Of a DNA stretch of 64,000 nucleotides, positions 1 through 64,000 are shown one piece after another. Origin of the DNA: Kiloniellaceae bacterium (lineage in GTDB: Bacteria; Pseudomonadota; Alphaproteobacteria; Kiloniellales; J153); NCBI GenBank assembly GCA_021776095.1, contig JAJFGO010000021.1, positions 1 to 64,000 of the forward strand. Direction: 5' to 3'. Position numbers and translations under genes: made by a program. Position 1 is the stretch's first letter, and every line of letters begins with the position of its first letter. Under the pieces are notes generated by a model. That model was not told where the DNA came from. It made no database searches and saw only the letters and a list, made by a program, of their open reading frames with translations.

Positions 1-545
1 TGGGCTCGCTGCTGCAGGCCCTGGAGCTGCCGGCGCGCGGCGGCGACACGCTGTGGTGTTCCATGTACGCCGTGCATGACGCCCTTCCCGCCGGCCTGCG
101 CCATCGCCTGGCGCGGATGACCGCGCAACATTCGATCGAGGCCTTTTCAGGCGGCATCCACGATACCGAGGACGGCGCCCGCGTGCGCAAGGTGATCGCC
201 GAATGGCCGCCCTTCACCCATCCGGTGATCCGCACCCACCCGGAGACCGGACGGGATGCGCTTTTCGTCAACGAGGTCTTCACCACCCGCATCAACGAAC
301 TGGACGAGACCGCAAGCGCGGCCCTGCTGGGCGAGCTTTTCGCACTGGTGAAAAAGCCGGAATTCCAGGTCCGCTTCCGCTGGCGCGAGAACACGATCGC
401 CCTGTGGGACAACCGCTGCACCCAGCACTATGCGGTGGCCGACTACTTCCCCCACCAACGGCGCATGAACCGCGTCACCATTGCCGGCGACCGGCCCTTC
501 TATCGGACCGCAAGTGAGCCTCAGAGCATCTCGTCGTTGAGGTAA
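1..545 (+). CDS. TauD/TfdA-family Fe(II)/2-oxoglutarate dioxygenase, C-terminal part
   Basis: This is the 3' end of a gene that begins left of the window; reading from base 3 gives GSLLQALELP and then GGDTLW, a typical TauD segment. Family members oxidise taurine, alkyl sulfates or similar small acids using 2-oxoglutarate and oxygen. Visible landmarks are HPVIRTHPETG, the distal iron-ligand region WDNRCTQHYAV, and the 2-oxoglutarate-binding arginines in RRMNRVTIAGDRP. The proximal HxD motif lies outside the window. The gene ends in TAA and overlaps the convergent FAD oxidoreductase gene by 25 bases. The substrate cannot be told from this fragment; the family call is secure. Confidence 0.9.
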   Translation, partial: GSLLQALELPARGGDTLWCSMYAVHDALPAGLRHRLARMTAQHSIEAFSGGIHDTEDGARVRKVIAEWPPFTHPVIRTHPETGRDALFVNEVFTTRINELDETASAALLGELFALVKKPEFQVRFRWRENTIALWDNRCTQHYAVADYFPHQRRMNRVTIAGDRPFYRTASEPQSISSLR

Positions 546-1921
546 TACCAGTGGTACATGACCCGCTGACCGAGCCGACGGAAGGGCGTGAGGATGCCGT
601 GGCTGGGCAGCTGCGAGGTAAAGATCGGCAGGTCGAGCCCCTGGCCCTTGCCGGCCACCATCTGGGCCATGCGGCGGCCCGCTGGGGCTGAGTACATCAC
701 GCCGTTGCCGCCATAGCCCATGGCGTAAAATATCTCCTGGTCGGGATCCGGCTGAAAGACGCGTGGCATCATGTCGTGGCTGACATCGACCCAACCCCAC
801 CAGGAATAATCGAGATCGATGTCCCGCAGCGCCGGGAACTTGCGGTTTAGGCCCTCCTGCAGCAGGGCCAGATGCTTGGGGTTCTCGGCGTCTTTGCCGG
901 TGACGGCGCTGCGGCCCCCGATCTGCACCCGCCCGTCCGGCAGGAACCGATAGTAGTGGCGCAGCGTGCGAGTGTCGGTCAGGGGCGAGCAGGTCTGGAA
1001 CCCACAAGCGTCTTTCTCCTCGTCGCTCAGAGGCCGGGTGACGATCGAGTTCGACAGGATCGGCATCAGCCGGTTTTTGGTGCGATTGCTGAGCCCCCAC
1101 GGTGTGTAGCCCGCCGTCGCCAGGGCCACGGCCCGTGCCCGGACCGTGCCACCGGGCGTGGTCAGGTGATGAACGCCGTTCCTGATTTTCCAGCCCAAGA
1201 CCGGGCTCGCCGGATGGATCGTGGCGCCCAGCTTGCGGGCCAGGTTCTGATATCCGAAGGCGAGCTTGGCGGCATGGATGCAGGTGCCATCCGGCTCATG
1301 CATGGCGCCGGCGGCCTCTTGATCCTTCACATGGCGCTCGTGTAGTTCTTCACGGGCGATGATGCGGGAGCCGTAACCGAAAACCTCGTTCAGAAGCTTC
1401 GACTCAGCCTCCAGCTTCGGCATCACGCCGGGCTTGTGGGCGATATAGTAGTGCCCGCCTTCCTGCGGTTCGCAATCGAACTCGCCGGACCCAATCAGAT
1501 CGCGGAACAGATCGAAGGCCTCGGTCACCTCGCCATGCATTCGCTTGGCGACATCGATACCCCAGCGTTTGATCCACTGGGAGCGCTTGAGCCGGCCGGA
1601 CGAGATCTGCGCCTGACCGCCGTTCCGCGTGGAGCAGCCCCAAGCCACCGTATTGGCATCTAGCACGGTCGCCTTGATGCCGTGCTCCTTGGCCAGGTGA
1701 ATGGCGCAGGAAAGACCGGTGTAACCCGAGCCGACGACAACTACATCCGCATCGACGTCGCCAGAAATCGGACCGTCGTCTTCAGGTGCCGGGCCCGCGG
1801 TGCCGATCCAGTAGGTCGGCGCGTAGTCGCGGTTATGGCCCGGCCCGGCATCGACCAATGGGTCGTAGCGCGGATCGTAGCTGGCTTTGGGCCAATGCTT
1901 GGGTTTTAAGCCGTGGGGCAC
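521..1921 (-). CDS. FAD-dependent amine/amino-acid oxidoreductase (DadA/PuuB type)
   Basis: A DAO-family flavoprotein of about 466 residues. The Rossmann FAD motif VVVVGSGYTGLSCAIHL lies near the N-terminus, followed by the conserved STRNGGQ segment seen in gamma-glutamylputrescine oxidase-like proteins, and the FAD-binding C-terminal GYGGNGVMYS. Such enzymes oxidise secondary or primary amines or D-amino acids in the cytoplasm. A GTG start at 1921 is preferred because GAGGA lies just upstream; an in-frame ATG at 1960 would add 13 residues that look unlike the family. It follows the SnoaL-like gene on the same strand with little space, so the two are probably co-transcribed. The substrate is unknown. 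Confidence 0.88.
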   Translation of the reverse strand: MPHGLKPKHWPKASYDPRYDPLVDAGPGHNRDYAPTYWIGTAGPAPEDDGPISGDVDADVVVVGSGYTGLSCAIHLAKEHGIKATVLDANTVAWGCSTRNGGQAQISSGRLKRSQWIKRWGIDVAKRMHGEVTEAFDLFRDLIGSGEFDCEPQEGGHYYIAHKPGVMPKLEAESKLLNEVFGYGSRIIAREELHERHVKDQEAAGAMHEPDGTCIHAAKLAFGYQNLARKLGATIHPASPVLGWKIRNGVHHLTTPGGTVRARAVALATAGYTPWGLSNRTKNRLMPILSNSIVTRPLSDEEKDACGFQTCSPLTDTRTLRHYYRFLPDGRVQIGGRSAVTGKDAENPKHLALLQEGLNRKFPALRDIDLDYSWWGWVDVSHDMMPRVFQPDPDQEIFYAMGYGGNGVMYSAPAGRRMAQMVAGKGQGLDLPIFTSQLPSHGILTPFRRLGQRVMYHWYYLNDEML

Positions 1922-1964
1922 TTGTTTATCCTCGCGCGCGCCAGGGGGCGCGCCAACCATGCAA

Positions 1965-2351
1965 TCAAGTTTCTTGCAGCGGCCTATCTTTGCGGAAGGC
2001 CTGCTTCACGATAATCCGGCCATCGCGGAGCGTGAAAAGGTCGGCGCCCTGGGCCTCGACCCGTTTGCCGTCGGCATTGGTGCCAGTGAAGGTCCATTCC
2101 GAAACCGCGCGATCACCGTGCACGAAGTGGCCGTGATGGTCCCAGTGCGCGTCGGGCATCGCGGCCCATACGGCGGAAAAAGCCATGGCGATCGCCTCGG
2201 CGCCGTCGATCTTGGTGCCGTAGGCTGCCGGGCCGCCAATGGTGTAGAACACGCAGTCGTCGGCGAAGCGGGTCATCACAGCGTCGACATCGTGACGGTT
2301 GAAAGCGTCAAAGGTGGCGGCCAGATCCTCGGCGGTCAATGTATCGGGCAT
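1965..2351 (-). CDS. SnoaL-like / NTF2-fold small protein
   Basis: A 128-residue protein of the nuclear-transport-factor-2 superfamily (SnoaL-like, ketosteroid-isomerase fold). It has the usual plan: an N-terminal helix with FDAFNRHDVDAVM, then FADDCVFY, and later strands with HWDHHGHFVHGDRAVSEW and GADLFTLRDGRI. Members of this fold act as isomerases, hydratases or binding proteins, so the fold does not give a reaction. It lies directly upstream of the FAD oxidoreductase on the same strand and is divergent from the MocR regulator, so it is probably the first gene of a short operon under that regulator. Confidence 0.85.
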   Translation of the reverse strand: MPDTLTAEDLAATFDAFNRHDVDAVMTRFADDCVFYTIGGPAAYGTKIDGAEAIAMAFSAVWAAMPDAHWDHHGHFVHGDRAVSEWTFTGTNADGKRVEAQGADLFTLRDGRIIVKQAFRKDRPLQET

Positions 2352-2642
2352 CTCGGTTTTCCATTCCTCCGTTGCGGCGCGATCCGAGAGAACTCGTCCT
2401 TTCGCCGGGCCACTAGGGCATGATCAGGGTCGAAACCCTTGTCGCGTCTCGGGATCCGTTTCGCGGTGGACCCAAGGTTGGGTGTGTGCACACACCTGCT
2501 CCCGGGCGCCAGGCACCGTCGATGTAAAGGTCTTGAACCTGGGCACACGCCGGATCACCACGGCTGGAAGGCCCTCGATGCCCTCGATCGCAGCGGCCCG
2601 ATTAAGCTTGGATAAGACTTAGACCAGCGCATGGGACTGTGA

Positions 2643-2675
2643 TATATCCAGATGGAAACTTGACTATATCCAGAT
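2643..2675. promoter_or_regulatory. Direct repeat, candidate MocR operator, in the 343-bp divergent gap
   Basis: The 11-mer TATATCCAGAT occurs at 2643-2653 and again at 2665-2675, 22 bp apart, about two helical turns. It sits 20 bp before the start of the MocR-type regulator and in the divergent intergenic space 2352-2694. MocR/PdxR proteins are known to bind direct repeats spaced by helical turns, so autoregulation and control of the leftward SnoaL/FAD genes is a fair inference. No other gene or RNA was recognised in this gap. Confidence 0.55.
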
Positions 2676-2694
2676 TCGAACCGGCGGCGGCAAA

Positions 2695-4179
2695 ATGAAC
2701 CGCATCACGGCCCCCGAGGAAATATTCTTTCTTGACAGATCCCAGGGCCAAGGGCTCCAGGCCCAAGTCCGCGAGTCCCTGGTTTCGGCGATCCTGGCGC
2801 GCCGGCTATTGCCCGGCACCCGGCTGCCCTCGACCCGAAAGTTGGCGCGGCACCTGGAGGTCTCGCGCATCACCATAACCCTGGCCTATCAGGAACTGGT
2901 GTCCCAGGGCTACCTGGCGACCGCCAGGCGCAGCAGCTTTTTCATCTCGGACTCCGCGCCGATTTCAGCGCTCGGCGACAGATCGACGGAACCAGCGGAG
3001 ACCGGCATCGACTGGGCGGCGAAATTGCCGCGCAGCCTTTCGGATCGGCGCATGATCGAGAAGCCGTACGATTGGCGGACCTTTCCCTATCCCTTCATCT
3101 ACGGCCAGATGGACATGTCGTTGTTCCATCACAACGCCTGGCGCGATTGCGCCCGACGCGCCCTCGGCCGCAGGGATTTCGAGGATATGGCCAGCGACGT
3201 GGCGGTTGCCGACGACCCCATGCTGGTCAATTACATCTGTTCCAGCACCCTGCCCCGCCGGGGCATCGCCGCCCGGCCGAGCGAAGTCCTGGTCACCGTC
3301 GGCGCCCAGAACGCACTCTGGCTCGTGGTCCAGCTCATGGCGCGAGACGGCCTGCATGCGGTCTGCGAGAACCCGGGCTACCCGGACCTGGTAAGCGCGC
3401 TACGCTGGAGCGGCACGCGCGTCTCGACGGTGGACGTGGACGAACATGGCCTGCCAACCGACCGCCTGCCGCCCGGCGCCGATGTGGTCTTCGTGACGCC
3501 AAGCCATCATGCGCCGACCGCCGTGACCATGCCCATGAGCCGCCGCTCAAGGTTGCTCGAGGCGGCGGACCAGCAAGATTTCGTCGTGGTGGAGGACGAT
3601 TACGAGTTCGAGATGAGCTTTCTGGCACCGCCGAGCCCGGCCCTGAAGTCGCTCGATCGGACCGGGCGCGTGATCTATATCGGCAGCTTCTCCAAGGCAC
3701 TGTTCCCGGGTTTGCGGCTCGGCTACCTAGTCGGCCCGGAGCCCTTCATCCGCGAGGCGCGGCACCTGCGCTCGCTCATGCTGCGCCATCCGCCAGGTCA
3801 CCAACAGCGCACCGCCGCCTATTTCTTGGCTTTTGGGCATTACAACAGCCTGATCCGCGACATGCGCAAGGCCTTCGCCGAGCGGCGGGAGATCACAACA
3901 CGGGCCCTGGAGCGCGAGGGCCTGGAAATCTCCGGCGCCGCGAGCTTTGGCGGCACCAACTTCTGGGTCAAAGGGCCGGAGGGGCTGGATTCGCTTCGCC
4001 TCGCCGACGAGTTGCGCCAGGATGGCGTCCTGATCGAGGCGGGCGCGCCCTTCTTCGACAACTGCCGGGAACCGATCCCGTTCTTCAGAATAGCCTACTC
4101 GTCGATTTCGACCGGCCGGATAGAGGAGGGCGTCAGGCGAATAGCCCGCAGGCTGCGCGCAATAGGCGCAGCCGGATAA
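2695..4179 (+). CDS. MocR/PdxR-type transcriptional regulator (GntR winged helix + aminotransferase domain)
   Basis: A 494-residue chimeric regulator. Residues about 15-80 form a GntR winged helix (LLPGTRLPSTRKLARHLEVSR, typical of MocR). The remainder is a fold-type I aminotransferase domain with VEDDYEFEMSF and the PLP-lysine segment YIGSFSKALFPGLRLGYL. MocR proteins use PLP or a PLP-amino-acid adduct as effector and control vitamin B6, taurine, GABA or other amino-compound genes. Here it is divergent from the SnoaL-FAD oxidoreductase pair and close to a TauD-type gene, so an amine or taurine-like effector is likely but not shown. Length is normal for the family. Confidence 0.93.
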   Translation: MNRITAPEEIFFLDRSQGQGLQAQVRESLVSAILARRLLPGTRLPSTRKLARHLEVSRITITLAYQELVSQGYLATARRSSFFISDSAPISALGDRSTEPAETGIDWAAKLPRSLSDRRMIEKPYDWRTFPYPFIYGQMDMSLFHHNAWRDCARRALGRRDFEDMASDVAVADDPMLVNYICSSTLPRRGIAARPSEVLVTVGAQNALWLVVQLMARDGLHAVCENPGYPDLVSALRWSGTRVSTVDVDEHGLPTDRLPPGADVVFVTPSHHAPTAVTMPMSRRSRLLEAADQQDFVVVEDDYEFEMSFLAPPSPALKSLDRTGRVIYIGSFSKALFPGLRLGYLVGPEPFIREARHLRSLMLRHPPGHQQRTAAYFLAFGHYNSLIRDMRKAFAERREITTRALEREGLEISGAASFGGTNFWVKGPEGLDSLRLADELRQDGVLIEAGAPFFDNCREPIPFFRIAYSSISTGRIEEGVRRIARRLRAIGAAG

Positions 4180-4207
4180 ATCGCGACGACGCTTCGGGGC
4201 GGCCGAA

Positions 4208-5065
4208 TCAGGAAAATTCCAGGCGAATCGAGAGCGGCTGATGGTCGGACGCGTCGGTTTCCCGGTTGACCTCGAAGCCACAGAGGTGCCGGCTCAATTG
4301 CGGCGCGACAAAGAAAAAGTCGCGGCAATGAGGCCCTTTGGGCCACTGCTCGGAATCGAAGATGCCACAGGTCTCTTGGTGGGGCTCGCCGCCTTTCACC
4401 GTCGGCCAGGCATCGCAATAGAGAGGCTCACCAGCCGAGGATTCCGATAACATGAGTTGGTACTCGCTATCCCCCACGACCATGTTGAAGTCACCACACA
4501 CCACGCAATCCGCGGGCCGTGGGATCGGTGCGTAGGGCCCCTCGCTCAGGGCCAAGGGCGGCGCCGCGAGATTTTCCAGCGCCTCTCTCTGAAGTGCGCA
4601 TAGGCGCTCGACCTGCGCCCGTCTTTGGGCCGGGGAGTGATACTCCAAATGTGTGGTGATCACCCGTAGGGGCGTCGAGCCAACCGACACGCAAATCTCC
4701 ACGGCCTGACGCGGCATGTGCTTGATCCCGGCCGCGGCGGGGCGCGGCAAGGTATGACGCAGAACGCTCAGCACCGGCAGGCGCGAGAATATGAGATTGC
4801 CGAGTTGCCGGTAGGGCCCGCCCCCCTCACGGCGGCTTTCGAAGGCCGGGCCGAACACCGGCTCGTGTCCCGGGAAAAGGCGGCCCAGTTCCGCGACCTG
4901 ATCCGCCCCCGCGCCGTCCAGCGAGGGCATGAAACGGCAGACCTCTTGCAAGCAGATAACGTCCGGATCGCCCATGGCCGCAATCTCCCGGGCGATACGG
5001 GCCAGATCGTGCCGGCCATCGACGCCTAAACCCACTTGAATATTCCAGGAGAGGATTTCGATCAT
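4208..5065 (-). CDS. Endonuclease/exonuclease/phosphatase (EEP) family hydrolase
   Basis: A protein of about 285 residues with the EEP motifs in order: ILSWNIQ at the N-terminus, DVICLQEVCR, NLIFSRLPVL, the catalytic TTHLEYHS, VVCGDFN and the terminal SDHQPLSIRL. EEP enzymes cleave phosphodiesters or phosphomonoesters in nucleic acids, lipids or inositol phosphates with a divalent metal. The start is placed at the ATG giving MIEILSWNIQ; the longer frame is not family-like. It lies 10 bp after the second permease of a Ugp-like ABC transporter, so it is probably the last gene of that operon and may act on the imported phosphodiester-type solute (inference). Confidence 0.88.
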   Translation of the reverse strand: MIEILSWNIQVGLGVDGRHDLARIAREIAAMGDPDVICLQEVCRFMPSLDGAGADQVAELGRLFPGHEPVFGPAFESRREGGGPYRQLGNLIFSRLPVLSVLRHTLPRPAAAGIKHMPRQAVEICVSVGSTPLRVITTHLEYHSPAQRRAQVERLCALQREALENLAAPPLALSEGPYAPIPRPADCVVCGDFNMVVGDSEYQLMLSESSAGEPLYCDAWPTVKGGEPHQETCGIFDSEQWPKGPHCRDFFFVAPQLSRHLCGFEVNRETDASDHQPLSIRLEFS

Positions 5066-5075
5066 TCGATAACGG

Positions 5076-5900
5076 TCACTTGATGCCGGCGTGCATGAAG
5101 GACTGCACGAACTGCCGCTGAAACAACAGGAAGGCGACCAGCAGCGGCGCGACTGCCAGCAAGGTCGCGGCGGTGATGATCGACCAATCGACGCCCGATT
5201 CGGGGGCGCCAAAAATCGCCAAACCGACGGTCAGGGGGCGGGTCGTGACGGAATTCGTGATGATCAAGGGCCAAAGAAAATTGTTCCAATGGTAGCTCAC
5301 CGAGACCAGGCCATAGGCCAGGTAGGTCGGCCGCGCTAACGGCACGTAAACCTTCAAGAGAATCTGCATCATGCTGCAACCTTCAACGCGCGCCGCGTCG
5401 TCCAATTCCTTGGGAATGGTCTTGAAGGTCTGACGCAAAAGGAAAATGCCGAATGCGCTCGCCATATACGGCAGGCCGATACTAAGGATCGTGTCGACCA
5501 AGCCCAAATGGCTCATGGTCGTGTAGTTCTCGACAATCAGAACCTCAGGCATGATCATGAGCTGCACCAAGACCAGGGCGAACGCGAAATTGCGGCCCCA
5601 GAACTCGAATCGGGCGAAGGCGAAGGCGGCCAAGGTGCACAGCACGAACTGCGCGATCAGAACCAGGGTGACCAAAAGCACCGTGTTCAGGAAATAGCGC
5701 GCGAAGGGCGCTTGGGACCAAGCGGTTTCGAAATTCTCCAAGGTGAGCGGCGCGCCAAGCTCGAAATGAGTCGCGTACTCGGCCGGGTGAAAGGCGCTCC
5801 AAAAGGCATAGAGCAACGGGGAAATCCAAAGCAAGGCCAAGAGCCAAGCGGCCGCGACCTCCAGCCCCCGACCCAGATCACGCGAAAACTGCCGGCTCAT
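5076..5900 (-). CDS. Sugar/glycerol-phosphate-type ABC transporter permease (UgpE/MalG class)
   Basis: A 274-residue inner-membrane permease with about six hydrophobic segments and the MalG-type EAA loop ELDDAARVEGCSMMQILLKV, which contacts the ATPase. The start MSRQFSRDLG at 5900 overlaps the stop of the preceding permease by 4 bp (ATGA), showing translational coupling. It should form a heterodimer with that permease and use the ATPase at 8238-9311. The relation to UgpE rests on the neighbouring UgpB-like binding protein; solute specificity cannot be read from the permease. Confidence 0.9.
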   Translation of the reverse strand: MSRQFSRDLGRGLEVAAAWLLALLWISPLLYAFWSAFHPAEYATHFELGAPLTLENFETAWSQAPFARYFLNTVLLVTLVLIAQFVLCTLAAFAFARFEFWGRNFAFALVLVQLMIMPEVLIVENYTTMSHLGLVDTILSIGLPYMASAFGIFLLRQTFKTIPKELDDAARVEGCSMMQILLKVYVPLARPTYLAYGLVSVSYHWNNFLWPLIITNSVTTRPLTVGLAIFGAPESGVDWSIITAATLLAVAPLLVAFLLFQRQFVQSFMHAGIK

Positions 5901-6781
5901 CGGTAGTGAATCCGCTTGTCCATGAAGACGAATTGGCCAACCGCGATGATCGCCAAGGCGCTGAGCAAGACCATAGTCAAGGTTGCAGCGTAGGGCACGT
6001 CCAGGAAACTGAAGGCAACCTCGTAGATGTAGTAGAGCAAGAGCGAACTGGCGTTGTCCGGGCCCCCCTTGGTCAGGATGAAAAGTTGATCGACCAGCTT
6101 GAAGGAATTGATCACCGCGTTGATCGAAACGAACAACGTCGTCGGCATCAGCAATGGAAATGCGACCCGGCGGAAATAGTACCAACGGCTGGCGCCTTCC
6201 AGACGGCCGGCCTCCTCCAATTCCGGCGGCAGCGATTGCAATGCGGCCAGGTAGAAGATCATGAAAAATCCAGCTTCCTTCCAGACCGTCATGACCACGA
6301 TGCACCACAAAACGGTATCCGGATCGCCAAGCCAGTTGTGGCTGGCAAAGCCGAAAACCCGGCCGATCTGATCCAGCAAGCCGATCTCAGGCGTGTAGAA
6401 GAACAGCCAGATGTTGGCCACCGCGACCATGGGCAGGATGGTCGGTGTGAAGAAGGCCAATCTGGTCAGGGCCCGGGCCGGCAGCTTACCGTTGACCCAC
6501 ACGGCCATGAGAATGGCCAAGGCGATGCTGGTAGGGATGGTGCCGATGCCGAACAGAACGTTGTTCCAAAGCACCTTCCAGAAAACGGTGTCTTCCAGAA
6601 GCAGGCGATAGTTATTCAACCCGACGAAGGCCGACGGGCGGATCGCGGTTCCCTTCGAGAACACACTTTGGACGAGGGTGGCGACGGTCGGATAATGGGT
6701 GAACGCGATTAGAAGTATGGCCGCCGGCGTCAGCAAGAGCCATCCATAGACATGAGGCGTGATCGAGCGCACCCGGCGCAT
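5897..6781 (-). CDS. Sugar/glycerol-phosphate-type ABC transporter permease (UgpA/MalF class)
   Basis: An inner-membrane permease of about 294 residues with a first membrane segment GWLLLTPAAILLIAF and the EAA loop ELEEAGRLEGASRWYYFRRV. The start is set at the ATG of MRRVRSITPH; a longer frame to 6829 would run into a strong stem-loop (6818-6845), which argues against it. It pairs with the downstream permease, to which it is coupled by a 4-bp overlap. Together with the binding protein and ATPase it completes a carbohydrate-uptake class 1 ABC importer. Confidence 0.88.
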   Translation of the reverse strand: MRRVRSITPHVYGWLLLTPAAILLIAFTHYPTVATLVQSVFSKGTAIRPSAFVGLNNYRLLLEDTVFWKVLWNNVLFGIGTIPTSIALAILMAVWVNGKLPARALTRLAFFTPTILPMVAVANIWLFFYTPEIGLLDQIGRVFGFASHNWLGDPDTVLWCIVVMTVWKEAGFFMIFYLAALQSLPPELEEAGRLEGASRWYYFRRVAFPLLMPTTLFVSINAVINSFKLVDQLFILTKGGPDNASSLLLYYIYEVAFSFLDVPYAATLTMVLLSALAIIAVGQFVFMDKRIHYR

Positions 6782-6817
6782 GGCGGCAACCTTATCGTGG
6801 CATGGCACCCTACGGGC

Positions 6818-6845
6818 CCCGGGGCCCACTTGAAAGGGCCCCGGG
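6818..6845 (-). promoter_or_regulatory. Stem-loop between binding-protein and permease genes
   Basis: A perfect 10-bp inverted repeat, CCCGGGGCCC at 6818-6827 and GGGCCCCGGG at 6836-6845, with an 8-nt loop. It lies between the stop of the solute-binding-protein gene and the start of the first permease gene, with no T-tract, so it looks like an RNA-stabilising or partial-attenuation hairpin rather than a full terminator. This placement is common where the binding protein must be made in excess over the membrane parts. Confidence 0.65.
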
Positions 6846-6864
6846 TACCGACAGGTCGTGGTGT

Positions 6865-8154
6865 CTAGCGATACGAACGCAACAAGCGATCCGCCTCCGA
6901 CTGGGCGCCCGAAAGGGCATCTTTGGGAGACTTGGAGCCGGTCAGAGCCGCTTGGATCGCGTCGTCGAGCAGCTTGCGCACTCGCCCGGTCTGATAGGTC
7001 GAGAGCTCGGCGGTCGCGAACTCCAACTGATCGCGTGCCACGGCGGCGGGCGGGAACTCCTTGACGTAGCTAAGCAGGGCGGGGGTTTCATAGGCATCAG
7101 GCCGGGTTCCGATGTAACCGGTCTTGATGCTCCACTCCGCGGTGCGCTCCGGCTGGGTCAGGAATTTGATCAGCTTCAGCGCCGCCTGCTTCTCCTCGTC
7201 GGTGCTATCCTTGAAGATATAGAAGTTGCCGCCACCCGTCGGGGTACCCCGGCGCTTCTTGGCCGGCAGCATGGCGACGCCGAAATCGAACTTGGCGTTT
7301 TTCTTGACCGCGGTCAGGTTACCGGTGGAATGCCACATCATGGCGGTTTTCTGCTCCAGGAAGTTCTGGCGCAGAGTACCCCATTCGATGGTGCCGCTCG
7401 GCATGACGCTGTGCTTCTGACCCAGGTCGAGCCAATAGCTGAGCGCCTCCACCGTGGCCGGCGCGTCGAAGTTGGTCTTATTGCCATCGCCATTCATCAG
7501 AACTTGGTCGTTCTGCATGGTCAGGGCGCCGAACATCCAATAGGGATATCCGGTCGAGGGAATCATGACGCCCCAACGCTCGACGTTGTTGCCCTGCTTT
7601 TTGGTCAATTTCTGACCCATGGTAACAAGTTCGTCCCATGTCGCCGGCGGTTGATTCGGATCGAGACCGGCATCGCGGAAAGCGTCCTTGTTGTAGTACA
7701 TAACGATGGTCGAACGCTGGAAAGGAATGCCCCAGGTCTTATTGGCGGTACGCCCGTTTTCCATCAGCGAGGGAAAGAACTTGTCGAGCCAGGCGCGATC
7801 CTCGTCAGTGGTCACGATATCGTCGAAGGCGACAATGGCATCCTGCTCGATCAGCTCGTAGATATCGATCGAGAACATGACGGAAAGCTGGGCCGGTTGA
7901 CCGCTCTTCAGGGCCGCCAGTGCCTTAATGCGCGCGTCGTTGTAGTTGCCGGCGTAGATCGCATTGACCTTGATATCCGGATTCTCTTTTTGGAAATCCG
8001 CGACCAGGCCATCGACGGTTTTGGTCAAAGGTCCGCCGACCGCGACGGGGTAGTACATCGTCAACTCGACCGCCATCGCGCCACTGAACGGCGCGAGCAC
8101 CAAGGCGCCCGCGACTGCGAGCCCCACGAATGCGGTTCTTATGGACCATGTCAT
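6865..8154 (-). CDS. UgpB-like periplasmic solute-binding protein
   Basis: A 429-residue class 1 extracellular binding protein. It opens with a clear Sec signal peptide (charged MTWSIR, hydrophobic core, APFSGAMA before the likely cut), then LTMYYPVAVGGPL, FQKENPDIKVNAIYAGNY and PAQLSVMFS, which match the UgpB pattern better than maltose- or sugar-binding relatives. It captures the ligand in the periplasm for the two permeases downstream. Glycerol-3-phosphate or a glycerophosphodiester is the nearest family ligand, and a phosphodiesterase-type gene ends the operon, but the actual ligand is not established. The gene ends in TAG. Confidence 0.88.
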   Translation of the reverse strand: MTWSIRTAFVGLAVAGALVLAPFSGAMAVELTMYYPVAVGGPLTKTVDGLVADFQKENPDIKVNAIYAGNYNDARIKALAALKSGQPAQLSVMFSIDIYELIEQDAIVAFDDIVTTDEDRAWLDKFFPSLMENGRTANKTWGIPFQRSTIVMYYNKDAFRDAGLDPNQPPATWDELVTMGQKLTKKQGNNVERWGVMIPSTGYPYWMFGALTMQNDQVLMNGDGNKTNFDAPATVEALSYWLDLGQKHSVMPSGTIEWGTLRQNFLEQKTAMMWHSTGNLTAVKKNAKFDFGVAMLPAKKRRGTPTGGGNFYIFKDSTDEEKQAALKLIKFLTQPERTAEWSIKTGYIGTRPDAYETPALLSYVKEFPPAAVARDQLEFATAELSTYQTGRVRKLLDDAIQAALTGSKSPKDALSGAQSEADRLLRSYR

Positions 8155-8237
8155 AACTTCATCCTCCCAAGACAGCTAATGTTCATCTCCAGATCGGCGC
8201 CACCGAGACTCGGCCGGAAGTCGCGCCGTTACGTTCC

Positions 8238-9311
8238 CTAAGCAGCGGCCCGTGACAGGCGGAAGTCTTCAACCCGGCGGCCGCTGGCCGCGTCGAAGAC
8301 GCACATGTTCTCGTTCTCCCAATTCAACTGGACCTGCTCGCCGGTTCGGACCTTGGCGTGTCCGGCGACGCGCACCAGAACGTCCTGGTTCTGGATCCGG
8401 GCGGTCAAAATGGTATCCGCGCCCAGATAGTCCGACGCCCCCAGGATTGCCGGCACGCCGCGGGATGCCGACAGGGAAATGTGCTCCGGTCGCAGGCCGA
8501 TAATGAAGTCCTTGCCGGTATCCACGAGCAAGGGATGATCCTCGGCACCGGCGATCGCCGTACCCTCGGTCGTCGATACGGTCTTAAGCAGGTTCATGGG
8601 CGGCGTGCCGATGAAGCTCGCCGCGAAGACCGTGGCTGGCGTTTCGTAGAGGTCGTCGGGCGCGCCGATCTGGTCGATATCCCCGTCGCGCATCAGAATC
8701 ACCCGATCGGCCATGCTCATGGCTTCGGCCTGATCGTGCGTGACATAAACCACGGTCACGCCGAGCCTCTTTTGCAAGGCACGGATTTCGATCCGCATTT
8801 CGTGGCGCAACTTGGCATCCAGGTTGGACAGCGGCTCGTCCATCAGGCAAATGGAATTGCGGGAAATGATGGCCCGGGCCAAGGCGACCCTTTGTCTTTG
8901 ACCGCCGGACAACTGGGCCGGTTTGCGGGCGAGCAGGGCCGACAACCCGACCATCTTGGCGACCTCGCCCAGCCGCTGCTGCTTTTCTTCCCGCGCCACC
9001 TTTCGGACATTGAGGCCGAACAGAATATTCTCCTCGACGTTTAGGTGGGGGAACAGCGCGTAGGACTGGAAAACCATGGATATGCCGCGCTGGGCGGGCG
9101 GTTCGTGGGTGACGTCCCGGTCCATGATGCGGATCGTCCCGCCATCGGCAATTTCCAGGCCGGCGATCATACGCAGCGTGGTCGATTTGCCGCAGCCGGA
9201 CGGCCCCAGCAAAACCAGGAAACTGCCCTCCTCGACCGTGAAGCTGAGGTTCTTTATGACAGTGACCTCGCCCCATTTCTTGGTCACGTTTTGCAATGAA
9301 ATTGCCGCCAT
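8238..9311 (-). CDS. ABC importer ATP-binding protein (UgpC/MalK class)
   Basis: A 357-residue ATPase. Walker A is GPSGCGKST at residues 36-44, followed by the signature LSGGQRQRVALARA, the Walker B region ICLMDEPLSNLD, the H-loop VTHDQAEA and a C-terminal TOBE regulatory domain with GLRPEHI. It powers the Ugp-like importer encoded downstream. The start MAAISLQNVT is chosen because it begins at the first strand of the ATPase fold; the longer frame upstream is Arg/Pro-rich and unlike the family. It begins 10 bp after the DeoR-type regulator ends, consistent with one operon. Confidence 0.93.
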   Translation of the reverse strand: MAAISLQNVTKKWGEVTVIKNLSFTVEEGSFLVLLGPSGCGKSTTLRMIAGLEIADGGTIRIMDRDVTHEPPAQRGISMVFQSYALFPHLNVEENILFGLNVRKVAREEKQQRLGEVAKMVGLSALLARKPAQLSGGQRQRVALARAIISRNSICLMDEPLSNLDAKLRHEMRIEIRALQKRLGVTVVYVTHDQAEAMSMADRVILMRDGDIDQIGAPDDLYETPATVFAASFIGTPPMNLLKTVSTTEGTAIAGAEDHPLLVDTGKDFIIGLRPEHISLSASRGVPAILGASDYLGADTILTARIQNQDVLVRVAGHAKVRTGEQVQLNWENENMCVFDAASGRRVEDFRLSRAAA

Positions 9312-9321
9312 GCCGGGGCCC

Positions 9322-10206
9322 TCAGGCTCGCGCTCGGGCTTGCGCCGCGGCCTGTGGGCCGGACGCGTCGCCGGGCAGCACCAGGCGGGCACCGTGCCGG
9401 GCGATCTGTTCGGCAATCGCCGGTGGCGGCGCGGCGTTGGAGAAAACCGCGTCGATTTCCGAAAGGCCGGCGATCCTGACCATGGCGTCGGCGCCGAACT
9501 TGTTGCTATCGACGGCGAGGAAACATTGGCGCGATATCTCCATGGCGATACGCGACACCTGCACGTCGCGATAGTCGTAATCCATGACCTGACCTTCCGC
9601 GTCGATCGAGCCGGCGCTGAAAATGCCGAAATTGACCCGAAACCGGCGCAGGAACTCCGCAGTTTCCTCGCCCGTGACGGCCCGGTCCCGGTTGCGCACC
9701 AGACCGCCGGCTAGAATGATCTCGAAATCCGTATGTTCGCATAGGAACGCGGCAACCATGATGTGTACTGTGATCACGCGCAGGCCGGTGTGATCGGTCA
9801 AGGCGGCGGCGACCGCTTCCACGGTGGTCCCGATATCGAGGAACAGACTGGCCCCGTTAGGAATCTCCCGCGCCAGCGCCTCGGCCAGAAGACGCTTTTC
9901 CTCGGCGTTACGGATTCGGCGATTGCTGTAAGCGAGGGTGTCGCGCCCTGCGGGCAGTCCAGCCCCGCCGCGATAGCGGTGCAGCAAGTTGCGCTCGCTT
10001 AGGCGGATAATCTCGCGCCGGATGGTTTGCGCGGAAACGCCGAGGCTTTCCGCCATCGATTCGATGGATGCGAAGCCCTTGTCCCTGACGTGGCGGATAA
10101 TGGTTTCTTGCCGCCGCGTCAGATTATCGTCTTCCGCGCTTTCCAATGCCCACCCCAGTTTGCCCGGTCGCCGCACCGTTCGATATCGCGGCCGACCGCA
10201 AGTCAC
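9322..10206 (-). CDS. DeoR/GlpR-family transcriptional regulator
   Basis: Up to 294 residues. An N-terminal DeoR helix-turn-helix (RRQETIIRHVRDKGFASIES followed by QTIRREIIRL) precedes the DeoR sensor domain with LFLDIGTTVEAVA, LAGGLVRN and the terminal VDSNKFGADAMVRIAG. These regulators usually sense a sugar phosphate or glycerol phosphate and repress nearby genes. It is the first gene of the Ugp-like operon, and a palindrome lies just upstream. The true start is uncertain: 10206 is GTG, with in-frame GTG at 10176 and TTG at 10146 as alternatives that remove an atypical basic N-terminus. Confidence 0.87.
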   Translation of the reverse strand: MTCGRPRYRTVRRPGKLGWALESAEDDNLTRRQETIIRHVRDKGFASIESMAESLGVSAQTIRREIIRLSERNLLHRYRGGAGLPAGRDTLAYSNRRIRNAEEKRLLAEALAREIPNGASLFLDIGTTVEAVAAALTDHTGLRVITVHIMVAAFLCEHTDFEIILAGGLVRNRDRAVTGEETAEFLRRFRVNFGIFSAGSIDAEGQVMDYDYRDVQVSRIAMEISRQCFLAVDSNKFGADAMVRIAGLSEIDAVFSNAAPPPAIAEQIARHGARLVLPGDASGPQAAAQARARA

Positions 10207-10232
10207 TGTCTTAGGCTAGGGGGATCGGTGAA

Positions 10233-10290
10233 TTTTGTAAAGTACCTTACAAAAAATCACTGGATTGCAACAAAATATGCCTATTTTTGT
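10233..10290 (-). promoter_or_regulatory. Palindromic operators upstream of the DeoR-type gene
   Basis: TTTTGTAA (10233-10240) and TTACAAAA (10247-10254) form a perfect 8-bp inverted repeat with a 6-bp spacer. A second, imperfect dyad, ACAAAATA (10270-10277) with TATTTTTGT (10282-10290), lies 30 bp further upstream, and TTTTGTAA recurs at 10285-10292. The stretch 10207-10344 holds no gene and is A/T-rich against a GC-rich background. It is the likely promoter and autoregulatory operator of the leftward regulator/ABC operon. Confidence 0.6.
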
Positions 10291-10344
10291 AATATACTGG
10301 CAAAATATGACCCGTATCTACCAAGAATTGGAGGGCGGCACGGA

Positions 10345-11580
10345 TCAGTTCAGCCGGTTCTTATAGAAGCGGCCACCTTTCACGATCGCCGAGAGCGCGC
10401 TTTCCGAACGTTCAAAGACCGCAAGGTCCTTCAAGGGGTCACCGTCGATCACCAGGAGATCGGCATAGGCACCCGGCCGCAAGCAGCCGAGCTTGCCTTC
10501 CCGACGGACCACCTGGGCCCCGACCAGGGTCGCGGATCGGATGATCTCCATCGGCGATAGGACCTGACTGCGGAGGGTGAATTCGCGGCATTGATCGTTT
10601 TGAAGTTGGCCCAGCAGATCGGTCCCATAGGCGACCGGCACCCCGGCGCGCTTGCATATCTCCAGCGAGCGCAGCCCGCCGTCGATGACGAGTTCGTTCT
10701 TCTCCAACATCTCGGGCAGCATGCCGAAATCGGCGGCGCGCTCCCGCATGGCGTAATAGGCGATCAGGTTGGCGGTCAGCATCATGCCCTTTTCCGCCAT
10801 CAGCTTGGCCGCGGCCTCGTCGATCAGGTTGCCGTGCTCGATGGTTCGCACGCCCCCGTGGGCGGCCCGGGTGATCGCCTCCGGCGAATAAGCGTGGGCG
10901 CAAACGTATCGGCCGAAGGCTTCGGCCTCCTCCACCGCCGCCGCCACCTCGGCCGGCGAAAACTGCAGGCTGTCCAAGGGATCGTAAGGTGACGCGACGC
11001 CACCGGACATCATGATCTTGACCTGATCGCACCCCTGGCGCATCTCCTCGCGCGCCGCCTTGCGCACCGCGGCCTCGCCGTCGGCCACGCACATGGTGAA
11101 GGCCATGGCGTTACAGCAATGGCAGGCCGCGCCCTGGTCGGTCCGGCGGCGCGGATCGCTGTGGCCGCCGGTCGGACCTATGGCCTTGCCTGCGATGAAC
11201 AACCTCGGGCCCTCGATCAAGCCTTCGTCGACCGCTTCCTTGAGTCCCCAATCGGCGCCCCCGGTATCGCGCACCGTGGTGAATCCGCGATAAAGCATGC
11301 CCCGCATGGACCCCACGGCGCGCGCCGTCATCAGGGTCAGCGGCACGTTTTCGAGCTGGCGGATGAGGACCTCGCTCAAGACCACATGGACATGGCTGTC
11401 AATCAGCCCCGGCATCAGGGTCTGTCCGCCACAATCGACCACGGCGGCATTCGGCGCAGAGAGCGGTTTTTCCGATACCTCCCGGATGGTCTCGCCCTCG
11501 ACCAGAATCTCGAAACCGTCCGCGATTTCGTCTCGCTCCGGGTCGAGCATCCGGAAATTCTTAAACAGGATCTGGGTCAC
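10345..11580 (-). CDS. Metal-dependent amidohydrolase (imidazolonepropionase/Xaa-Pro dipeptidase-like)
   Basis: A 411-residue amidohydrolase-superfamily enzyme. Metal ligands are visible: HxH in DSHVHV (H63, H65), a likely carboxylated lysine K188 in QVKIMMSGG, H229 in CAHAYSPE, H249 in IEHGN and D321 in YGTDLLG. The C-terminal strand returns with GAYADLLVIDGDPL, typical of the composite beta-sandwich. It hydrolyses an amide or related bond in a small molecule; similar proteins act on N-acyl amino acids, prolidase-type dipeptides or cyclic imides. It is transcribed alone leftward and is divergent from the enolase-superfamily gene. The substrate is unknown. Confidence 0.9.
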   Translation of the reverse strand: MTQILFKNFRMLDPERDEIADGFEILVEGETIREVSEKPLSAPNAAVVDCGGQTLMPGLIDSHVHVVLSEVLIRQLENVPLTLMTARAVGSMRGMLYRGFTTVRDTGGADWGLKEAVDEGLIEGPRLFIAGKAIGPTGGHSDPRRRTDQGAACHCCNAMAFTMCVADGEAAVRKAAREEMRQGCDQVKIMMSGGVASPYDPLDSLQFSPAEVAAAVEEAEAFGRYVCAHAYSPEAITRAAHGGVRTIEHGNLIDEAAAKLMAEKGMMLTANLIAYYAMRERAADFGMLPEMLEKNELVIDGGLRSLEICKRAGVPVAYGTDLLGQLQNDQCREFTLRSQVLSPMEIIRSATLVGAQVVRREGKLGCLRPGAYADLLVIDGDPLKDLAVFERSESALSAIVKGGRFYKNRLN

Positions 11581-11798
11581 TTATCTCTCCCTGGGCAGAT
11601 ATCAAATGTCGTGCCGACGGGCCCATGCTCCATTGAACCGGGCGGCGTTTCAAGGTTTAAGCCCGCCAACGCCCATACGCCGGGACGTCCTCGGCGACGC
11701 ATTTTCTGGATTTTGCCGGGCCCCTGGGGTTAGGTAGCGTTTCTGCGGCCACGCGACCCGAGGCCGCCATGCGTCCAAGAAACTCAAGGACACCCTCG

Positions 11799-12992
11799 AT
11801 GAAGATCGCCGACGTCAAGACCTTCGTGGTCGGGAACCCGCCGCCCCATTTCGGCGGGCGCTATTTCATTTTTTTGAAGCTGACCACCGACACCGGCATC
11901 GAGGGCGTGGGCGAGGTTTATACCGCCACTTTCGGGCCCCATGTGGTGGCCAGCATGATCGAGGACGTCTGCGCCCGCCATGTGATCGACACCGACCCTT
12001 TCCATATCGAGGCCCTATGGCGCAAGACCTATGGTTCCGGCTACACCCTGCGCCCGGACCTCAGCCTTATGAGCGTCTTGAGCGGCATCGAGATGGCCTG
12101 CTGGGACATTGTCGGCAAGGCGGTCGACAAGCCGGTCTACGAGCTGCTCGGCGGCCGGGTGCACGAGCGCCTGCGCAGCTACACCTACATCTATCCCGAC
12201 GTGGCCAAGGGCGAGGATTCGTCCATGTACTGGAACGCGGAACGCTCGGCCGAGCGGGCGGCGGAATATGTGGCCCAAGGCTTCACCGCCGTAAAATTCG
12301 ATCCGGCGGCGCCCTATTCCGCCTTCGACCCGCGCCAGCCCTCCCTGGAATCACTCGAGCTCTGTGCCAAATTCACCGGCTTGATCCGCGAGGCGGTCGG
12401 CACCAAAGCGGACCTCTTGTTCGGGACCCACGGCCAGTTCACCACCGCCGGTGCGATTCGCCTGGCGAAACGGCTGGAGCCCTTCGATCCCCTGTGGTTC
12501 GAGGAACCCTGTCCGCCCGAGAACCCGCGCGAAATGGCCCGCGTCGCCCGCCAAACCTCGATCCCCATCGCGACCGGCGAGCGCTTGACCACCAAGTACG
12601 AATTCGCCCGGGTGCTGGAAGCCCAGGCGGCCTCGATCCTGCAAATGGCCTTGGGCCGGGTCGGCGGCCTGCTGGAGGCCAAGAAGATCGCCGGCATGGC
12701 GGAAACCTATTATGCCCAAATCGCGCCGCACCTCTACTGCGGGCCGATCGAAGGCGCCGCCAACATTCAGATCAGTGCCTGCACGCCGAACTTCCTGATC
12801 CTGGAAAGCATCGAAACCTGGGGCGGCTTCCACAGCGAGATTCTGAAAAAGCCGATCCAATGGGAAGACGGCTATGTCATCCCACCGAGCGACCCCGGCC
12901 TGGGCGTGGAACTCGACGAAGACGTCGCGCTCGCGCACCCCTACGAGGGCACCGCCCTGCACCTGGAGATGTTGGACCGGCCGGTCGTCTAA
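11799..12992 (+). CDS. Enolase-superfamily mandelate racemase/dehydratase-like protein with an altered metal site
   Basis: A 397-residue member of the mandelate racemase/muconate lactonizing enzyme group, nearest to galactonate- or mannonate-dehydratase-like proteins: N-terminal lid with GIEGVGEVY, barrel lysine K166 in FTAVKFDPA, E235/E236 in WFEEPCPPEN, E261 in ATGERLTT and catalytic-type H311 in IAPHLYCGP. The first metal ligand, normally an Asp two residues before HG, appears as Gly-Thr-His-Gly (209-212), so the metal site may be altered or the register differs. The start is the ATG preceded by AAGGA at 11786-11790. The 218-bp gap upstream (11581-11798) is a divergent promoter region with no gene. 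Confidence 0.88.
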   Translation: MKIADVKTFVVGNPPPHFGGRYFIFLKLTTDTGIEGVGEVYTATFGPHVVASMIEDVCARHVIDTDPFHIEALWRKTYGSGYTLRPDLSLMSVLSGIEMACWDIVGKAVDKPVYELLGGRVHERLRSYTYIYPDVAKGEDSSMYWNAERSAERAAEYVAQGFTAVKFDPAAPYSAFDPRQPSLESLELCAKFTGLIREAVGTKADLLFGTHGQFTTAGAIRLAKRLEPFDPLWFEEPCPPENPREMARVARQTSIPIATGERLTTKYEFARVLEAQAASILQMALGRVGGLLEAKKIAGMAETYYAQIAPHLYCGPIEGAANIQISACTPNFLILESIETWGGFHSEILKKPIQWEDGYVIPPSDPGLGVELDEDVALAHPYEGTALHLEMLDRPVV

Positions 12993-13190
12993 GCCCGGAC
13001 CACGCCGTGGCGCCGCGGACAGGGGCCCACGCATCGACAGGCACCGAGCCTTCCTGGCGAGGCTCTCACCCCCACCCGCGCTGCGCGCCGCCCTCCCCGG
13101 TCTCAGGGGGGAAGTTTGCCCGCGCCGCGCTCTTTCCTGGCCCCTCATCGAGGGAGAGGCATAGTCTACCGCCGTCGCGCCTACCTTATC

Positions 13191-13213
13191 CCCTCCCCCC
13201 TTGACGGGGAGGG
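13191..13213. repeat. Short palindromic intergenic element (CCCTCCCC / GGGGAGGG)
   Basis: CCCTCCCC at 13191-13198 and GGGGAGGG at 13206-13213 form an 8-bp stem with a 7-nt loop, followed by TTTAGGGTGGGG. Sequences of this form are scattered between genes in many alphaproteobacteria as REP-like elements. It lies in the 251-bp stretch 12993-13243 between convergent genes, which otherwise contains a C-rich segment and no supported gene. It could also serve as a weak bidirectional terminator. Confidence 0.5.
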
Positions 13214-13243
13214 TTTAGGGTGGGGGGCCCTTGCGGCACCGGG

Positions 13244-14101
13244 CTACTGCGCCGCTTCGCGCGAGGTCAGGTCCGGCGCGGCGGACTCGAAGGCGCGGTC
13301 GTGGCGCAGGGCCGGAATTCGGCTGCGCGCGGCCACGGCCTTGGCGGGATTGATCTCGGCGATGACGAAACCCTCCGCCTCGCCACCGTCGGCCAAGACC
13401 TCGCCCCAAGGATCGACGATCAGCGAATGCCCAAAGCACTCGCCGCCGCCGTCCAGGGTACCGAACTGGCAGGGCGCGATCACGTAGCTGCCGGTCTCGA
13501 TCGCCCGCGCCCGGATCAGAACGTGCCAGTGGGCCTGCCCGGTCAGCTTGGTGAAGGCGGCCGGCACCGCCAGAACCTGGGCGCCGGCTTGCGCCAGATC
13601 GCGATACAGCGCGGCGAAGCGCAAATCGTAGCAGATGCTCAGACCCAAAACAGTGCCGGGCAGTTCGACCACCGCCGCCGCGTCGCCCGGGGCGATGGTC
13701 GCCGACTCGCGGTATTCCTGATCGGGCCCCAGGTTCACGTCGAAGAGGTGGATCTTGTCGTAGCGCGCTGCGATCTCGCCCGCCGGGTTCAGGACATAGC
13801 CCCGATTCATGATCCGGCCGTCCGGCGCGGTGACCCCGAGAGACCCCAGATGCAGCCACACGCCCAACTCCCGCGCCGCCGCCGCAAAGGCCGGCAGGAC
13901 CGGATGGGACTCCTCAGGAAACGCCGCCGGACGCAACAGCCCGTCGCGGGTCTCGACGCCGGAGAAATACTCGGGCAGGGCAATCAGCGTGGCCCCGGCC
14001 CCCGCCGCCTCGCGGGTTAGGCGCAGGGTCACCTCGGTATTATGCGCGACATCCGGTGTGGTGCAGTTCTGAACGCAGGCGGCTTTGAAGATATTGCTCA
14101 T
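13244..14101 (-). CDS. Carbon-nitrogen hydrolase (nitrilase superfamily, Nit1/Nit2-like)
   Basis: A 285-residue nitrilase-superfamily amidase with the Glu-Lys-Cys triad in place: E44 in ALPEYFSG, K116 in RYDKIHLFDV and C157 in LSICYDLRF. Length and motif spacing fit the Nit/omega-amidase branch, which hydrolyses amides such as deaminated glutathione or alpha-keto-glutaramate, rather than true aliphatic nitrilases. Its ATG overlaps the TGA of the upstream racemase remnant by 4 bp, showing that a racemase gene once preceded it in an operon. The substrate is not known. Confidence 0.92.
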   Translation of the reverse strand: MSNIFKAACVQNCTTPDVAHNTEVTLRLTREAAGAGATLIALPEYFSGVETRDGLLRPAAFPEESHPVLPAFAAAARELGVWLHLGSLGVTAPDGRIMNRGYVLNPAGEIAARYDKIHLFDVNLGPDQEYRESATIAPGDAAAVVELPGTVLGLSICYDLRFAALYRDLAQAGAQVLAVPAAFTKLTGQAHWHVLIRARAIETGSYVIAPCQFGTLDGGGECFGHSLIVDPWGEVLADGGEAEGFVIAEINPAKAVAARSRIPALRHDRAFESAAPDLTSREAAQ

Positions 14102-14286
14102 GGCCCCACCCTACGCCGGATCGGCGGTTTTGTGGAGAGCGTATCGGCGCCGAGGAGGGCCTGGAACCGGGTCGCGAAATTATGCATGGAATAGACCGGC
14201 AGGCCGGACGCCCGGCGGATGTCCGTCGCATAAGGGATCGTGCAGCAATCCATGCCCCTCTGCGGGACGATAGCTATAGTATTGTG
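14098..14286 (-). pseudogene. 3' remnant of a second Asp/Glu racemase-family gene
   Basis: Read leftward, this stretch gives AIVPQRGMDC and then IPYATDIRRASGLPVYSMHN with FATRFQALL, closely matching the last 45 residues of the intact racemase at 15353-16078 (TPYAADIRRATGLPVCSMYN, then FVTWFQAAL). The frame opens after a TGA at 14287-14289, lacks a start and the rest of the gene, and ends in a TGA that overlaps the nitrilase ATG. At DNA level 14161-14240 matches 15392-15471. It is a decayed duplicate left behind by a rearrangement. Confidence 0.8.
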
Positions 14287-14385
14287 TCAGGCGCTCGTAA
14301 CATCTCGAGCATTCTGCGGAACTGAGCTTAGTAGATTTGTCGCGCGCCGCGGCAAGAAAGCAGCCCTCAGCCGTTGGGGCTCACC

Positions 14386-15072
14386 TCACATAGCTTTGAC
14401 GAGAAAATGCAGTTCAAGTGGATCGCAATCGACGCCATTCACGGGCGTAAGGTCCTGGGGACAAGCGGACATAACCGCGATCATGTCCAGTTCAGCCTTG
14501 AACACCATCCGATCGCCAGGTTTCGATACCGGGGCAACCCACTGGATTGCGCCATCGTCGCCCACCGGGATGTTCATCCAGAGATTGAATGGCGCGGGAA
14601 TGGCCGGTGCTCGCAGCCCTACGGCAATCATGGCCAATCGCAGATTATCGGCGCAATTGTCGTGATACGCCGTGCAACCGAGTTGCTGGTACCGCTGATG
14701 GTCGCAGGATGCGATTATTGTGTCATGTATGCCTGGCGACGTGTCTTCAATGATCGCCATCAATGTTCGACGATTGTTGGTGACCAAGGAATCTCCGACC
14801 TTCGGGAATATGGATTTGAGCGAGGTATGCACATGCTCCATCGACATGTACTCTTGGATTTCGTCAGCGCAAAACGCCCAAAAATCGCAGACCTGAGTGC
14901 CGTGCGTATTCTGAACCTCCAGCAACTGGCCCTTTTGCACCCTGACCGCCACGCCACAGCGAGCCGCGATCTCGTAACGCCGTCCGAGTTCGGGCGTGCC
15001 GTCAGGAGATACAGCGAATAGAGGCGATCGATTTTCCCCGTCCGGACGGCCAGGGTCGAAGCTAAGTGTCAT
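14386..15072 (-). CDS. DUF1989 / urea-carboxylase-associated family protein
   Basis: A protein of about 228 residues with the DUF1989 pattern: QLLEVQNTHGTQVCDFWAF, then MSMEHVHTSLKSI, NNRRTLMAIIEDTSPGIHD, the Cys/His-rich DHQRYQQLGCTAYHDNC, and PVNGVDCDPLEL near the end. Homologues sit beside urea carboxylase/guanidine carboxylase genes and include carboxyguanidine-deiminase-type subunits (family knowledge). No urea carboxylase is present here. The start at 15072 is chosen because AAGG lies about 9 nt upstream; an ATG at 15114 is also in frame. It is enclosed between the racemase remnant and the intact racemase, suggesting it arrived with the duplication. Confidence 0.88.
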   Translation of the reverse strand: MTLSFDPGRPDGENRSPLFAVSPDGTPELGRRYEIAARCGVAVRVQKGQLLEVQNTHGTQVCDFWAFCADEIQEYMSMEHVHTSLKSIFPKVGDSLVTNNRRTLMAIIEDTSPGIHDTIIASCDHQRYQQLGCTAYHDNCADNLRLAMIAVGLRAPAIPAPFNLWMNIPVGDDGAIQWVAPVSKPGDRMVFKAELDMIAVMSACPQDLTPVNGVDCDPLELHFLVKAM

Positions 15073-15159
15073 GTGACGACCTTTTCCATGGTTCTGGCAA
15101 TCTTCGATACGCACAAAATCTTGAATCGGAAATGAGTATTTCTCAAGTCACAGATGACG

Positions 15160-15340
15160 CGGAGCACCGCCGATAGGCATGGGCCTCAATGCGCCGCCAA
15201 TGACCTTCGCCGTCGATGGCAAGCAATTTATCGCCATCCTAGCTGGCCTGGGCGGCGCGTGGCCGCAGTGGTTCATGAACAGCACCAAATGCCTGGAGAA
15301 GATGAAGCCGAGCTCCTTGCTGTTCGTTTTCGCGCTTTAG
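15160..15340 (+). pseudogene. 3' remnant of a PQQ-dependent (quinoprotein) dehydrogenase
   Basis: From about 15160 to a TAG at 15338-15340 the plus strand reads GLNAPPMTFAVDGKQFIAIL, then AGLGGAWPQWF and a terminal MKPSSLLFVFAL. This looks like the extreme C-terminus of methanol/ethanol-type quinoprotein dehydrogenases. Only about 55 codons remain, with a stop just before them in frame, so it is a dead fragment. It fills part of the 280-bp gap between the DUF1989 gene and the racemase and points to lost genes at this locus. The assignment rests on recognising the C-terminal motif only. Confidence 0.6.
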
Positions 15341-15352
15341 AATTTCTTGGGC

Positions 15353-16078
15353 CTATCCCCCCGCCGGAAAAGATCCTGGCGTCAGGGCGGCTTGGAACCA
15401 AGTCACGAAATTATACATGGAACAGACCGGCAGGCCGGTCGCCCGGCGGATGTCGGCGGCGTAGGGCGTCATGTTGGTGCATTCCAGCACGATCGCACCC
15501 AACTCGGGATGCGCGGCGGTCAGGGCGCGTGCGGCCTCCACGTTGTCCTGGCGCGCCGCCGCGACGTCGAGCTCAAGTTCGTCGCCCAGGATGACCCGTG
15601 TGAACTCGCGGCCGCCCTCGGTGCCCATCACCGGGGTCGCCGGATCGACGCCGGCGGCCTCCAGGTGCTCTGCGCTGAGAGACTCGGCGCTGACCGTCAG
15701 GATGCCGACGCCCCGGCCGGGCGGCAGGGTGCGCGCGATCAGCGGCACCTGCATCAAGGCCGAGGCCGCGACCGGCACGCCCAGCGCCGCCGCCAGATCG
15801 GCCTGGTACAGGGATAGAAAGCCACAATTGGTGGTGATCCCCTCCGCCCCCTCGGCGACCAACGCGCGGCCGGCCTCGATGAAAGCGTCGCGCAAGCCCT
15901 CGGCCCTTTGGCGCACCACACGCTCCGGCGAGGCCGCGTGGACCACCTTGTAGAGCACCGGGAAGGGCCAGGTCAGGGCGTTTCCCATATCGCCCGGAAT
16001 GCGCGGAAAGCGCGCCTCCAGCATCAGAATGCCGACCGCCGCGCCGTAAACCGCTTTGCCGCCCGTCGCTTTTTCCAT
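15353..16078 (-). CDS. Asp/Glu/hydantoin racemase-family protein
   Basis: A 241-residue protein with the two-cysteine arrangement of the aspartate/glutamate/hydantoin racemase superfamily: C85 in TTNCGFLS and C200 in VLECTNMTPYA. This branch also includes maleate isomerase and arylmalonate decarboxylase. The start is the ATG with GGAGAGA about 5 nt upstream. It is divergent from the ThDP enzyme. A decayed copy of its 3' end lies 1.2 kb downstream at 14098-14286, in the nitrilase operon position, so it probably once formed an operon with the nitrilase. Confidence 0.87.
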   Translation of the reverse strand: MEKATGGKAVYGAAVGILMLEARFPRIPGDMGNALTWPFPVLYKVVHAASPERVVRQRAEGLRDAFIEAGRALVAEGAEGITTNCGFLSLYQADLAAALGVPVAASALMQVPLIARTLPPGRGVGILTVSAESLSAEHLEAAGVDPATPVMGTEGGREFTRVILGDELELDVAAARQDNVEAARALTAAHPELGAIVLECTNMTPYAADIRRATGLPVCSMYNFVTWFQAALTPGSFPAGG

Positions 16079-16154
16079 CAATGTCTCTCCGGTCTTCGCA
16101 AAATGATTGACCCCTCCAGAGAGGGGACCATAGCCTAGCCAGGCGGCCAAGATC

Positions 16155-16182
16155 GAATTCGAACCAACGAATTCGAACCAAC
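16155..16182. repeat. Tandem 14-bp direct repeat in a divergent promoter region
   Basis: GAATTCGAACCAAC occurs twice without a gap, at 16155-16168 and 16169-16182, in the 123-bp space between the divergent racemase and ThDP-enzyme genes and 19 bp before the latter's start. It may be a regulator-binding repeat or a simple tandem duplication. Each unit contains the palindrome TTCGAA. Confidence 0.6.
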
Positions 16183-16201
16183 GCCAGTGAGGGGGCCCGT
16201 C

Positions 16202-17908
16202 ATGAGCGATAAGGAACACCAAAGCAATTCGCCGGACGGCGCCGAGGCCATGGTGCGCATGCTGGCGGCCCATGGCGTGCGCCATATCTTCGGCCTGTGC
16301 GGCGATACGACCCTGCCGTTCTATGACGCGCTCTACCGCCTGGATCACGGCATGACCCACATCCTGACCCGGGACGAACGTTCCGCCGCCTACATGGCCG
16401 ACGGTTACGCGCGGGTTTCCGGCCGGGTCGGCGTGTGCGAAGGGCCCTCGGGCGGCGGCGCCACCTACATCGCACCCGGGCTGGTCGAAGCCAACGAATC
16501 CTCCGTGCCGATCCTGGCGATCACCTCCGACGTCTCGACCTCCTCGCAGGGCCGCTTTCCCTTAACCGAGCTGGATCAGGAGGGCCTGTTCCGGCCGTTG
16601 ACCAAGTGGAACGGTGTGATCCCCAAGGCCGAGATGCTGCCGCGCATGGTCCGTGCCGCCTTCCGGGCCATGACCACCGGGCGACCGGGGTCGGCCCACC
16701 TGGGCTTTCCCTTCGACGTGCAGAAGGCCGCCGTGTCGGAAGAAGAGATCTGGGCCGACAAGACCCTGGGCGCCTGGCCAGCCTGGCCCACGGCCCCGGA
16801 CGAGGGCGCGGTCGCGGCGGCCGCAGAAGCGATTCTCTCCGCCAAGCGCCCAGTCGCGATCTGCGGCGGCGGCGCGGTGATCGCCGGTGCGGAAGCCGAA
16901 CTCGACCGTCTGGCGCGGCGCCTCGACCTGGTCGTGGCGACGACCATCTCCGGTCAAGGAAGTCTCGCCGAGACTCACCCCAACTGTTTGAGCGTGGTCG
17001 GCTCCAATGGCGGCGTGCCGGCGACCCGCGCCGTAGTGGACCAGGCTGACCTGGTGATTTTTATCGGATGCCGGGCCGGCTCGGTCACGACCGAGCGTTG
17101 GCGCTCGCCCCCGCCCGGCACGCGAATCGTCCACATGGATTCCGACCCGCAGGCGATTGGCGTGAACTACGACACCGAGGTGGCGGTCCATGGCGATGCC
17201 CGCCTGGCCCTGGCCGCGCTGAACCGGGTGCTCGACGGCCGAACGGATCTTCCGGGCTTTGGCGGCGCGGCCCGCGCGGCCAAGGCCAAGGCGGAGAAAG
17301 CGGCCGCCTTCGCACCCCTGGCCGAAAGCATCGAGCGGCCGATCCGGCCCGAGCGTCTGGTCGCCGCCCTGCGCGGGGTGCTCGACGACGACGCCATTTT
17401 GGTCGCCGATCCGGGCACACCCTGCCCTTATCTTTCCGCGTTTTACGAGCTTCGCACCACGGGGCGCACGCTGTTTTCCAATCGGGCCCACGGCGCGCTG
17501 GGCTATTCGCTGTCGGCGGCGCTGGGCGCCAGCTACGGCCGGCCGGGGGTCAAGGTGGTCTCGGTCATGGGCGACGGCTCCTTCGGCTTCACCTGCGGCG
17601 AGCTGGAAACCGTGGCGCGCAGCCGCCAGCCGATCACCTTCATCGTGGTCTCCAACAGCGTCTACGGTTGGATCAAGGCCGGGCAGAAGTCAGGCTTCGG
17701 CGGGCGCTATTATTCGGTCGATTTCGATACCACCGACCATGCCGCGGTCGCCACCGCCTTCGGCGTGAAAAGCTGGCGGGTCGAGGGCCCGGCGGCCTTA
17801 CAAGGCGTCTTGCGGGAAGCGGTCAACCATCCTGGGCCCAGCCTGGTCGACGTCATCTGCCAACCGTTGCATGAAGCCAATGCGCCGGTCAGCGAGTGGG
17901 TCGCGTGA
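16202..17908 (+). CDS. Thiamine diphosphate-dependent enzyme, acetolactate synthase-like
   Basis: A protein of about 568 residues with the three-domain ThDP decarboxylase plan. The N-terminal Pyr domain has the activating glutamate in TRDERSAAYMADGYAR, the middle domain has PVAICGGGAVIAG, and the C-terminal PP domain has the metal-ThDP motif GDGSFGF ending about 28 residues later in SNSVYGW. Relatives include acetolactate synthase, sulfoacetaldehyde acetyltransferase, glyoxylate carboligase and benzoylformate decarboxylase; the sequence alone does not choose. It opens a rightward operon with an enolase-superfamily enzyme, a DadA-like oxidoreductase and a TRAP transporter, so a catabolic 2-keto-acid decarboxylase or lyase is more likely than branched-chain synthesis. 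The start MSDKEH has GAGGGGG upstream. Confidence 0.9.
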   Translation: MSDKEHQSNSPDGAEAMVRMLAAHGVRHIFGLCGDTTLPFYDALYRLDHGMTHILTRDERSAAYMADGYARVSGRVGVCEGPSGGGATYIAPGLVEANESSVPILAITSDVSTSSQGRFPLTELDQEGLFRPLTKWNGVIPKAEMLPRMVRAAFRAMTTGRPGSAHLGFPFDVQKAAVSEEEIWADKTLGAWPAWPTAPDEGAVAAAAEAILSAKRPVAICGGGAVIAGAEAELDRLARRLDLVVATTISGQGSLAETHPNCLSVVGSNGGVPATRAVVDQADLVIFIGCRAGSVTTERWRSPPPGTRIVHMDSDPQAIGVNYDTEVAVHGDARLALAALNRVLDGRTDLPGFGGAARAAKAKAEKAAAFAPLAESIERPIRPERLVAALRGVLDDDAILVADPGTPCPYLSAFYELRTTGRTLFSNRAHGALGYSLSAALGASYGRPGVKVVSVMGDGSFGFTCGELETVARSRQPITFIVVSNSVYGWIKAGQKSGFGGRYYSVDFDTTDHAAVATAFGVKSWRVEGPAALQGVLREAVNHPGPSLVDVICQPLHEANAPVSEWVA

Positions 17909-19041
17909 CCGCGCCACGCGACACGGTCAGCCGCATGACCGTCCATCACCTTAGTTTGCCGGTGAACCGGCCGCGCGACCACGGCAGCGGCACGGTCGCC
18001 GGCGCGGTCGAGATCGTGCTGTTGCGCCTGGATACGGCCGGCGGCTTGGTCGGCTGGGGCGAAGCCTCGCCCTGGGCGGTCTTCACCGGCACCGCCGAGG
18101 CCGCCGCGGCGGCCCTGGACCGCTACCTTCGGCCCTTGATCCTGGGCGCCGACCCGCGCAACCTGGCCGGGGTCATGGCCGGGGCGGACAGGACCCTGGT
18201 CGGTCACCCGGAGGCCAAGGCGGCCATGGAGACCGCCCTCCTGGACCTGCTCGGCCGCATGAGCGGCCTGCCGGTTTATGCCCTGCTGGGCGGGCGCTGC
18301 CGGGAGACGATTCCGCTCTCTGTCTCGCTTGCCGATCCGGACTTCGCCGCCGATCTGGATTTGCTGGCCCGGATCCGGGCAGAGGGTGTGGGCATCATCA
18401 AGCTCAAGACCGGCACCAAGGATCACCGCTTCGATCTGGACCGGCTGGAGCGCTTGCGCGCCGACCACGAGGATCTGGATATCCGGGTCGACTACAACCA
18501 GGGCATGGCGGCGCACGAGGCTCTGCGCCGCCTGCGCGATGTCGAGGCCTTCCGCGTGAGCTTCATCGAACAGCCGGTACAGGGCCGCGAGCGGGAGGCC
18601 ATGGCGGCCCTGACCGCCGCCCTGAACACCCCGATCCTGGCCGACGAAAGCGTGTTCGACCCGGAAGACGCGGTCCGCGCGGTGCGCGACCGGGTGGCCA
18701 ATCTGTTTTCGGTAAAGATCATGAAATCCGGCGGCCCGCGCCGTGGCCTGGCGGTCGCCGCGATCGGCGCCGCCGCGGGCATCGCTTGTTATGGTGGCGA
18801 CATGTTCGAAAGCGGCATCGCCCATCTGGCTGGCAGCCACATGATCGCGGCGGCACCCAATATCTCGCTGGGCTGCGAGTTCTATCAGGCACGCTGGTAT
18901 TTGGCGCAGGACGTCTTGGCTAAGCCGTTTCCCATCGACGACGGAAAGGTCATTGTGCCCGAGACGCCTGGCCTCGGTATCGAGGTTGACGAGGCGGTGG
19001 TGCGCGCCCACGCCCTGACCAGCCGGGATCACTGCGCGTGA
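17905..19041 (+). CDS. Enolase-superfamily muconate cycloisomerase/dehydratase-like enzyme
   Basis: Counting from the internal ATG at 17935, it has K156 and K158 in the KxK motif IIKLKTG, metal ligands D186 (VDYNQ), E212 (IEQP) and D237 (ADES), and lysines K261/K264 in VKIMKSGG, the pattern of the MLE subgroup. That group includes cis-3-hydroxyproline dehydratase, dipeptide epimerases and cycloisomerases. A GTG at 17905 overlaps the previous stop as GTGA and is taken as start, but the ATG at 17935 begins closer to the family N-terminus. The following DadA-like gene suggests an amino-acid-type substrate. Confidence 0.88.
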   Translation: MTAPRDTVSRMTVHHLSLPVNRPRDHGSGTVAGAVEIVLLRLDTAGGLVGWGEASPWAVFTGTAEAAAAALDRYLRPLILGADPRNLAGVMAGADRTLVGHPEAKAAMETALLDLLGRMSGLPVYALLGGRCRETIPLSVSLADPDFAADLDLLARIRAEGVGIIKLKTGTKDHRFDLDRLERLRADHEDLDIRVDYNQGMAAHEALRRLRDVEAFRVSFIEQPVQGREREAMAALTAALNTPILADESVFDPEDAVRAVRDRVANLFSVKIMKSGGPRRGLAVAAIGAAAGIACYGGDMFESGIAHLAGSHMIAAAPNISLGCEFYQARWYLAQDVLAKPFPIDDGKVIVPETPGLGIEVDEAVVRAHALTSRDHCA

Positions 19042-20291
19042 GTGCCGACGACACCAAGACAGTCGCCATCGTCGGCGCCGGAATCGTCGGCGTCTCGACC
19101 GCCATATGGTTGCAGCGCGCCGGTTATCGGGTGGTACTGCTCGACCGTCTGGGCCCGGCTGAAGGCACATCCCATGGCAACGCGGGGGTCTTGGCGTCGA
19201 ACGCGGTGGTGCCGGTGACGACGCCGGGCCTGATCGGCAAGGCCCCCGGCATGCTGTTTAGTCCGAACAGCCCCTTGTTCCTGCGCTGGTCGTACCTGCC
19301 GCGCCTGCTACCCTGGCTGGTCAGATACCTGAGCCATAGCAGCGCGGCGGAAACGCGGCGCATCGCCCAGGCGCTGACCCCGATCATCGGCGACAGCCTG
19401 GAGCAACACCAAGCCCTGGCCGAGGGCACCGGGGCCGAGAAGTGGATCGTGCCGTCCGTTTACAGCTATGTTTATGCCGACCGGGCGGCCTTCGAAGCCG
19501 ACGGCTTTACCTGGGCCCTGCGCCGCGAGAACGGCTTCACCTGGGACGAATTGGACGGCCCGGCCCTGCGCGCCTACGACCCCGCCTTTGGCCCAGAGGC
19601 CAATTTCGCGGCGTTGGCGCACGGCCACGGCTATATCACCGATCCCGGGCGCTATGTGAAGGATCTGGCGGCCCATGTGGAAGCCCGGGGCGGCCGGGTC
19701 ATGCGGGCCGAGGCACGCGATTTCCGGCGCGAGGCAGGCCGGATCACCGGCCTCGAGACCGATCAGGGCCCGATCGCCTGCGACAGCGCCGTTATCTCGG
19801 CCGGGGTCTGGTCCGGCCCCCTGGCCCGGCGCCTAGGCATTCGGGTGCCCATGGAGAGCGAGCGCGGGTATCATGTGGAACTGATCGGCGCCAATCCGAC
19901 GCCGCGCACGCCAACGATGATCGCGAGCGGCAAGTTCGTTATCACGCCGATGGACGGCCGGCTGCGCCTAGCCGGCCTGCTCGAGTTCGGCGGCTTGGAC
20001 GCGCCGGCCAGCCGAAAACCCTTCGAGCTGCTGCTCAGGGGCGCCAAGCGCGCGATGCCCGGCCTGACCTGGCAGGACACCCGCGAATGGATGGGGCATC
20101 GCCCGGCGCCAAGCGATTCGATCCCCCTGATCGGCCCGGTGCCGGGTATCGCCGGAGCCTATCTGGGCTTTGGCCATCATCACATCGGACTGACCGGCGG
20201 ACCCAAGACCGGGCGGTTGCTGGCCGGCCAAATTTCGGGCCAGCGGAGCAACATGGACCTTGCGCCCTACCGCCCGGAACGGTTTTCATAG
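19038..20291 (+). CDS. D-amino acid dehydrogenase-like FAD oxidoreductase (DadA family)
   Basis: A 417-residue DAO-family flavoprotein. The FAD-binding motif VAIVGAGIVGVSTAIWL opens the protein, GTSHGNAGVL follows as in DadA, and GFGHHHIGLTGGPKTGRLLA closes it. It should oxidise a D-amino acid or a cyclic imino acid such as hydroxyproline and pass electrons to the respiratory chain. It starts with GTG in a GTGA overlap with the preceding gene, so the two are translationally coupled. The binding protein of the TRAP transporter follows after 42 bp, making import and oxidation of one compound likely. Confidence 0.9.
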   Translation: MSADDTKTVAIVGAGIVGVSTAIWLQRAGYRVVLLDRLGPAEGTSHGNAGVLASNAVVPVTTPGLIGKAPGMLFSPNSPLFLRWSYLPRLLPWLVRYLSHSSAAETRRIAQALTPIIGDSLEQHQALAEGTGAEKWIVPSVYSYVYADRAAFEADGFTWALRRENGFTWDELDGPALRAYDPAFGPEANFAALAHGHGYITDPGRYVKDLAAHVEARGGRVMRAEARDFRREAGRITGLETDQGPIACDSAVISAGVWSGPLARRLGIRVPMESERGYHVELIGANPTPRTPTMIASGKFVITPMDGRLRLAGLLEFGGLDAPASRKPFELLLRGAKRAMPGLTWQDTREWMGHRPAPSDSIPLIGPVPGIAGAYLGFGHHHIGLTGGPKTGRLLAGQISGQRSNMDLAPYRPERFS

Positions 20292-20333
20292 GTCCACGAA
20301 GAACGAATTAAACGAGAAACAGGGAGATACATC

Positions 20334-21323
20334 ATGGGATTCGTTAAAGACCTAATGGCCGGCGCGGCCACCTTTGGCCTTCTGGTCGGGTTCGCAGCCT
20401 CGGTATCGGCGGCTGAGAAGTGGGATATGCCGATGGCATATTCGGCATCCAACTTCCACTCGGCCACGGGCGCCGAGTTTGCAAAATGCGTTACCACGGG
20501 CACAGGCGGCGCCATTGAAGTCGTTACCCACCCGGGCGGATCGTTGTTCAAAGGCGCCGACATCAAGCGTGCCATTCAGACCGGACAGGTTGCCATTGGC
20601 GAGCGTTTACTTTCCGGCCACCAGAATGAAAATACCTTGTTCGGTTTCGATTCCGTACCATTCCTGGCAACGTCTTTCGACGATTCCGCCAAGCTGTGGA
20701 AAGCCGCTAAGCCGACCTTGACCAAGATTTTGGACGAACAGAATCTTGTCCTGCTCTACGCCGTTCCATGGCCGCCGCAAGGATTGTACTTCAAGAAAGA
20801 AGTTAATTCGGTCGCCGATATGAAAGGCATCAAGTTCCGTTCCTACAACACCGCGACGGCGCGCCTGGCCGAATTAGCGGAAATGCTCCCGGTCACCATT
20901 GAAGCCGCGGAAATTTCACAGGCCTTCGCGACCGGCGTCGCCGAATCCATGATTTCATCCGGGTCCACGGGCTATGACCGCAAAGTATGGGAAAGCCTGA
21001 CGCACTTCTACGAAGTCGATGCCTGGTTGCCGCGCAACTACGTCATGGTCAACAAAGACACCTGGAACGACACCAGCAATGCCAATCAGAGCGTCATCCA
21101 GGGCTGTGCCGGATTGGCCGAGTACGCCGGTAACTATCGAGCCATCGAATACACCCAGTTCACGCTGAACGGCCTGAAGGCCGGTGGCATGACCGTTGGC
21201 CCGGCCGGCGATAAATTGGTGGCGGACTTGAAAAAGATCGGCGAAACGATGACCTCCGAGTGGCTGACGAAGACCGGCGCGGAAGGCAAAGCGATCGTCG
21301 ATGCTTTCAAAGCCATGCAATAA
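20334..21323 (+). CDS. TRAP transporter periplasmic binding protein (DctP family)
   Basis: A 329-residue protein with a Sec signal peptide ending near SVSAAEKWDMP. It has the DctP-family features: FAKCV, GALEV-like GGAIEVVTHPGGSLFKGADIKRAIQTG (in pieces), PWPPQGLYF, MKGIKFRSYN with the arginine that clamps the ligand carboxylate, and EAAEISQAFATGVAESMISS. DctP proteins bind carboxylates, amino acids or sugar acids. A GGGAGA ribosome site lies just upstream of the ATG. Codon use is slightly more A/T-rich than in the surrounding enzymes, as often seen in highly expressed binding proteins. Confidence 0.92.
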   Translation: MGFVKDLMAGAATFGLLVGFAASVSAAEKWDMPMAYSASNFHSATGAEFAKCVTTGTGGAIEVVTHPGGSLFKGADIKRAIQTGQVAIGERLLSGHQNENTLFGFDSVPFLATSFDDSAKLWKAAKPTLTKILDEQNLVLLYAVPWPPQGLYFKKEVNSVADMKGIKFRSYNTATARLAELAEMLPVTIEAAEISQAFATGVAESMISSGSTGYDRKVWESLTHFYEVDAWLPRNYVMVNKDTWNDTSNANQSVIQGCAGLAEYAGNYRAIEYTQFTLNGLKAGGMTVGPAGDKLVADLKKIGETMTSEWLTKTGAEGKAIVDAFKAMQ

Positions 21324-21328
21324 ACTTG

Positions 21329-21356
21329 CTGGGAGGCCGCTGCGGCGGCCTCCCAG
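21329..21356 (+). promoter_or_regulatory. Stem-loop after the TRAP binding-protein gene
   Basis: CTGGGAGGCCGC (21329-21340) and GCGGCCTCCCAG (21345-21356) form a perfect 12-bp stem with a TGCG tetraloop, 5 bp after the dctP stop and before dctQ. There is no T-tract. The position indicates an mRNA-stability or partial-termination element favouring excess binding protein over the two membrane subunits. Confidence 0.75.
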
Positions 21357-21391
21357 TACCTACCGCAAACCTAAGGTGGGGGGGATGGGAT

Positions 21392-21928
21392 ATGAATTCG
21401 TTTGGGCACTTCGCGCGTTCGGTCCTGGATCGGGTCTATTTGTTTAGCGGCGTAGTCGCCGCCCTTTTTCTAATCGCTATCCTGTCGCTGATCGTTGTTC
21501 AGATGTTGGCCCGCTGGACTGGCGAAGTGTTTTCTGGAGCCCCGGACTACGCCGGCTACTGCATGGCGGCCGCATCGTTCTTTGCTTTTGCCCACGCACT
21601 CAACCGTGGCGCCCATATTCGCGTCAGCATGCTTCTTAATGCGGTAGGTTCGAAAATCCGCCGCTTGTTGGACATTTGGTGCTTTGCCATTGCCTCGGGG
21701 CTGGGCTGGTACTTTTGCTATTACGCGATAAAAGCCACTTATTGGTCTTGGAAATTCAAAGATATCAGTCAGGGCCAGGACGCGACCGCGTTGTGGATTC
21801 CGCAATCCGCCATGGTCCTCGGCAGCATTATTTTCGCCATCGCGTTGACCGACCACCTGATCCACGTCTTGATTTCAGGCGATCACCGCATCGAATCCGA
21901 TGTGCTCGAACAGAGCCATGGGGAGTAA
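21392..21928 (+). CDS. TRAP transporter small permease (DctQ family)
   Basis: A 178-residue membrane protein with four hydrophobic segments (about residues 15-37, 50-70, 88-110 and 133-155), the usual DctQ topology. It has DYAGYCMAAASFFAFAHAL and GAHIRVSMLL, matching the conserved HIRVD-like motif of the family. It bridges the binding protein and the large DctM subunit. The start at 21392 follows the G-rich GGTGGGGGGGATGGGA; longer frames read into the intergenic stem-loop. Confidence 0.9.
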   Translation: MNSFGHFARSVLDRVYLFSGVVAALFLIAILSLIVVQMLARWTGEVFSGAPDYAGYCMAAASFFAFAHALNRGAHIRVSMLLNAVGSKIRRLLDIWCFAIASGLGWYFCYYAIKATYWSWKFKDISQGQDATALWIPQSAMVLGSIIFAIALTDHLIHVLISGDHRIESDVLEQSHGE

Positions 21929-21933
21929 AGCCG

Positions 21934-23247
21934 ATGGGTGAATTTCAGCTAATCGGCATCTTTCTCTTTATCCTGTTCCTTTTGTTGGGCACCGGCGTCT
22001 GGGTCGGCTTGGCCCTACTGGGCGTGGCCTTTGTGGGCATGGAAATGTTCACGTCGCGTCCCGTCGGCGATGTCATGATCACCACGATTTGGAGCGCATC
22101 GTCGTCGTGGACTTTGACCGCCCTGCCCTTGTTCATTTGGATGGGCGAGATTCTTCACCGAACCCGGTTGTCGGAAGACATGTTCCGCGGGTTATCGCCT
22201 TGGCTGGGCCGTCTGCCGGGCGGATTGATTCACACCAATATTGTCGGATGCACGGTATTCGCGGCGGTCTCGGGATCGTCGGCGGCGACGCTGACCACAG
22301 TCGGCAAAATGTCGATTCCGGAATTGCGCAAACGCGATTACCCCGAGCAACTAATTATCGGCACGCTCACCGGCGCGGCGACGCTGGGGTTGATGATTCC
22401 GCCGTCACTGACGCTGATCGTTTATGGCGTAACCATCAACGAGTCGATCTCAAAGCTTTTTATGGCGGGAATCCTGCCGGGCCTCGTTTTGGCCTCGATG
22501 TTCATGGGCTACGTGGCGATTTATTCGCAGGTCTCGAAAAAATTTAACCCGACCCCTGAGCCAAGAATGACCTTCGCCGAAAAGGTCGCCAATTCGAAAT
22601 TCCTCATTCCGGTGATCTGTCTGATATTGGTAGTCATCGGTTCCATGTACCTGGGCTACGCCACAGCCACGGAAGCCGCGGCCTTTGGCGTGATCGGATC
22701 GTTAATATTGGCGGCGGGTCAAAGGTCGCTGACATGGTCGACCTTCACCGAAAGCCTGATGGGGGCGACGCGCACGTCGGCGATGATCGCCTTAATCCTG
22801 GCCGGCGCCGCGTTTCTCTCGCTTTCCATGGGGTTCACTGGATTGCCGCGCGCATTGGCGGAATGGATCGCGGTTCTGGAATTGAGCCGCTTCGAGTTGC
22901 TGATGGTGCTTATGGTTTTCTACATTGTCATCGGCTGCTTCCTGGATGGGATTTCATCGGTGGTGCTGACCATGGCCGTGGTCGAGCCGATGATCCGCGC
23001 TGCCGGAATCGATGTCATCTGGTTCGGCATTTTCATCGTCGTAGTCGTCGAGATGGCGCAGATCACACCGCCCATCGGATTCAATCTGTTTGTCATGCAG
23101 GGCATGACCCGCCACGAGATGAACTACATCGCGCGCGCCGCGATTCCTATGTTCCTGATTATGGTGGTGATGGTCTTTGTCCTGATCGCCTTCCCCGATC
23201 TCGCCGTCTGGCTGCCGGAGAACATGCGAGCGCAACCGGGGGGTTAA
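21934..23247 (+). CDS. TRAP transporter large permease (DctM family)
   Basis: A 437-residue membrane protein with about 12 segments. Conserved DctM elements include GVWVGLALLGVAF, SGSSAATLTTVGKMSIPELRK (in pieces), MIPPSLTLIVYG, TATEAAAFGVIGSL and QITPPIGFNLFVMQG. It carries the ion-driven transport path and works with the DctQ subunit five bases upstream and the DctP binding protein. It ends the run that begins with the ThDP enzyme at 16202. Confidence 0.94.
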   Translation: MGEFQLIGIFLFILFLLLGTGVWVGLALLGVAFVGMEMFTSRPVGDVMITTIWSASSSWTLTALPLFIWMGEILHRTRLSEDMFRGLSPWLGRLPGGLIHTNIVGCTVFAAVSGSSAATLTTVGKMSIPELRKRDYPEQLIIGTLTGAATLGLMIPPSLTLIVYGVTINESISKLFMAGILPGLVLASMFMGYVAIYSQVSKKFNPTPEPRMTFAEKVANSKFLIPVICLILVVIGSMYLGYATATEAAAFGVIGSLILAAGQRSLTWSTFTESLMGATRTSAMIALILAGAAFLSLSMGFTGLPRALAEWIAVLELSRFELLMVLMVFYIVIGCFLDGISSVVLTMAVVEPMIRAAGIDVIWFGIFIVVVVEMAQITPPIGFNLFVMQGMTRHEMNYIARAAIPMFLIMVVMVFVLIAFPDLAVWLPENMRAQPGG

Positions 23248-23584
23248 CGGGAGTCGGGCGGAGGGGCTGTCCAGGAAAATAGTTGTCCCAACGACATGGG
23301 CCGAAAAGAGTGGCTACACCCAGCCCCAAGGCTGAATTCGCCGCCGGGTTACGGCAAACGTTTGTATTGGATCATCACGACCGCCACCGTTAAACGCTTG
23401 CAGACGCACCGAAAAATGGTGGCGACCTCCCCGCGTAAGACGGATTGAATATCGTTCACGTCGCTTTGGTCTTACTCTAAACCTCTTGGCGAGGCTTGGC
23501 ATCTAGTCGGATGCGCGCCCCGACGCGCTTGCGGTACCGCAGGCTGGTGACCTTTTATGGGATTATGTGGAGAGACGAGTCAGT
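23248..23584. other. Non-coding gap between the TRAP genes and the dioxygenase gene
   Basis: No supported gene lies in these 337 bp. A perfect 10-bp palindrome CAAACGTTTG is at 23355-23364 and could be a regulator site. The last bases carry GGAGAG (23569-23574) that serve the ATG at 23585. The region probably contains the promoter of the following rightward genes. Confidence 0.5.
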
Positions 23585-24748
23585 ATGCACGCAACGGCCA
23601 GTGTCGACGACATCACAATAACCGGCGTGAAGATCGCCGACGGCGGCCTGTCCGCTGCCTGGGGCGGCGGCCACGCGCCATCGACATTCGACTGGTTCTG
23701 GCTGCGCGACCACGGCGAGGACGAGGCCAGCCTGGACCCCAAAACCCTGCAGCGCCGGGTCGAGACCTTCGCGATTCCCGCTGACCTGCGGGCCGTGAGC
23801 GCCGCGCTCGAAGCCGGCGGGCGGCGCTTGCGCCTGGAATGGTCCGACGGCGGCCCGCCCAGCCTCTATTCGTCCGAGCAGCTGGCCGCCCTGGCCGGCC
23901 TGGCGCCGGGAGACGAGGCCCTGGCACCGGATCTGCCGCGTCGGCCCTGGGCCCAAGGCAGCTTGCCCGATCCCCTGCCCAGCGTCGCCTTTCCGGAGGT
24001 CTTGGCGGGCGAGGCGGGCCGGCGGGCCTGGCTGGAGAATATTCATGTCTGGGGTTTTTCCCTGGTCACGGAGGTGCCCGGCGACGAAGCGGCGACCCGG
24101 GCCCTGGCCCTGCGGATCGGCCCGATTCGGGAGACCATCTTCGGCGGCCTTTGGACCCTGTCCGCCGAGATCGCCGAGCACGACGATACCGCCTATTCGA
24201 CCCAATTCCTGGCGCCCCATACGGATTCGACTTACAGCCACGACGCGCCGGGCCTGCAAATGTTCAACTGCCTGGAATTCGACGGTCGCGGCGGCGAGAG
24301 CATCCTGGTCGACGGCTTGGCGATCGCGGAGACCTTGCGCAACGAACGGCCGGAGGACTTCGCGATCCTGACCCGGGTCATGGTGCCGGGGCGCTATGTC
24401 GAGCCCGGCGTGCATCTGCGCGCCGAACGCCCGGCGATCCGCCTGGACGGGAACGGGGATTTCCTGCAACTCAGCTTCAACAACTACGACCGCGCGCCCT
24501 TCCGCCTGCCCGAAGCCGAGATGGCCGCGTTCTACCGCGCCTATGGCGAGCTCAACCGGCGGGTCAACGACCGGGCAAACTGGCTCACCGTGCCCCTGCG
24601 CCCCGGGACCGCCCTGATCTTCGACAATTGGCGTACTTTGCATGGCCGCATGGGCTATGCCGGAAAGCGCGTATTTTGCGGCTGCTATCATAACCGGGAG
24701 GATTTCGAGAGCCGCCTTCGGGTCAGCCGCGCAGGGCCCAAAAGCTAG
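23585..24748 (+). CDS. Gamma-butyrobetaine/trimethyllysine dioxygenase-like enzyme
   Basis: A 387-residue Fe(II)/2-oxoglutarate enzyme. Residues about 10-105 form a DUF971-type N-terminal domain (FDWFWLRDHGED), and residues 130-375 form a TauD-type jelly roll with H212 and D214 in APHTDSTY, H353 in TLHGRMGY as third iron ligand, R355 and the end CGCYHNREDFESRLR. This arrangement is that of gamma-butyrobetaine and trimethyllysine hydroxylases, which act on quaternary-ammonium compounds. The cysteine cluster that binds zinc in butyrobetaine hydroxylase is absent. It heads a run that ends with an MttB homologue, so a methylated-amine substrate is plausible. Confidence 0.88.
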   Translation: MHATASVDDITITGVKIADGGLSAAWGGGHAPSTFDWFWLRDHGEDEASLDPKTLQRRVETFAIPADLRAVSAALEAGGRRLRLEWSDGGPPSLYSSEQLAALAGLAPGDEALAPDLPRRPWAQGSLPDPLPSVAFPEVLAGEAGRRAWLENIHVWGFSLVTEVPGDEAATRALALRIGPIRETIFGGLWTLSAEIAEHDDTAYSTQFLAPHTDSTYSHDAPGLQMFNCLEFDGRGGESILVDGLAIAETLRNERPEDFAILTRVMVPGRYVEPGVHLRAERPAIRLDGNGDFLQLSFNNYDRAPFRLPEAEMAAFYRAYGELNRRVNDRANWLTVPLRPGTALIFDNWRTLHGRMGYAGKRVFCGCYHNREDFESRLRVSRAGPKS

Positions 24749-24854
24749 GTGTCAGTAGGCCTATTCCCGTGTAATATCGGACCTTCGCAGTCAACAAGAA
24801 GCGGGCTCGGTTGAAATGTCCCGCAGGGAACAAAAGAGCAATAGGGAGAATGAA

Positions 24855-26456
24855 ATGAATGACCCCAATACCCTTAAGCGGCTCCTGAAAGAGCACAAGA
24901 TGGGCCGCCGCGACTTTATCCGCACGGCCGTAGCCGCCGGCGCGACGGTCGCCATGGCCGGCACGGTCTTCGATCAGGCGCGGGCGGCGACGCCCAAGAA
25001 AGGCGGCCATTTCCGCCAGGCGCTGACCGGCGGCGGCACCAGCGACGTGCTAGACCCGGCGCAAACGCTCGACTCCTACATGATCAACGTCAGCTCCGGT
25101 CAGTTGCGCAACAACCTGACCGAGATCGGCCCGGACGGCCAGCTGCGGGCGGAATTGGCCGAGAGCTGGGAAGCCTCTCCGGACGCCGTGAAATGGACCT
25201 TCAAGCTGCGCAAGGGCGTCGAATTTCATAACGGCAAGACCTTGGATGCCGCGGACGTCGCCGCCTCGCTCAATCATCACCGCGGCGCAGACACCAAGTC
25301 CGCGGCCAAGGGCATCGTCTCGGCGATCGAGGATATCAAGACCGACGGCAAGGACACCGTCGTCATCTCTTTGTCCGGGGGCAACGCGGACTTCCCGTTC
25401 CTGGTCAGCGACTATCACCTGACCGTCTGCCCGGCCAAGGCCGATGGAAGCATGGATTGGCAGTCGGGTGTGGGCACCGGCGGTTACAAGCTGGACAGCT
25501 TCGATCCGGGCATAAACACCATCGTCAAGCGCAATCCGAACTATTGGAAGCCGAACGCCGCCTATTTCGATTCGGTCGAGAACCTTTTCATCTCCGACGT
25601 GGCCGCGCGGACCAACGCCTTGCGCTCAGGCGAATTGGATTGCATTCCCAACCTGGATATTAAAACCGTACATCTCTTGAAGCGGGACAAGAGCATCAAT
25701 GTCTTCCCAACCTTCGGCAACAAGCACACCACCTTGCCGATGCACACCGACGTAGCGCCCTTCGACAACAACGACGTTCGCTTGGCGCTCAAGTACTCGA
25801 TCGACCGTGAGGAGATGGTACAGAAACTCCTCAAGGGCCTCGGTGAAGTGGGTAACGACAGCCCGGTCGGCCCGGCCAATGTTTACCGCGCGACCAAGGA
25901 AGAGTTGCCGCAACGGCCCTACGATCCGGACAAGGCGAAGTTCCATCTCAAGAAAGCCGGCATGGAAAACCTGGCGGTCGATTTCCACGTCGCCGACAGT
26001 GCCTTCGAGGGCGCGGTCGACATGGCACAGCTCTATGCCGAATCGGCCAAGAAGTCCGGCATCAATATCAAAGTGGTTCGCGAGCCGGACGACGGCTATT
26101 GGTCGAACGTCTGGCTGGTTAAGCCCTGGTGCGCTAGCTACTGGGGTGGCCGCCCGACCGAGGATTGGGTCTTCTCGCAGATCTATTCCAAGGGCGCGGA
26201 CTGGAACGAATCCCATTGGGACAATGCGCGTTTCAACAAGCTGCTGCTCTTGGGCCGCAGCGAGCTCGATCCGGCCAAGCGGCGTGAAATCTATGTCGAG
26301 ATGCAGCGCTTGGTGCACGAGGACGGCGGCTCGGTCATTCCCATGTACATGGCCTACACCCATGCCGTTAGCACCAAGATCGGTTTGCCGGACCAACTGG
26401 CGAGCAACTGGGAGCTCGACGGTCACAAGAACGGCGAGCGTTGGTGGTTCGTCTAA
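24855..26456 (+). CDS. Tat-exported peptide/opine-type ABC solute-binding protein (SBP_bac_5)
   Basis: A 533-residue extracellular binding protein of the DppA/OppA class. The twin-arginine signal RRDFIR with a hydrophobic stretch AVAAGATVAMAG shows Tat export. Family motifs follow: LAESWEASPDAVKWTFKLRKG, FHNGKTLDAADV, VRLALKYSIDREEMV and GVGTGGYKL. It should bind a peptide, opine or other cationic solute in the periplasm. No permease or ATPase of this class is encoded nearby, so it either feeds a transporter elsewhere or acts as a sensor partner. The start has AGGGAGA five bases upstream; another ATG at 24850 stops at once. Confidence 0.93.
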   Translation: MNDPNTLKRLLKEHKMGRRDFIRTAVAAGATVAMAGTVFDQARAATPKKGGHFRQALTGGGTSDVLDPAQTLDSYMINVSSGQLRNNLTEIGPDGQLRAELAESWEASPDAVKWTFKLRKGVEFHNGKTLDAADVAASLNHHRGADTKSAAKGIVSAIEDIKTDGKDTVVISLSGGNADFPFLVSDYHLTVCPAKADGSMDWQSGVGTGGYKLDSFDPGINTIVKRNPNYWKPNAAYFDSVENLFISDVAARTNALRSGELDCIPNLDIKTVHLLKRDKSINVFPTFGNKHTTLPMHTDVAPFDNNDVRLALKYSIDREEMVQKLLKGLGEVGNDSPVGPANVYRATKEELPQRPYDPDKAKFHLKKAGMENLAVDFHVADSAFEGAVDMAQLYAESAKKSGINIKVVREPDDGYWSNVWLVKPWCASYWGGRPTEDWVFSQIYSKGADWNESHWDNARFNKLLLLGRSELDPAKRREIYVEMQRLVHEDGGSVIPMYMAYTHAVSTKIGLPDQLASNWELDGHKNGERWWFV

Positions 26457-26471
26457 GCTAGATAACTGGCA

Positions 26472-26504
26472 CCGCGTCCCGGGGAAATTCTCTCCGGGGC
26501 GCGG
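26472..26504 (+). promoter_or_regulatory. Stem-loop after the peptide-type binding-protein gene
   Basis: CCGCGTCCCGG (26472-26482) pairs with CCGGGGCGCGG (26494-26504), giving 11 pairs with one G-T wobble and an 11-nt loop, 15 bp after the binding-protein stop and before the desaturase gene. No T-tract follows. Its position matches the stem-loops after the other two binding-protein genes in this window. Confidence 0.7.
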
Positions 26505-26545
26505 CGGCGCCAAGCCTTGGTCGCGTTTAAAATTAGGAGACACCC

Positions 26546-27541
26546 TTGGAAGGTTTCGTTGGGCGGCGCGGCCTGATCGAGGCCAAGCGCCTGCGCGCGT
26601 TGAGCCCGCGCTCCGACCTCAAAGGCTGCATGCAATTGGGCAGCCACGCCGTCGCGATCCTGGCGACAGGCGCGGTTCTGGCCGTGACCTGGGGCACCTG
26701 GTGGGCGGTCCCGGTCTTCATCGCCCATGGCGTGTTGATTAATTTCCTCTATGCCGGGCAGCACGAGCTTAGCCACTCGACCGTGTTCAAGACCCGCTGG
26801 CTGAACGAGGCGGCGGGGCGCGCGATCGGTTTCCTGATGCTGTATCCGCGCGACTTCGACCAGATCCAGCACTTCGCCCATCATCGCCACACCCAGGATT
26901 GGGCCAAGGACGGCGAACTGGACCGCCCGCCTTACACCCTAATGAGCCACCTGCTTTACATGGCCGGGCCGACCTACTGGTCCTCGCGCATGAGCCGCAT
27001 CCTACGCTTCGCCAGGGGCATCGTGCGCGAGCCTTATATCCCCGCCGACAAACACGCCCTGGTGATCCGCGAAGCGCGCTGGATGTTGACCGGCTACGCG
27101 GCGATAGCAGCCGCGTCCCTTGCCCTGCAAAGCTGGGCCGCGGTGATCTTTTGGCTGGCGCCCATGTTTCTGACCAAGTCGGTTCACCAGTTGCAGAACT
27201 CCATGGAGCATCTGGGCCTGACCCACGAGACCAACACCCTGGAAAACACCCGCACAACGCGGACCAACGCGCTGATGCGCTGGATGGCCTGGAACATGCA
27301 GTACCATACGGCCCATCACACCTATCCGGCGGTGCCGTTCCACGCGCTGCCCGAGCTGCACCGGGAGATTGTCGCGCGTAGCGGCCGCGAGCCGCACAGC
27401 ATGACCTACCTGGGCTTTCAGCGCGAGTTGATCCGCAAGCTGGCGGGTGGGCGCAGCGAAGCCGACTATCCGCAAAACGAAGCCTGGATCCTCGACCCCG
27501 CCGAACCGCCGCGAACCGCCGCGAGCCATGCCCAGGCTTGA
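26546..27541 (+). CDS. Membrane di-iron fatty-acid desaturase/hydroxylase-family protein
   Basis: A 331-residue integral membrane oxidase with three histidine boxes: H73/H77 in GQHELSHST, H109/H112/H113 in QHFAHHRH and H254/H257/H258 in QYHTAHHTYP, plus H222 and H227. These bind the di-iron centre of desaturases, hydroxylases and ketolases. Hydrophobic segments lie around residues 35-70, 92-100, 133-142 and 182-210. It starts with TTG at 26546, supported by TAGGAGA five bases upstream. It lies among amine-catabolism genes and overlaps the next gene by 14 bp, so it may hydroxylate a small soluble substrate rather than a lipid; this is inference. Confidence 0.88.
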   Translation: MEGFVGRRGLIEAKRLRALSPRSDLKGCMQLGSHAVAILATGAVLAVTWGTWWAVPVFIAHGVLINFLYAGQHELSHSTVFKTRWLNEAAGRAIGFLMLYPRDFDQIQHFAHHRHTQDWAKDGELDRPPYTLMSHLLYMAGPTYWSSRMSRILRFARGIVREPYIPADKHALVIREARWMLTGYAAIAAASLALQSWAAVIFWLAPMFLTKSVHQLQNSMEHLGLTHETNTLENTRTTRTNALMRWMAWNMQYHTAHHTYPAVPFHALPELHREIVARSGREPHSMTYLGFQRELIRKLAGGRSEADYPQNEAWILDPAEPPRTAASHAQA

Positions 27542-28385
27542 AGTCTTCCAGTCCCTATGGGCCATGGAATTGCGCCGGCCGGACGGCATCGAGCGTTCGG
27601 TGGAAGAGTCCTTCGAGATGGTCGCCGCCGCCGGCTATCACGGCCTGGCCATCGACTTGGGCGCGACCGACATAGAAAGCGCGCTGAAGACCCGGCCCCT
27701 GTTCGAGAAACACGACCTTGGTTGCTTGATCAATGCTTTTCCGCGAACCATCGAATCCCTGCGTCCGGTCTTGCATATGGCCAAGAATTTCGACGCCCGC
27801 TTCGTCAACATTATCGGCCAGGTCATGCCGCTTTCCGTAGAAGGTATGATCCCGGTGGTACGCGCCTGGATCGCCATGGCCGAGGAAGAGGGCGTAGAGA
27901 TCCAATTCGAGACCCACCGCAACTGCATTACCAACGATCTCTTTGCGACCCTTCTGCTGCTCGACGCGGTGCCGGAGATGCGGCTCTGCGCCGACCTCTC
28001 GCACTATGTGGTGGACCGTGAGTTCACCTATCCCATCTCGGCGGACGACGATGCGCTGATTCAGCGCGTCCTGGCGCGCGCCAATTCGTTTCAAGGCCGG
28101 GTCGCCGGCCGCGAACAGATTCAGCTTCAAATCGGCTTTCCACAGCACCGCAAATGGCTCGATCTCTTCGCCCGCTGGTGGGAGGACGGCTTTCGCCTAT
28201 GGCGGGCCCGCGCACAAGAGGACTCGGTCTTGAGTTTCCTGTGCGAGTTGGGGCCGCCGGAATACGCGATCACCGGGCCGGACGGCTACGAACTCTCCGA
28301 CCGCTGGGAAGAGGCTTTGCAAATCCGCGGCCGGGTCGATGAGATTTGGGCGAAATTGGAGCGGGATGACGCCAGCGCGGCGTAA
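27528..28385 (+). CDS. Sugar-phosphate isomerase/epimerase-like TIM-barrel protein
   Basis: A 285-residue xylose-isomerase-like TIM barrel. Barrel landmarks are GYHGLAIDLGAT, FVNIIGQVMP, EIQFETHRNC with a metal-type Glu, and MRLCADLSHYVVD with Asp and His. Such proteins are metal-dependent isomerases, epimerases or hydrolases of small hydroxy-acids and sugars. The start MPRLEVFQSL lies inside the end of the desaturase gene, a 14-bp overlap that implies coupling. The ureohydrolase follows after 9 bp. The reaction is unknown. Confidence 0.82.
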   Translation: MPRLEVFQSLWAMELRRPDGIERSVEESFEMVAAAGYHGLAIDLGATDIESALKTRPLFEKHDLGCLINAFPRTIESLRPVLHMAKNFDARFVNIIGQVMPLSVEGMIPVVRAWIAMAEEEGVEIQFETHRNCITNDLFATLLLLDAVPEMRLCADLSHYVVDREFTYPISADDDALIQRVLARANSFQGRVAGREQIQLQIGFPQHRKWLDLFARWWEDGFRLWRARAQEDSVLSFLCELGPPEYAITGPDGYELSDRWEEALQIRGRVDEIWAKLERDDASAA

Positions 28386-28394
28386 GGAGTTGGG

Positions 28395-29444
28395 ATGGAT
28401 AAGAAGAACCTGGAACGGCTACGGGCGAAATACGGCGCCGCCGGCGGCAGCGACGTCATGGACCCGCAGTTTAAAAAAGTCGCCGAGCTGCTGTTCACCG
28501 GCGATACGCGCAAGAAGCCCTACTCCGGCGTGCCGACGCTCTTGGACGCGCCCTACCGGCCCGAGGCCGCCGAGCGGGACGACTTTGGCGGGCTCGATTT
28601 AGCGCTGATCGGCGTACCCATGGACCTAGGCGTGACCAACCGGCCAGGCGCACGTTTCGGCCCGCGCGCGGTGCGCGCCATGGAGCGCATCGGCCCCTAC
28701 AATCACGCGCTCAAGGTCGTGCCCTTGGCCGAGGCCAAGGTGGCGGATATCGGCGATGTGCCGTTCCGCAGCCGTTTCAGCCTCGACCAGTCGATCGAGG
28801 ACATCGAGGCCTTCTACACCCAGGTCGCGGCCGCCGGCGTGCGCCCCTGCAGCGTGGGCGGCGATCATTCCATCACCTATCCCATCATGAAGGCGCTGGG
28901 CCGGGAGCGCCCACTCGCCATGGTCCACATAGACGCCCACAGCGATACCAGCGGCGAATACGACGGCGCCAAGTTCCACCACGGCGGGCCGTTCCGCTGG
29001 GCCGTGCTCGACGGTGTGCTCGATCCCCACCGCACGATACAAATCGGCATCCGCGGCTCCGCAGAGTTCTTATGGGAGTTCGCCTACGATTCCGGCATGA
29101 CCGTGATCCACGCCGAAAAATTCGCCGAAATGGGCGTCGAGGCCGTGATCGCCAAGGCGCGCGAGGTCGTCGGCGACGGGCCGGTCTATATCTCCCTCGA
29201 CGTCGATGGGATCGACCCGGCCTTCGCGCCCGGTACCGGCACGCCCGAGGTTGGCGGCCTGACCCCGCGCGAAGTTCAGGCGGCCCTGCGCGGCCTCGCC
29301 GGGCTGGAGATCATCGGCGGCGACGTGGTCGAGATCGCACCTGAATACGACGCCACCACCAACACCGCCCAAATGGGCGGCCAGATGCTGTTCGAAATCC
29401 TATCGCTCATGGCACTGGCGCCGGGATTGAAGACGGGGCCCTAG
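28395..29444 (+). CDS. Ureohydrolase (agmatinase / guanidino-acid hydrolase family)
   Basis: A 349-residue Mn-dependent ureohydrolase with all metal ligands: H158 in GGDHS, D180/H182/D184 in DAHSD, and D269/D271 in SLDVDGID, plus the loop FAPGTGTPEVGG. Enzymes of this group release urea from agmatine, guanidinobutyrate, guanidinopropionate or free guanidine-type compounds. The N-terminus of about 65 residues is longer than in speB agmatinases and resembles guanidinobutyrase-type proteins. The operon context, with a dioxygenase, a membrane hydroxylase and a transaminase-fold enzyme, suggests breakdown of a modified guanidino compound. The gene ends in TAG. Confidence 0.92.
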   Translation: MDKKNLERLRAKYGAAGGSDVMDPQFKKVAELLFTGDTRKKPYSGVPTLLDAPYRPEAAERDDFGGLDLALIGVPMDLGVTNRPGARFGPRAVRAMERIGPYNHALKVVPLAEAKVADIGDVPFRSRFSLDQSIEDIEAFYTQVAAAGVRPCSVGGDHSITYPIMKALGRERPLAMVHIDAHSDTSGEYDGAKFHHGGPFRWAVLDGVLDPHRTIQIGIRGSAEFLWEFAYDSGMTVIHAEKFAEMGVEAVIAKAREVVGDGPVYISLDVDGIDPAFAPGTGTPEVGGLTPREVQAALRGLAGLEIIGGDVVEIAPEYDATTNTAQMGGQMLFEILSLMALAPGLKTGP

Positions 29445-29488
29445 CACCTCGATCTGCCGCTAACCTTTCCACGAAACGTAAGGTTTCC

Positions 29489-30658
29489 ATGATCGACATC
29501 GCCGCCGTCCGGGCCGATACGCCGGCCTGCGAAACCTTGCTTCACTTCAACAATGCCGGTGCGGCGCTGATGCCCGATCCGGTTTATCGGACCGTGGTCG
29601 AGCATCTAACGCTGGAGCGCGAGACCGGCGGCTACGAGGCGGCAGACAGGGCCTCGGAGGCACTACAAGGTTTCTACACGGCCCTGGCCGATCTACTGGG
29701 CGCGAAGCCGCGTGAGATCGCCTATGTCGAGAACGCGACCCGGGCCTGGGACATGGCATTTTACGCCCTGCCCCTGCGCGAGGGAGACCGGATCATCACC
29801 CATGGTTCGGAGTATGCCTCGAACTATCTAGCCTTTATGCAACAAGCCAAGCGGCGCGGTTTGGAGATCGACCTCGCGCCCTCCGACGGGTCTGGGCAAA
29901 TCGATGTCGAGGCCATGCGGGCGCTGATCGGCCCGCGGACCCGCTTGATCGCGATCACCCATGTGCCGACCCAAGGCGGCCTGATCAATCCGGCAACAGA
30001 GGTCGGCCAGGTCGCGCGCGAGCACGGTCTCACGTACTTGCTCGACGCCTGCCAATCGGTTGGGCAACTGGACCTCGACGTCAAGAAAATCGGCTGCCAT
30101 GTCCTTTCGGGCACCGGGCGCAAGTTTCTGCGCGGGCCACGGGGCACGGGATTCCTCTATGTCAGCGACGAGATCGTGGAGACGCTGGAGCCGCCCTTTA
30201 TCGATCTCTTCGCCGCGACCTGGAGCGAGACCGATAGCTACACGCTGGCCGCGGGCGCCTTGCGTTTCGAGAATTGGGAAAGCTATATCGCCGGGCGTCT
30301 CGGGCTGGCCGAGGCGGTCCGCTATGCCACCAGGCTGGGCCTGCCGGCCATCGAACAGCGCATTCTTGAACTGGGCGCCGCCTTGCGCGAGGGTCTTTCC
30401 GAGATCGCGGGCGTTACGGTGCGCGACCTGGGCCGGAAACGCTGTGGCATCGTCTCATTCGACAAGGCGAGTGAAGAACCGGCGGCCCTGACGGCGCGCC
30501 TGCACCGCCAGGCGATCAATATATCGACCTCGACCGCCAAGAACGCCCGCCTCGATCTGGCGACCCGGGGCCTATCCTCGGTCTCCCGGGCTTCGGTCCA
30601 CTATTACAACACCCAGGCAGAGATCGAGCGCTTCTGCGCCGCCGTCCAAGACGGCTAA
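29489..30658 (+). CDS. Class V PLP-dependent aminotransferase/cysteine desulfurase-like enzyme
   Basis: A 389-residue fold-type I PLP enzyme. The family opening LHFNNAGAALMP is followed by VENATRAWDMA, the PLP-contacting D186 in YLLDACQSVGQ, and the Schiff-base lysine K212 in GTGRKFLRGPRGTGFLY. It resembles the CsdA/isopenicillin-N-epimerase-like branch, where members act as C-S or C-N lyases, epimerases or transaminases. It has no SUF/ISC partner here, so iron-sulfur assembly is unlikely. It lies 44 bp after the ureohydrolase in the same direction and probably handles the amino product of that pathway. Confidence 0.9.
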   Translation: MIDIAAVRADTPACETLLHFNNAGAALMPDPVYRTVVEHLTLERETGGYEAADRASEALQGFYTALADLLGAKPREIAYVENATRAWDMAFYALPLREGDRIITHGSEYASNYLAFMQQAKRRGLEIDLAPSDGSGQIDVEAMRALIGPRTRLIAITHVPTQGGLINPATEVGQVAREHGLTYLLDACQSVGQLDLDVKKIGCHVLSGTGRKFLRGPRGTGFLYVSDEIVETLEPPFIDLFAATWSETDSYTLAAGALRFENWESYIAGRLGLAEAVRYATRLGLPAIEQRILELGAALREGLSEIAGVTVRDLGRKRCGIVSFDKASEEPAALTARLHRQAINISTSTAKNARLDLATRGLSSVSRASVHYYNTQAEIERFCAAVQDG

Positions 30659-30862
30659 GTGGCGGTGCCGAGCCGGAAACGCCCTCTCGAACGGCTGTAA
30701 AACGCCGGTAGTTTGTGTCGAAAACAAGAAGATAGCCCTCCCGCCGCCATGTGATATTGGCCTCAATGGCCGGTGCACGCCTAAGCGACCTGGGTCGATT
30801 CTCCCTAAAAGTTTGGGCTTACGTCGCTCGCAGGGCGACAGCTTCGGCTTGAATGGGGAGCG

Positions 30863-32434
30863 ATGAGAATGGAAAGCGATACCTTGGTAAGTGACCCGCG
30901 CAGGCGCGGACGGCGCAGCGGGGGCCGCGCCGGCAATACCCGCGGCAAGGGCGCGGCGATCGAACAGCTGCCGTGGGACTTGCCGGTCAATACCGACAAG
31001 CCGACCGAGCCGATCGGCGAAGAGGGCGTTCAAGCCATCCACAATGGCGCCATGCGCATCCTCGAAGAAATCGGCATCGAATTCCTGAATCCCGAAGCGG
31101 TCGAAATCCTGCGCAAGGGCGGTTGCACCGTCGAGGGCGAGAACGTGCGCATGGGCCGCGACCTGATCATGGAGCAGCTCAAGCATGTCCCCTCCACCTA
31201 TACCTTGACCTCGCGCAACCTGGACCGGCGGCTCGAGATCGGCGGCGACCGCATGGTGTTCGGCAATGTTTCCAGCCCGCCCAACTGCTCCGACCTCGAC
31301 CGGGGCCGGCGCACGGGAACGCGCGAGGATTACCGGAATTTCATCAAGCTAACCCAGTACTTCAATTGCATTCATTTCGCCGGCGGCTATCCGGTCGAAC
31401 CGATGGACATACACCCCTCGGTCCGGCATCTCGACTGCCTTTACGACAAGCTGATTCTGACCGACAAGGTCGTGCACGCCTATAGCCTGGGCAAGGAGCG
31501 GGTCGAAGACGTGATGGAGATGGTGCGCATCGCCGGCGGCCTAACCCACGAGGAATTCGACGCCACGCCGCGCATGTACACCAACATCAACTCCACCTCG
31601 CCGCTGAAGCACGACTACCCCATGCTCGACGGCCTGATGCGGTTGAGCCGGCGCGGACAGCCCACGGTGGTGACGCCCTTCACTCTGGCCGGCGCCATGG
31701 CGCCGGTCACCATGGCCGGCGCGGTCGCCCAGTCCATGGCCGAGGGTCTGGCGGCAATCGTCCTCATACAACTCATCAAGCCCGGCTGTCCGACCGCGAT
31801 CGGCACCTTCACCTCCAACGTGGACATGAAGACCGGCGCGCCGGCATTCGGCACGCCGGATTACATGCGCGCGACTCAAATGTCGGGGCAGATGGCGCGT
31901 TTCTACGGCCTGCCGTTACGCGCCTCCAACGCCTGCGCCGCGAACTACCCGGACGCGCAGGCGGCTTGGGAAAGCGCCTTCTCGCTCTGGGCCGCAGTCT
32001 CCTCGCAGGTCAACATGGTCTACCACGCGGCCGGATGGTTGGAGGGCGGCCTCTGTGCCTCCTACGAAAAATTCGTCATGGACTGCGAGACCCTGCAGCA
32101 GATGATCGCCTATATGAAGCCGGTCGGGACCAGCGAGGCGGACATCGCCTTCGACGCCATAAAGGAGGTCGGGCCGGGTGGACATTTCTTCGGCTGCGCA
32201 CACACCCAGGAGCGTTACGAGACCGCGTTCTACAGCCCCTTCCTATCCGATTGGTCGAATTTCGAGAACTGGCACGACCGCGGCGCCGTACAGACGCCCG
32301 AGCGCGCCAACAAGATCTGGAAGCAGATCCTGGCCGAATTCGAGGCCCCGCCGATCGACCCGGCGATCGACGAGGAACTGCAGGCCTTCGTCGCCAAGCG
32401 CAAGGAAGAGGGCGGCGCGCCCACGGACTTCTGA
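30863..32434 (+). CDS. MttB-family (non-pyrrolysine) trimethylamine/betaine methyltransferase homologue
   Basis: A 523-residue member of the MttB superfamily with NGAMRILEEIGIEFLNPEAV, GRDLIMEQLKHVPSTY and a TIM barrel including SPLKHDYPMLDGLM, PFTLAGAMAPVTMAGA and GCAHTQERYETAFY. The reading frame has no internal TAG, so it is a non-pyrrolysine homologue; characterised members demethylate glycine betaine, proline betaine or carnitine and pass the methyl group to a corrinoid protein. No corrinoid protein (MttC) or reactivase is encoded beside it. A basic Arg/Gly-rich stretch (residues 13-30) precedes the conserved domain. The 204-bp gap upstream (30659-30862) contains no gene and may carry a separate promoter. 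Confidence 0.9.
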   Translation: MRMESDTLVSDPRRRGRRSGGRAGNTRGKGAAIEQLPWDLPVNTDKPTEPIGEEGVQAIHNGAMRILEEIGIEFLNPEAVEILRKGGCTVEGENVRMGRDLIMEQLKHVPSTYTLTSRNLDRRLEIGGDRMVFGNVSSPPNCSDLDRGRRTGTREDYRNFIKLTQYFNCIHFAGGYPVEPMDIHPSVRHLDCLYDKLILTDKVVHAYSLGKERVEDVMEMVRIAGGLTHEEFDATPRMYTNINSTSPLKHDYPMLDGLMRLSRRGQPTVVTPFTLAGAMAPVTMAGAVAQSMAEGLAAIVLIQLIKPGCPTAIGTFTSNVDMKTGAPAFGTPDYMRATQMSGQMARFYGLPLRASNACAANYPDAQAAWESAFSLWAAVSSQVNMVYHAAGWLEGGLCASYEKFVMDCETLQQMIAYMKPVGTSEADIAFDAIKEVGPGGHFFGCAHTQERYETAFYSPFLSDWSNFENWHDRGAVQTPERANKIWKQILAEFEAPPIDPAIDEELQAFVAKRKEEGGAPTDF

Positions 32435-32635
32435 TCCGCCGAACAAGGTTCCCGGAAAGACGCGAAACGGCGCCGCTCGGTAAGGACAGCGCCATTAGGT
32501 CATGGACTCATAAAAAATGTTCGCAAGATGATGTCCGTTTGCGGGCCGATACCAGACGACCTCGACGGAGCACGTCTTGGTCCGGGTATGACCCGGAGCG
32601 GACCTACTGCCGTTTTCTAGACGCCATCCCCTTGG

Positions 32636-33124
32636 TCAGCTCGTCTCAAAGTCCTTTAGAAAGGTTTTCAATAGCGCATCGAGTTTTCGCCGCTCATTGT
32701 CTGACAGACCTGACACCAGTTTCTCCTGTGTCTGCACATGCGCCGTGACCGCCGAGTCGATGACGCTGAAGCCCTTGTCGGTGAGTGAAATGAGAAAGCT
32801 GCGGCGATCATCGGGGCTTTGATTTCGCGCCACGAGCCCCGCCCTTTCAAGCTGATCGATCCGGTTCGTCATGGTGCCCGACGTCACCATAGTTGTCGCC
32901 ATCAAGTCCCCGGGTGACAAGCTGAAAGGTGGTCCGGACCGACGCAGGGTCGCCAAAACGTCAAAGCTGGCCGTGTTGAGACCGTGTTCGGCCCAGGTTT
33001 TCTCCATCTCTCGCGAGAGACAGAGCATGAGCCGCTTGATCCGCCCGATCAGCCCCATGGGAGAGACCTCAAGGTCGGGGCGTTCCTTTCGCCACTGAGC
33101 GAGAACCTTATCGACATGATCCAT
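32636..33124 (-). CDS. MarR-family transcriptional regulator
   Basis: A 162-residue winged-helix regulator. The MarR core is visible as LNTASFDVLATLRRSG, LMATTMVTSGTMTNRIDQLERAGLV and the wing DDRRSFLISLTDKG. These dimers usually release DNA on binding a phenolic or other small ligand and often control a neighbouring exporter. The start is the ATG of MDHVDKVLAQ; the longer frame crosses the operator. It is divergent from an EamA exporter, with two matching palindromes between them. The 201-bp gap on its 3' side (32435-32635) shows no gene. Confidence 0.92.
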   Translation of the reverse strand: MDHVDKVLAQWRKERPDLEVSPMGLIGRIKRLMLCLSREMEKTWAEHGLNTASFDVLATLRRSGPPFSLSPGDLMATTMVTSGTMTNRIDQLERAGLVARNQSPDDRRSFLISLTDKGFSVIDSAVTAHVQTQEKLVSGLSDNERRKLDALLKTFLKDFETS

Positions 33125-33145
33125 GGCCCAATTCCTTAAACAAAA

Positions 33146-33187
33146 ATATCTTGACGTCAAGATATAAATCATTATCTTGAGATCAAG
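33146..33187. promoter_or_regulatory. Two MarR-type operators between divergent regulator and exporter
   Basis: ATATCTTGACGTCAAGATAT at 33146-33165 is a perfect 20-bp palindrome. A second site at 33176-33187, CTTGAGATCAAG, shares its core CTTGANNTCAAG. The centres are 26 bp apart, and the pair lies in the 83-bp gap between the MarR gene and the EamA gene. MarR proteins bind such 18-22 bp palindromes, so control of both genes by the adjacent regulator is the obvious reading. Confidence 0.75.
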
Positions 33188-33207
33188 GTACTTTTCAGGA
33201 GGGCGCG

Positions 33208-34080
33208 ATGCGCCGTGGCACAGATCTGATTTTGACGGCACTGGCTCCCGCGATCTGGGGGAGCACCTATCTCGTGACCACCGAGTTCCTGCCCGACAGA
33301 TATCCGGTGACGGTCGCGATGCTGAGAGCCCTTCCGGCCGGCCTTCTTCTGCTGGCGATTGTGAGGCGGCTGCCGGACCAAGAATGGTGGGGTAAGGTCT
33401 TCTTGCTCGGCGCCCTCAACTTCTCGATTTTTTGGGCGCTCCTGTTCGTCGCGGCCTATCGGCTACCCGGCGGCGTCGCAGCGACAGTTGGCGCTGTTCA
33501 GCCGTTGATCGTTATCTTTCTGGCGAACGCTGTCTTACGATCGCCCATTCTCGCATTGTCCGTCCTGGCCGCAGCGGCCGGGATGGGGGGTGTTGCACTG
33601 TTGGTCCTGACCCCGCAGGCGTCTTTGGACCCTATCGGCGTGGCGGCTGGTTTCGGTGGTGCTCTATCGATGGCGGCTGGGACCGTGCTGAGCCGCAAAT
33701 GGCAGCCACTGGTATCCTCGCTGACATTTACCGCCTGGCAACTCACCGCAGGCGGACTGCTGCTACTCCCGCTTTCGCTTTTGGTTGAGCCGCCCCTACC
33801 TACCTTAAGTCCAGAGAACATTTTGGGGCTTGGCTATCTTGGCTTAGTCGGTGCTGCGTTCACCTACTTCCTGTGGTTCCGAGGCGTTAGCCGGATCGAG
33901 CCGTCGGCCGTCTCGACACTGGGTTTTCTGAGTCCTGTAACAGCCTTGATTCTCGGCTGGTGGGCGCTCGATCAACGGCTCAGCGCCTTACAGATCATCG
34001 GCTTTCTGACCGTTCTAGTGAGCGTCTGGCTCAGTCAAATGGCTGCTCGTCGCCCACGCTTGGCCGCTGCGTCAACGTGA
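33208..34080 (+). CDS. EamA-family (DMT superfamily) transporter
   Basis: A 290-residue inner-membrane protein with two EamA repeats and about ten membrane segments. Typical elements are LAPAIWGSTYLVTTEFLP at the N-terminus, ALLFVAAYRLPGGVAATVGAVQPL, and in the second repeat GLVGAAFTYFLWFRGVSRIEPSAVSTLGFLSPV (in pieces). Members export amino acids, metabolites or drugs. The start follows AGGAGGGCG. Divergence from the MarR gene across shared operators suggests an exporter induced by a toxic small molecule. Confidence 0.92.
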   Translation: MRRGTDLILTALAPAIWGSTYLVTTEFLPDRYPVTVAMLRALPAGLLLLAIVRRLPDQEWWGKVFLLGALNFSIFWALLFVAAYRLPGGVAATVGAVQPLIVIFLANAVLRSPILALSVLAAAAGMGGVALLVLTPQASLDPIGVAAGFGGALSMAAGTVLSRKWQPLVSSLTFTAWQLTAGGLLLLPLSLLVEPPLPTLSPENILGLGYLGLVGAAFTYFLWFRGVSRIEPSAVSTLGFLSPVTALILGWWALDQRLSALQIIGFLTVLVSVWLSQMAARRPRLAAAST

Positions 34081-34110
34081 AGAATCCCCTGAACCCAACG
34101 GAGAACACAA

Positions 34111-34752
34111 ATGAAGATCATCATTTTGGGAGCAAGAGGCGACGTCGGAAGCCGCGTCGTGGCAGAGGCCCGGTCACGTGGACACGAAGTGACCGCTGTC
34201 GTGAGGAAAGAGGCGCAAATCAAAACGCTGCCGCCATCGGTGATCGCTTGTGTCGCTGATGTGCTGAACACTGATGAAGTGGTCGAGCTCATCGCAGGGC
34301 ATGATTTAGCCATCAGCGCCATTCGCCCGCCGGTCGGACAGGAAGATACCCTTGTTTCGTTGACCCGCTCGATGCTGGACGCGGCAGCGCGTTCCCACCT
34401 GCGCGTGCTGGTGGTGGGCGGTGCGGCGAGCTTGAAGATGCCCGACAAAAGCGGCGCCACCGTCCTGACGGCTCCCGGGTTCCTCCCTGAGACCGTTGTG
34501 CCGATCGCCCGGGCCTGTCAGGCGCAGTACGAGCTCTGTGCGGCTGAGACGCGTGTGGATTGGTCCTATCTCTGCCCGCCGGTCATGCTGATCCCGGGAG
34601 AGCGCACGGGCCGCTATCGTCTCGGTTCGGATGTTCTGCTGGTCGATCCTAATGGGGACTCTGGAATCTCCATGGAAGATTTCGCTGTCGCTCTGATCGA
34701 CGAAGCCGAGAAACCTCAACATGAGATGGCGCGGTTCACCGTCGCCTATTGA
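34111..34752 (+). CDS. NAD(P)-binding Rossmann protein (NmrA/atypical SDR-like)
   Basis: A 213-residue protein opening with the dinucleotide-binding motif IIILGARGDVGSRVVAEA, followed by HEVTAVVRKE and LVVGGAASLKM. This matches the NAD(P)H-binding/NmrA-like atypical short-chain dehydrogenases, which often bind cofactor as a redox sensor or act as reductases. It lies 30 bp after the EamA gene, so it is probably in the MarR-controlled transcript. The exact role is unknown. Confidence 0.85.
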   Translation: MKIIILGARGDVGSRVVAEARSRGHEVTAVVRKEAQIKTLPPSVIACVADVLNTDEVVELIAGHDLAISAIRPPVGQEDTLVSLTRSMLDAAARSHLRVLVVGGAASLKMPDKSGATVLTAPGFLPETVVPIARACQAQYELCAAETRVDWSYLCPPVMLIPGERTGRYRLGSDVLLVDPNGDSGISMEDFAVALIDEAEKPQHEMARFTVAY

Positions 34753-34781
34753 TTCACTACTGGAGAGAACAGGAGAGGATG

Positions 34782-35459
34782 ATGTCCAAAGAAACCAATC
34801 AGAAGAACTTGGATTAGGTCCAAGTTCACAGAGCGCCAGAAGACTTAAGTGACAAGGTTGCCTTTGGCTTTGTGAAACTGCTGCGCTTCGTGGCGGATCG
34901 CTTCTTCGCTAAACGCTATGGCCACCGAGCGGTCGTCCTAGAAACGGTTGCCGCCGTGCCCGGCATGGTCGGCGGGCTTTTGCAGCACTTAAAGGCCCTT
35001 CGGCATATCCGTGATGACGAGGGCTGGGTCCGGGAACTTTTGGAGGAAGCCGAAAACGAACGCATGCATCTGATGACCTTTGTCCAGATCGCCAAGCCAG
35101 CGCTCGCCGAGCGGCTGGTGATCATGATCACGCAGGCAGTGTTCTATAATTTCTACTTCTTCCTCTATCTGTTCGCGCCGAAGACGGCGCACCGGGTCGT
35201 GGGTTACTTCGAGGAAGAGGCGGTTGGCAGCTACACCCATTTTCTCGAACAGATCGACACCGGCGTGCAGGCCAATGTGCCCGCCCCGTAGATCGCCATC
35301 GAATATTGGAGCCTGGCTCGCGATTCGACACTACGCGATGTGGTTCTAGCGGTGCGCGAAGACGAAGCCAGACACCGCGACCGCAATCACGGCTTCGCTG
35401 ACACCCTCAAGCTTGGCGAACGCCCAGTGGTCATCGGCCAAATCGTAAATGCGGAATAG
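34782..35459 (+). pseudogene. Alternative oxidase gene interrupted by two in-frame TAG codons
   Basis: From ATG 34782 (AGGAG just upstream) to TAG 35457-35459 one unbroken frame of 225 codons gives a full-length ubiquinol alternative oxidase, except for TAG at 34815-34817 and 35289-35291. All di-iron motifs are intact: VVLETVAAVPGMVGG, EAENERMHLMTF, EEEAVGSYTH, and after the second TAG, EYWSLARDSTLRDVV and REDEARHRDRNH. A GTG at 34872 could restart translation, but the product would end before the last iron ligands. No frameshift is seen. A two-hit pseudogene is the simplest reading; amber readthrough is the alternative. Several nearby genes use TAG as normal stop, which argues against general recoding. 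Confidence 0.8.
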
Positions 35460-35529
35460 TCGCAAACTCACCGGCACACTGATGATCCTACGCTTGAGAG
35501 ACAGCACGCAATCGACAAGGAGACAATTC

Positions 35530-35700
35530 ACGGAGCCCATCACTATCTTCGGACTTCAATTTGTGATGAGCCCGATCGTGTTCGCGTTGATCGCCAGGTG
35601 GTACGCCGCCCCTTGGCTGGTAGCGTTGCTGCTGGCGACACATGTGATGATCTTCGCCAAGCTTCTGAAAGGGAACCGAGTCGATGAAGCCACTGCCTGA
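35530..35700 (+). pseudogene. Small membrane protein remnant, start codon lost and internally deleted
   Basis: AAGGAGA at 35517-35523 is followed, six bases later, by ACG where an ATG would be expected, then EPITIFGLQFVMSPIVFALI and ARWYAAPWLVALLL joined to ATHVMIFAKLLKGN. The two halves look like the first and last membrane segments of a conserved hypothetical membrane protein of about 130 residues, with the middle missing. This suggests an internal in-frame deletion plus a start-codon mutation. It lies between the broken alternative oxidase and a truncated DUF1971 gene. The family recognition is from memory of similar proteins and only moderately sure. Confidence 0.5.
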
Positions 35701-36058
35701 TGGTCTAGCACCCTATAAGCGCACACCAGTCTTTACCGAGAACACGGTGCCCGCCAGCCTCTTGAAGGACCACAAGACCAAAGCTGGCGTGTGGGGTGTC
35801 ATTCATGTGAAGTTAGGGCGATTGCGCTATGTGATCCCTTCTTACCAGTATGACGTGGTTCTCAGCCCTGAAAAGGACGGCATAATGCAGCGCGTTTCTC
35901 GAATCGGGTCGCCGCCCGGAGTTGGGCGGCACCATTGGTTAGAGAAGCCGCAGTTGCCCCGGGGTGGCCGGGAGACGAGACCACCCCAGGGATTTAGACG
36001 AAGCTATTCCGCGGCCTGCGGCGCCGACTGCTTGCTCAAGGCGTCCCTGATCCCCTGA
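35684..36058 (+). pseudogene. DUF1971 protein, C-terminus lost
   Basis: The first 69 residues match the DUF1971 (TehB-like tellurite-related) pattern: LPDGLAPYKRTPVFTENTVP, DHKTKAGVWGVIHVKLGRLR and VVLSPEKDGIM. The usual ending with a proline, histidine and a final VEF strand is missing; instead the frame reads on through an unrelated Arg/Pro-rich tail into the end of the catalase gene on the other strand. A deletion has probably removed the 3' end. It overlaps the preceding remnant by 17 bp, as expected for a formerly coupled operon. Confidence 0.6.
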
Positions 36059-37467
36059 CCGTAATCGGGGTGGACCTTGGTGAAGTGCGCGAGTGCTCTT
36101 TCGACGACGTCGTCCGGCACGCCCGCCATGGCCCCGGCAATGTTCGCGCAAAGGCGGGCCTTCTGTCCGGTATCGAACAATTCGAAAAGCGCGCGCGGCT
36201 GAGCATAGTCGTCGTTGCCGTCGCGGTGATTGTAGCGGTCGGCGTCGCCTGAGATCTTCAAGGGCGGCTCTTTCGCCGCCGGCTGCTCCACCGGACCGCC
36301 GAAGGAATTCGGCTCGTAGTACGCGTCCGGGTTCGGGTTGTTGGCGAAGAAGCGCATCGGTCCGTCCTTGTGATAGTGATAGACCGGGCACTTAGGAGCA
36401 TTCACCGGCAAGGCCTCGTAATGGGTGCCCAGGCGATAGCGATGCGCGTCGGCGTAGGAGAAGATGCGCGCCTGCAGCATCTTGTCCGGCGAGAAACCGA
36501 TACCCGGCACGACGTTGGAGGGCGAAAAGGCCGCCTGCTCGATTTCCGCGAAATAGTTTTCCGGGTTCCGATTCAACTCGACGATACCGACCTCGATCAG
36601 GGGATAGTGCGCGTGCGGCCAGACCTTGGTCAGGTCGAAGGGGTTGTAGGTCGTCGCCTCCGCATCGGTCTCCGGCATGATCTGCACGCAGAAGCGCCAC
36701 TTAGGATGATCGCCCGCCTCGATCGCGGCGAAGAGATCCTCTTGGGTGGACTCGCGCGTTTTGCCGACCACTTCGGCGGCCTCGTCGTTGGTCCAGTGCC
36801 TGTGGCCTTGCAGGGACTTGAAGTGGAACTTCACCCAATAGCGCTCACCGGCGTTGTTCCAGAAACTGAAGGTGTGCGAGCCATACCCGTTGATGTGGCG
36901 CACGTCGGTCGGCAGGCCGCGATCCGACATCAGGATGGTGATCTGATGCAAGGCCTCCGGCGACTGCGACCAAAAATCCCACATGGCGGTGGGCGAGCGC
37001 AGATTGGTCTTGGGATGGCGCTTTTGGGTATGGATGAAATCCGGGAACTTGTAGGGATCGCGGATGAAGAACACCGGCGTGTTGTTGCCGACCACGTCCC
37101 AGTTTCCGTCCTCGGTGTAGAACTTGACGGCGAAGCCGCGCACGTCGCGCTCGGCATCGGCCGCCCCCGCCTCGCCCGCCACGGTCGAGAAGCGGATCAA
37201 AAGGTCGGTCTTCTTGCCCTTTTCGGAAAACACCTTGGCCTTGGTGTACTTGGCCATGTCGTTGGTCACGATCAGCGTACCGAAAGCGCCCCAGCCCTTG
37301 GCATGCACCGTGCGTTCCGGAATGCGCTCGCGGTTCTGATGGGCCAGCTTTTCCATCAACTGATAGTCCTGCATCAGGACTGGGCCGCGCGGACCGGCGG
37401 TCGCCGAATTCTGATTGTCCGGCACCGGGGCGCCGGCCGTGGTGGTCATGACCTTTCGATCGCTCAT
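36004..37467 (-). CDS. Monofunctional haem catalase
   Basis: A 487-residue clade-3-sized catalase that converts hydrogen peroxide to water and oxygen. Active-site residues are H55 in [11 protein letters not shown]128/N129 in [13 protein letters not shown], and the haem-ligand Y338 in [15 protein letters not shown]. The usual HAKG(A/S)G has Trp in place of the small residue. The gene is divergent from oxyR, and the 121-bp gap holds an AT-rich dyad, so OxyR-dependent induction by peroxide is expected. Its last 55 bases overlap the run-on frame of the truncated DUF1971 remnant. Confidence 0.96.
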
Positions 37468-37545
37468 GATGTATCTCCCTAGGCTGTCTTGGCCGCCGGC
37501 CCTATGCCGCCCGTCCAGATCGTCATATTGGCGTAAAACGTATTA

Positions 37546-37586
37546 TTGTTGAAATCGATTGTTACGATGATTATAATCGTCAACAA
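37546..37586. promoter_or_regulatory. Candidate OxyR-binding dyad between catalase and oxyR
   Basis: TTGTTGA (37546-37552) and TCAACAA (37580-37586) form an inverted repeat about 41 bp wide; within it lie AATCGATT (37553-37560) and the palindrome GATTATAATC (37569-37578). OxyR tetramers protect long AT-rich dyads like this one. It ends 2 bp before the oxyR start, which fits autorepression together with activation of the divergent catalase gene. Confidence 0.55.
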
Positions 37587-37588
37587 CG

Positions 37589-38503
37589 ATGAACCTGCGG
37601 GATCTTAGATATTTGGTGGCGGTCGCCGACCACGGCCATTTCGGCCGGGCGGCGGAGGCCTGCCATGCCAGCCAGCCGACCTTGTCCGGGCAGATCCGCA
37701 AGCTGGAGGCCTATCTGGGTGTCGAGATTTTCGAGCGGACCAAGCGGTCGGTCAGGCTGACCCCGGTCGGCACTGAGATTATCGCACGGGCCAGAGTGGC
37801 GGTCCGCGAGGCGGAGGCGATTCGGGCCTTGGCCCTGGCCCGGCAGGACCCCTTTGGCGGCGATCTGAGCCTGGGCGTGATCCCGACCATCGGGCCCTAC
37901 CTCATGCCCATGGTGCTGCGCCCCCTGACCGAGGCCCACCCCAGGTTACGCATAGCTCTGACCGAGGAGACAACCAATGCGCTGGTCGCCCGGATTCTGG
38001 CCGGCGAGCTCGACGCCGCGATCCTGGCAACGGATCACGCCCCCGAAGGGCTAGACGAAATCCCACTTTACGACGAACCGTTTTGGCTGACCTATCCGCG
38101 CGGCCACGCGCTCGATCGGGTCAAAACAGTAACCGCCGCCGCCCTGGCCCAGGATCGCCCCCTGCTGCTCTCGGATGGCCACTGCCTGCGCGATCAAGCC
38201 TTGGAACTGTGCGGTCAGGCCCAGGCCCCCGGCGCGGCGGCCGACTTGCGGGCCTCCAGCCTGGAGACCCTGGTCAACCTGGTCGGCGCGGGTTACGGCA
38301 CGACCCTGGTCCCGGCCCTGGCGATCCGGGGCGGCTGGACCACCGATCTGGGCGTGCAAGTGCGCGAGATCGACGTTCCCGGGGCGAACCGCCGGGTGCG
38401 TCTGGTGCACCGGCGCTCCTTCCCGCGCAAACAGGTGCTGGACAGCCTAGCCAACACCATCCGCGGCCTCCTGCCCAACACGGTTCAGGTGTGCAAATTC
38501 TAG
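37589..38503 (+). CDS. oxyR: OxyR, peroxide-sensing LysR-family regulator
   Basis: A 304-residue LysR-type regulator. The N-terminal winged helix (NLRDLRYLVAVADHGHFGRA, then ASQPTLSGQIRKLE) is followed by a sensor domain with the two redox cysteines C199 and C208 in DGHCLRDQALELCGQ, at exactly the E. coli OxyR numbering and spacing. H2O2 forms a disulfide between them and switches on target genes. It is divergent from the catalase gene. Its stop TAG shares the palindromic CTAG with the stop of the convergent FAD oxidase gene, a 4-bp tail-to-tail overlap. Confidence 0.95.
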   Translation: MNLRDLRYLVAVADHGHFGRAAEACHASQPTLSGQIRKLEAYLGVEIFERTKRSVRLTPVGTEIIARARVAVREAEAIRALALARQDPFGGDLSLGVIPTIGPYLMPMVLRPLTEAHPRLRIALTEETTNALVARILAGELDAAILATDHAPEGLDEIPLYDEPFWLTYPRGHALDRVKTVTAAALAQDRPLLLSDGHCLRDQALELCGQAQAPGAAADLRASSLETLVNLVGAGYGTTLVPALAIRGGWTTDLGVQVREIDVPGANRRVRLVHRRSFPRKQVLDSLANTIRGLLPNTVQVCKF

Positions 38504-39804
38504 CCCAGCACCGAGAAGCTGCTGTTCTCGTTGATCTCACGCAGGCGGGAATAAAAGCCCAAGCTGACCGTGCGGCCGGTGTATTTCAGGGTGAAGGGCA
38601 CGGGGTCGCGGTCGTGGTCGCGGCCGCCTTCGCAAGCCTCGATTAGATCGGCCATCATCTCGCCGGCGATCGGCGCGTTCTTGAACTGATTGCCGCTCGA
38701 ACCCACGCCCATGTAGAAACCGGGCAAGTCCGATTTGTCGTAGATCGGAATCCAGTCGTCGGTGACATCGTAAAGTTCGACCACGCCCTTGGTCTTGCTG
38801 GGGATGCCGAGATCGGAAATGCGCTGGCCGACGCGCATGACCTGGACCTGCCATTGCTCGGTGAATTCGCGGTTAAAGTTGTCCGGGTCGACCCATTCTC
38901 GGGCGTCGCACGGTGGGTCCTCGCTGCCGATCAAGATATGATTACCCATTTCCGGGCGGAAATAGGTGGCGATGTCGCTGTCCGAGAACACCGTGCCGTC
39001 GCGCTCGTAGTCGAACCCTTCGGGTGACGGCACATGGGCGACCTCGTGGCGTAGCGCCCTGGTCTTGATCTTCATGCCGTCCTCGACCCCGGCCATGCGG
39101 TTGACCTTAAAGGAATGCGGCCCCGCGATGTTGACCACGACCGGCGCGCGGAGAGTCTCGCCGTTGTCCAGAGTCACGCCGGCGACCCGCCCGTCCTCGC
39201 GCAAAATATCGGCGACAGCGGCGTTGAAGCGGAAGACCGCGCCCTGGGCCTCGGCCGCGCGCTGCAGGTTGTGGGTGGCCAGTTGCGGGTCGGTCACGTA
39301 GCCCCCGGTCGGGAACAGGACCGCGCCCGACATCTGCCGGCCGTTTGGCTCCCCGAAGCTGGGGTCATCGGGCCGTTTGGCGGGGCCATAGGATTCGGTA
39401 TTGAGGATCGGTAAGCGGCGCGTGAGTTGCTCGGGCGAGAACTCCTCGTAAGGGCAGCCGATGGTATCCATGAGTTCCATGGTCGGACCCAAGTGCTTGT
39501 TGCTCTCGGTCTTCATAACGATGCAACCGCAATCGACGTAACGCGCCAGGCCGCGCTCATCCGGCGCACCCAGGAACTTTTCCCAATCCTGCCAATAGAA
39601 GTGGCTCTCGTAAGCGATGGCGGACCCGTCCACGGTCGAATAGTACGGCCGGATAATGGCGCAGGAGCCCGAGGTCGAGCCGTAACCGGCCGCCGGCAGC
39701 TTATCGATACACAGAATTTTTTGGCCATTGCGGGCCATGGCCAGCGCAGTGGCGGCGCCGATGATACCGGCACCGATGATGATCGCGTCGTAGTCCTGGG
39801 CCAT
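38500..39804 (-). CDS. Sarcosine oxidase beta-like FAD-dependent oxidoreductase
   Basis: A DAO-family flavoprotein of about 434 residues. The FAD motif AIIIGAGIIGAATALAMARN opens it, followed by GYGSTSGSCAIIRPYYS, which matches the SoxB/dimethylglycine-oxidase group, and the C-terminal MGVGSSGNQFKNAPIAGEMM. It should oxidise an N-methylated or secondary amino acid. No other sarcosine oxidase subunits (SoxA, D, G) are present, so it probably works as a monomeric oxidase or dehydrogenase. The start MAQDYDAIII is used; an ATG 18 bp further upstream is possible. The 243-bp divergent gap to the NtrC-type gene contains nothing recognisable. Confidence 0.88.
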   Translation of the reverse strand: MAQDYDAIIIGAGIIGAATALAMARNGQKILCIDKLPAAGYGSTSGSCAIIRPYYSTVDGSAIAYESHFYWQDWEKFLGAPDERGLARYVDCGCIVMKTESNKHLGPTMELMDTIGCPYEEFSPEQLTRRLPILNTESYGPAKRPDDPSFGEPNGRQMSGAVLFPTGGYVTDPQLATHNLQRAAEAQGAVFRFNAAVADILREDGRVAGVTLDNGETLRAPVVVNIAGPHSFKVNRMAGVEDGMKIKTRALRHEVAHVPSPEGFDYERDGTVFSDSDIATYFRPEMGNHILIGSEDPPCDAREWVDPDNFNREFTEQWQVQVMRVGQRISDLGIPSKTKGVVELYDVTDDWIPIYDKSDLPGFYMGVGSSGNQFKNAPIAGEMMADLIEACEGGRDHDRDPVPFTLKYTGRTVSLGFYSRLREINENSSFSVLG

Positions 39805-40047
39805 GGCCACCAAGCTCCCCATCCAAAGCACCGCCTCCGGCCGCTAGAAGCCCAGCCTGCAGGCGCCACAAACTATGCTGCGTCCGCGCCTGAACGGGAT
39901 CGCAGACCGGACATAAAATATCCTGATTTTGCGCTGACAACAGGCCCGCGAAGGCCCGGGTCGCCCCCACCGCCAACTGGACCCGGAATCCCACCGATAG
40001 GCTAGGCCGGACTTGGATAAAAAAGAAATGCAATCTATAAGTGTATT

Positions 40048-41451
40048 ATGGAATCGATCTCCAAGCCTAAGATTGGCGAGTATGCGGCCGCTTCGGATAG
40101 CAACACCAGCCCGCACGTGTTGCTGGTCGAAGACAACCCAAATCTGGCCTGGACCTATCAGCGCATTCTTGCCAAGGAGCCGATCGCGCTCGAGCATGTG
40201 GCCACCGGGACGGATGCTTTATCGCGGGTTGCCGCCGAACCGCCGGCGGTGATGCTGCTCGACCTCAAGTTGCCGGACATCCATGGCCTGGAGGTACTAC
40301 AACGCACCTTGGCCGGCATTGCCACCACTGCGGTCATCGTGATAACGGCGCACGGCGGCGTCGACACAGCGGTCGCGGCCATGCGCGCCGGGGCCTACGA
40401 CTTCCTGACCAAGCCCTTCAAGGCGCAGCGCCTTCTGGTCACTCTGCGCAATGCCCTGGAACGCCAGCGGCTGGCCGGCCTGCTCGATACCTTCCGGCGC
40501 GAGCGTTTTCACGGATTTCTGGGTGCGGCCCTGCCCATGCAAGCGTTGTATCGCGCCATCGAGAGCGTCGGTCCCAGCAAGGCCGCGGTCTTCATCACCG
40601 GCGAAAGCGGCACCGGGAAAGAGGTTTGCGCCCAGGCCTTGCATGCCTGCGGCCCCCGGCACGATGGCCCCATGATCGCCCTGAACTGCGCCGCCATCGC
40701 CCACGACCTCATGGAGAGCGAAATCTTCGGTCATGCCAAAGGTGCGTTCACCGGCGCCGAATGCGCCCGCAAGGGCGCGGCGCGGCGGGCCGACGGCGGC
40801 ACCCTTTTCCTCGACGAAGTTTGTGAGTTGGAACTGGCCTTACAGAGCAAGTTGCTGCGTTTCGTGCAGACCGGCACGGTGCAGGCCGTCGGCAGTGACC
40901 GAGTCGAGCAAGTCGACGTCCGCCTGATTTGCGCCACCAACAAGGATCCCTGGGCCGAGGTCGAGGCCGGCCGACTGCGTGAGGATCTGTACTACCGCTT
41001 GCACGTCGTGCCGTTGTGTATTCCGCCTTTGCGGGAGCGTGGCTCGGACATTCTGCGCCTCGCACATGCTTTTCTGGCCGAAGCGTCGCGCGAGGAAGGC
41101 AAGGATTTCCACAGCATAGAACCGGAGGCCGAGGCGGTCCTGCTCAATCATGATTGGCCGGGCAACGTGCGCGAGTTACAGAACGCCATGCGGCACGTCA
41201 CGGTTCTGCACCAAGGCCCCGGGGTCCGGCGCGAAATGCTGCCGTCACCGCTGTATTGCCGGTCGCCGGCCACCTACCCGCAGGCCCGCCGCGCGGAGAG
41301 CCGCAGCCTGCATGACATCGAGCGAGAGGCCATCGAGGCCGCGGTCGCGGAGAGCGGCGGCAACGTTACCCGCGCCGCCCGCCGGCTGGGCGTCGATCCC
41401 TCAACCCTACACCGCAAACGCCAGGCCTGGGCCCGCGCCGCGAATTCCTGA
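40048..41451 (+). CDS. Sigma-54-dependent response regulator (NtrC family)
   Basis: A 467-residue three-domain activator. The receiver domain (about 22-140) has the phospho-acceptor D72 in MLLDLKLPD and K in FLTKPF. The AAA+ domain has Walker A GESGTGKE (185-192), the sigma-54 contact loop GAFTGA (232-237) and Walker B GGTLFLDEV. A Fis-type helix-turn-helix ends it (GGNVTRAARRLGVDPSTLHR). It activates sigma-54 promoters after phosphorylation. No histidine kinase gene is adjacent, so it is an orphan here. The upstream bases show no clear ribosome site. The target genes are unknown. Confidence 0.94.
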   Translation: MESISKPKIGEYAAASDSNTSPHVLLVEDNPNLAWTYQRILAKEPIALEHVATGTDALSRVAAEPPAVMLLDLKLPDIHGLEVLQRTLAGIATTAVIVITAHGGVDTAVAAMRAGAYDFLTKPFKAQRLLVTLRNALERQRLAGLLDTFRRERFHGFLGAALPMQALYRAIESVGPSKAAVFITGESGTGKEVCAQALHACGPRHDGPMIALNCAAIAHDLMESEIFGHAKGAFTGAECARKGAARRADGGTLFLDEVCELELALQSKLLRFVQTGTVQAVGSDRVEQVDVRLICATNKDPWAEVEAGRLREDLYYRLHVVPLCIPPLRERGSDILRLAHAFLAEASREEGKDFHSIEPEAEAVLLNHDWPGNVRELQNAMRHVTVLHQGPGVRREMLPSPLYCRSPATYPQARRAESRSLHDIEREAIEAAVAESGGNVTRAARRLGVDPSTLHRKRQAWARAANS

Positions 41452-41539
41452 GGGCCGCAACTCGGGCTTCGGCCCGCTTGCTCAATGCGGGCCGGGACGC
41501 TAGCTTTCGCGCCTTCTGGGGCCAGCGGCGGACTGCGTT

Positions 41540-42292
41540 ATGATCAAGGGCGTTACCTTCGACCTGTGGGACACCATGGTGCGCGACGAGTCGGACGAAG
41601 CAGTCCGTGCCGCCCGCGGCCTGCGAAGCAAAAGGGCCGAGCGCCGCCACCTGCTCTGGGAGGCCCTGAACGCAGTCCAGCCCATCGAGGCGGCCCAGGT
41701 CGAGCTGGCCTACAACGTGGCCGACGCCGCCTTCAACCGGGTCTGGCACGATCAGTTCGTAACCTGGACCATCGCTGAGCGCCTGCGCGTCGCCCTGAAC
41801 GGCCTGGGGCGGACGTTGCCCGAAGCGGAATTCACGCGGGTCGTGCAAGCTCATGAGGTCATGGAGGTCGAGATCGCGCCCGATCCCATCGAGGGCATCG
41901 CCGAAGCCCTGGCCGAACTCGCAAGCCGCTACAAGCTTTGTGTCGTCTCCGACACCATCGTAACCCCAGCCGACGGCTTGCGGGCAGTCTTGGAAAAGCA
42001 CGGCCTGAAGCAATACTTCAGCGGCTTCGCCTTTTCGGACGAGGTCGGCCACTCCAAACCGCACCGCGCCATGTTCGACGCCGCAGCCGGGCAGTTGGAT
42101 CTGCCCCTGAGCCAGTTGGTCCACATCGGCGACCGCGACCACAACGACGTCAAGGGGCCGCAATCGCTCGGCATGAAGGCGATCCTTTTCACGGCCTCTC
42201 GGGCCCACGACAAGGATACGACCTCGGCCGAGGCCGTGTGCGAGCGCCACGCCGATCTGCCCGGCATCGTCGACCGCCTAGCCGGGCGCTGA
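41540..42292 (+). CDS. HAD-superfamily hydrolase
   Basis: A 250-residue haloacid-dehalogenase-type hydrolase. Motif I is VTFDLWDTMV with the nucleophile D8, motif II is CVVSDT, the motif III lysine is in GHSKPHRAMF, and motif IV is HIGDRDHNDVKG. A long helical cap of about 80 residues follows motif I. Most members are phosphatases of small metabolites. A glutamine amidotransferase gene follows after 25 bp, then an HD protein after 3 bp, so the three are probably one transcript. The substrate is unknown. Confidence 0.9.
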   Translation: MIKGVTFDLWDTMVRDESDEAVRAARGLRSKRAERRHLLWEALNAVQPIEAAQVELAYNVADAAFNRVWHDQFVTWTIAERLRVALNGLGRTLPEAEFTRVVQAHEVMEVEIAPDPIEGIAEALAELASRYKLCVVSDTIVTPADGLRAVLEKHGLKQYFSGFAFSDEVGHSKPHRAMFDAAAGQLDLPLSQLVHIGDRDHNDVKGPQSLGMKAILFTASRAHDKDTTSAEAVCERHADLPGIVDRLAGR

Positions 42293-42317
42293 GCCGCCCC
42301 AAGAAGGAGATTTCGAG

Positions 42318-43175
42318 ATGGCCCAGGGGCCCCGTTTCCTCGTTGTCGACGGCTACACCAAGCAAGGCCGCGACGGCCTTGCCGCCGGCGGCGCCAGCCC
42401 GGCGGGCGAGCTTTATGCCCGCATGCTCAAGGCGTGCGCGCCCAATTGCGAGGCTGAGATCGTCTATCCGGCCGATCCCGGCGCCGGCCTGCCAAAGGGA
42501 GCCGCAATCGCACAATACGACGGCATCGCTTGGACCGGGTCGAGCCTGACGGTCTATGCCGACGATCCCAATGTGCACCCGCAAATCGAATTCGCCCGGG
42601 CCGCCTTCGAGGCCCAGGTGCCCAGTTTCGGCTCCTGCTGGGCGGCTCAGATCGCGGCCGCCGCGACCGGCGGCGTCGTCGCCCCCAACGCGCGCGGGCG
42701 TGAGATGGGCATCGCCCGCAAAATCGCCCTGACCCCCGAGGGCCGGGGCCATCCGCTTTATCTGGGCAAGAAGAGCGTGTTCGACGCCTTCATCAGCCAC
42801 GAGGACGAGGTCACGCACCTGCCGCCCGGCGGCGTGCTGCTGGCCTCGAACGACCACAGCCAAGTTCAGGCCATCGCAGTCACCCATAAGGGCGGCGTGT
42901 TTTGGGGGCTGCAATATCATCCGGAATACGACCTACACGAATTGGCACGCCTGTGTTTTTGCCGCAAGCAACGCCTGACCGACATGGGCTTTTTCGCCGA
43001 CATGGACGCTGCACAGCGTTACGTCGACCTTTTGGAGACCTTGCACCAAGACCCCGCGCGGCGCGATATCGCTTGGCTGCTGGGGATCGACGAGGACATT
43101 ACCAACGAAGATGTTCGCCGTGCCGAGGTGCGCAACTGGATCGAGCGCCTGGTTTTGCCGAACATGCGCCGCTAA
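42318..43175 (+). CDS. Class I glutamine amidotransferase-like protein
   Basis: A 285-residue class I glutaminase domain with the triad C107 in PSFGSCWAAQ, H201 and E203 in WGLQYHPEYD. It resembles stand-alone GuaA-like amidotransferase domains that either feed ammonia to an unknown synthetase or hydrolyse gamma-glutamyl amides. There is no synthetase domain, and the C-terminal extension of about 75 residues is helical. AAGGAGA lies just upstream of the ATG. It sits between HAD and HD phosphohydrolase genes. Confidence 0.9.
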   Translation: MAQGPRFLVVDGYTKQGRDGLAAGGASPAGELYARMLKACAPNCEAEIVYPADPGAGLPKGAAIAQYDGIAWTGSSLTVYADDPNVHPQIEFARAAFEAQVPSFGSCWAAQIAAAATGGVVAPNARGREMGIARKIALTPEGRGHPLYLGKKSVFDAFISHEDEVTHLPPGGVLLASNDHSQVQAIAVTHKGGVFWGLQYHPEYDLHELARLCFCRKQRLTDMGFFADMDAAQRYVDLLETLHQDPARRDIAWLLGIDEDITNEDVRRAEVRNWIERLVLPNMRR

Positions 43176-43178
43176 TCC

Positions 43179-43775
43179 GTGGCCGACCGCACCCGAGCGC
43201 CACGCGCGTGGCAGCGCATGTTAAGCGGCCGGCGGCTCGACCTGCTCGACCCCACGCCGATCGATGTGGAGATCGAGGACATTGCCCTCGGGCTGTCGCG
43301 GGTGGCCCGCTGGAACGGCCAGACCAGCGGCAAATGGTCGTTCAGCGTGGCGCAACATTCCTTGCTGGTTGAAGACCTGGTGTGTGCGATTAAGCCGGCG
43401 ACGCCGAACCGATGGCGTCTGGCGGCCCTGTTGCACGACGCGCCGGAATACGTCATCGGCGACCTGATCACGCCCTTCAAGGCGGCGGTCGGGCTGGACT
43501 ATAAGAAACTGGAAATCAGCTTGTTGCGGGCGATCCACCTGCGCTTCGGCCTGCCGGCCGAACTTCCAACCAGCGTCGCGCTCTTGATAAAGCGGGCCGA
43601 TCATGCCGCGGCCTATACAGAGGCGACCCAACTGGCCGGTTTTGCCGTGCCAGAGGCCAACAAAATCTTCGGCAAACCGCGCGGCCTGGCCCCGACGCGC
43701 CTGAAGCCGCGCCCGCCGGACGAGGTCAAGGCGGCGTTTCTGAAACGCTTCGCCCTCTTGCAAAAGCAGGGCTGA
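43179..43775 (+). CDS. HD-domain phosphohydrolase (YfbR-like)
   Basis: A 198-residue HD-superfamily protein with metal-binding histidines and aspartates in SVAQHSLLVED, LHDAPEYVIGDL and KRADHAAAYTEA. The pattern is that of YfbR-type 5'-nucleotidases or related hydrolases of nucleotides. It starts with GTG three bases after the amidotransferase stop, indicating coupling. The hopanoid genes follow after about 180 bp; that gap (43776-43954) shows no gene. Confidence 0.87.
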   Translation: MADRTRAPRAWQRMLSGRRLDLLDPTPIDVEIEDIALGLSRVARWNGQTSGKWSFSVAQHSLLVEDLVCAIKPATPNRWRLAALLHDAPEYVIGDLITPFKAAVGLDYKKLEISLLRAIHLRFGLPAELPTSVALLIKRADHAAAYTEATQLAGFAVPEANKIFGKPRGLAPTRLKPRPPDEVKAAFLKRFALLQKQG

Positions 43776-43954
43776 TCGGGGCGGGTCAGGGTTTCGTGAC
43801 GTGGCGGAGGCAGCTTGCGACCGGCCACATGACAGACCAAGTGATCCATCATGACTGAAACGCGCGTACTAACAGCCAATATCGGGCGCGAGGCGAGCAA
43901 GGCCTGCGTGTTCCGGGTCTAGCCCCTGATGGCGTGCATCCTAAGCTCTCCCTC

Positions 43955-45169
43955 ATGACTTTAGTCGCCGGGCTATCGCTCGCGATCTGGCTCTATCTGG
44001 TTCTGCTGCACGGCCGCTTTTGGCGTGCGCCCGAAGTCTTGGCGGCGGCCCCCTCGAGCGTCGCGGCTTGGCCCGCCGTGGCGGCGATCGTGCCGGCCCG
44101 CGACGAAGCCGATGTGGTCGCGCGCACCCTTAACGCGCTCCTGACTCAAGATTACCCGGGTCGGCTAGAGGTTTTCCTGGTTGACGACCACAGCAGCGAC
44201 GGCACCGCCGAGATTGCACGGCAGGTCGCGGTGCAGAGCGGTCAGGGCGCGCGCCTAACCGTGGTGACGGCGGGCGAATTGCCGGAGGGTTGGACCGGCA
44301 AGCTTTGGGCCTTGTCGGAGGGTCTGGCGCAAGCCGAACGGACCGGCGGCGGTTTCGACTACGTCTGGTTCAGCGACGCCGATATCGAGCACGACCGGGA
44401 CAACCTGCGCCGCTTGGTGACCAAGGCGCAGGACGAAAAGCGCGACCTGGTCTCCCTCATGGCCAGATTGTCATGCGAGTCGGCTTGGGAGCGTCTGCTG
44501 ATCCCGCCCTTCGTCTACTTCTTTCGCATGCTCTATCCCTTTGCCTGGACCAATGACCCGCGCCGCCGGACCGCCGGAGCGGCGGGCGGCTGCATGCTCT
44601 TGCGCGCGGCCACCCTGCGGGCCAGCGGTGGCCTGGACGCTGTGCGGGACGCCCTGATCGACGACTGCGCCCTGGCCCGGCAGATCAAGGACCTGACATT
44701 GAAGCGCGATCCGGCCGCCGCCGGCGGGGGTATCTGGCTCGGGCTGGCCGATGGCGCGCGCAGCATCCGGCCCTACGACGGCCTTGGCGACATTTGGCGC
44801 ATGGTGGCGCGCACCGCCTATACCCAATTGCATCACCAACCTTTGCTTCTGGCCGGAGTGTTGGCCGGCATGGCGCTGACCTATCTGGTGCCACCGCTCG
44901 GAGTCCTGCTCGCGCCCTGGCACGGCGATGGGGCCACCGCCCTGCTGGCCGGTACGGCTTGGGCCTTGATGACAGTCTCGGTCTGGCCCAGTTTTCGCGC
45001 CTACGGGCAGGCCCCGTGGCGGAGCCTAACCCTGCCGCTGGTCGCCGCGATCTATGCCGCCATGACCTTCGATTCCGCGCGCCGCCACTGGCAAGGCGCC
45101 GGTGGCGCCTGGAAGGGCCGGGTCCATTCGGCACCGGGCGCCCTGGCGCGGCGCCGGCTCGACCTATAG
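43955..45169 (+). CDS. hpnB: Hopanoid-biosynthesis glycosyltransferase HpnB
   Basis: A family 2 glycosyltransferase of about 404 residues, membrane-anchored. An N-terminal membrane segment (AGLSLAIWLYLVLL) is followed by the nucleotide-sugar site VPARDEADVVARTLNALL, VDDHSSDG, the DxD-like WFSDADIEHD, and at least two C-terminal membrane segments. HpnB is the first gene of many alphaproteobacterial hopanoid clusters and is linked to head-group glycosylation. The ATG at 43955 is preferred because it begins at the membrane anchor; a GTG at 43934 would add 7 residues. hpnC follows closely. Confidence 0.9.
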   Translation: MTLVAGLSLAIWLYLVLLHGRFWRAPEVLAAAPSSVAAWPAVAAIVPARDEADVVARTLNALLTQDYPGRLEVFLVDDHSSDGTAEIARQVAVQSGQGARLTVVTAGELPEGWTGKLWALSEGLAQAERTGGGFDYVWFSDADIEHDRDNLRRLVTKAQDEKRDLVSLMARLSCESAWERLLIPPFVYFFRMLYPFAWTNDPRRRTAGAAGGCMLLRAATLRASGGLDAVRDALIDDCALARQIKDLTLKRDPAAAGGGIWLGLADGARSIRPYDGLGDIWRMVARTAYTQLHHQPLLLAGVLAGMALTYLVPPLGVLLAPWHGDGATALLAGTAWALMTVSVWPSFRAYGQAPWRSLTLPLVAAIYAAMTFDSARRHWQGAGGAWKGRVHSAPGALARRRLDL

Positions 45170-45209
45170 GATTCGCCAACGCCTTCATGGATTCGATTTC
45201 GAGGTTCGC

Positions 45210-46106
45210 GTGACAGTCAGCGACGCAATAGAGACGCCGTCCGGCAAAGGTGCCGGCGACGAAAACTTTCCGGTCGGCTCCTGGCTTTTGCCGGCGCGGC
45301 TGCGGCCTCATGTCGCGGCCTACTACCGCTTCGCCCGGGCGATCGACGACATCGCCGACAACCCGGCCCTGAGCCCGGACGACAAGATCGCGCGCCTGTC
45401 GCGTTTCGAAGCGGCGGTAACCGGCGCCGAGGCCGACGATCCGGCCCTCGCGACCGCGCACAAGATCCGCGAGAGCCTGGCCGAAACCGGAGTCGATGCA
45501 CGCCATTGCCTGGACCTGATCGCCGCCTTCAAGCAGGACGCGGTCAAGTCGCGCTACGACGACTGGGCCGACCTCATGGGGTACTGTGCGCTGTCGGCCA
45601 ATCCGGTCGGGCGTTACTTGCTCGATCTGCACGGCGAACCGGCCAGCGGCTATGTTATTTCCGACGCCTTGTGTAGCGCCTTACAAGTCCTAAACCATCT
45701 GCAGGATTGCCAAGACGACTATCAGAACCTGGACCGGGTTTACCTGCCGCGCGTATGGCTCAAGGCGGCGGGCATCGACGAACGGGTGCTGTCGCGCGCC
45801 TTCGCCACGCCGGGCACGCGCCGAGTGATCAATCAATGCCTGGATGAGGTCGACGACCTCTTGCTCACGGCGCGGCTCTTGCCGGAGCGCCTGACCGACC
45901 GGGCGCTGGCCATGGAATCGGCGGTCATCCTCCGCTTGGCCCGGCGCCTAAGCGCCCTGTTGCGGGCCCGCGATCCCTTGGCCGGGCGGGTCGCGCTCAG
46001 CCGGTTCGATTTCGCGGGTTGTGGCCTGCGCGGCGTCGCCAGCGTGTTGCGCGACCGGCTGCGGCCCAGGCCCAAGGCCGTTTACGCGCCGCGGCAAGGC
46101 CGCTGA
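45210..46106 (+). CDS. hpnC: Squalene synthase HpnC (hydroxysqualene synthase-type)
   Basis: A 298-residue trans-isoprenyl diphosphate synthase-fold enzyme with the two Asp-rich motifs: DDIAD within FARAIDDIADNP and QDCQDDYQNLDRVYLP. In the HpnC/D/E route of bacterial squalene synthesis, HpnC converts presqualene diphosphate to hydroxysqualene. It starts with GTG at 45210 with GAGG five bases upstream. It is followed directly by hpnD, its paralogue, and hpnE. Confidence 0.93.
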   Translation: MTVSDAIETPSGKGAGDENFPVGSWLLPARLRPHVAAYYRFARAIDDIADNPALSPDDKIARLSRFEAAVTGAEADDPALATAHKIRESLAETGVDARHCLDLIAAFKQDAVKSRYDDWADLMGYCALSANPVGRYLLDLHGEPASGYVISDALCSALQVLNHLQDCQDDYQNLDRVYLPRVWLKAAGIDERVLSRAFATPGTRRVINQCLDEVDDLLLTARLLPERLTDRALAMESAVILRLARRLSALLRARDPLAGRVALSRFDFAGCGLRGVASVLRDRLRPRPKAVYAPRQGR

Positions 46107-46185
46107 GGCCGAGCCTTTGAAGCCAAGCGGACCAGACGGCCTGATGCTAGGCGCCGGGAACGGCGATCCCACCGGTGGACATGCC

Positions 46186-47034
46186 GTGACAAGTACCGCA
46201 GCCAGCGCCATGGCGCATGTGCGCGAAGTGGTCGCGCGTTCCGGCACCTCGTTCCTTTGGGGCATGCGGATTTTGCCGCCCCATCGCCGGGACGCCATGT
46301 ATGCCATCTACGCCTTCTGTCGCGAAGTCGACGACATCGCCGACGAGGCCGGATCGCCAGAGGTTAAGATGGCGAACCTGGCCGCGTGGCGGCGCGAGAT
46401 CGCGCGGCTCTACGACGGCCAGGCGTCAAGTCCGGTTGCGCGCGCGTTGCAGGGCCCGGTCGCCGAGTTCGCCTTACCGGCCGAGGAATTCCTTGCCGTG
46501 ATCGAGGGCATGGAGATGGACGTGCGCAGCACCATTGTCGCACCCTCCCTCGAGGACTTCTGGCTGTATTGCCGCCGGGTCGCGGGCGCGGTCGGCATGT
46601 TGTCGATCCGGGTCTTCGGCGATTCGAGCGCCCCGGCGCGCGAGCTGGCGGTGGTTCAGGGCGAGGCCTTGCAGACCACCAACATCCTGCGCGACCTGGC
46701 GGAGGATGCTGCGCGCGGCCGCCTGTACATGCCCGGCGATCTTCTGGCCAAGCACGGCATGGCCGGCTTGTCCCCGGATGAGGTGCTCGACCATCCCGGC
46801 CTGCCCGCCGCCTGTGCCGAGCTGGCAAAGCTGGCAAAGAGCCGATTCGCCAAAGCCCGCGAACTTCTGGCTCGCTGCGACCGACGACGCCTGCGCCCGG
46901 CGCGGCTCATGCTGGAGTCTTACGACCGCATCCTGCGCCGGCTCGAGGCCCGCGGCTGGGACCGGCCGCGCGAGGCGGTCCGCCTGTCGCGTGCCGAAAA
47001 GCTGTGGGTCGCGCTCCGCTATAGCCTGATTTAG
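46186..47034 (+). CDS. hpnD: Presqualene diphosphate synthase HpnD
   Basis: A 282-residue isoprenoid synthase with DDIAD in AFCREVDDIADEAG and the second motif NILRDLAEDAARGRLYMP. In the HpnCDE route HpnD condenses two farnesyl diphosphates to presqualene diphosphate. The start is set at a GTG (46186) preceded by GGTGGA; an ATG at 46144 would lengthen it by 14 residues. It lies between hpnC and hpnE in the usual order. Confidence 0.93.
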   Translation: MTSTAASAMAHVREVVARSGTSFLWGMRILPPHRRDAMYAIYAFCREVDDIADEAGSPEVKMANLAAWRREIARLYDGQASSPVARALQGPVAEFALPAEEFLAVIEGMEMDVRSTIVAPSLEDFWLYCRRVAGAVGMLSIRVFGDSSAPARELAVVQGEALQTTNILRDLAEDAARGRLYMPGDLLAKHGMAGLSPDEVLDHPGLPAACAELAKLAKSRFAKARELLARCDRRRLRPARLMLESYDRILRRLEARGWDRPREAVRLSRAEKLWVALRYSLI

Positions 47035-47049
47035 GTCCGGCGCGCCAAT

Positions 47050-48309
47050 ATGGGACAGGTTCACATCGTCGGTGCCGGTCTATCTGGCTTGTCTTGCGCG
47101 GTGCATCTTGCCGACGCGGGCCACAGCATCGCGCTGTACGAGGCCGCCGGACAGGCGGGCGGACGCTGCCGGTCTTATCACGACGGGCAAATCGGCCGCG
47201 TTATCGATAACGGCAATCACCTGCTGTTTTCGGGCAATCGCGACGCGCTCGATTACCTGAGCAGGATCGGCGCGCGCGATACCCTGATCGGGCCGACGCG
47301 CGCGGCCTTTCCATTCTTCGATTTGCGAAGCGGCGAATCCTGGACCTTGCGCCCGGGCGCCGGTCCCCTGCCCTGGTGGATTCTGTCCGCAGCGCGGCGG
47401 ATCCCGGGGACCGGGGTGGAAGATTACATGCGCGCGCTGCGCCTAGCCCGCGCAGGGCCGGGGGCGACGGTTGCCGACTGCCTGCCCCGCGGCGACGCTA
47501 TGTGGCAAAGGTTCTGGGAACCCTTGTGCGTGGCGGCGCTGAACACGGCCCCGGAGGAGGCTTCCGCCCGCCTTCTATGGCGCGTGCTGCGCGAGAGTTT
47601 CGGCCAGGGCGAGGCCGCCTGCCGGCCCATGATCGCCCGCGACAGTTTGGCCGCCAGCCTGATCGACCCGGCCCTGAAATTCCTCCGGGCGCGCGGTGCC
47701 GAAATTCACTTCAATCGGCGCCTGCGCGCCATCGGCCTGGTGGACAAGCGGGCGCGGGTGCTGGATTTCGGCGAGCGGCGCATACAACTCGGGGATCGGG
47801 ACTGGCTGGTGGTCGCCGTCCCGCCGAACGCTGCCGCCGCCCTTCTGCCCGGGCTGGACGCCCCCCAAGACGTGCGCCCAATCGTCAACGCCCATTTCCG
47901 CCTGCCCGCGCCGCCGCCGGTGGCGGGCCTGGCACCGGACCTGCCGATCCTGGGCCTGATCGGCGGCACCGCCCAATGGCTGTTCCTGCGCGGCGAGATC
48001 GTCAGCCTGACGGTCAGCGCCGCCCAGGCCCTGGCGGACCGGCCGAGCGAGGAGATCGCCGCGACCCTTTGGGCCGAGACCGCCCGGGCACTCAAGCTGC
48101 CCGCCGCCCCGGCGCCACCGATTCGCGTGATCAAGGAACGCCGGGCGACCTTTGCCCAGACACCCGAAGCCGTCCGCCGCCGCCCGCCGGCCCAAACCGC
48201 CTGGGCCAACCTGGCGCTGGCCGGGGATTGGACCGCCACAGGGTACCCCGCGACCATCGAAAGCGCGGTCCGTTCGGGCCGGGTTGCGGCCCGTCTTGTC
48301 ACAGAATGA
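47050..48309 (+). CDS. hpnE: Hydroxysqualene dehydroxylase HpnE (FAD-dependent)
   Basis: A 419-residue flavin amine-oxidase-family protein. The FAD site VHIVGAGLSGLSCAVHLADA is followed by GGRCRSYHD and the C-terminal FAD contact LALAGDWTATGYPATIESAV. HpnE reduces hydroxysqualene to squalene, the third step of the HpnCDE route, giving the substrate of the cyclase encoded next. It begins 16 bp after the hpnD stop. Confidence 0.94.
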   Translation: MGQVHIVGAGLSGLSCAVHLADAGHSIALYEAAGQAGGRCRSYHDGQIGRVIDNGNHLLFSGNRDALDYLSRIGARDTLIGPTRAAFPFFDLRSGESWTLRPGAGPLPWWILSAARRIPGTGVEDYMRALRLARAGPGATVADCLPRGDAMWQRFWEPLCVAALNTAPEEASARLLWRVLRESFGQGEAACRPMIARDSLAASLIDPALKFLRARGAEIHFNRRLRAIGLVDKRARVLDFGERRIQLGDRDWLVVAVPPNAAAALLPGLDAPQDVRPIVNAHFRLPAPPPVAGLAPDLPILGLIGGTAQWLFLRGEIVSLTVSAAQALADRPSEEIAATLWAETARALKLPAAPAPPIRVIKERRATFAQTPEAVRRRPPAQTAWANLALAGDWTATGYPATIESAVRSGRVAARLVTE

Positions 48310-48456
48310 TTACAGTCTTTCCGCGAATCGTGATCTGCTATGCGCCCTCTGCGGGGGTCGGGGCATTGCACCCAAGCGTTTGTTTCAGTATGAAGTTTCC
48401 ATGACAGATCCGAAACCTCCACGGGTTATGAGCGGGCCTGGCATCCACAATCAGAC

Positions 48457-50508
48457 ATGGCCGTGACCGACCGTTCTTCGATCCTGAATTTTCGCGGCGA
48501 TACCGCGCGCACTGCCGCCAATCGGGCGGACAGCGGCCGTGTGGGCGACGCCCAGGCCTCCGATGCCTTGGCGGCCGCGCGCCTGGCCGGAAGCGAAACC
48601 GACTCCTCGGACCTCGAGCGCCTGGTCGAGGATGTCCACACCGCCCTGCGCGAACTCCAGCGCCCGGACGGACACTGGGTTTTCGAGTTCGAGGCGGATG
48701 CGACCATCCCGGCGGAATACATCCTGCTGCGCCAATTCCTGGGCGAGCCGGACGACCCGCGCGAACAGAAGATTGCCAATTACCTGCGTGGGATTCAAAT
48801 GCAGAATGGCGGCTGGCCGCTGTTCTATCGGGGCGACTTCGACCTGAGTGCGACCATCAAGGCCTATTTCGCTTTAAAGATGACCGGCGACGATCCGGAG
48901 TCCGAGCACATGCGCTGTGCGCGCGATTTGATTCTGGCGCAAGGCGGGGCCGCCCAAGCCAATGTCTTCACGCGAATCGCGCTGGCCTTGTTCGGCCAAG
49001 TGCCGTGGCGCGCCGTGCCGGAAATGCCGGTCGAGATCATGTTGCTGCCGCGCTGGTTTCCCTTCCACCTGTCGAAGGTGTCCTACTGGTCGCGCACGGT
49101 CATCGTGCCTTTGCTGATTCTGATGAGCCTGAAGCCGCGCGCGCGCAATCCGCGCGGCGTGCGCATCGACGAACTGTTCCTGTGCCACCCGAACGAGGAA
49201 CGCTATCCCATGAACGCGACGGGCGACGCCCTGGGCGCGTTCTTCGCCGGCCTGGACAAGCTGCTGCGCACCACCAGCCGGCGCGTTCCCCGGGGCAGCC
49301 GCCGGCGCGCGATCGAAAAGGCAGTCGAGTTCATCACCCCGCGCCTGAACGGCGACGACGGCCTGGGCGGCATTTTTCCGGCCATCGCGAACGCCGTGAT
49401 GGCCTTCGATGCCTTGGGCCGGCCGACCGACGACCCGGACTTCGCGATCGCGCGCCAGGCGGTCGAGAAGCTCTTGATCGACCGCGGACCGGACCAGATA
49501 TATTGCCAGCCCTGCCTGTCCCCGGTCTGGGATACCTGCCTGGCGGCCCATGCTATGTTGGAGGCCGGCGAGGACCCCGACGGGCCGCGCCTGCAGAAAA
49601 CCATCGACTGGCTGCTGGAGCGCGAGATCAGCGAACCAGCAGGCGATTGGACCTGGCGCCGGCCGGGACTGCAGCCGGGCGGTTGGGCCTTTCAGTACTG
49701 GAACAACTACTATCCCGACGTGGACGATACCGCCGTCGTGGTCATGGCCCTGGACCGCGCCGCCGACCCGCGCTGCGGCCCGGCGATCGAGCGGGCGACC
49801 GACTGGATTCTCGGCATGCAAAGCAGCAACGGCGGCTGGGGCGCTTTCGACGCGGAGAACGAGTACTACTACCTCAATCACATTCCCTTCGCCGATCACG
49901 GCGCGCTTTTGGACCCGCCGACGGTCGACGTGACCGCGCGCTGCATCTCCATGCTGGCGCAGCTCGGTTATGGGCGCGACCATCAAGCCATTCGACGAGG
50001 TCTCGATTTCCTGCACCGGGAGCAAGAGGAAGACGGCTCCTGGTTCGGCCGCTGGGGCGTCAACTACATCTATGGCACCTGGTCGGCGCTGTGCGCCTTC
50101 AATGCCTGCGAGGAAGACCTGGACGCCCCGCACATCCGAAAGGCGGTCGCGTTCCTGAAGTCCTGGCAACGCCCTGATGGCGGATGGGGCGAGGACTGCG
50201 CGACCTATTGGAAAGAGAACCGGGGCCTGATCAAGGCCTCAACCGCTTCGCAAACCGCCTGGGCGCTGCTCGGCCTCATGGCGGCAGGCGAGGTCGACAG
50301 CGAAGCGGTGCGCCGGGGCGTCGCTTATTTGGAACAGGCACCGCGCGACGGCGCCAAGTGGCGCGAGAAGTGGTACACGGGCATCGGCTTCCCACGGGTG
50401 TTCTATCTGAACTACCACGGCTACAGCGCCTATTTCCCGCTTTGGGCCCTGGCACGCTATCGCAACCTGCGCCGCGCCAACGAAGGCCGCGTGCGATTCG
50501 GCATGTGA
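48457..50508 (+). CDS. shc: Squalene-hopene cyclase
   Basis: A 683-residue triterpene cyclase. The catalytic acid motif DVDD is at residues 421-424 (YYPDVDDTAVVVMAL), and several QW repeats are visible, such as QNGGW near residue 116, QSSNGGWGAFD, QEEDGSWFGRWG and QRPDGGWGEDC. The enzyme is a monotopic membrane protein that cyclises squalene to hopene/diplopterol. An N-terminal extension of about 50 residues precedes the first helix. The stop overlaps the GTG of hpnG as GTGA. Confidence 0.97.
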   Translation: MAVTDRSSILNFRGDTARTAANRADSGRVGDAQASDALAAARLAGSETDSSDLERLVEDVHTALRELQRPDGHWVFEFEADATIPAEYILLRQFLGEPDDPREQKIANYLRGIQMQNGGWPLFYRGDFDLSATIKAYFALKMTGDDPESEHMRCARDLILAQGGAAQANVFTRIALALFGQVPWRAVPEMPVEIMLLPRWFPFHLSKVSYWSRTVIVPLLILMSLKPRARNPRGVRIDELFLCHPNEERYPMNATGDALGAFFAGLDKLLRTTSRRVPRGSRRRAIEKAVEFITPRLNGDDGLGGIFPAIANAVMAFDALGRPTDDPDFAIARQAVEKLLIDRGPDQIYCQPCLSPVWDTCLAAHAMLEAGEDPDGPRLQKTIDWLLEREISEPAGDWTWRRPGLQPGGWAFQYWNNYYPDVDDTAVVVMALDRAADPRCGPAIERATDWILGMQSSNGGWGAFDAENEYYYLNHIPFADHGALLDPPTVDVTARCISMLAQLGYGRDHQAIRRGLDFLHREQEEDGSWFGRWGVNYIYGTWSALCAFNACEEDLDAPHIRKAVAFLKSWQRPDGGWGEDCATYWKENRGLIKASTASQTAWALLGLMAAGEVDSEAVRRGVAYLEQAPRDGAKWREKWYTGIGFPRVFYLNYHGYSAYFPLWALARYRNLRRANEGRVRFGM

Positions 50509-51194
50509 CGACCTTCGGCTTCGTCACCGGCCTTAGGGCCGAAACCAAGATTCTCGAAACAACCGCGAAACGCACGGGCCGTGCCACGCCCCGTGCGGCC
50601 TGCGCCGGCGCCCATGCCGGGCGGGCCCAAGACGGTGCCGCGCGCCTGATCGCGCAAGGCGCGCGCGTGATCGTCAGTTTTGGCCTGTGCGGCGGGCTCG
50701 GCCCGTCGTTGCGGCCGGGCGCGTTGATCTTGGCAACCTCGGTGGTCGATCGGGCGGGCCAGAGCTACGATACCGATGCGGATACCCGCGGGCGCCTTTC
50801 AAACGATCTTGTGGCGGCCGGCTTGAGTCCGATCGGCGGTCTTATTCTGGGCGACGACGAAGCCGCCGCGACCGTGATGCAAAAAGCCAAGCTTTACGAC
50901 CGAACCGGCGCGGTCGCGGTCGACATGGAGAGCCATGGTGTCGCCCTTGCGGCGCACGAGGCGGGCATCCCCTTCCTAGTGGTGCGCGCTGTCGCCGACC
51001 CGGCCGCGCGTGACCTGCCCCATGCGGCGCTGGTCGCGACCAGGGAAGATGGCGGGATACACGCACAGGCGGTCATGACGGCGCTGATACGGCGGCCTTG
51101 GGAGATTGGGGCGATGCTGCGCTTGGCGCGCGACGCACGCGTCGCCTTCGCCACCCTGAAGCGCGCGGCGGAAACCCTACTCCGCGGCGGCTGA
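50505..51194 (+). CDS. hpnG: Hopanoid-associated phosphorylase HpnG
   Basis: A 229-residue nucleoside-phosphorylase-fold protein with FGFVTGLRAETKIL at the start, GLCGGLGPSLRPG and the purine-contact motif VAVDMESHGVALAA. HpnG removes adenine from adenosylhopane to give ribosylhopane (or its phosphate). It starts with GTG in a 4-bp GTGA overlap with shc. Its 3' end overlaps the convergent hpnH gene, whose product makes its substrate, by 18 bp. Confidence 0.92.
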   Translation: MTTFGFVTGLRAETKILETTAKRTGRATPRAACAGAHAGRAQDGAARLIAQGARVIVSFGLCGGLGPSLRPGALILATSVVDRAGQSYDTDADTRGRLSNDLVAAGLSPIGGLILGDDEAAATVMQKAKLYDRTGAVAVDMESHGVALAAHEAGIPFLVVRAVADPAARDLPHAALVATREDGGIHAQAVMTALIRRPWEIGAMLRLARDARVAFATLKRAAETLLRGG

Positions 51195-52343
51195 CGTCTT
51201 CTCGGTTTCGGGCTTCGGTTCGTCGGTATGAACCGTCGTGACCGCTTCGGCGACCAGGCGGTCGAAGATGAATTCGGCCGGGCGCTGATTGGCGAGCGGA
51301 ATGTCGGGCGCCTTGGGGCCTTCGGTCCGCACGCCACCCAGAAATACCCTGAGGGCCTTGAGCGGATGCTTGACCGTATCGTTGACCGCGGTCGGCTCGT
51401 AACCGCAATGCACCATGCAGTTGGCGCATTTCTCGTAGTTGCCGGTGCCGTAGGTCTCCCACTCGGTCTCGTCCATCAGCTCCTTGAAGGTCTTCACGTA
51501 GCCTTCGTTCAGGAGGTAGCACGGCCGCTGCCAGCCGAAGATATTGCGCGTCGGGTTGCCCCAGGGCGTGCAATGGTATTCCTGATTGCCGGCCAGGAAG
51601 TCGAGGAACAGGCTGGACTGGGAGAAGGCCCACTTCTTGCCCGACGGCTTTTTCTTGCCGCGCCGGAACACCTCGCGGAAAAGATTGCTGGTCTGATGCC
51701 GGCTCAGAAAGTGCGCCTGATCGGGCGCCCGCTCATAGGCGTAACCGGGTGAAACCGTGATGCCCTCGACGCCAAGCTCGGTGGCAAAATCGAAGAAAGC
51801 TTCGACCTGATCGGCCTCGGCGTTGTTGAACAGGGTACAGTTGATGTTGACGCGGAAGCCGGCGTCCTTGACGTGCTGGATCGCCTTCACCGCGCGCGCG
51901 AACACGCCTTTCTGATCGACCGCCCGGTCATGCTCGTCTTCCAAACCGTCCAGGTGAATTGAGAAGGTCAGATAGGGGCTGGGCTTGAAGAGATGCAGCT
52001 TCTTCTCAAGCAGCAGCGCGTTGGTGCAGAGATAGACGAAGCGCTTGCGCTTCACGATCTCGCTCACGACCTCGCCGATTTCCTTGTGCAACAAAGGCTC
52101 GCCGCCAGGAATCGAGACAATTGGCGCGCCGCATTCCTCGACCGCCTCGACACATTCGGCGACCGAGAGGCGCCGGTTCAGGATCTCGTCCGGATAATCG
52201 ATCTTGCCGCAACCCGGACAAGCCAGGTTGCAACGGAACAAGGGCTCCAGCATCAAGACCAGGGGATAGCGCGCCCGGCCGCTCAGCCTTTGCTTGAGGA
52301 TATAGGCGCCAACGCGCGCTTGCTGTCTAAGAGGTACCGGCAC
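51177..52343 (-). CDS. hpnH: Adenosylhopane synthase HpnH (radical SAM)
   Basis: A 388-residue radical SAM enzyme with the 4Fe-4S motif C38xxxC42xxC45 in FRCNLACPGCGKIDYPDEI. A later cysteine-containing region KCANCMVHCGYEPTA may bind a second cluster or support the first. HpnH joins the 5'-deoxyadenosyl radical to diploptene, starting hopanoid side-chain extension. The C-terminus is Glu/Lys/Ala-rich and disordered. It is convergent with hpnG. Confidence 0.95.
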   Translation of the reverse strand: MPVPLRQQARVGAYILKQRLSGRARYPLVLMLEPLFRCNLACPGCGKIDYPDEILNRRLSVAECVEAVEECGAPIVSIPGGEPLLHKEIGEVVSEIVKRKRFVYLCTNALLLEKKLHLFKPSPYLTFSIHLDGLEDEHDRAVDQKGVFARAVKAIQHVKDAGFRVNINCTLFNNAEADQVEAFFDFATELGVEGITVSPGYAYERAPDQAHFLSRHQTSNLFREVFRRGKKKPSGKKWAFSQSSLFLDFLAGNQEYHCTPWGNPTRNIFGWQRPCYLLNEGYVKTFKELMDETEWETYGTGNYEKCANCMVHCGYEPTAVNDTVKHPLKALRVFLGGVRTEGPKAPDIPLANQRPAEFIFDRLVAEAVTTVHTDEPKPETEKTSAAAE

Positions 52344-52475
52344 TCTCGTCTCTCGCCTTACATTCCGGGAGTCGGCCCATGGTGGCCATCCCTATTCCCT
52401 AGCCGTTTTGGCCGGTGAAGCCAAGCGACATGCCCAAGCCTCACCTATTCGTGTAGCGCAGGGCTCCCGCGCGCC

Positions 52476-53468
52476 CTAAACCAAGTAATCGGCGGCGCGG
52501 AACCATTGCACCGCGTCGGCCAGGGCCTCTTGGGCCGCACGGCATTTATAGCCCAGTCGGTCGGCCGCCTTGGCGCTGGAGAAAAACATGCGCTTCTTGG
52601 CCATGCGCAGGCCGTCCACGGTCACAAAGGGCTCACCCCGGCCGGTCACCCGGGACCAAGCCTCGGCCGCGTAGGCGACCGGCAGGATCGCATCGTGGGG
52701 AATGCGAACCCGGGGCGCCCGGCGCCCGCACAAGGCCGCGATTTCGGCCAGGATCTCGCTCAAGGCCATGTTCTGGCCACCCAGCACATAGCGTTCGCCG
52801 AGCTCGCCCCTCTCGAAGGCCAGCAAGTGCCCAGCGGCCACATCGTCGACATGCACCACGTTCAGGCCGGTATCGACGAAAGCGGGCATGCGCCCGGCGG
52901 CGGCCTCGACGATCATGCGCCCGGTCGGGGTCGGCTTGATGTCGCGCGGCCCCACGGGCGTCGAGGGATTGACGATCACGGCCGGCAAGCCGGCCTCGCG
53001 GACCAGGGTATCGACCTCGCGCTCAGCCAGGAACTTCGAGCGTTTGTAATGGCCGATCATATCGTCCAGGGATACCGGCGTTTTCTCGTCCGCCGGGGTG
53101 CCGTCAGGCAGGATCCCCAAGGTGGCGACGCTGCTGGTATAGACGATGCGCGACACCCCGGCCTCGCCGGCCAACTCCATCAAGCGCCGGGTGCCCGCCA
53201 CATTGGCCCGGTAGATCTCTTCCGGGCGCGGCACCCAAAGGCGGTAGTCGGCGGCGACGTGAAACAGCGCCTGACAGCCGCGCAGGGCCCGGGCCAGCGA
53301 GGCAGGGTCGCCCAGATCGCCCTCGGCGACCTCCAGCTTCAGCTCCGCCAAATTGCGCCGGTCGCCACCCGGCCGGGCCAACACCCGGACCGTTTCGCCG
53401 CGCGCCACAAGCTGGCGTGCGACCGCCGAGCCAACGAAGCCGGTGGCGCCGGTGACCAGCGTGGTCAT
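52476..53468 (-). CDS. hpnA: Hopanoid-associated sugar epimerase HpnA
   Basis: A 330-residue extended short-chain dehydrogenase. The NAD motif is VTGATGFVGSAVARQL, followed by the catalytic Ser/Tyr/Lys region VYTSSVATLG and YKRSKFLAE. HpnA is associated with hopanoid gene sets and thought to act on the sugar part of composite hopanoids. Its ATG overlaps the stop of the upstream nucleotidyltransferase gene by 4 bp, so the pair is translationally coupled. Confidence 0.9.
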   Translation of the reverse strand: MTTLVTGATGFVGSAVARQLVARGETVRVLARPGGDRRNLAELKLEVAEGDLGDPASLARALRGCQALFHVAADYRLWVPRPEEIYRANVAGTRRLMELAGEAGVSRIVYTSSVATLGILPDGTPADEKTPVSLDDMIGHYKRSKFLAEREVDTLVREAGLPAVIVNPSTPVGPRDIKPTPTGRMIVEAAAGRMPAFVDTGLNVVHVDDVAAGHLLAFERGELGERYVLGGQNMALSEILAEIAALCGRRAPRVRIPHDAILPVAYAAEAWSRVTGRGEPFVTVDGLRMAKKRMFFSSAKAADRLGYKCRAAQEALADAVQWFRAADYLV

Positions 53469-54244
53469 GCGCGCCTGGCCCGCGCCGTAACCGCCGACGT
53501 CCTTGCCGCCGCCTCCAGATCTGGAAAGACCTCCTGGCGGGCGCGCTCCAGATCCTCGGGGAAATCGATCTCGACCCAGGGCAAACCGGTAATGTCTTCA
53601 ACACCGAAGCTGCCCGGCGGCGCGTCCAGCAGAATATTGCGGATCGCATCCTCGTAGATCACACCACGGTGGCCGGCGGCGATCAGGCGCTCGGCCTCGG
53701 CTATGGTCGCGGCCGCGATCTCGGGCGAAAATCGCGCGAAGCCGACCCATTCGCCCCACCAATCGTAGCGCCGTTCCGGCCGCTTGTGGAAATCGACCAG
53801 CACCTCGTCGCGCAGGCACAGCTTGACCGGGTCGTCGCCCTCTTCCGTTTGGCGGTCCATGAGAAAGCAGTTGGCCTGCGGGCTGGCCAGCAGGCGCGCC
53901 ATCATGCGGCTGTCGTAGAGCACGTCGCCATCCATGAAGACCGCCGTCTCTCCGGCGGTAAAGGCGTCCTTGAGGGTGGCGTAGGATATGATCGCGCCCT
54001 CCTCGAAATGCGGGTTGAATTGGGTGTGCACCAGATCGCCGGCGCCGATGCGCGCGATCTCCGCCGCGACCTCCTCGGCCCGGAAGCCGACCACCAGGTC
54101 GATTCGCTCGATCCCCTGGCCGCGCAGGATCTCGACGTGACGCTCCAGCAGGGTCTTGCCGCCAAAGCGCAGGAGCACCTTAGGCGGCAGTTGCACGTCA
54201 TTGAGGCGCCGGCCCACACCAGCCCCAAGGATTCCCACTCTCAT
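53465..54244 (-). CDS. Nucleotidyltransferase (phosphocholine cytidylyltransferase/sugar-NTP-transferase-like)
   Basis: A 259-residue NTP-transferase-fold protein. It opens with ILGAGVGRRL (family consensus LAAGxGxRL, with Gly for the second Ala), followed by PPKVLLRFGGKTLLERHV, the metal-site Asp in VFMDGDVLYD, and EIDFPEDLERA near the end. It should activate a phosphorylated head group or sugar with CTP, UTP or similar. It is coupled by a 4-bp overlap to hpnA and is divergent from hpnM, so a role in hopanoid or phospholipid head-group supply is a reasonable inference. It is not one of the standard named hpn genes. Confidence 0.85.
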   Translation of the reverse strand: MRVGILGAGVGRRLNDVQLPPKVLLRFGGKTLLERHVEILRGQGIERIDLVVGFRAEEVAAEIARIGAGDLVHTQFNPHFEEGAIISYATLKDAFTAGETAVFMDGDVLYDSRMMARLLASPQANCFLMDRQTEEGDDPVKLCLRDEVLVDFHKRPERRYDWWGEWVGFARFSPEIAAATIAEAERLIAAGHRGVIYEDAIRNILLDAPPGSFGVEDITGLPWVEIDFPEDLERARQEVFPDLEAAARTSAVTARARRA

Positions 54245-54469
54245 GTCACACCCTTATGCGTTCGAGACTTGGTATTAGGGTCAAAGTCGGGTCTCGAAGC
54301 CGTCTCGTCAATGTCGCGCAGCCGCCAGATCGGCGAATTCACGAAAACGGCAACCTTCCCGGCAGGGCATGCGGCCCCGGGGCCCGGGATATTTTGCTGG
54401 AGTCCCGCGTAGCACAGACATATGTCAGTAATCTGCACATTATCCTCAAGACCGCCCCGGAGGGCTTTC

Positions 54470-55093
54470 GTGACCCGCCATCTTCGCTCCCTCGCCTTCG
54501 CGGTCCTTTTTGTCCTGGGATTCGCGTCGATCTCAGCAACGGCCTCGGCGGCGCCGGCACGCCCGGGCGAGTTGGTCACCGGCTTGAACGAGGCCCTGCT
54601 GGAGGTCATGCGCAATGCAAGCGATCTGGGCTTCCAGGGCCGCTATGACCGGCTCGCGCCGGTTCTGCGCGAAACCTTCAGTTTCAGTGCCATGGCCGGT
54701 ATCTCCGCCGGCAGGCACTGGCGCGACCTGGGGCCGGAGCAACGCCGCACCCTGGTCGGGGCCTTTGGCCGCATGAGCATCGGCACCTTCGCCGCGCGCT
54801 TCGACGGCTACAGCGGCGAACGCTTCGAAGTCATCGGGGAAGAGCCGGGCCCGCGCAATACCGTGCTGGTGCGCAACCAACTGCTCAAGAGCGACGGCGA
54901 GGCGATCGAGATCAACTACCTCTTGAAACGCATCAAGGACCGCTGGCGGGTGGTCGACGTCTATCTCGATTCCACTTTCAGCGAGCTGGCCACCAAGCGC
55001 GCCGAGTATTCCGCCGTCCTGGACCGGGAGGGCTTCGACGGCCTGATCCGGCGGATCGAGGAAAAGCTCGCCAAGCTGGCCGCGGCGGGCTAA
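54470..55093 (+). CDS. hpnM: HpnM/MlaC-type periplasmic lipid-binding protein
   Basis: A 207-residue exported protein of the MlaC/Ttg2D family with a Sec signal peptide (RHLRSLAFAVLFVLGF, then SATASAAPA) and the core helix FSFSAMAGISAGRHWRDLGPEQR (in pieces) and YLLKRIKDRWRVVDVYLD. MlaC carries phospholipid between outer and inner membranes; HpnM is its hopanoid-cluster paralogue. The start is GTG at 54470 with GGAGG six bases upstream. The gap 54245-54469 is a divergent promoter region. Confidence 0.9.
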   Translation: MTRHLRSLAFAVLFVLGFASISATASAAPARPGELVTGLNEALLEVMRNASDLGFQGRYDRLAPVLRETFSFSAMAGISAGRHWRDLGPEQRRTLVGAFGRMSIGTFAARFDGYSGERFEVIGEEPGPRNTVLVRNQLLKSDGEAIEINYLLKRIKDRWRVVDVYLDSTFSELATKRAEYSAVLDREGFDGLIRRIEEKLAKLAAAG

Positions 55094-55155
55094 GCAACGG
55101 GCGAAGGAATCGGGTTCGTCTCGAAACCGCCAGGAATTGCTTGAGGGAGCTCCCC

Positions 55156-55662
55156 ATGGCTGAGCCGCTAAACCGGGACGAAGTGATCGGCCTGCTGAAC
55201 GATCTGGGCCGCGAGCGGGACGAGGAGGTTCTGGCCGCCGCTCGCGCCGTGCACGCGAAGGTCGCCGCCGCCGAGCTGTCCTGGCAGGACCTGCTGCGTC
55301 CGGAGGACGATGACGAGAACGCCGGAGATACCGAACCGGAGGAAGAACCCGAGGAGGAGCCGGAGGAGGAACCCGAGGAAGAGGCCGAGGAGGAGCCGGA
55401 GGAGAAGCCGGAGGAGGAACTCGAGGAAGAGGCCGAGGCGGACTTAGAGGAGGCAGAGGGCGAGACCGAGGCCCATGACTCTTCCGACACTAATGCGGAA
55501 TCCCTGGCGCTGATCGAGGAACTCCTGGCCAAGAAAGGCATCTCGGCGGACCTGCGCCAGGAACTGCAGGACTACAAGACCGATATCGCCGAGAACGAAT
55601 TCGACCAGGGCGACCGCAAATACCTACGCGCCATGCACCGGCGGCTCTCGAAAGAGTCTTGA
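55156..55662 (+). CDS. Acidic Glu-rich repeat protein of unknown function
   Basis: A 168-residue, very acidic protein. Residues about 1-45 and 115-168 are ordinary helical sequence (LNRDEVIGLLNDLGRERDEE; LIEELLAKKGISADLRQELQ). Between them lies a low-complexity block made of repeated PEEE units with a few Ala, Lys and Leu changes, about 50 residues at nucleotides 55325-55480. The start at 55156 follows GAGGGAG. No family was recognised. The glutamate tract may be a flexible spacer or cation-binding segment. It stands alone after hpnM. Confidence 0.75.
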   Translation: MAEPLNRDEVIGLLNDLGRERDEEVLAAARAVHAKVAAAELSWQDLLRPEDDDENAGDTEPEEEPEEEPEEEPEEEAEEEPEEKPEEELEEEAEADLEEAEGETEAHDSSDTNAESLALIEELLAKKGISADLRQELQDYKTDIAENEFDQGDRKYLRAMHRRLSKES

Positions 55663-55715
55663 GGCGGCCCTGCGGAACGCCCTAGGCCGAAAACCGCGTT
55701 GCGGAATTCCCTGTT

Positions 55716-55736
55716 ATTCCCTGCCGAGCAGGGAAT
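55716..55736. repeat. Perfect inverted repeat in a 400-bp gene-free stretch
   Basis: ATTCCCTGC (55716-55724) and GCAGGGAAT (55728-55736) form a 9-bp stem with loop CGA, preceded by GGAATTCCCTGTT. It lies 54 bp after the stop of the Glu-rich protein and may act as a terminator or be one copy of a dispersed element. The rest of 55663-56059 shows no convincing gene. Confidence 0.5.
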
Positions 55737-56059
55737 TAATTATCCCCCTCCCCAAGGTCGGGCCCCTAAACGATCCAAGCTAGCGAGCGCGGCACCCCAC
55801 GCAACGATTAGGCTGTGGAGAACGCGCCGGGCGTGCTGTCCAGCCCGACGCGGGCTGAACCTTGCCGAAATGAGTGCAACGGCCGCCTATCGTGGGCAAA
55901 ACGACCGGCATTTTCGTATTCTTCACCTATTCGAACTAAGTTTCCCGACCGCAAAACCCAGTATTTCCCTCGGGTTCACAAGCGCCCTGAAATGGGATGC
56001 CTAGGCTGAACGTGCGCGGAGGTCCGGGACTAGGGATCGAGAAGGGCCGTGTCAGCGCC

Positions 56060-56995
56060 GTGACAATTTCCGAGATCCTCGGTTACCTCTCCCTGGCAGG
56101 CTACCTGGCGGTTTTTTGCCAGGCGGTCTGGTTGACTTGGTTGAAGTCGCGGGATGACGAGCCAATCTACGGTCACGGATTCGGCAAAGTACCTGAGGTC
56201 ATTGCGTGGGCCCTTCGACACTGTTTCCATCAAGGGTTCATCGTCATCGAGGACCGCGAATCGAATCGCTTCGTTCAATTCCGCAAATACATTCCCGTTC
56301 TCACGAAACATGGGTATGGGCTTGAGTTCGCGTTTCCTAACGCCCCTTGGTCGAAGCCGTACCTTCCGAAACTGCGCGAGGCGTTGGGAGAGGACGGCAT
56401 CCCCTTCCGGGAGGCACGCGAAACGCACGGCGACGTCACGTCTTTCATCTATGTGGACTGCGGCCAAGACACCGAAATGGCAGTCGATCTGGCCCGCCGC
56501 TGCTTTTTCGATATCTTCGGACTTGCCCCAGATACCCGCTTTAAGACGATAGCGTCGGATTATTCAGTTCTCGGTGACGAGGTTGTCGATCACAGGGTCC
56601 AGAACCCGTCATCTCTTGGGCAACTCTGGCGGGCGCTCCGCGCCAAATTCCTAGCGTTTGGCCTTCCTGACCCCAACTTGTTCATGCGCTTTGCTGGTTA
56701 TACGGCTGCGCTTCTTTTTCTCTGTTACCCCGCACTTTGGTGGGCCTGGTTTCGCGTCGAAGCGTCGTCCCCGGATTGGAAATGGCTCATTGGACCAATT
56801 CACCTGACGGGAAGTCATGCAACGTGGGTCTTGTTGCTAATATTCTGGCTCCTGTTATTCGGTTTCAACAGAACACGCCGGGACCTCGCCCGATACAAGT
56901 GGGGCCGACCGGGAACGTGGATCGACAAGATCGGTGAGCCGCTGATCGTCCGCGCCCTGCCGTTAGCCGTCATCACTTCATGGATCGGCATGTGA
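56060..56995 (+). CDS. Hypothetical membrane protein with a ~170-residue soluble domain
   Basis: A protein of about 311 residues not recognised as a known family. One membrane segment at the N-terminus (YLSLAGYLAVFCQAVWLTWL) is followed by a soluble region (about 30-195) with FRKYIPVLTKHGYGLEFAFP and VDLARRCFFDIFGL, then two membrane segments (AALLFLCYPALWWAW and ATWVLLLIFWLLLFGF) and a basic tail. GTG at 56060 puts the first membrane segment near the N-terminus; an ATG at 55997 is also in frame. Base composition is lower in GC than neighbours, hinting at transfer. Confidence 0.65.
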   Translation: MTISEILGYLSLAGYLAVFCQAVWLTWLKSRDDEPIYGHGFGKVPEVIAWALRHCFHQGFIVIEDRESNRFVQFRKYIPVLTKHGYGLEFAFPNAPWSKPYLPKLREALGEDGIPFREARETHGDVTSFIYVDCGQDTEMAVDLARRCFFDIFGLAPDTRFKTIASDYSVLGDEVVDHRVQNPSSLGQLWRALRAKFLAFGLPDPNLFMRFAGYTAALLFLCYPALWWAWFRVEASSPDWKWLIGPIHLTGSHATWVLLLIFWLLLFGFNRTRRDLARYKWGRPGTWIDKIGEPLIVRALPLAVITSWIGM

Positions 56996-57054
56996 GTCGA
57001 AGCTCGGCCGCCGGCAGGCACTTGACGTCTTTTCTCGGGCTAGGAACCGCATCC

Positions 57055-57636
57055 CTAGTTCGCAGAGGTCTTAGTGATCGTGAATGCACCTCTTAGCTCG
57101 CCAAGTGCGAAGCCCGTCGCCTGATCCTCAAGATAGCGCGAGTCGATCGTCGCCTTTAGCTCAGGCCCAATACTCGAGCCATGGCAACTCAGGCAAATTT
57201 CGCCGGTGGGTATCGCCTTCATATAACGATAGGTTCGGCGACCGTTGCTCTCGACAAGCTCCACTCTCTCCATCGCACCGAGCTTTTCGCCGGCAGCGGC
57301 CCGCCGCAGGAACTCATCCAAAACCGACGCCTCCCATTCATCGGGTGCGTTTCCCGGATTGCGGATCTTGTGGCTCGTACGCCCGACCGTCCGTCCGGCA
57401 GGCTGGGACATCTCACGGGCAATCTCCGGCGCCTCGGCGTTGCATACGGGAATTGCATGGACCGGGCCACCTTCCTGAATGGCCGCCTGCAGCGCGCCTT
57501 TTAGCTTGCCGGCGAATGCCTTGACGATCGCACGGCTCTCTTGGACAAAAGCATCCCGCCCGGGATCTTCGCCGGCGCTCACACTTTCCGGCGCCAGGAT
57601 TCCGAAGGTGAGAAGCAGAAAAAGTATCTTACGCAT
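57055..57636 (-). CDS. DUF3365 (Tll0287-like) periplasmic c-type haem protein
   Basis: A 193-residue exported protein. A Sec signal peptide (KILFLLLTFGILAPESVSA) precedes a DUF3365 domain with IPVCNAEAPEIAREMS, TSHKIRNPGNAPDEWE and a single c-type haem site CLSCHG at about residue 150. Such domains bind haem and may sense redox state or gases; here it is free-standing rather than fused to a kinase or cyclase. The 257-bp stretch upstream (57637-57893) shows no gene. Confidence 0.88.
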   Translation of the reverse strand: MRKILFLLLTFGILAPESVSAGEDPGRDAFVQESRAIVKAFAGKLKGALQAAIQEGGPVHAIPVCNAEAPEIAREMSQPAGRTVGRTSHKIRNPGNAPDEWEASVLDEFLRRAAAGEKLGAMERVELVESNGRRTYRYMKAIPTGEICLSCHGSSIGPELKATIDSRYLEDQATGFALGELRGAFTITKTSAN

Positions 57637-57893
57637 TGGGAACCTCGAAGCGGTTAGGTAGCCGCACGTCGTCTTCCATCATCACCATGGCGACAATGAT
57701 CTGAGTCAACCCGGCTTTTCATCCGCGGGGGACGCCATCTGGCAGCGACCAATACAAGACCAAGCGGAGTCCGCAGCCCCATCCGAATTGGGTCATTTGC
57801 GGTCGTGGTAGAACCAGCGCGCGGATGACCGGAGTTAGTGCAACTGCGGACCCGCATGTATCGAAGGCGCTCGCTAATCCTCGACGTCCGCCC

Positions 57894-59096
57894 TCACGCC
57901 TCCAACGCGCGCGCGAGGTCGTCCTTGATGTCCTCGACGTCCTCAAGTCCCACGGAGATGCGGACCATGCCGTCGGTGATGCCGACCCGCGCGCGTTCCT
58001 CGGCGCCCAGGCGCTGGTGGGTGGTGGTGGCGGGGTGGGTCGCGAGGCTTTTGGAATCGCCCAGGTTGTTGGCAATATCGATCACCTTGAGCGCGTTGAG
58101 CAGGCGGAAGGCGCGCGCCTTGCCGCCCTCGACCTCGAGGGTGACGATGGTGCTGCCGCTGCCGCTCATCTGGCGCCGCGCGAGGTCCGCCTGCGGGTGG
58201 CTGTCGAGCCCGGGGTAGAGGACCCGGCTGACGCCCGACCGTCCTTCGAGGAATTCGGCCAGGGCCTGCGCGTTGCGGCAGTGGCGCTCGACCCTGAGAT
58301 CGAGCGTCTCCAGACCCTTGAGCAGGAGCCAGGCGTTGAAGGGGCTCATGGAGGGGCCGGTGTGGCGCACGAAGCCCTGCAGGTGGTCCTTGAAGAAGGC
58401 ACTTGAGCACAGGACCGCGCCGCCCAGGGTGCGGCCCTGTCCGTCGATGTGCTTGGTCGTGGAATAGACCACCACGTCGGCGCCGAAATGCAGGGGCCGT
58501 TGCAGCATCGGGGTCGCGAAGACGTTGTCGACGACGACGCGCGCGCCGGCGGCATGGGCCATTTCCGACACGGCGGCCAGGTCGATGATCTCCAGCGTCG
58601 GGTTGGAGGGCGTCTCCAGAAACACGCAGGCCGTGGGCTTCGACAAGGCCGCCGCCCAGGCGTCCAAATCGGTGCCGTCGACGAAGAGCGTCTCGATGCC
58701 ATAGCGCGGCAGCAACTCGGCAACGATGAAATGGCACGAGCCGAAGAGCGCGCGCGAGGCGACCACCCGGTCGCCGGCGCGAAGCTGACACAGCAGCGCG
58801 GCGAAGACGGCGGCCATGCCGGTCGCCGTCGACTGGCAATGCTCGGCGCCTTCCAGCAGGCGCAGGCGCTCCTCGAACATGGTCACGGTCGGGTTGGCGT
58901 AGCGCGAATACTGATAGCGCGACAGATCGCCCTTGAAGGCGGCCTCGGCCTCCTCGGCCGAGGGATAGACATAACCCGACGTGAGGAACAGGGCCTCGCA
59001 GGTCTCGTCGAAGGGGCTGCGGGTCAGGCCGCCGCGCACCAGTTGGGTCTGCGGGCGCAACCCGGCTTGGCCGGTCTCGTGTGTGCTGTCTGGCAT
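57894..59096 (-). CDS. metZ: O-succinylhomoserine sulfhydrylase
   Basis: A 400-residue Cys/Met-metabolism PLP enzyme. The PLP-binding lysine is K215 in YSTTKHIDGQGR, with RYQYSRYANPT near the N-terminus, VFLETPSNPTLE and the phosphate-contact SATGM-type STATGMAAVFAAL. It uses sulfide and O-succinylhomoserine to make homocysteine for methionine synthesis. It starts 37 bp after the rhodanese stop on the same strand, so both probably share one transcript. The ATG at 59096 is preferred with GAGG upstream; an in-frame ATG lies 9 bp earlier. Confidence 0.93.
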   Translation of the reverse strand: MPDSTHETGQAGLRPQTQLVRGGLTRSPFDETCEALFLTSGYVYPSAEEAEAAFKGDLSRYQYSRYANPTVTMFEERLRLLEGAEHCQSTATGMAAVFAALLCQLRAGDRVVASRALFGSCHFIVAELLPRYGIETLFVDGTDLDAWAAALSKPTACVFLETPSNPTLEIIDLAAVSEMAHAAGARVVVDNVFATPMLQRPLHFGADVVVYSTTKHIDGQGRTLGGAVLCSSAFFKDHLQGFVRHTGPSMSPFNAWLLLKGLETLDLRVERHCRNAQALAEFLEGRSGVSRVLYPGLDSHPQADLARRQMSGSGSTIVTLEVEGGKARAFRLLNALKVIDIANNLGDSKSLATHPATTTHQRLGAEERARVGITDGMVRISVGLEDVEDIKDDLARALEA

Positions 59097-59133
59097 GATC
59101 GTCATCCTCGAATTTTCGGCGGCGCGGCGGCCG

Positions 59134-59562
59134 TCAACCTTGGCGCCAGGGCAAGGTCGCGGCTTTCCAGCCTTCGACCGCGCCCCGGTGGCCGTCACCG
59201 TCGTGCGGTCCCTCGAAGCCATCGGTCACGTTGTAACAGGCACTGTAGCCCTGGGCGGTGAGCGCCAGGGCCGCGTGGTGCGAGCGCTGACCGGAGCGGC
59301 ACAGCAGCAGGACCGGGTCGCCGGGCGATACCCCGGCCTTGGCGACCTCGTGGACGAAGCGATCGTTGACCTGCATGTCGGGGTAGGCTTGCCAGGAGAT
59401 CGGCACCACGCGCTTGTTCAGGGCCGATAGGTCGGGCACCCCGACAAAGCCCCATTCCGGCTGGGTACGCACGTCGATCAGAACTGCCTTGGGCTCGCGT
59501 TCCAGCATCTCCCAGGCCTCGCGCGAGGTGACCTCGCCCGCGTAACCGGCACCGTTCGCCAT
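59134..59562 (-). CDS. Single-domain rhodanese sulfurtransferase
   Basis: A 142-residue rhodanese. The domain shows VLIDVRTQPEWGFVGVP at the N-terminus and the active-site loop CRSGQRS with the sulfur-carrying cysteine. Rhodaneses move sulfane sulfur to thiol acceptors. Lying directly before metZ in one apparent operon, it may supply or detoxify sulfide for homocysteine formation. The start MANGAGYAGE has GGGAGAG just upstream; the longer frame enters the leader hairpins. Confidence 0.92.
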   Translation of the reverse strand: MANGAGYAGEVTSREAWEMLEREPKAVLIDVRTQPEWGFVGVPDLSALNKRVVPISWQAYPDMQVNDRFVHEVAKAGVSPGDPVLLLCRSGQRSHHAALALTAQGYSACYNVTDGFEGPHDGDGHRGAVEGWKAATLPWRQG

Positions 59563-59609
59563 GACTCTCTCCCTCTCCGGCGCGCCGGATAACCATCCCG
59601 TGCGCGCAC

Positions 59610-59690
59610 AAAAAAACCGCCGCGGCTTCAAGCCGGGCGGATCAATCCGCTCGCTTTAGCCGCATTTTTAAAGCGCCCGCAAGCTAAGCA
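59610..59690 (-). promoter_or_regulatory. Attenuator-like 5' leader of rhodanese-metZ (terminator plus competing hairpin)
   Basis: On the minus-strand transcript a hairpin of about 10-11 bp (59617-59640: CCGCC pairs with GGCGG, inner GGCT with AGCC) is followed directly by seven U (59610-59616), an intrinsic terminator 48 bp before the rhodanese start. A second hairpin, GCGGAT-CA-ATCCGC at 59637-59650, uses the same bases as the terminator's 5' arm, so the two exclude each other. Further upstream CGCTTT (59652-59657) pairs with AAAGCG (59670-59675). No minus-strand gene lies close enough upstream to need this terminator. A riboswitch or other attenuation device for methionine/sulfur control is likely; no known class could be assigned. 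Confidence 0.65.
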
Positions 59691-59820
59691 TCAAATCGGC
59701 GCTACCATCAGGCAACACTACATGGGCGAGGCTGTCAAGGGGGCAGTGGGTCGGGCTTTGGGGGCAATCGCATTTGGCGGCGGCCATACCGAGGGAAGCT
59801 CTGGATCGAAGTGGGGCGCG

Positions 59821-59907
59821 CTTTCGTCCTTCGACAAGCTCAGGATGAGGAAAATCGGGTGTGGCATTGAGAATGGCCCTCATCCTGAGCTTGTCGAAGG
59901 ACGAAAG
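59821..59907. repeat. Perfect 30-bp inverted repeat (REP-like intergenic element)
   Basis: The 30 bases at 59821-59850 are exactly complementary to 59878-59907, with a 27-nt loop. The core TCCTTCGACAAGCTCAGGAT is a sequence often seen between genes in alphaproteobacterial genomes. It lies between the divergent rhodanese leader and the DUF1272 gene. Such elements can block exonucleases or terminate transcription; it is probably mobile or amplified by a RAYT-type mechanism, though no transposase is nearby. Confidence 0.75.
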
Positions 59908-59986
59908 TGCCGCCACCACGCGGCCGCTTGCCGTCCACCGGCGGTCTCGGGATACTGGCAGGAACGGCAAAATTCAGGAGGCGTGG

Positions 59987-60295
59987 ATGCTGACGCTACG
60001 GCCCAATTGCGAATACTGCGACAAGGACCTGCCGCCGGATGCACCGGACGCGCGGATCTGCACCTACGAGTGTACCTTCTGCGCCGATTGCGTGGAGACC
60101 GTCCTGCACAACGTCTGCCCGAACTGCGGCGGCGGTTTCGTGCCCCGGCCGATTCGCCCGGCAACGGCGCGGCGCAAGGGTGTGGGCCTAGGCCATCAGC
60201 CGGCGTCGAGCGAACGGGTCCATCTGAAGGTTGAGCGCGACGACGTGACGGCCTTCGCCCAAGCGGTCAAGGACATCCCGCCGGAGCGGCGCTGA
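59987..60295 (+). CDS. DUF1272 cysteine-rich small protein
   Basis: A 102-residue protein with eight conserved cysteines arranged as four pairs: NCEYCDK, ICTYECTFCADC and VCPNCGG, a zinc-ribbon-like fold typical of DUF1272. The function of the family is unknown. AGGAGG at 59976-59981 supports the ATG start. The C-terminal 35 residues are charged and less conserved. Confidence 0.88.
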   Translation: MLTLRPNCEYCDKDLPPDAPDARICTYECTFCADCVETVLHNVCPNCGGGFVPRPIRPATARRKGVGLGHQPASSERVHLKVERDDVTAFAQAVKDIPPERR

Positions 60296-60305
60296 ACCGG
60301 GCCGA

Positions 60306-61037
60306 TCAGGGATAGTTGCAGCGGTCGCCGGTAACCTGAGCGAAGCCGCGCGTGCCCGCCGCCAAGACGCTAAAGCGGTATTCGTGGCCCTCGTGCACCA
60401 CGGAGGTATGCAGCGGCAAAAGCCCGGTCTTGTCGCTCACTTTGCCGCCGACCGCGGTAAAGTACGCGGTGACCGGCTTGGCCGGGTCGTACCAGGCCTC
60501 GACCTGGCCGTCCCCGCTGACCGCCGATTCGCCTTGCGCGGTCACGGTAATGGTGCCGCCGGCGAAACTGACCGCGTCGTTGGCCCCGCTATAAAGCGGT
60601 GTCTGGACCAGAAAACGCTTCGTGGCCGGCTCAACGTCGCATTCGCGCGGGTTGTCGGCGCTGGCCACCAGGAATTCGAGCCGCGCCAACTTCACGCCCT
60701 TGTCCAGCTTGGCCTGCAACTGACCCAGTATGGCCGCCATGCGGCCGGCCGGCACGTCCCGCTTGTAACGAGCGTCGGCCTCGCCCCGTCGTTGATTCAG
60801 CAGGATTTCGGTGGCGCGCAGCTCGGTATTCTGCTTTTGCAGCGCCGCCACCTTATCGCTCAGGCTGGTGAGCTCGCGGTTGAGGACCACGACCTCCCGT
60901 TCCGCCAGGCCGGTCCCGGTCCGGTAGGCAAACACCCCGGCCGCCAGGATCGCGCCCAGGGTGATCGTCCATTTCGCTATGGTCCAGCGGACCCGCCTTT
61001 GACGGCGCACCCGTGTTTCGTGCAAGCCCAGGCTCAT
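60306..61037 (-). CDS. Membrane-anchored coiled-coil protein of unknown function
   Basis: A 243-residue protein. A basic N-terminus (RVRRQRRVRW) and one membrane segment (TITLGAILAAGVFAYRTG) anchor it, followed by a coiled coil (about 45-105: REVVVLNRELTSLSDKVAAL and onward) and a C-terminal beta-rich periplasmic domain with LLPLHTSVVHEGHEYRF. The layout resembles pilus-assembly or divisome adaptor proteins, but no family was recognised. It is convergent with DUF1272 (10 bp between stops). Confidence 0.72.
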   Translation of the reverse strand: MSLGLHETRVRRQRRVRWTIAKWTITLGAILAAGVFAYRTGTGLAEREVVVLNRELTSLSDKVAALQKQNTELRATEILLNQRRGEADARYKRDVPAGRMAAILGQLQAKLDKGVKLARLEFLVASADNPRECDVEPATKRFLVQTPLYSGANDAVSFAGGTITVTAQGESAVSGDGQVEAWYDPAKPVTAYFTAVGGKVSDKTGLLPLHTSVVHEGHEYRFSVLAAGTRGFAQVTGDRCNYP

Positions 61038-61203
61038 GCGCCCGATAATCCTTCGTGGTTTGGGCCAAGCCTATCCAAAGAGACGGTAAGCGCAAGTCCG
61101 ATCGTGCCGGCCGCCAGCCCCGGGGCGACCGCCAAACCTTCGTCCCAGGCTGGCGCGGCGGTATCTGGCTCGCTTATAGTTGGGCAAAGGAGGATCCTAC
61201 CCC

Positions 61204-61836
61204 ATGCCCAGCGAGCATTCCCACGATCACGACCATAGCGAGGTGCCCTCGGACCTGGCGCTCAGGGTCAAGGCCCTGGAGTCGCTGCTGGTCGAAAAAG
61301 GCCTGGTCGACCCGGCCGCCCTCGAGATTCTGATCGACACCTACGAGACTAAGGTCGGACCGCGCAACGGCGCCAAGGTGGTGGCGCACGCCTGGAGCGA
61401 CCCGGATTACAAGGCCCGCCTGCTGGCCGACGGCAGCAAGGCGATCGCCGAATTCGGCTTCGACGGCCGCCAGGGCAAGGATATCGTGGTGGTCGAGAAT
61501 ACCGAGCAGGTCCACAACATGGTCGTGTGCACCTTGTGCTCCTGCTATCCCTGGCCGGTTCTGGGTTTGCCGCCGGTTTGGTACAAAGCCTCGCCCTATC
61601 GGGCCCGGGCCGTGCGCGACCCGGTCGGCGTTTTGAAGGATTTCGGCGTCACCCTGCCTGAAGACGTGGAGATCCGGGTTTGGGATTCGACCGCGGAGCT
61701 GCGTTATCTGGTGCTGCCCCAGCGCCCAGCGGGCACCGAAGGCCTGAGCGAAGCGGACCTAGCTGAGTTGGTCACCCGCGATTCCATGATCGGCACCGGC
61801 CTGGCCAAGCAACCGGGCGCCGGAGGCACCCCATGA
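61204..61836 (+). CDS. Nitrile hydratase alpha subunit, cobalt type
   Basis: A 210-residue catalytic subunit with the metal-claw motif C109-T-L-C112-S-C114 in [15 protein letters not shown]. Thr rather than Ser after the first Cys marks the cobalt type, in which C112 and C114 become oxidised to sulfinic and sulfenic acids. A His-rich N-terminus (EHSHDHDH) could hold metal. It converts nitriles to amides with the beta subunit, or thiocyanate in the related thiocyanate hydrolase gamma subunit. AAGGAGGA lies upstream of the ATG. Its stop overlaps the next gene by 4 bp (ATGA). Confidence 0.94.
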
Positions 61837-62144
61837 ACGGCGCGCACGATATGGGCGGCATGGACGGCTTCGGCCCCATAAACCCGGAGCCCGACGAGCC
61901 GGTCTTCCACGGCGAATGGGAAAAGCGTGTCTTCGCCATGACCGTGGCCACCGGGTTTCTAGGCCACTGGAATATCGACATGGGGCGCCAGGCCCGCGAG
62001 CAGGTTGACCCGGCGGAATACCTACGATCCAGTTATTACGAAAAGTGGCTGCAGGGGTTGGAAACCCTCCTGGTCGAGAAGGGCCTGATTACCGCCGAGG
62101 AACTGGCGGCACGCAAAGCCGAGATGGCCGGGGGTGCCCCCTGA
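61833..62144 (+). CDS. Nitrile hydratase beta subunit, N-terminal half as a separate protein
   Basis: A 103-residue protein opening with [16 protein letters not shown], the hallmark start of nitrile hydratase beta, followed by [20 protein letters not shown]. It ends where the normal beta subunit (about 220 residues) would continue. The C-terminal half is encoded by the next gene, which begins at the A of this gene's stop codon (TGATG). A split beta is known from thiocyanate hydrolase and toyocamycin nitrile hydratase. Confidence 0.9.
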
Positions 62145-62503
62145 TGCCCAAGCTGACCGCCGACAATGTGGAGGACATTCTGCGCAAGGGCGATTCGGCG
62201 CGTCTGCCCGACAAGGTCTCGGCCAAATTCGAGCCCGGGCAGCAGGTCGTGGTGCGCAACCTCAATCCGCTCGGCCATACCCGCGCACCGCGCTACATTC
62301 GGGGCAAGACCGGCATTATCGATCGCGATCACGGGGTCATGATCTTTCCCGATACCCACGCCGCCGGCACCGGCAAGTCGCCCCAGCACGTTTATAGCGT
62401 GCGCTTTGAGGCGGCGGAGGTTTGGGGTCCGGATTCGATGTTTCCCGGCAGGCGCGGCGCCATCTACATCGATCTCTGGGACGACTATCTGGACCGGGCA
62501 TGA
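62144..62503 (+). CDS. Nitrile hydratase beta subunit, C-terminal half as a separate protein
   Basis: A 119-residue protein matching the SH3-like C-terminal barrel of nitrile hydratase beta, with LNPLGHTRAPRYIRGKTGI, whose arginines touch the oxidised cysteines of the alpha subunit, and VYSVRFEAAEVWG before the end. It has its own start in a TGATG overlap and a 35-residue helical N-terminus (LTADNVEDILRKGDSARL). It should assemble with the alpha and beta-N proteins into a heterotrimer unit. Confidence 0.9.
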   Translation: MPKLTADNVEDILRKGDSARLPDKVSAKFEPGQQVVVRNLNPLGHTRAPRYIRGKTGIIDRDHGVMIFPDTHAAGTGKSPQHVYSVRFEAAEVWGPDSMFPGRRGAIYIDLWDDYLDRA

Positions 62504-62859
62504 GCACGCCAGCAACGCCGGCTCTGCCGGGTCAACCTGGCGATGAGGCCGGTCCGGTGTTCCGCGAGCCCTGGGAGGCCCAAGCCTTCGCCCTGGCGGT
62601 CGAGCTTTCTGCCGCCGGGCACTTTACCTGGAATGAATGGGCCGAAACTCTGGGCGCGGAAATCAAGGCGGCGCAGGCGGCCGGCGATCCGGACCTGGGC
62701 GACACCTATTATCATCACTGGTTGGCGGCCCTGGAGCGCTTGACCGCCGAAAAGGGACTGGTTGTCCCGGACGATAGGCGCAGCCGCCGCGATGCCTGGG
62801 AACAAGCCTACCGCGACACGCCGCACGGTCGGCCGGTGGAGCTGAAGAAAAGGCCCTAA
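62500..62859 (+). CDS. Nitrile hydratase activator/accessory protein (P14K/NHase-beta-like)
   Basis: A 119-residue protein similar to the N-terminal beta domain and to cobalt-loading activators of nitrile hydratase: FREPWEAQAFALAVELSAAG, FTWNEWAETLGAEI and YYHHWLAALERLTAEKGLV. Such activators help insert cobalt and oxidise the active-site cysteines by subunit exchange. It overlaps the beta-C gene by 4 bp (ATGA), completing a four-gene unit translated as one block. Confidence 0.88.
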   Translation: MSTPATPALPGQPGDEAGPVFREPWEAQAFALAVELSAAGHFTWNEWAETLGAEIKAAQAAGDPDLGDTYYHHWLAALERLTAEKGLVVPDDRRSRRDAWEQAYRDTPHGRPVELKKRP

Positions 62860-63020
62860 TACACCGGCGTACTTAGTGATGCCTGCGACTATCGCGATCG
62901 TCGAGCGACGGCTATTCCCTTGAGGCTCGAATAATAATACGTTATCCCCCAATTTGGAGATTGCCAGAGCGACGCTTGTTATTACGCATTGGTTGCTCGG
63001 ACGTTTGGGGGATTTGAGCT

Positions 63021-64000
63021 ATGGCCACCGCGGACCGGAGCCGAAAGAAAAAATTTCACATCGAAATGATCAAGCCGTCTCATTACGACGACGACGGCTA
63101 TGTAATCCAGTGGGCCAAGGCGTGGATTCCCTCGAACACTCTGTCCGCGCTTTATGGGCTGACCCTGGATGTGATCGACAAAAAGGCGCTCGGCGACGAT
63201 GTCGAGGCCGTGCTCCACGCCTATGACGAAACCAATACGATCATCCCGATCGAGGACATTATCCGCCGCCTCTCGGCACCCGGCGCCAAGGGGGTCGTGT
63301 GCCTGGTCGGCGTTCAGTCGAACCAGTTTCCGCGCGCCATGGATATCGCCCGGCAGTTCCGCGCCCGCGGCATTCAGGTCGCCATCGGCGGCTTTCACGC
63401 CTCGGGCTGCATTTCAATGCTGCCCGAGTTGCCGCCCGACCTGCAGGAGGCGCTCGATAACGGCATCACGCTCTATGCCGGCGAGGCCGAAGGACGGCTC
63501 GCCGAGTTTTACCTGGATGCCATCGCGGGCACGCTGAAGCCGATCTACAACTACATGGCCGATCTGCCGGGCTTGCAGGAGCAGCCGACGCCCTACCTGC
63601 CGGCTGCCATGGTGCAGCGATACGGCGGGTCCGTGGCGTGCTTCGACGCCGGACGCGGCTGCCCGTTCCAGTGCAGCTTTTGCACCATTATCAACGTTCA
63701 GGGCCGCAAGTCGCGGTTCCGCGACGCCGACGATGTAGAGCGCCTGGTGCGCGCCAACGTCGATCAGGGCATCTATCGCTGGTTCATCACCGACGACAAT
63801 TTCGCCCGCAACAAGAATTGGGAAGCGATCTTCGACCGCCTCGGCGACCTGCGCGAGGAAATGAAGCTGCCGTTCAGCATCATCATCCAGGTCGACACCT
63901 TGTGCCACAAGATCCCGAACTTCATCGTCAAGGCCAAACGCGCCGGCGTCGCCCGGGTGTTCATCGGGCTGGAGAACATCAACCCGGAAAACCTGATGGC
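63021..64000 (+). CDS. Radical SAM protein with B12-binding-like N-terminal domain (truncated by window end)
   Basis: The first 326 residues of a longer protein. The N-terminal part (about 10-175) is Rossmann-like with VCLVGVQSNQFPRAMDIARQ and VAIGGFHASG, like cobalamin-binding domains of class B radical SAM enzymes, though no DxHxxG motif was seen. The radical SAM domain starts with C214xxxC218xxC221 in GRGCPFQCSFCTIINVQGR, followed by WFITDDNFARNKNWE. The reaction cannot be told. It begins 161 bp after the nitrile hydratase activator with no clear operon link; that gap contains no gene. Confidence 0.87.
   Translation, partial: MATADRSRKKKFHIEMIKPSHYDDDGYVIQWAKAWIPSNTLSALYGLTLDVIDKKALGDDVEAVLHAYDETNTIIPIEDIIRRLSAPGAKGVVCLVGVQSNQFPRAMDIARQFRARGIQVAIGGFHASGCISMLPELPPDLQEALDNGITLYAGEAEGRLAEFYLDAIAGTLKPIYNYMADLPGLQEQPTPYLPAAMVQRYGGSVACFDAGRGCPFQCSFCTIINVQGRKSRFRDADDVERLVRANVDQGIYRWFITDDNFARNKNWEAIFDRLGDLREEMKLPFSIIIQVDTLCHKIPNFIVKAKRAGVARVFIGLENINPENLM

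Follow-up and report, generated by a model that had tools for sequence, protein, structure and literature searches.

The 5' leader of a rhodanese-metZ operon, on the minus strand of the window (the whole 64,000-nt stretch of a Kiloniellaceae contig that was analysed), can be read with high confidence as a SAM-II riboswitch that turns rhodanese-metZ off at the level of transcription. Most likely it is an ordinary, slightly diverged SAM-II aptamer with a terminator as its expression platform, scoring just below the database threshold, and not a new class. The homology to SAM-II, the promoter element, the covariation of helix P2a and the competing helices were established by computation. The operon and its leader comprise the following features, given in window coordinates.

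59733-59738, minus strand: -35 element TTGACA, identified by eye, with a 17-nt spacer to TTGCCT (59715-59710)
59635-59712, minus strand: match to RF00521 (SAM_alpha, the SAM-II aptamer), 35.3 bits, E 1.8e-6
59672-59703, minus strand: P1 hairpin, AGCGCC (59703-59698) with GGCGCU (59677-59672), 6 pairs
59692-59697, minus strand: GAUUUG, third strand of the predicted SAM pocket; UUUG invariant, and G and A at least 90% conserved, in 43 aligned leaders
59686-59690, minus strand: P2a 5' strand UGCUU, all 5 positions paired in the window with 59652-59648, with covariation
59679-59682, minus strand: P2b 5' strand UUGC, invariant in 43 aligned leaders
59648-59660, minus strand: P2 3' strand GCUAAAGCGAGCG, comprising the pocket strand GCUAAA (59660-59655) and the P2a 3' strand GAGCG (59652-59648)
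59622-59663, minus strand: antiterminator, GCGGCU/AGCCGC, AAGC with bases of GGCUU (59634-59630) and GCGGA/UCCGC; -24.4 kcal/mol
59637-59650, minus strand: second hairpin GCGGA-UUGA-UCCGC, the tip of the antiterminator, from folding
59610-59640, minus strand: intrinsic terminator, stem 59640-59617 and U7 59616-59610; -17.2 kcal/mol
59134-59562, minus strand: first gene, rhodanese-domain protein of 142 aa (Pfam PF00581, E 7.3e-10)
57894-59096, minus strand: metZ, O-succinylhomoserine sulfhydrylase (TIGR01325, PF01053)

Leader sample and match to SAM-II

Related leaders were collected from an order-wide RF00521 search. Seven of its 90 matches were not fetched (G039, G042, G044, G045, G046, G048 and G049) and two were added from a family search, giving 85 leaders, 57 of which were of the window's type. 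Of these, 43 were aligned; the 14 omitted had a terminator that was absent, longer, shifted or otherwise placed, and their omission biases the alignment towards the terminator.

In an E-value search of 59500-59900, minus-strand positions 59712-59635 matched positions 1-79 of the 79 in the RF00521 model, with a score of 35.3 bits, where the gathering score is 36; the same match had an E-value of 5.3e-6 in the genome-wide search. As it falls 0.7 bits short, a default Rfam scan misses it, and the scan of the whole window at gathering scores returned zero matches. In three further genomes of the genus, the leader of this operon scored 36.0, 36.1 and 36.7 bits, each time passing the gathering score. 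Folding of the 161-nt leader was better than that of its own shuffles (z -2.39; 1 of 200 shuffles as good). The original prediction had proposed comparison with several Rfam models: SAM-II did match, below its gathering score, and SAM-V, SAM/SAH and SAH, like SAM-I/IV and the long-loop form of SAM-II (RF01726), were absent from the six matches listed for 59500-59900 at E <= 10, which included no riboswitch family besides RF00521.

That prediction had likened CCGGCUUGAAGCCGC (59636-59622) to SAM-II and considered the downstream pairing region of the class to be missing. The segment in fact belongs to the terminator; the aptamer lies upstream of it, at 59703-59648, and the pairing region is present as the P2 3' strand at 59660-59648. 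The interval proposed at the time, 59563-59690, holds the hairpins and ends about 13 nt short on the upstream side, so that it misses the 5' arm of P1 and GAUUUG.

Two of the five P2a pairs of the window are G-U. By our reading the P2a register appears to be that of the SAM_alpha consensus, in which CGGCC and GGCCG stand opposite each other over a 3-by-3 inner region. Residues of the pocket strands have been named as the SAM site (PMC11508383, PMC6061858, in the portions available), and in our own mapping these would correspond to GAUUUG, UUGC and GCUAAA of the window.

Promoter and transcription start

Of the 57 window-type leaders, 48 carry TTGAC at a distance of 35-41 nt upstream of P1, and a single other TTGAC occurred across the upstream stretches (about 60 nt). 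The conserved -35 element would place the transcription start at the first base of P1 or close to it, at about 59703, and argues against a start site downstream of the hairpins. A promoter a few nucleotides before P1 is likewise described for SAM-II in the accessible text of Corbino 2005 (PMC1273637).

Upstream of the promoter, at 59830-59898, the window carries a near-perfect inverted repeat around TTCGACAAGCTCAGGATGA, with weak miRNA-like matches. It may be a dispersed hairpin repeat; within the window, its 19-base core was found just in its own two arms.

Terminator and antiterminator

The GC-rich stem with seven U noted earlier in the 5' untranslated region of rhodanese-metZ was confirmed, the stem being CCGCCCGGCUUGAAGCCGCGGCGG with one bulged C (59640-59617), followed on the minus strand by UUUUUUU at 59616-59610. 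This terminator (59640-59610) was missed by a simple terminator scan, presumably because of the bulge. The second stem, described as sharing an arm with the first, is also present (59650-59637); its 3' arm overlaps the 5' arm of the terminator, so the two hairpins are mutually exclusive. It proved to be part of a larger antiterminator (59663-59622), which is built from the pocket strand GCUAAA together with the 3' strand of P2a and takes both inner arms of the terminator.

When the upstream strand was shuffled 100 times, the -24.4 kcal/mol of the window antiterminator was never reached. With the helices as drawn, P1 plus antiterminator amounted to -30.4 kcal/mol versus -26.8 kcal/mol for P1 plus terminator, and when the P2 strands were held the pair probability of the terminator was 0.997. 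The full-length ensemble without ligand was mixed (antiterminator 0.44, terminator 0.55). Its minimum-energy structure contained the terminator, together with upstream pairing in which P1 is lost; for the shorter transcripts of 84 and 86 nt, in which the terminator is still incomplete, the lowest energy belonged to P1 plus antiterminator. Given the mixed full-length ensemble, read-through at low SAM must depend on the order of folding during transcription.

In 41 of the 43 aligned leaders, all but L081 and L083, the antiterminator was more stable than the terminator, with 5.3 kcal/mol as the median difference. No more than 5 of 100 upstream-strand shuffles reached the antiterminator in 33 of the 43.

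Conservation and covariation

Three leaders of the window's type (L063, L107 and L129) deviated in one pocket strand, and the other 54 of the 57 had all three strands intact; GCUAAA was invariant across the 43 aligned leaders. For P2a, 71 of 105 positions paired over 21 distinct strand pairs from these 43, as against 57.5 +/- 3.6 when the 3' strands were dealt randomly and 37-53 of 105 at registers slid by 1-3. One of 10000 shuffles reached 71, a significance that is overstated, as in the shuffle tests of the bound structure and the antiterminator, in that relatedness among leaders is ignored. The outermost P2a pair was open in 22 of the 34 leaders having letters on both sides. P2b was 100% paired, each of the 42 distinct leaders having all three pairs.

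P1 had 98.0% of cells paired over the 42 distinct leaders, and five of its six pairs never vary within the subtype; within the subtype P1 is too conserved to covary and hence carries little information. Across subtypes it is changed on both sides, from GCGCC/GGCGC in the window's to CGUGG/CCACG in the canonical and CGCGG/CCGCG in a second kind (below).

Taken together, P1, P2 and the terminator had 91.5% of cells paired, versus 33.7-55.0% at slid registers, and 9 of their 23 pairs were changed on both sides versus 4.3 in shuffles, 0 of 500 of which reached 9; the terminator by itself had 92.1% of cells paired. The antiterminator had 84.5% paired against 25.7-51.2% when slid, with 23 double-changed cells versus 10.6 in shuffles. 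Its pairs changed on both sides (4 versus 3.5 shuffled; 256/500) and its pair types (13 versus 13.2; 349/500) showed no excess. The covariation proposed as a check on related leaders was thus seen for P2a and the terminator, and in part for the antiterminator.

Proposed mechanism and alternative readings

The steps that we infer, from the transcription start through SAM binding to termination and the direction of control, would run as follows. At low SAM, strand GCGGCUAAAGCGAGCGGA would pair with the segment that emerges next, UCCGC...GGCUU...AGCCGC; the antiterminator would consume both inner terminator arms, and polymerase would enter rhodanese and metZ. At high SAM, the ligand would be bound between GAUUUG, UUGC and GCUAAA, fixing the P2 pseudoknot; P2 would keep the strand needed by the antiterminator, so that the terminator and its U7 would form and the operon would be off. 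Shut-off of the operon when SAM is abundant would probably be explained in this way. At the level of sequence, the RF00521 match and the competing helices support what the original prediction had proposed, a transcription-attenuating riboswitch leader before rhodanese-metZ.

A terminator that acts constitutively, or hairpins unrelated to any ligand control, would be in keeping with the energy of the hairpin, which is strong at -17.2 kcal/mol; with an aptamer match and its covarying P2a preceding that hairpin, and with antiterminator complementarity recurring across the order, we regard this as extremely improbable. Attenuation through a leader peptide, in which ribosomes on a short open reading frame would choose the hairpin according to the supply of methionine-tRNA, could draw on an ATG at 59691 that opens the 7-codon frame MLSLRAL inside the aptamer. 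This ATG was present in just 10 of 43 aligned leaders, the peptides have no Met beyond the start, and the P2a pairing accounts for the stretch; the leader peptide was rejected and has next to no probability. Hardly any weight can be given, either, to another SAM or SAH class (SAM-V, SAM/SAH, SAH or SAM-I/IV) or to a new class, despite a SAM-V core that is very similar according to the available text of PMC6061858: the six matches listed at E <= 10 in the search of 59500-59900 included no riboswitch other than RF00521. The new class, which had been put forward as a possibility, was rejected on the match over all 79 model positions and the P2a covariation.

An aptamer that has diverged to bind another ligand (SAH, homocysteine, methionine or another sulfur metabolite) within a retained SAM-II fold is very unlikely. 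It could account for just 14 of 57 subtype leaders passing the Rfam cut-off and for P1 and P2a letters that differ from canonical SAM-II. The pocket strands are nevertheless intact in nearly all leaders of the type, known kinds of SAM-II targets are among the downstream genes, and the differences lie in helices, not in the strands reported, in what is available of PMC11508383 and PMC6061858, to hold SAM, as we map them. A wider reading would make the leader part of the order's own diverged SAM-II subtype with a shifted ligand range (e.g. SAH or another sulfur metabolite), existing in two forms, one terminating and one near the start codon, and running a sulfur-assimilation regulon of rhodanese-metZ, metY, cysH, cysG, sulfonate uptake and OsmC. 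We give this proposal as a whole very little chance; the gene context of the sampled loci supports the regulon in it. The SAM-II OFF switch stays the preferred reading of the window leader.

Gene context and occurrence

SAM-II elements stand before genes of methionine or SAM synthesis, mostly in alphaproteobacteria, and the window leader precedes such a gene, metZ. The start of metZ is likely at 59096, which was our choice; in-frame ATGs also occur at 59105 and 59222, and the frame from 59222 scored 585.9 bits with TIGR01325 against a cut-off of 510.05. It is plausible, from the enzyme families, that the rhodanese supplies reduced sulfur to MetZ. Using tblastn of the two window proteins over the fetched stretches, the order leader, rhodanese, metZ was found in 11 loci, the window included, among the 85 fetched leaders. 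Among the candidates listed from a public genome set, 0 of 11 rhodanese relatives, all with alphaproteobacterial titles, had SAM_alpha before the rhodanese; metZ was nearby in 2 of 11, in one of the two in convergent order. In that one, a MAG titled Rhodospirillales (L130:3737-3816), a 64.4-bit SAM_alpha precedes the metZ that is convergent with the rhodanese gene.

RF00521 matched at E <= 0.01 in 8 of 9 genomes of the family, the own genome included, and in 0 of 14 controls. Across the order, 52 of 61 genomes had a match at E <= 0.001 and 28 of 61 a passing one, in a search whose stricter filters lost some weak matches; the gathering score was reached by 29 of these 90 matches and, within the window's subtype, by 14 of 57 fetched leaders. 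The Rfam SAM-II cut-off hence misses much of one alphaproteobacterial order. The own genome had three further matches of strength comparable to that of the window leader, one passing (C73:37323, 42.5 bits) and two under the cut-off (C73:36223, 33.2 bits; C117:24614, 33.0 bits).

SAM-II-like leaders of a second kind were seen on the minus strand of contig C73 (L050:2624-2698 and L050:1524-1598), directly before cysH and cysG (siroheme synthase), with a P1 of CGUGG or CGCGG and, ahead of the start codon, no visible terminator with a U run. In relatives, leaders of this kind precede cysG (L065, L093) and cysH (L104). By eye, GCUCC faces GGAGC near the start codon in these leaders, which suggests translational control. 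All 7 second-kind loci scanned matched RF00521, two of them also RF01726; a reading as SAM-V was rejected, no SAM-V match being listed at E <= 0.5 for the 7 loci. The product of cysG uses SAM as methyl donor. SAM-II before cysG and cysH would take the class beyond methionine synthesis, into sulfate assimilation.

On contig C117 of the own genome (L051:315-504), an OsmC-family gene is preceded by a tandem: an aptamer of the window's type with terminator, then a second SAM-II-like core. In a pattern search, 28 of 57 window-type leaders had such a second core after the first (loci among L051-L128), and several double-core leaders precede metY-type genes (family shown for L071, others by similar sequence). 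Window-type aptamers also stand before substrate-binding genes of aliphatic-sulfonate transporters, in L067 (SsuA family shown) and in L069 and L090 (by similar sequence only). An osmC gene downstream of SAM riboswitches is described for Pelagibacter in the accessible part of PMC5069961.

Comparison with known SAM-II systems

What is presented here is mildly new: a subtype common in the order and yet mostly below threshold, the rhodanese-metZ target, and cysG and cysH leaders in the same genome. Full-text searches of the literature gave no paper combining SAM-II, riboswitch and rhodanese, and none combining SAM-II, riboswitch and siroheme; for SAM-II riboswitch and cysH they gave one Pelagibacter paper.

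The metA element of Agrobacterium (Corbino 2005, PMC1273637, as far as its text was available) shares with the window leader the P1 and P2 pseudoknot, the conserved pocket strands, a promoter before P1 and methionine-synthesis genes downstream. A terminator between P2 and the open reading frame is likewise found in many SAM-II members of that paper, in which the class is described with OFF control. The window leader differs in P1 (GCGCC/GGCGC), in the two G-U pairs of P2a, in scoring just below the cut-off and in the rhodanese that intervenes between leader and metZ. The SAM-II of Sinorhizobium meliloti metZ, with its sRNA RZ (Scheuer 2022, PMC9373788), also stands before metZ, and SAM binding is predicted there to terminate transcription; it belongs to another lineage, and rhodanese has no mention in the main text of that paper.

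Tandem SAM-II riboswitches are known from 44 examples, besides SAM-II/SAM-V tandems (PMC9481103, from partial text); they resemble the double cores of the relatives, whereas the window leader is single. Magnetospirillum is among the 2005 SAM-II examples according to a figure legend of PMC1273637. The survey of about 200 genomes by Leyn 2014 (PMC4239095, in the text available) reports SAM_alpha from Rhizobiales and Rhodobacterales alone and gives metY as core target. The same family stands before methionine genes in those regulons and here; unlike there, the leaders described here come from the order of the source genome and have cysG and cysH among their targets.
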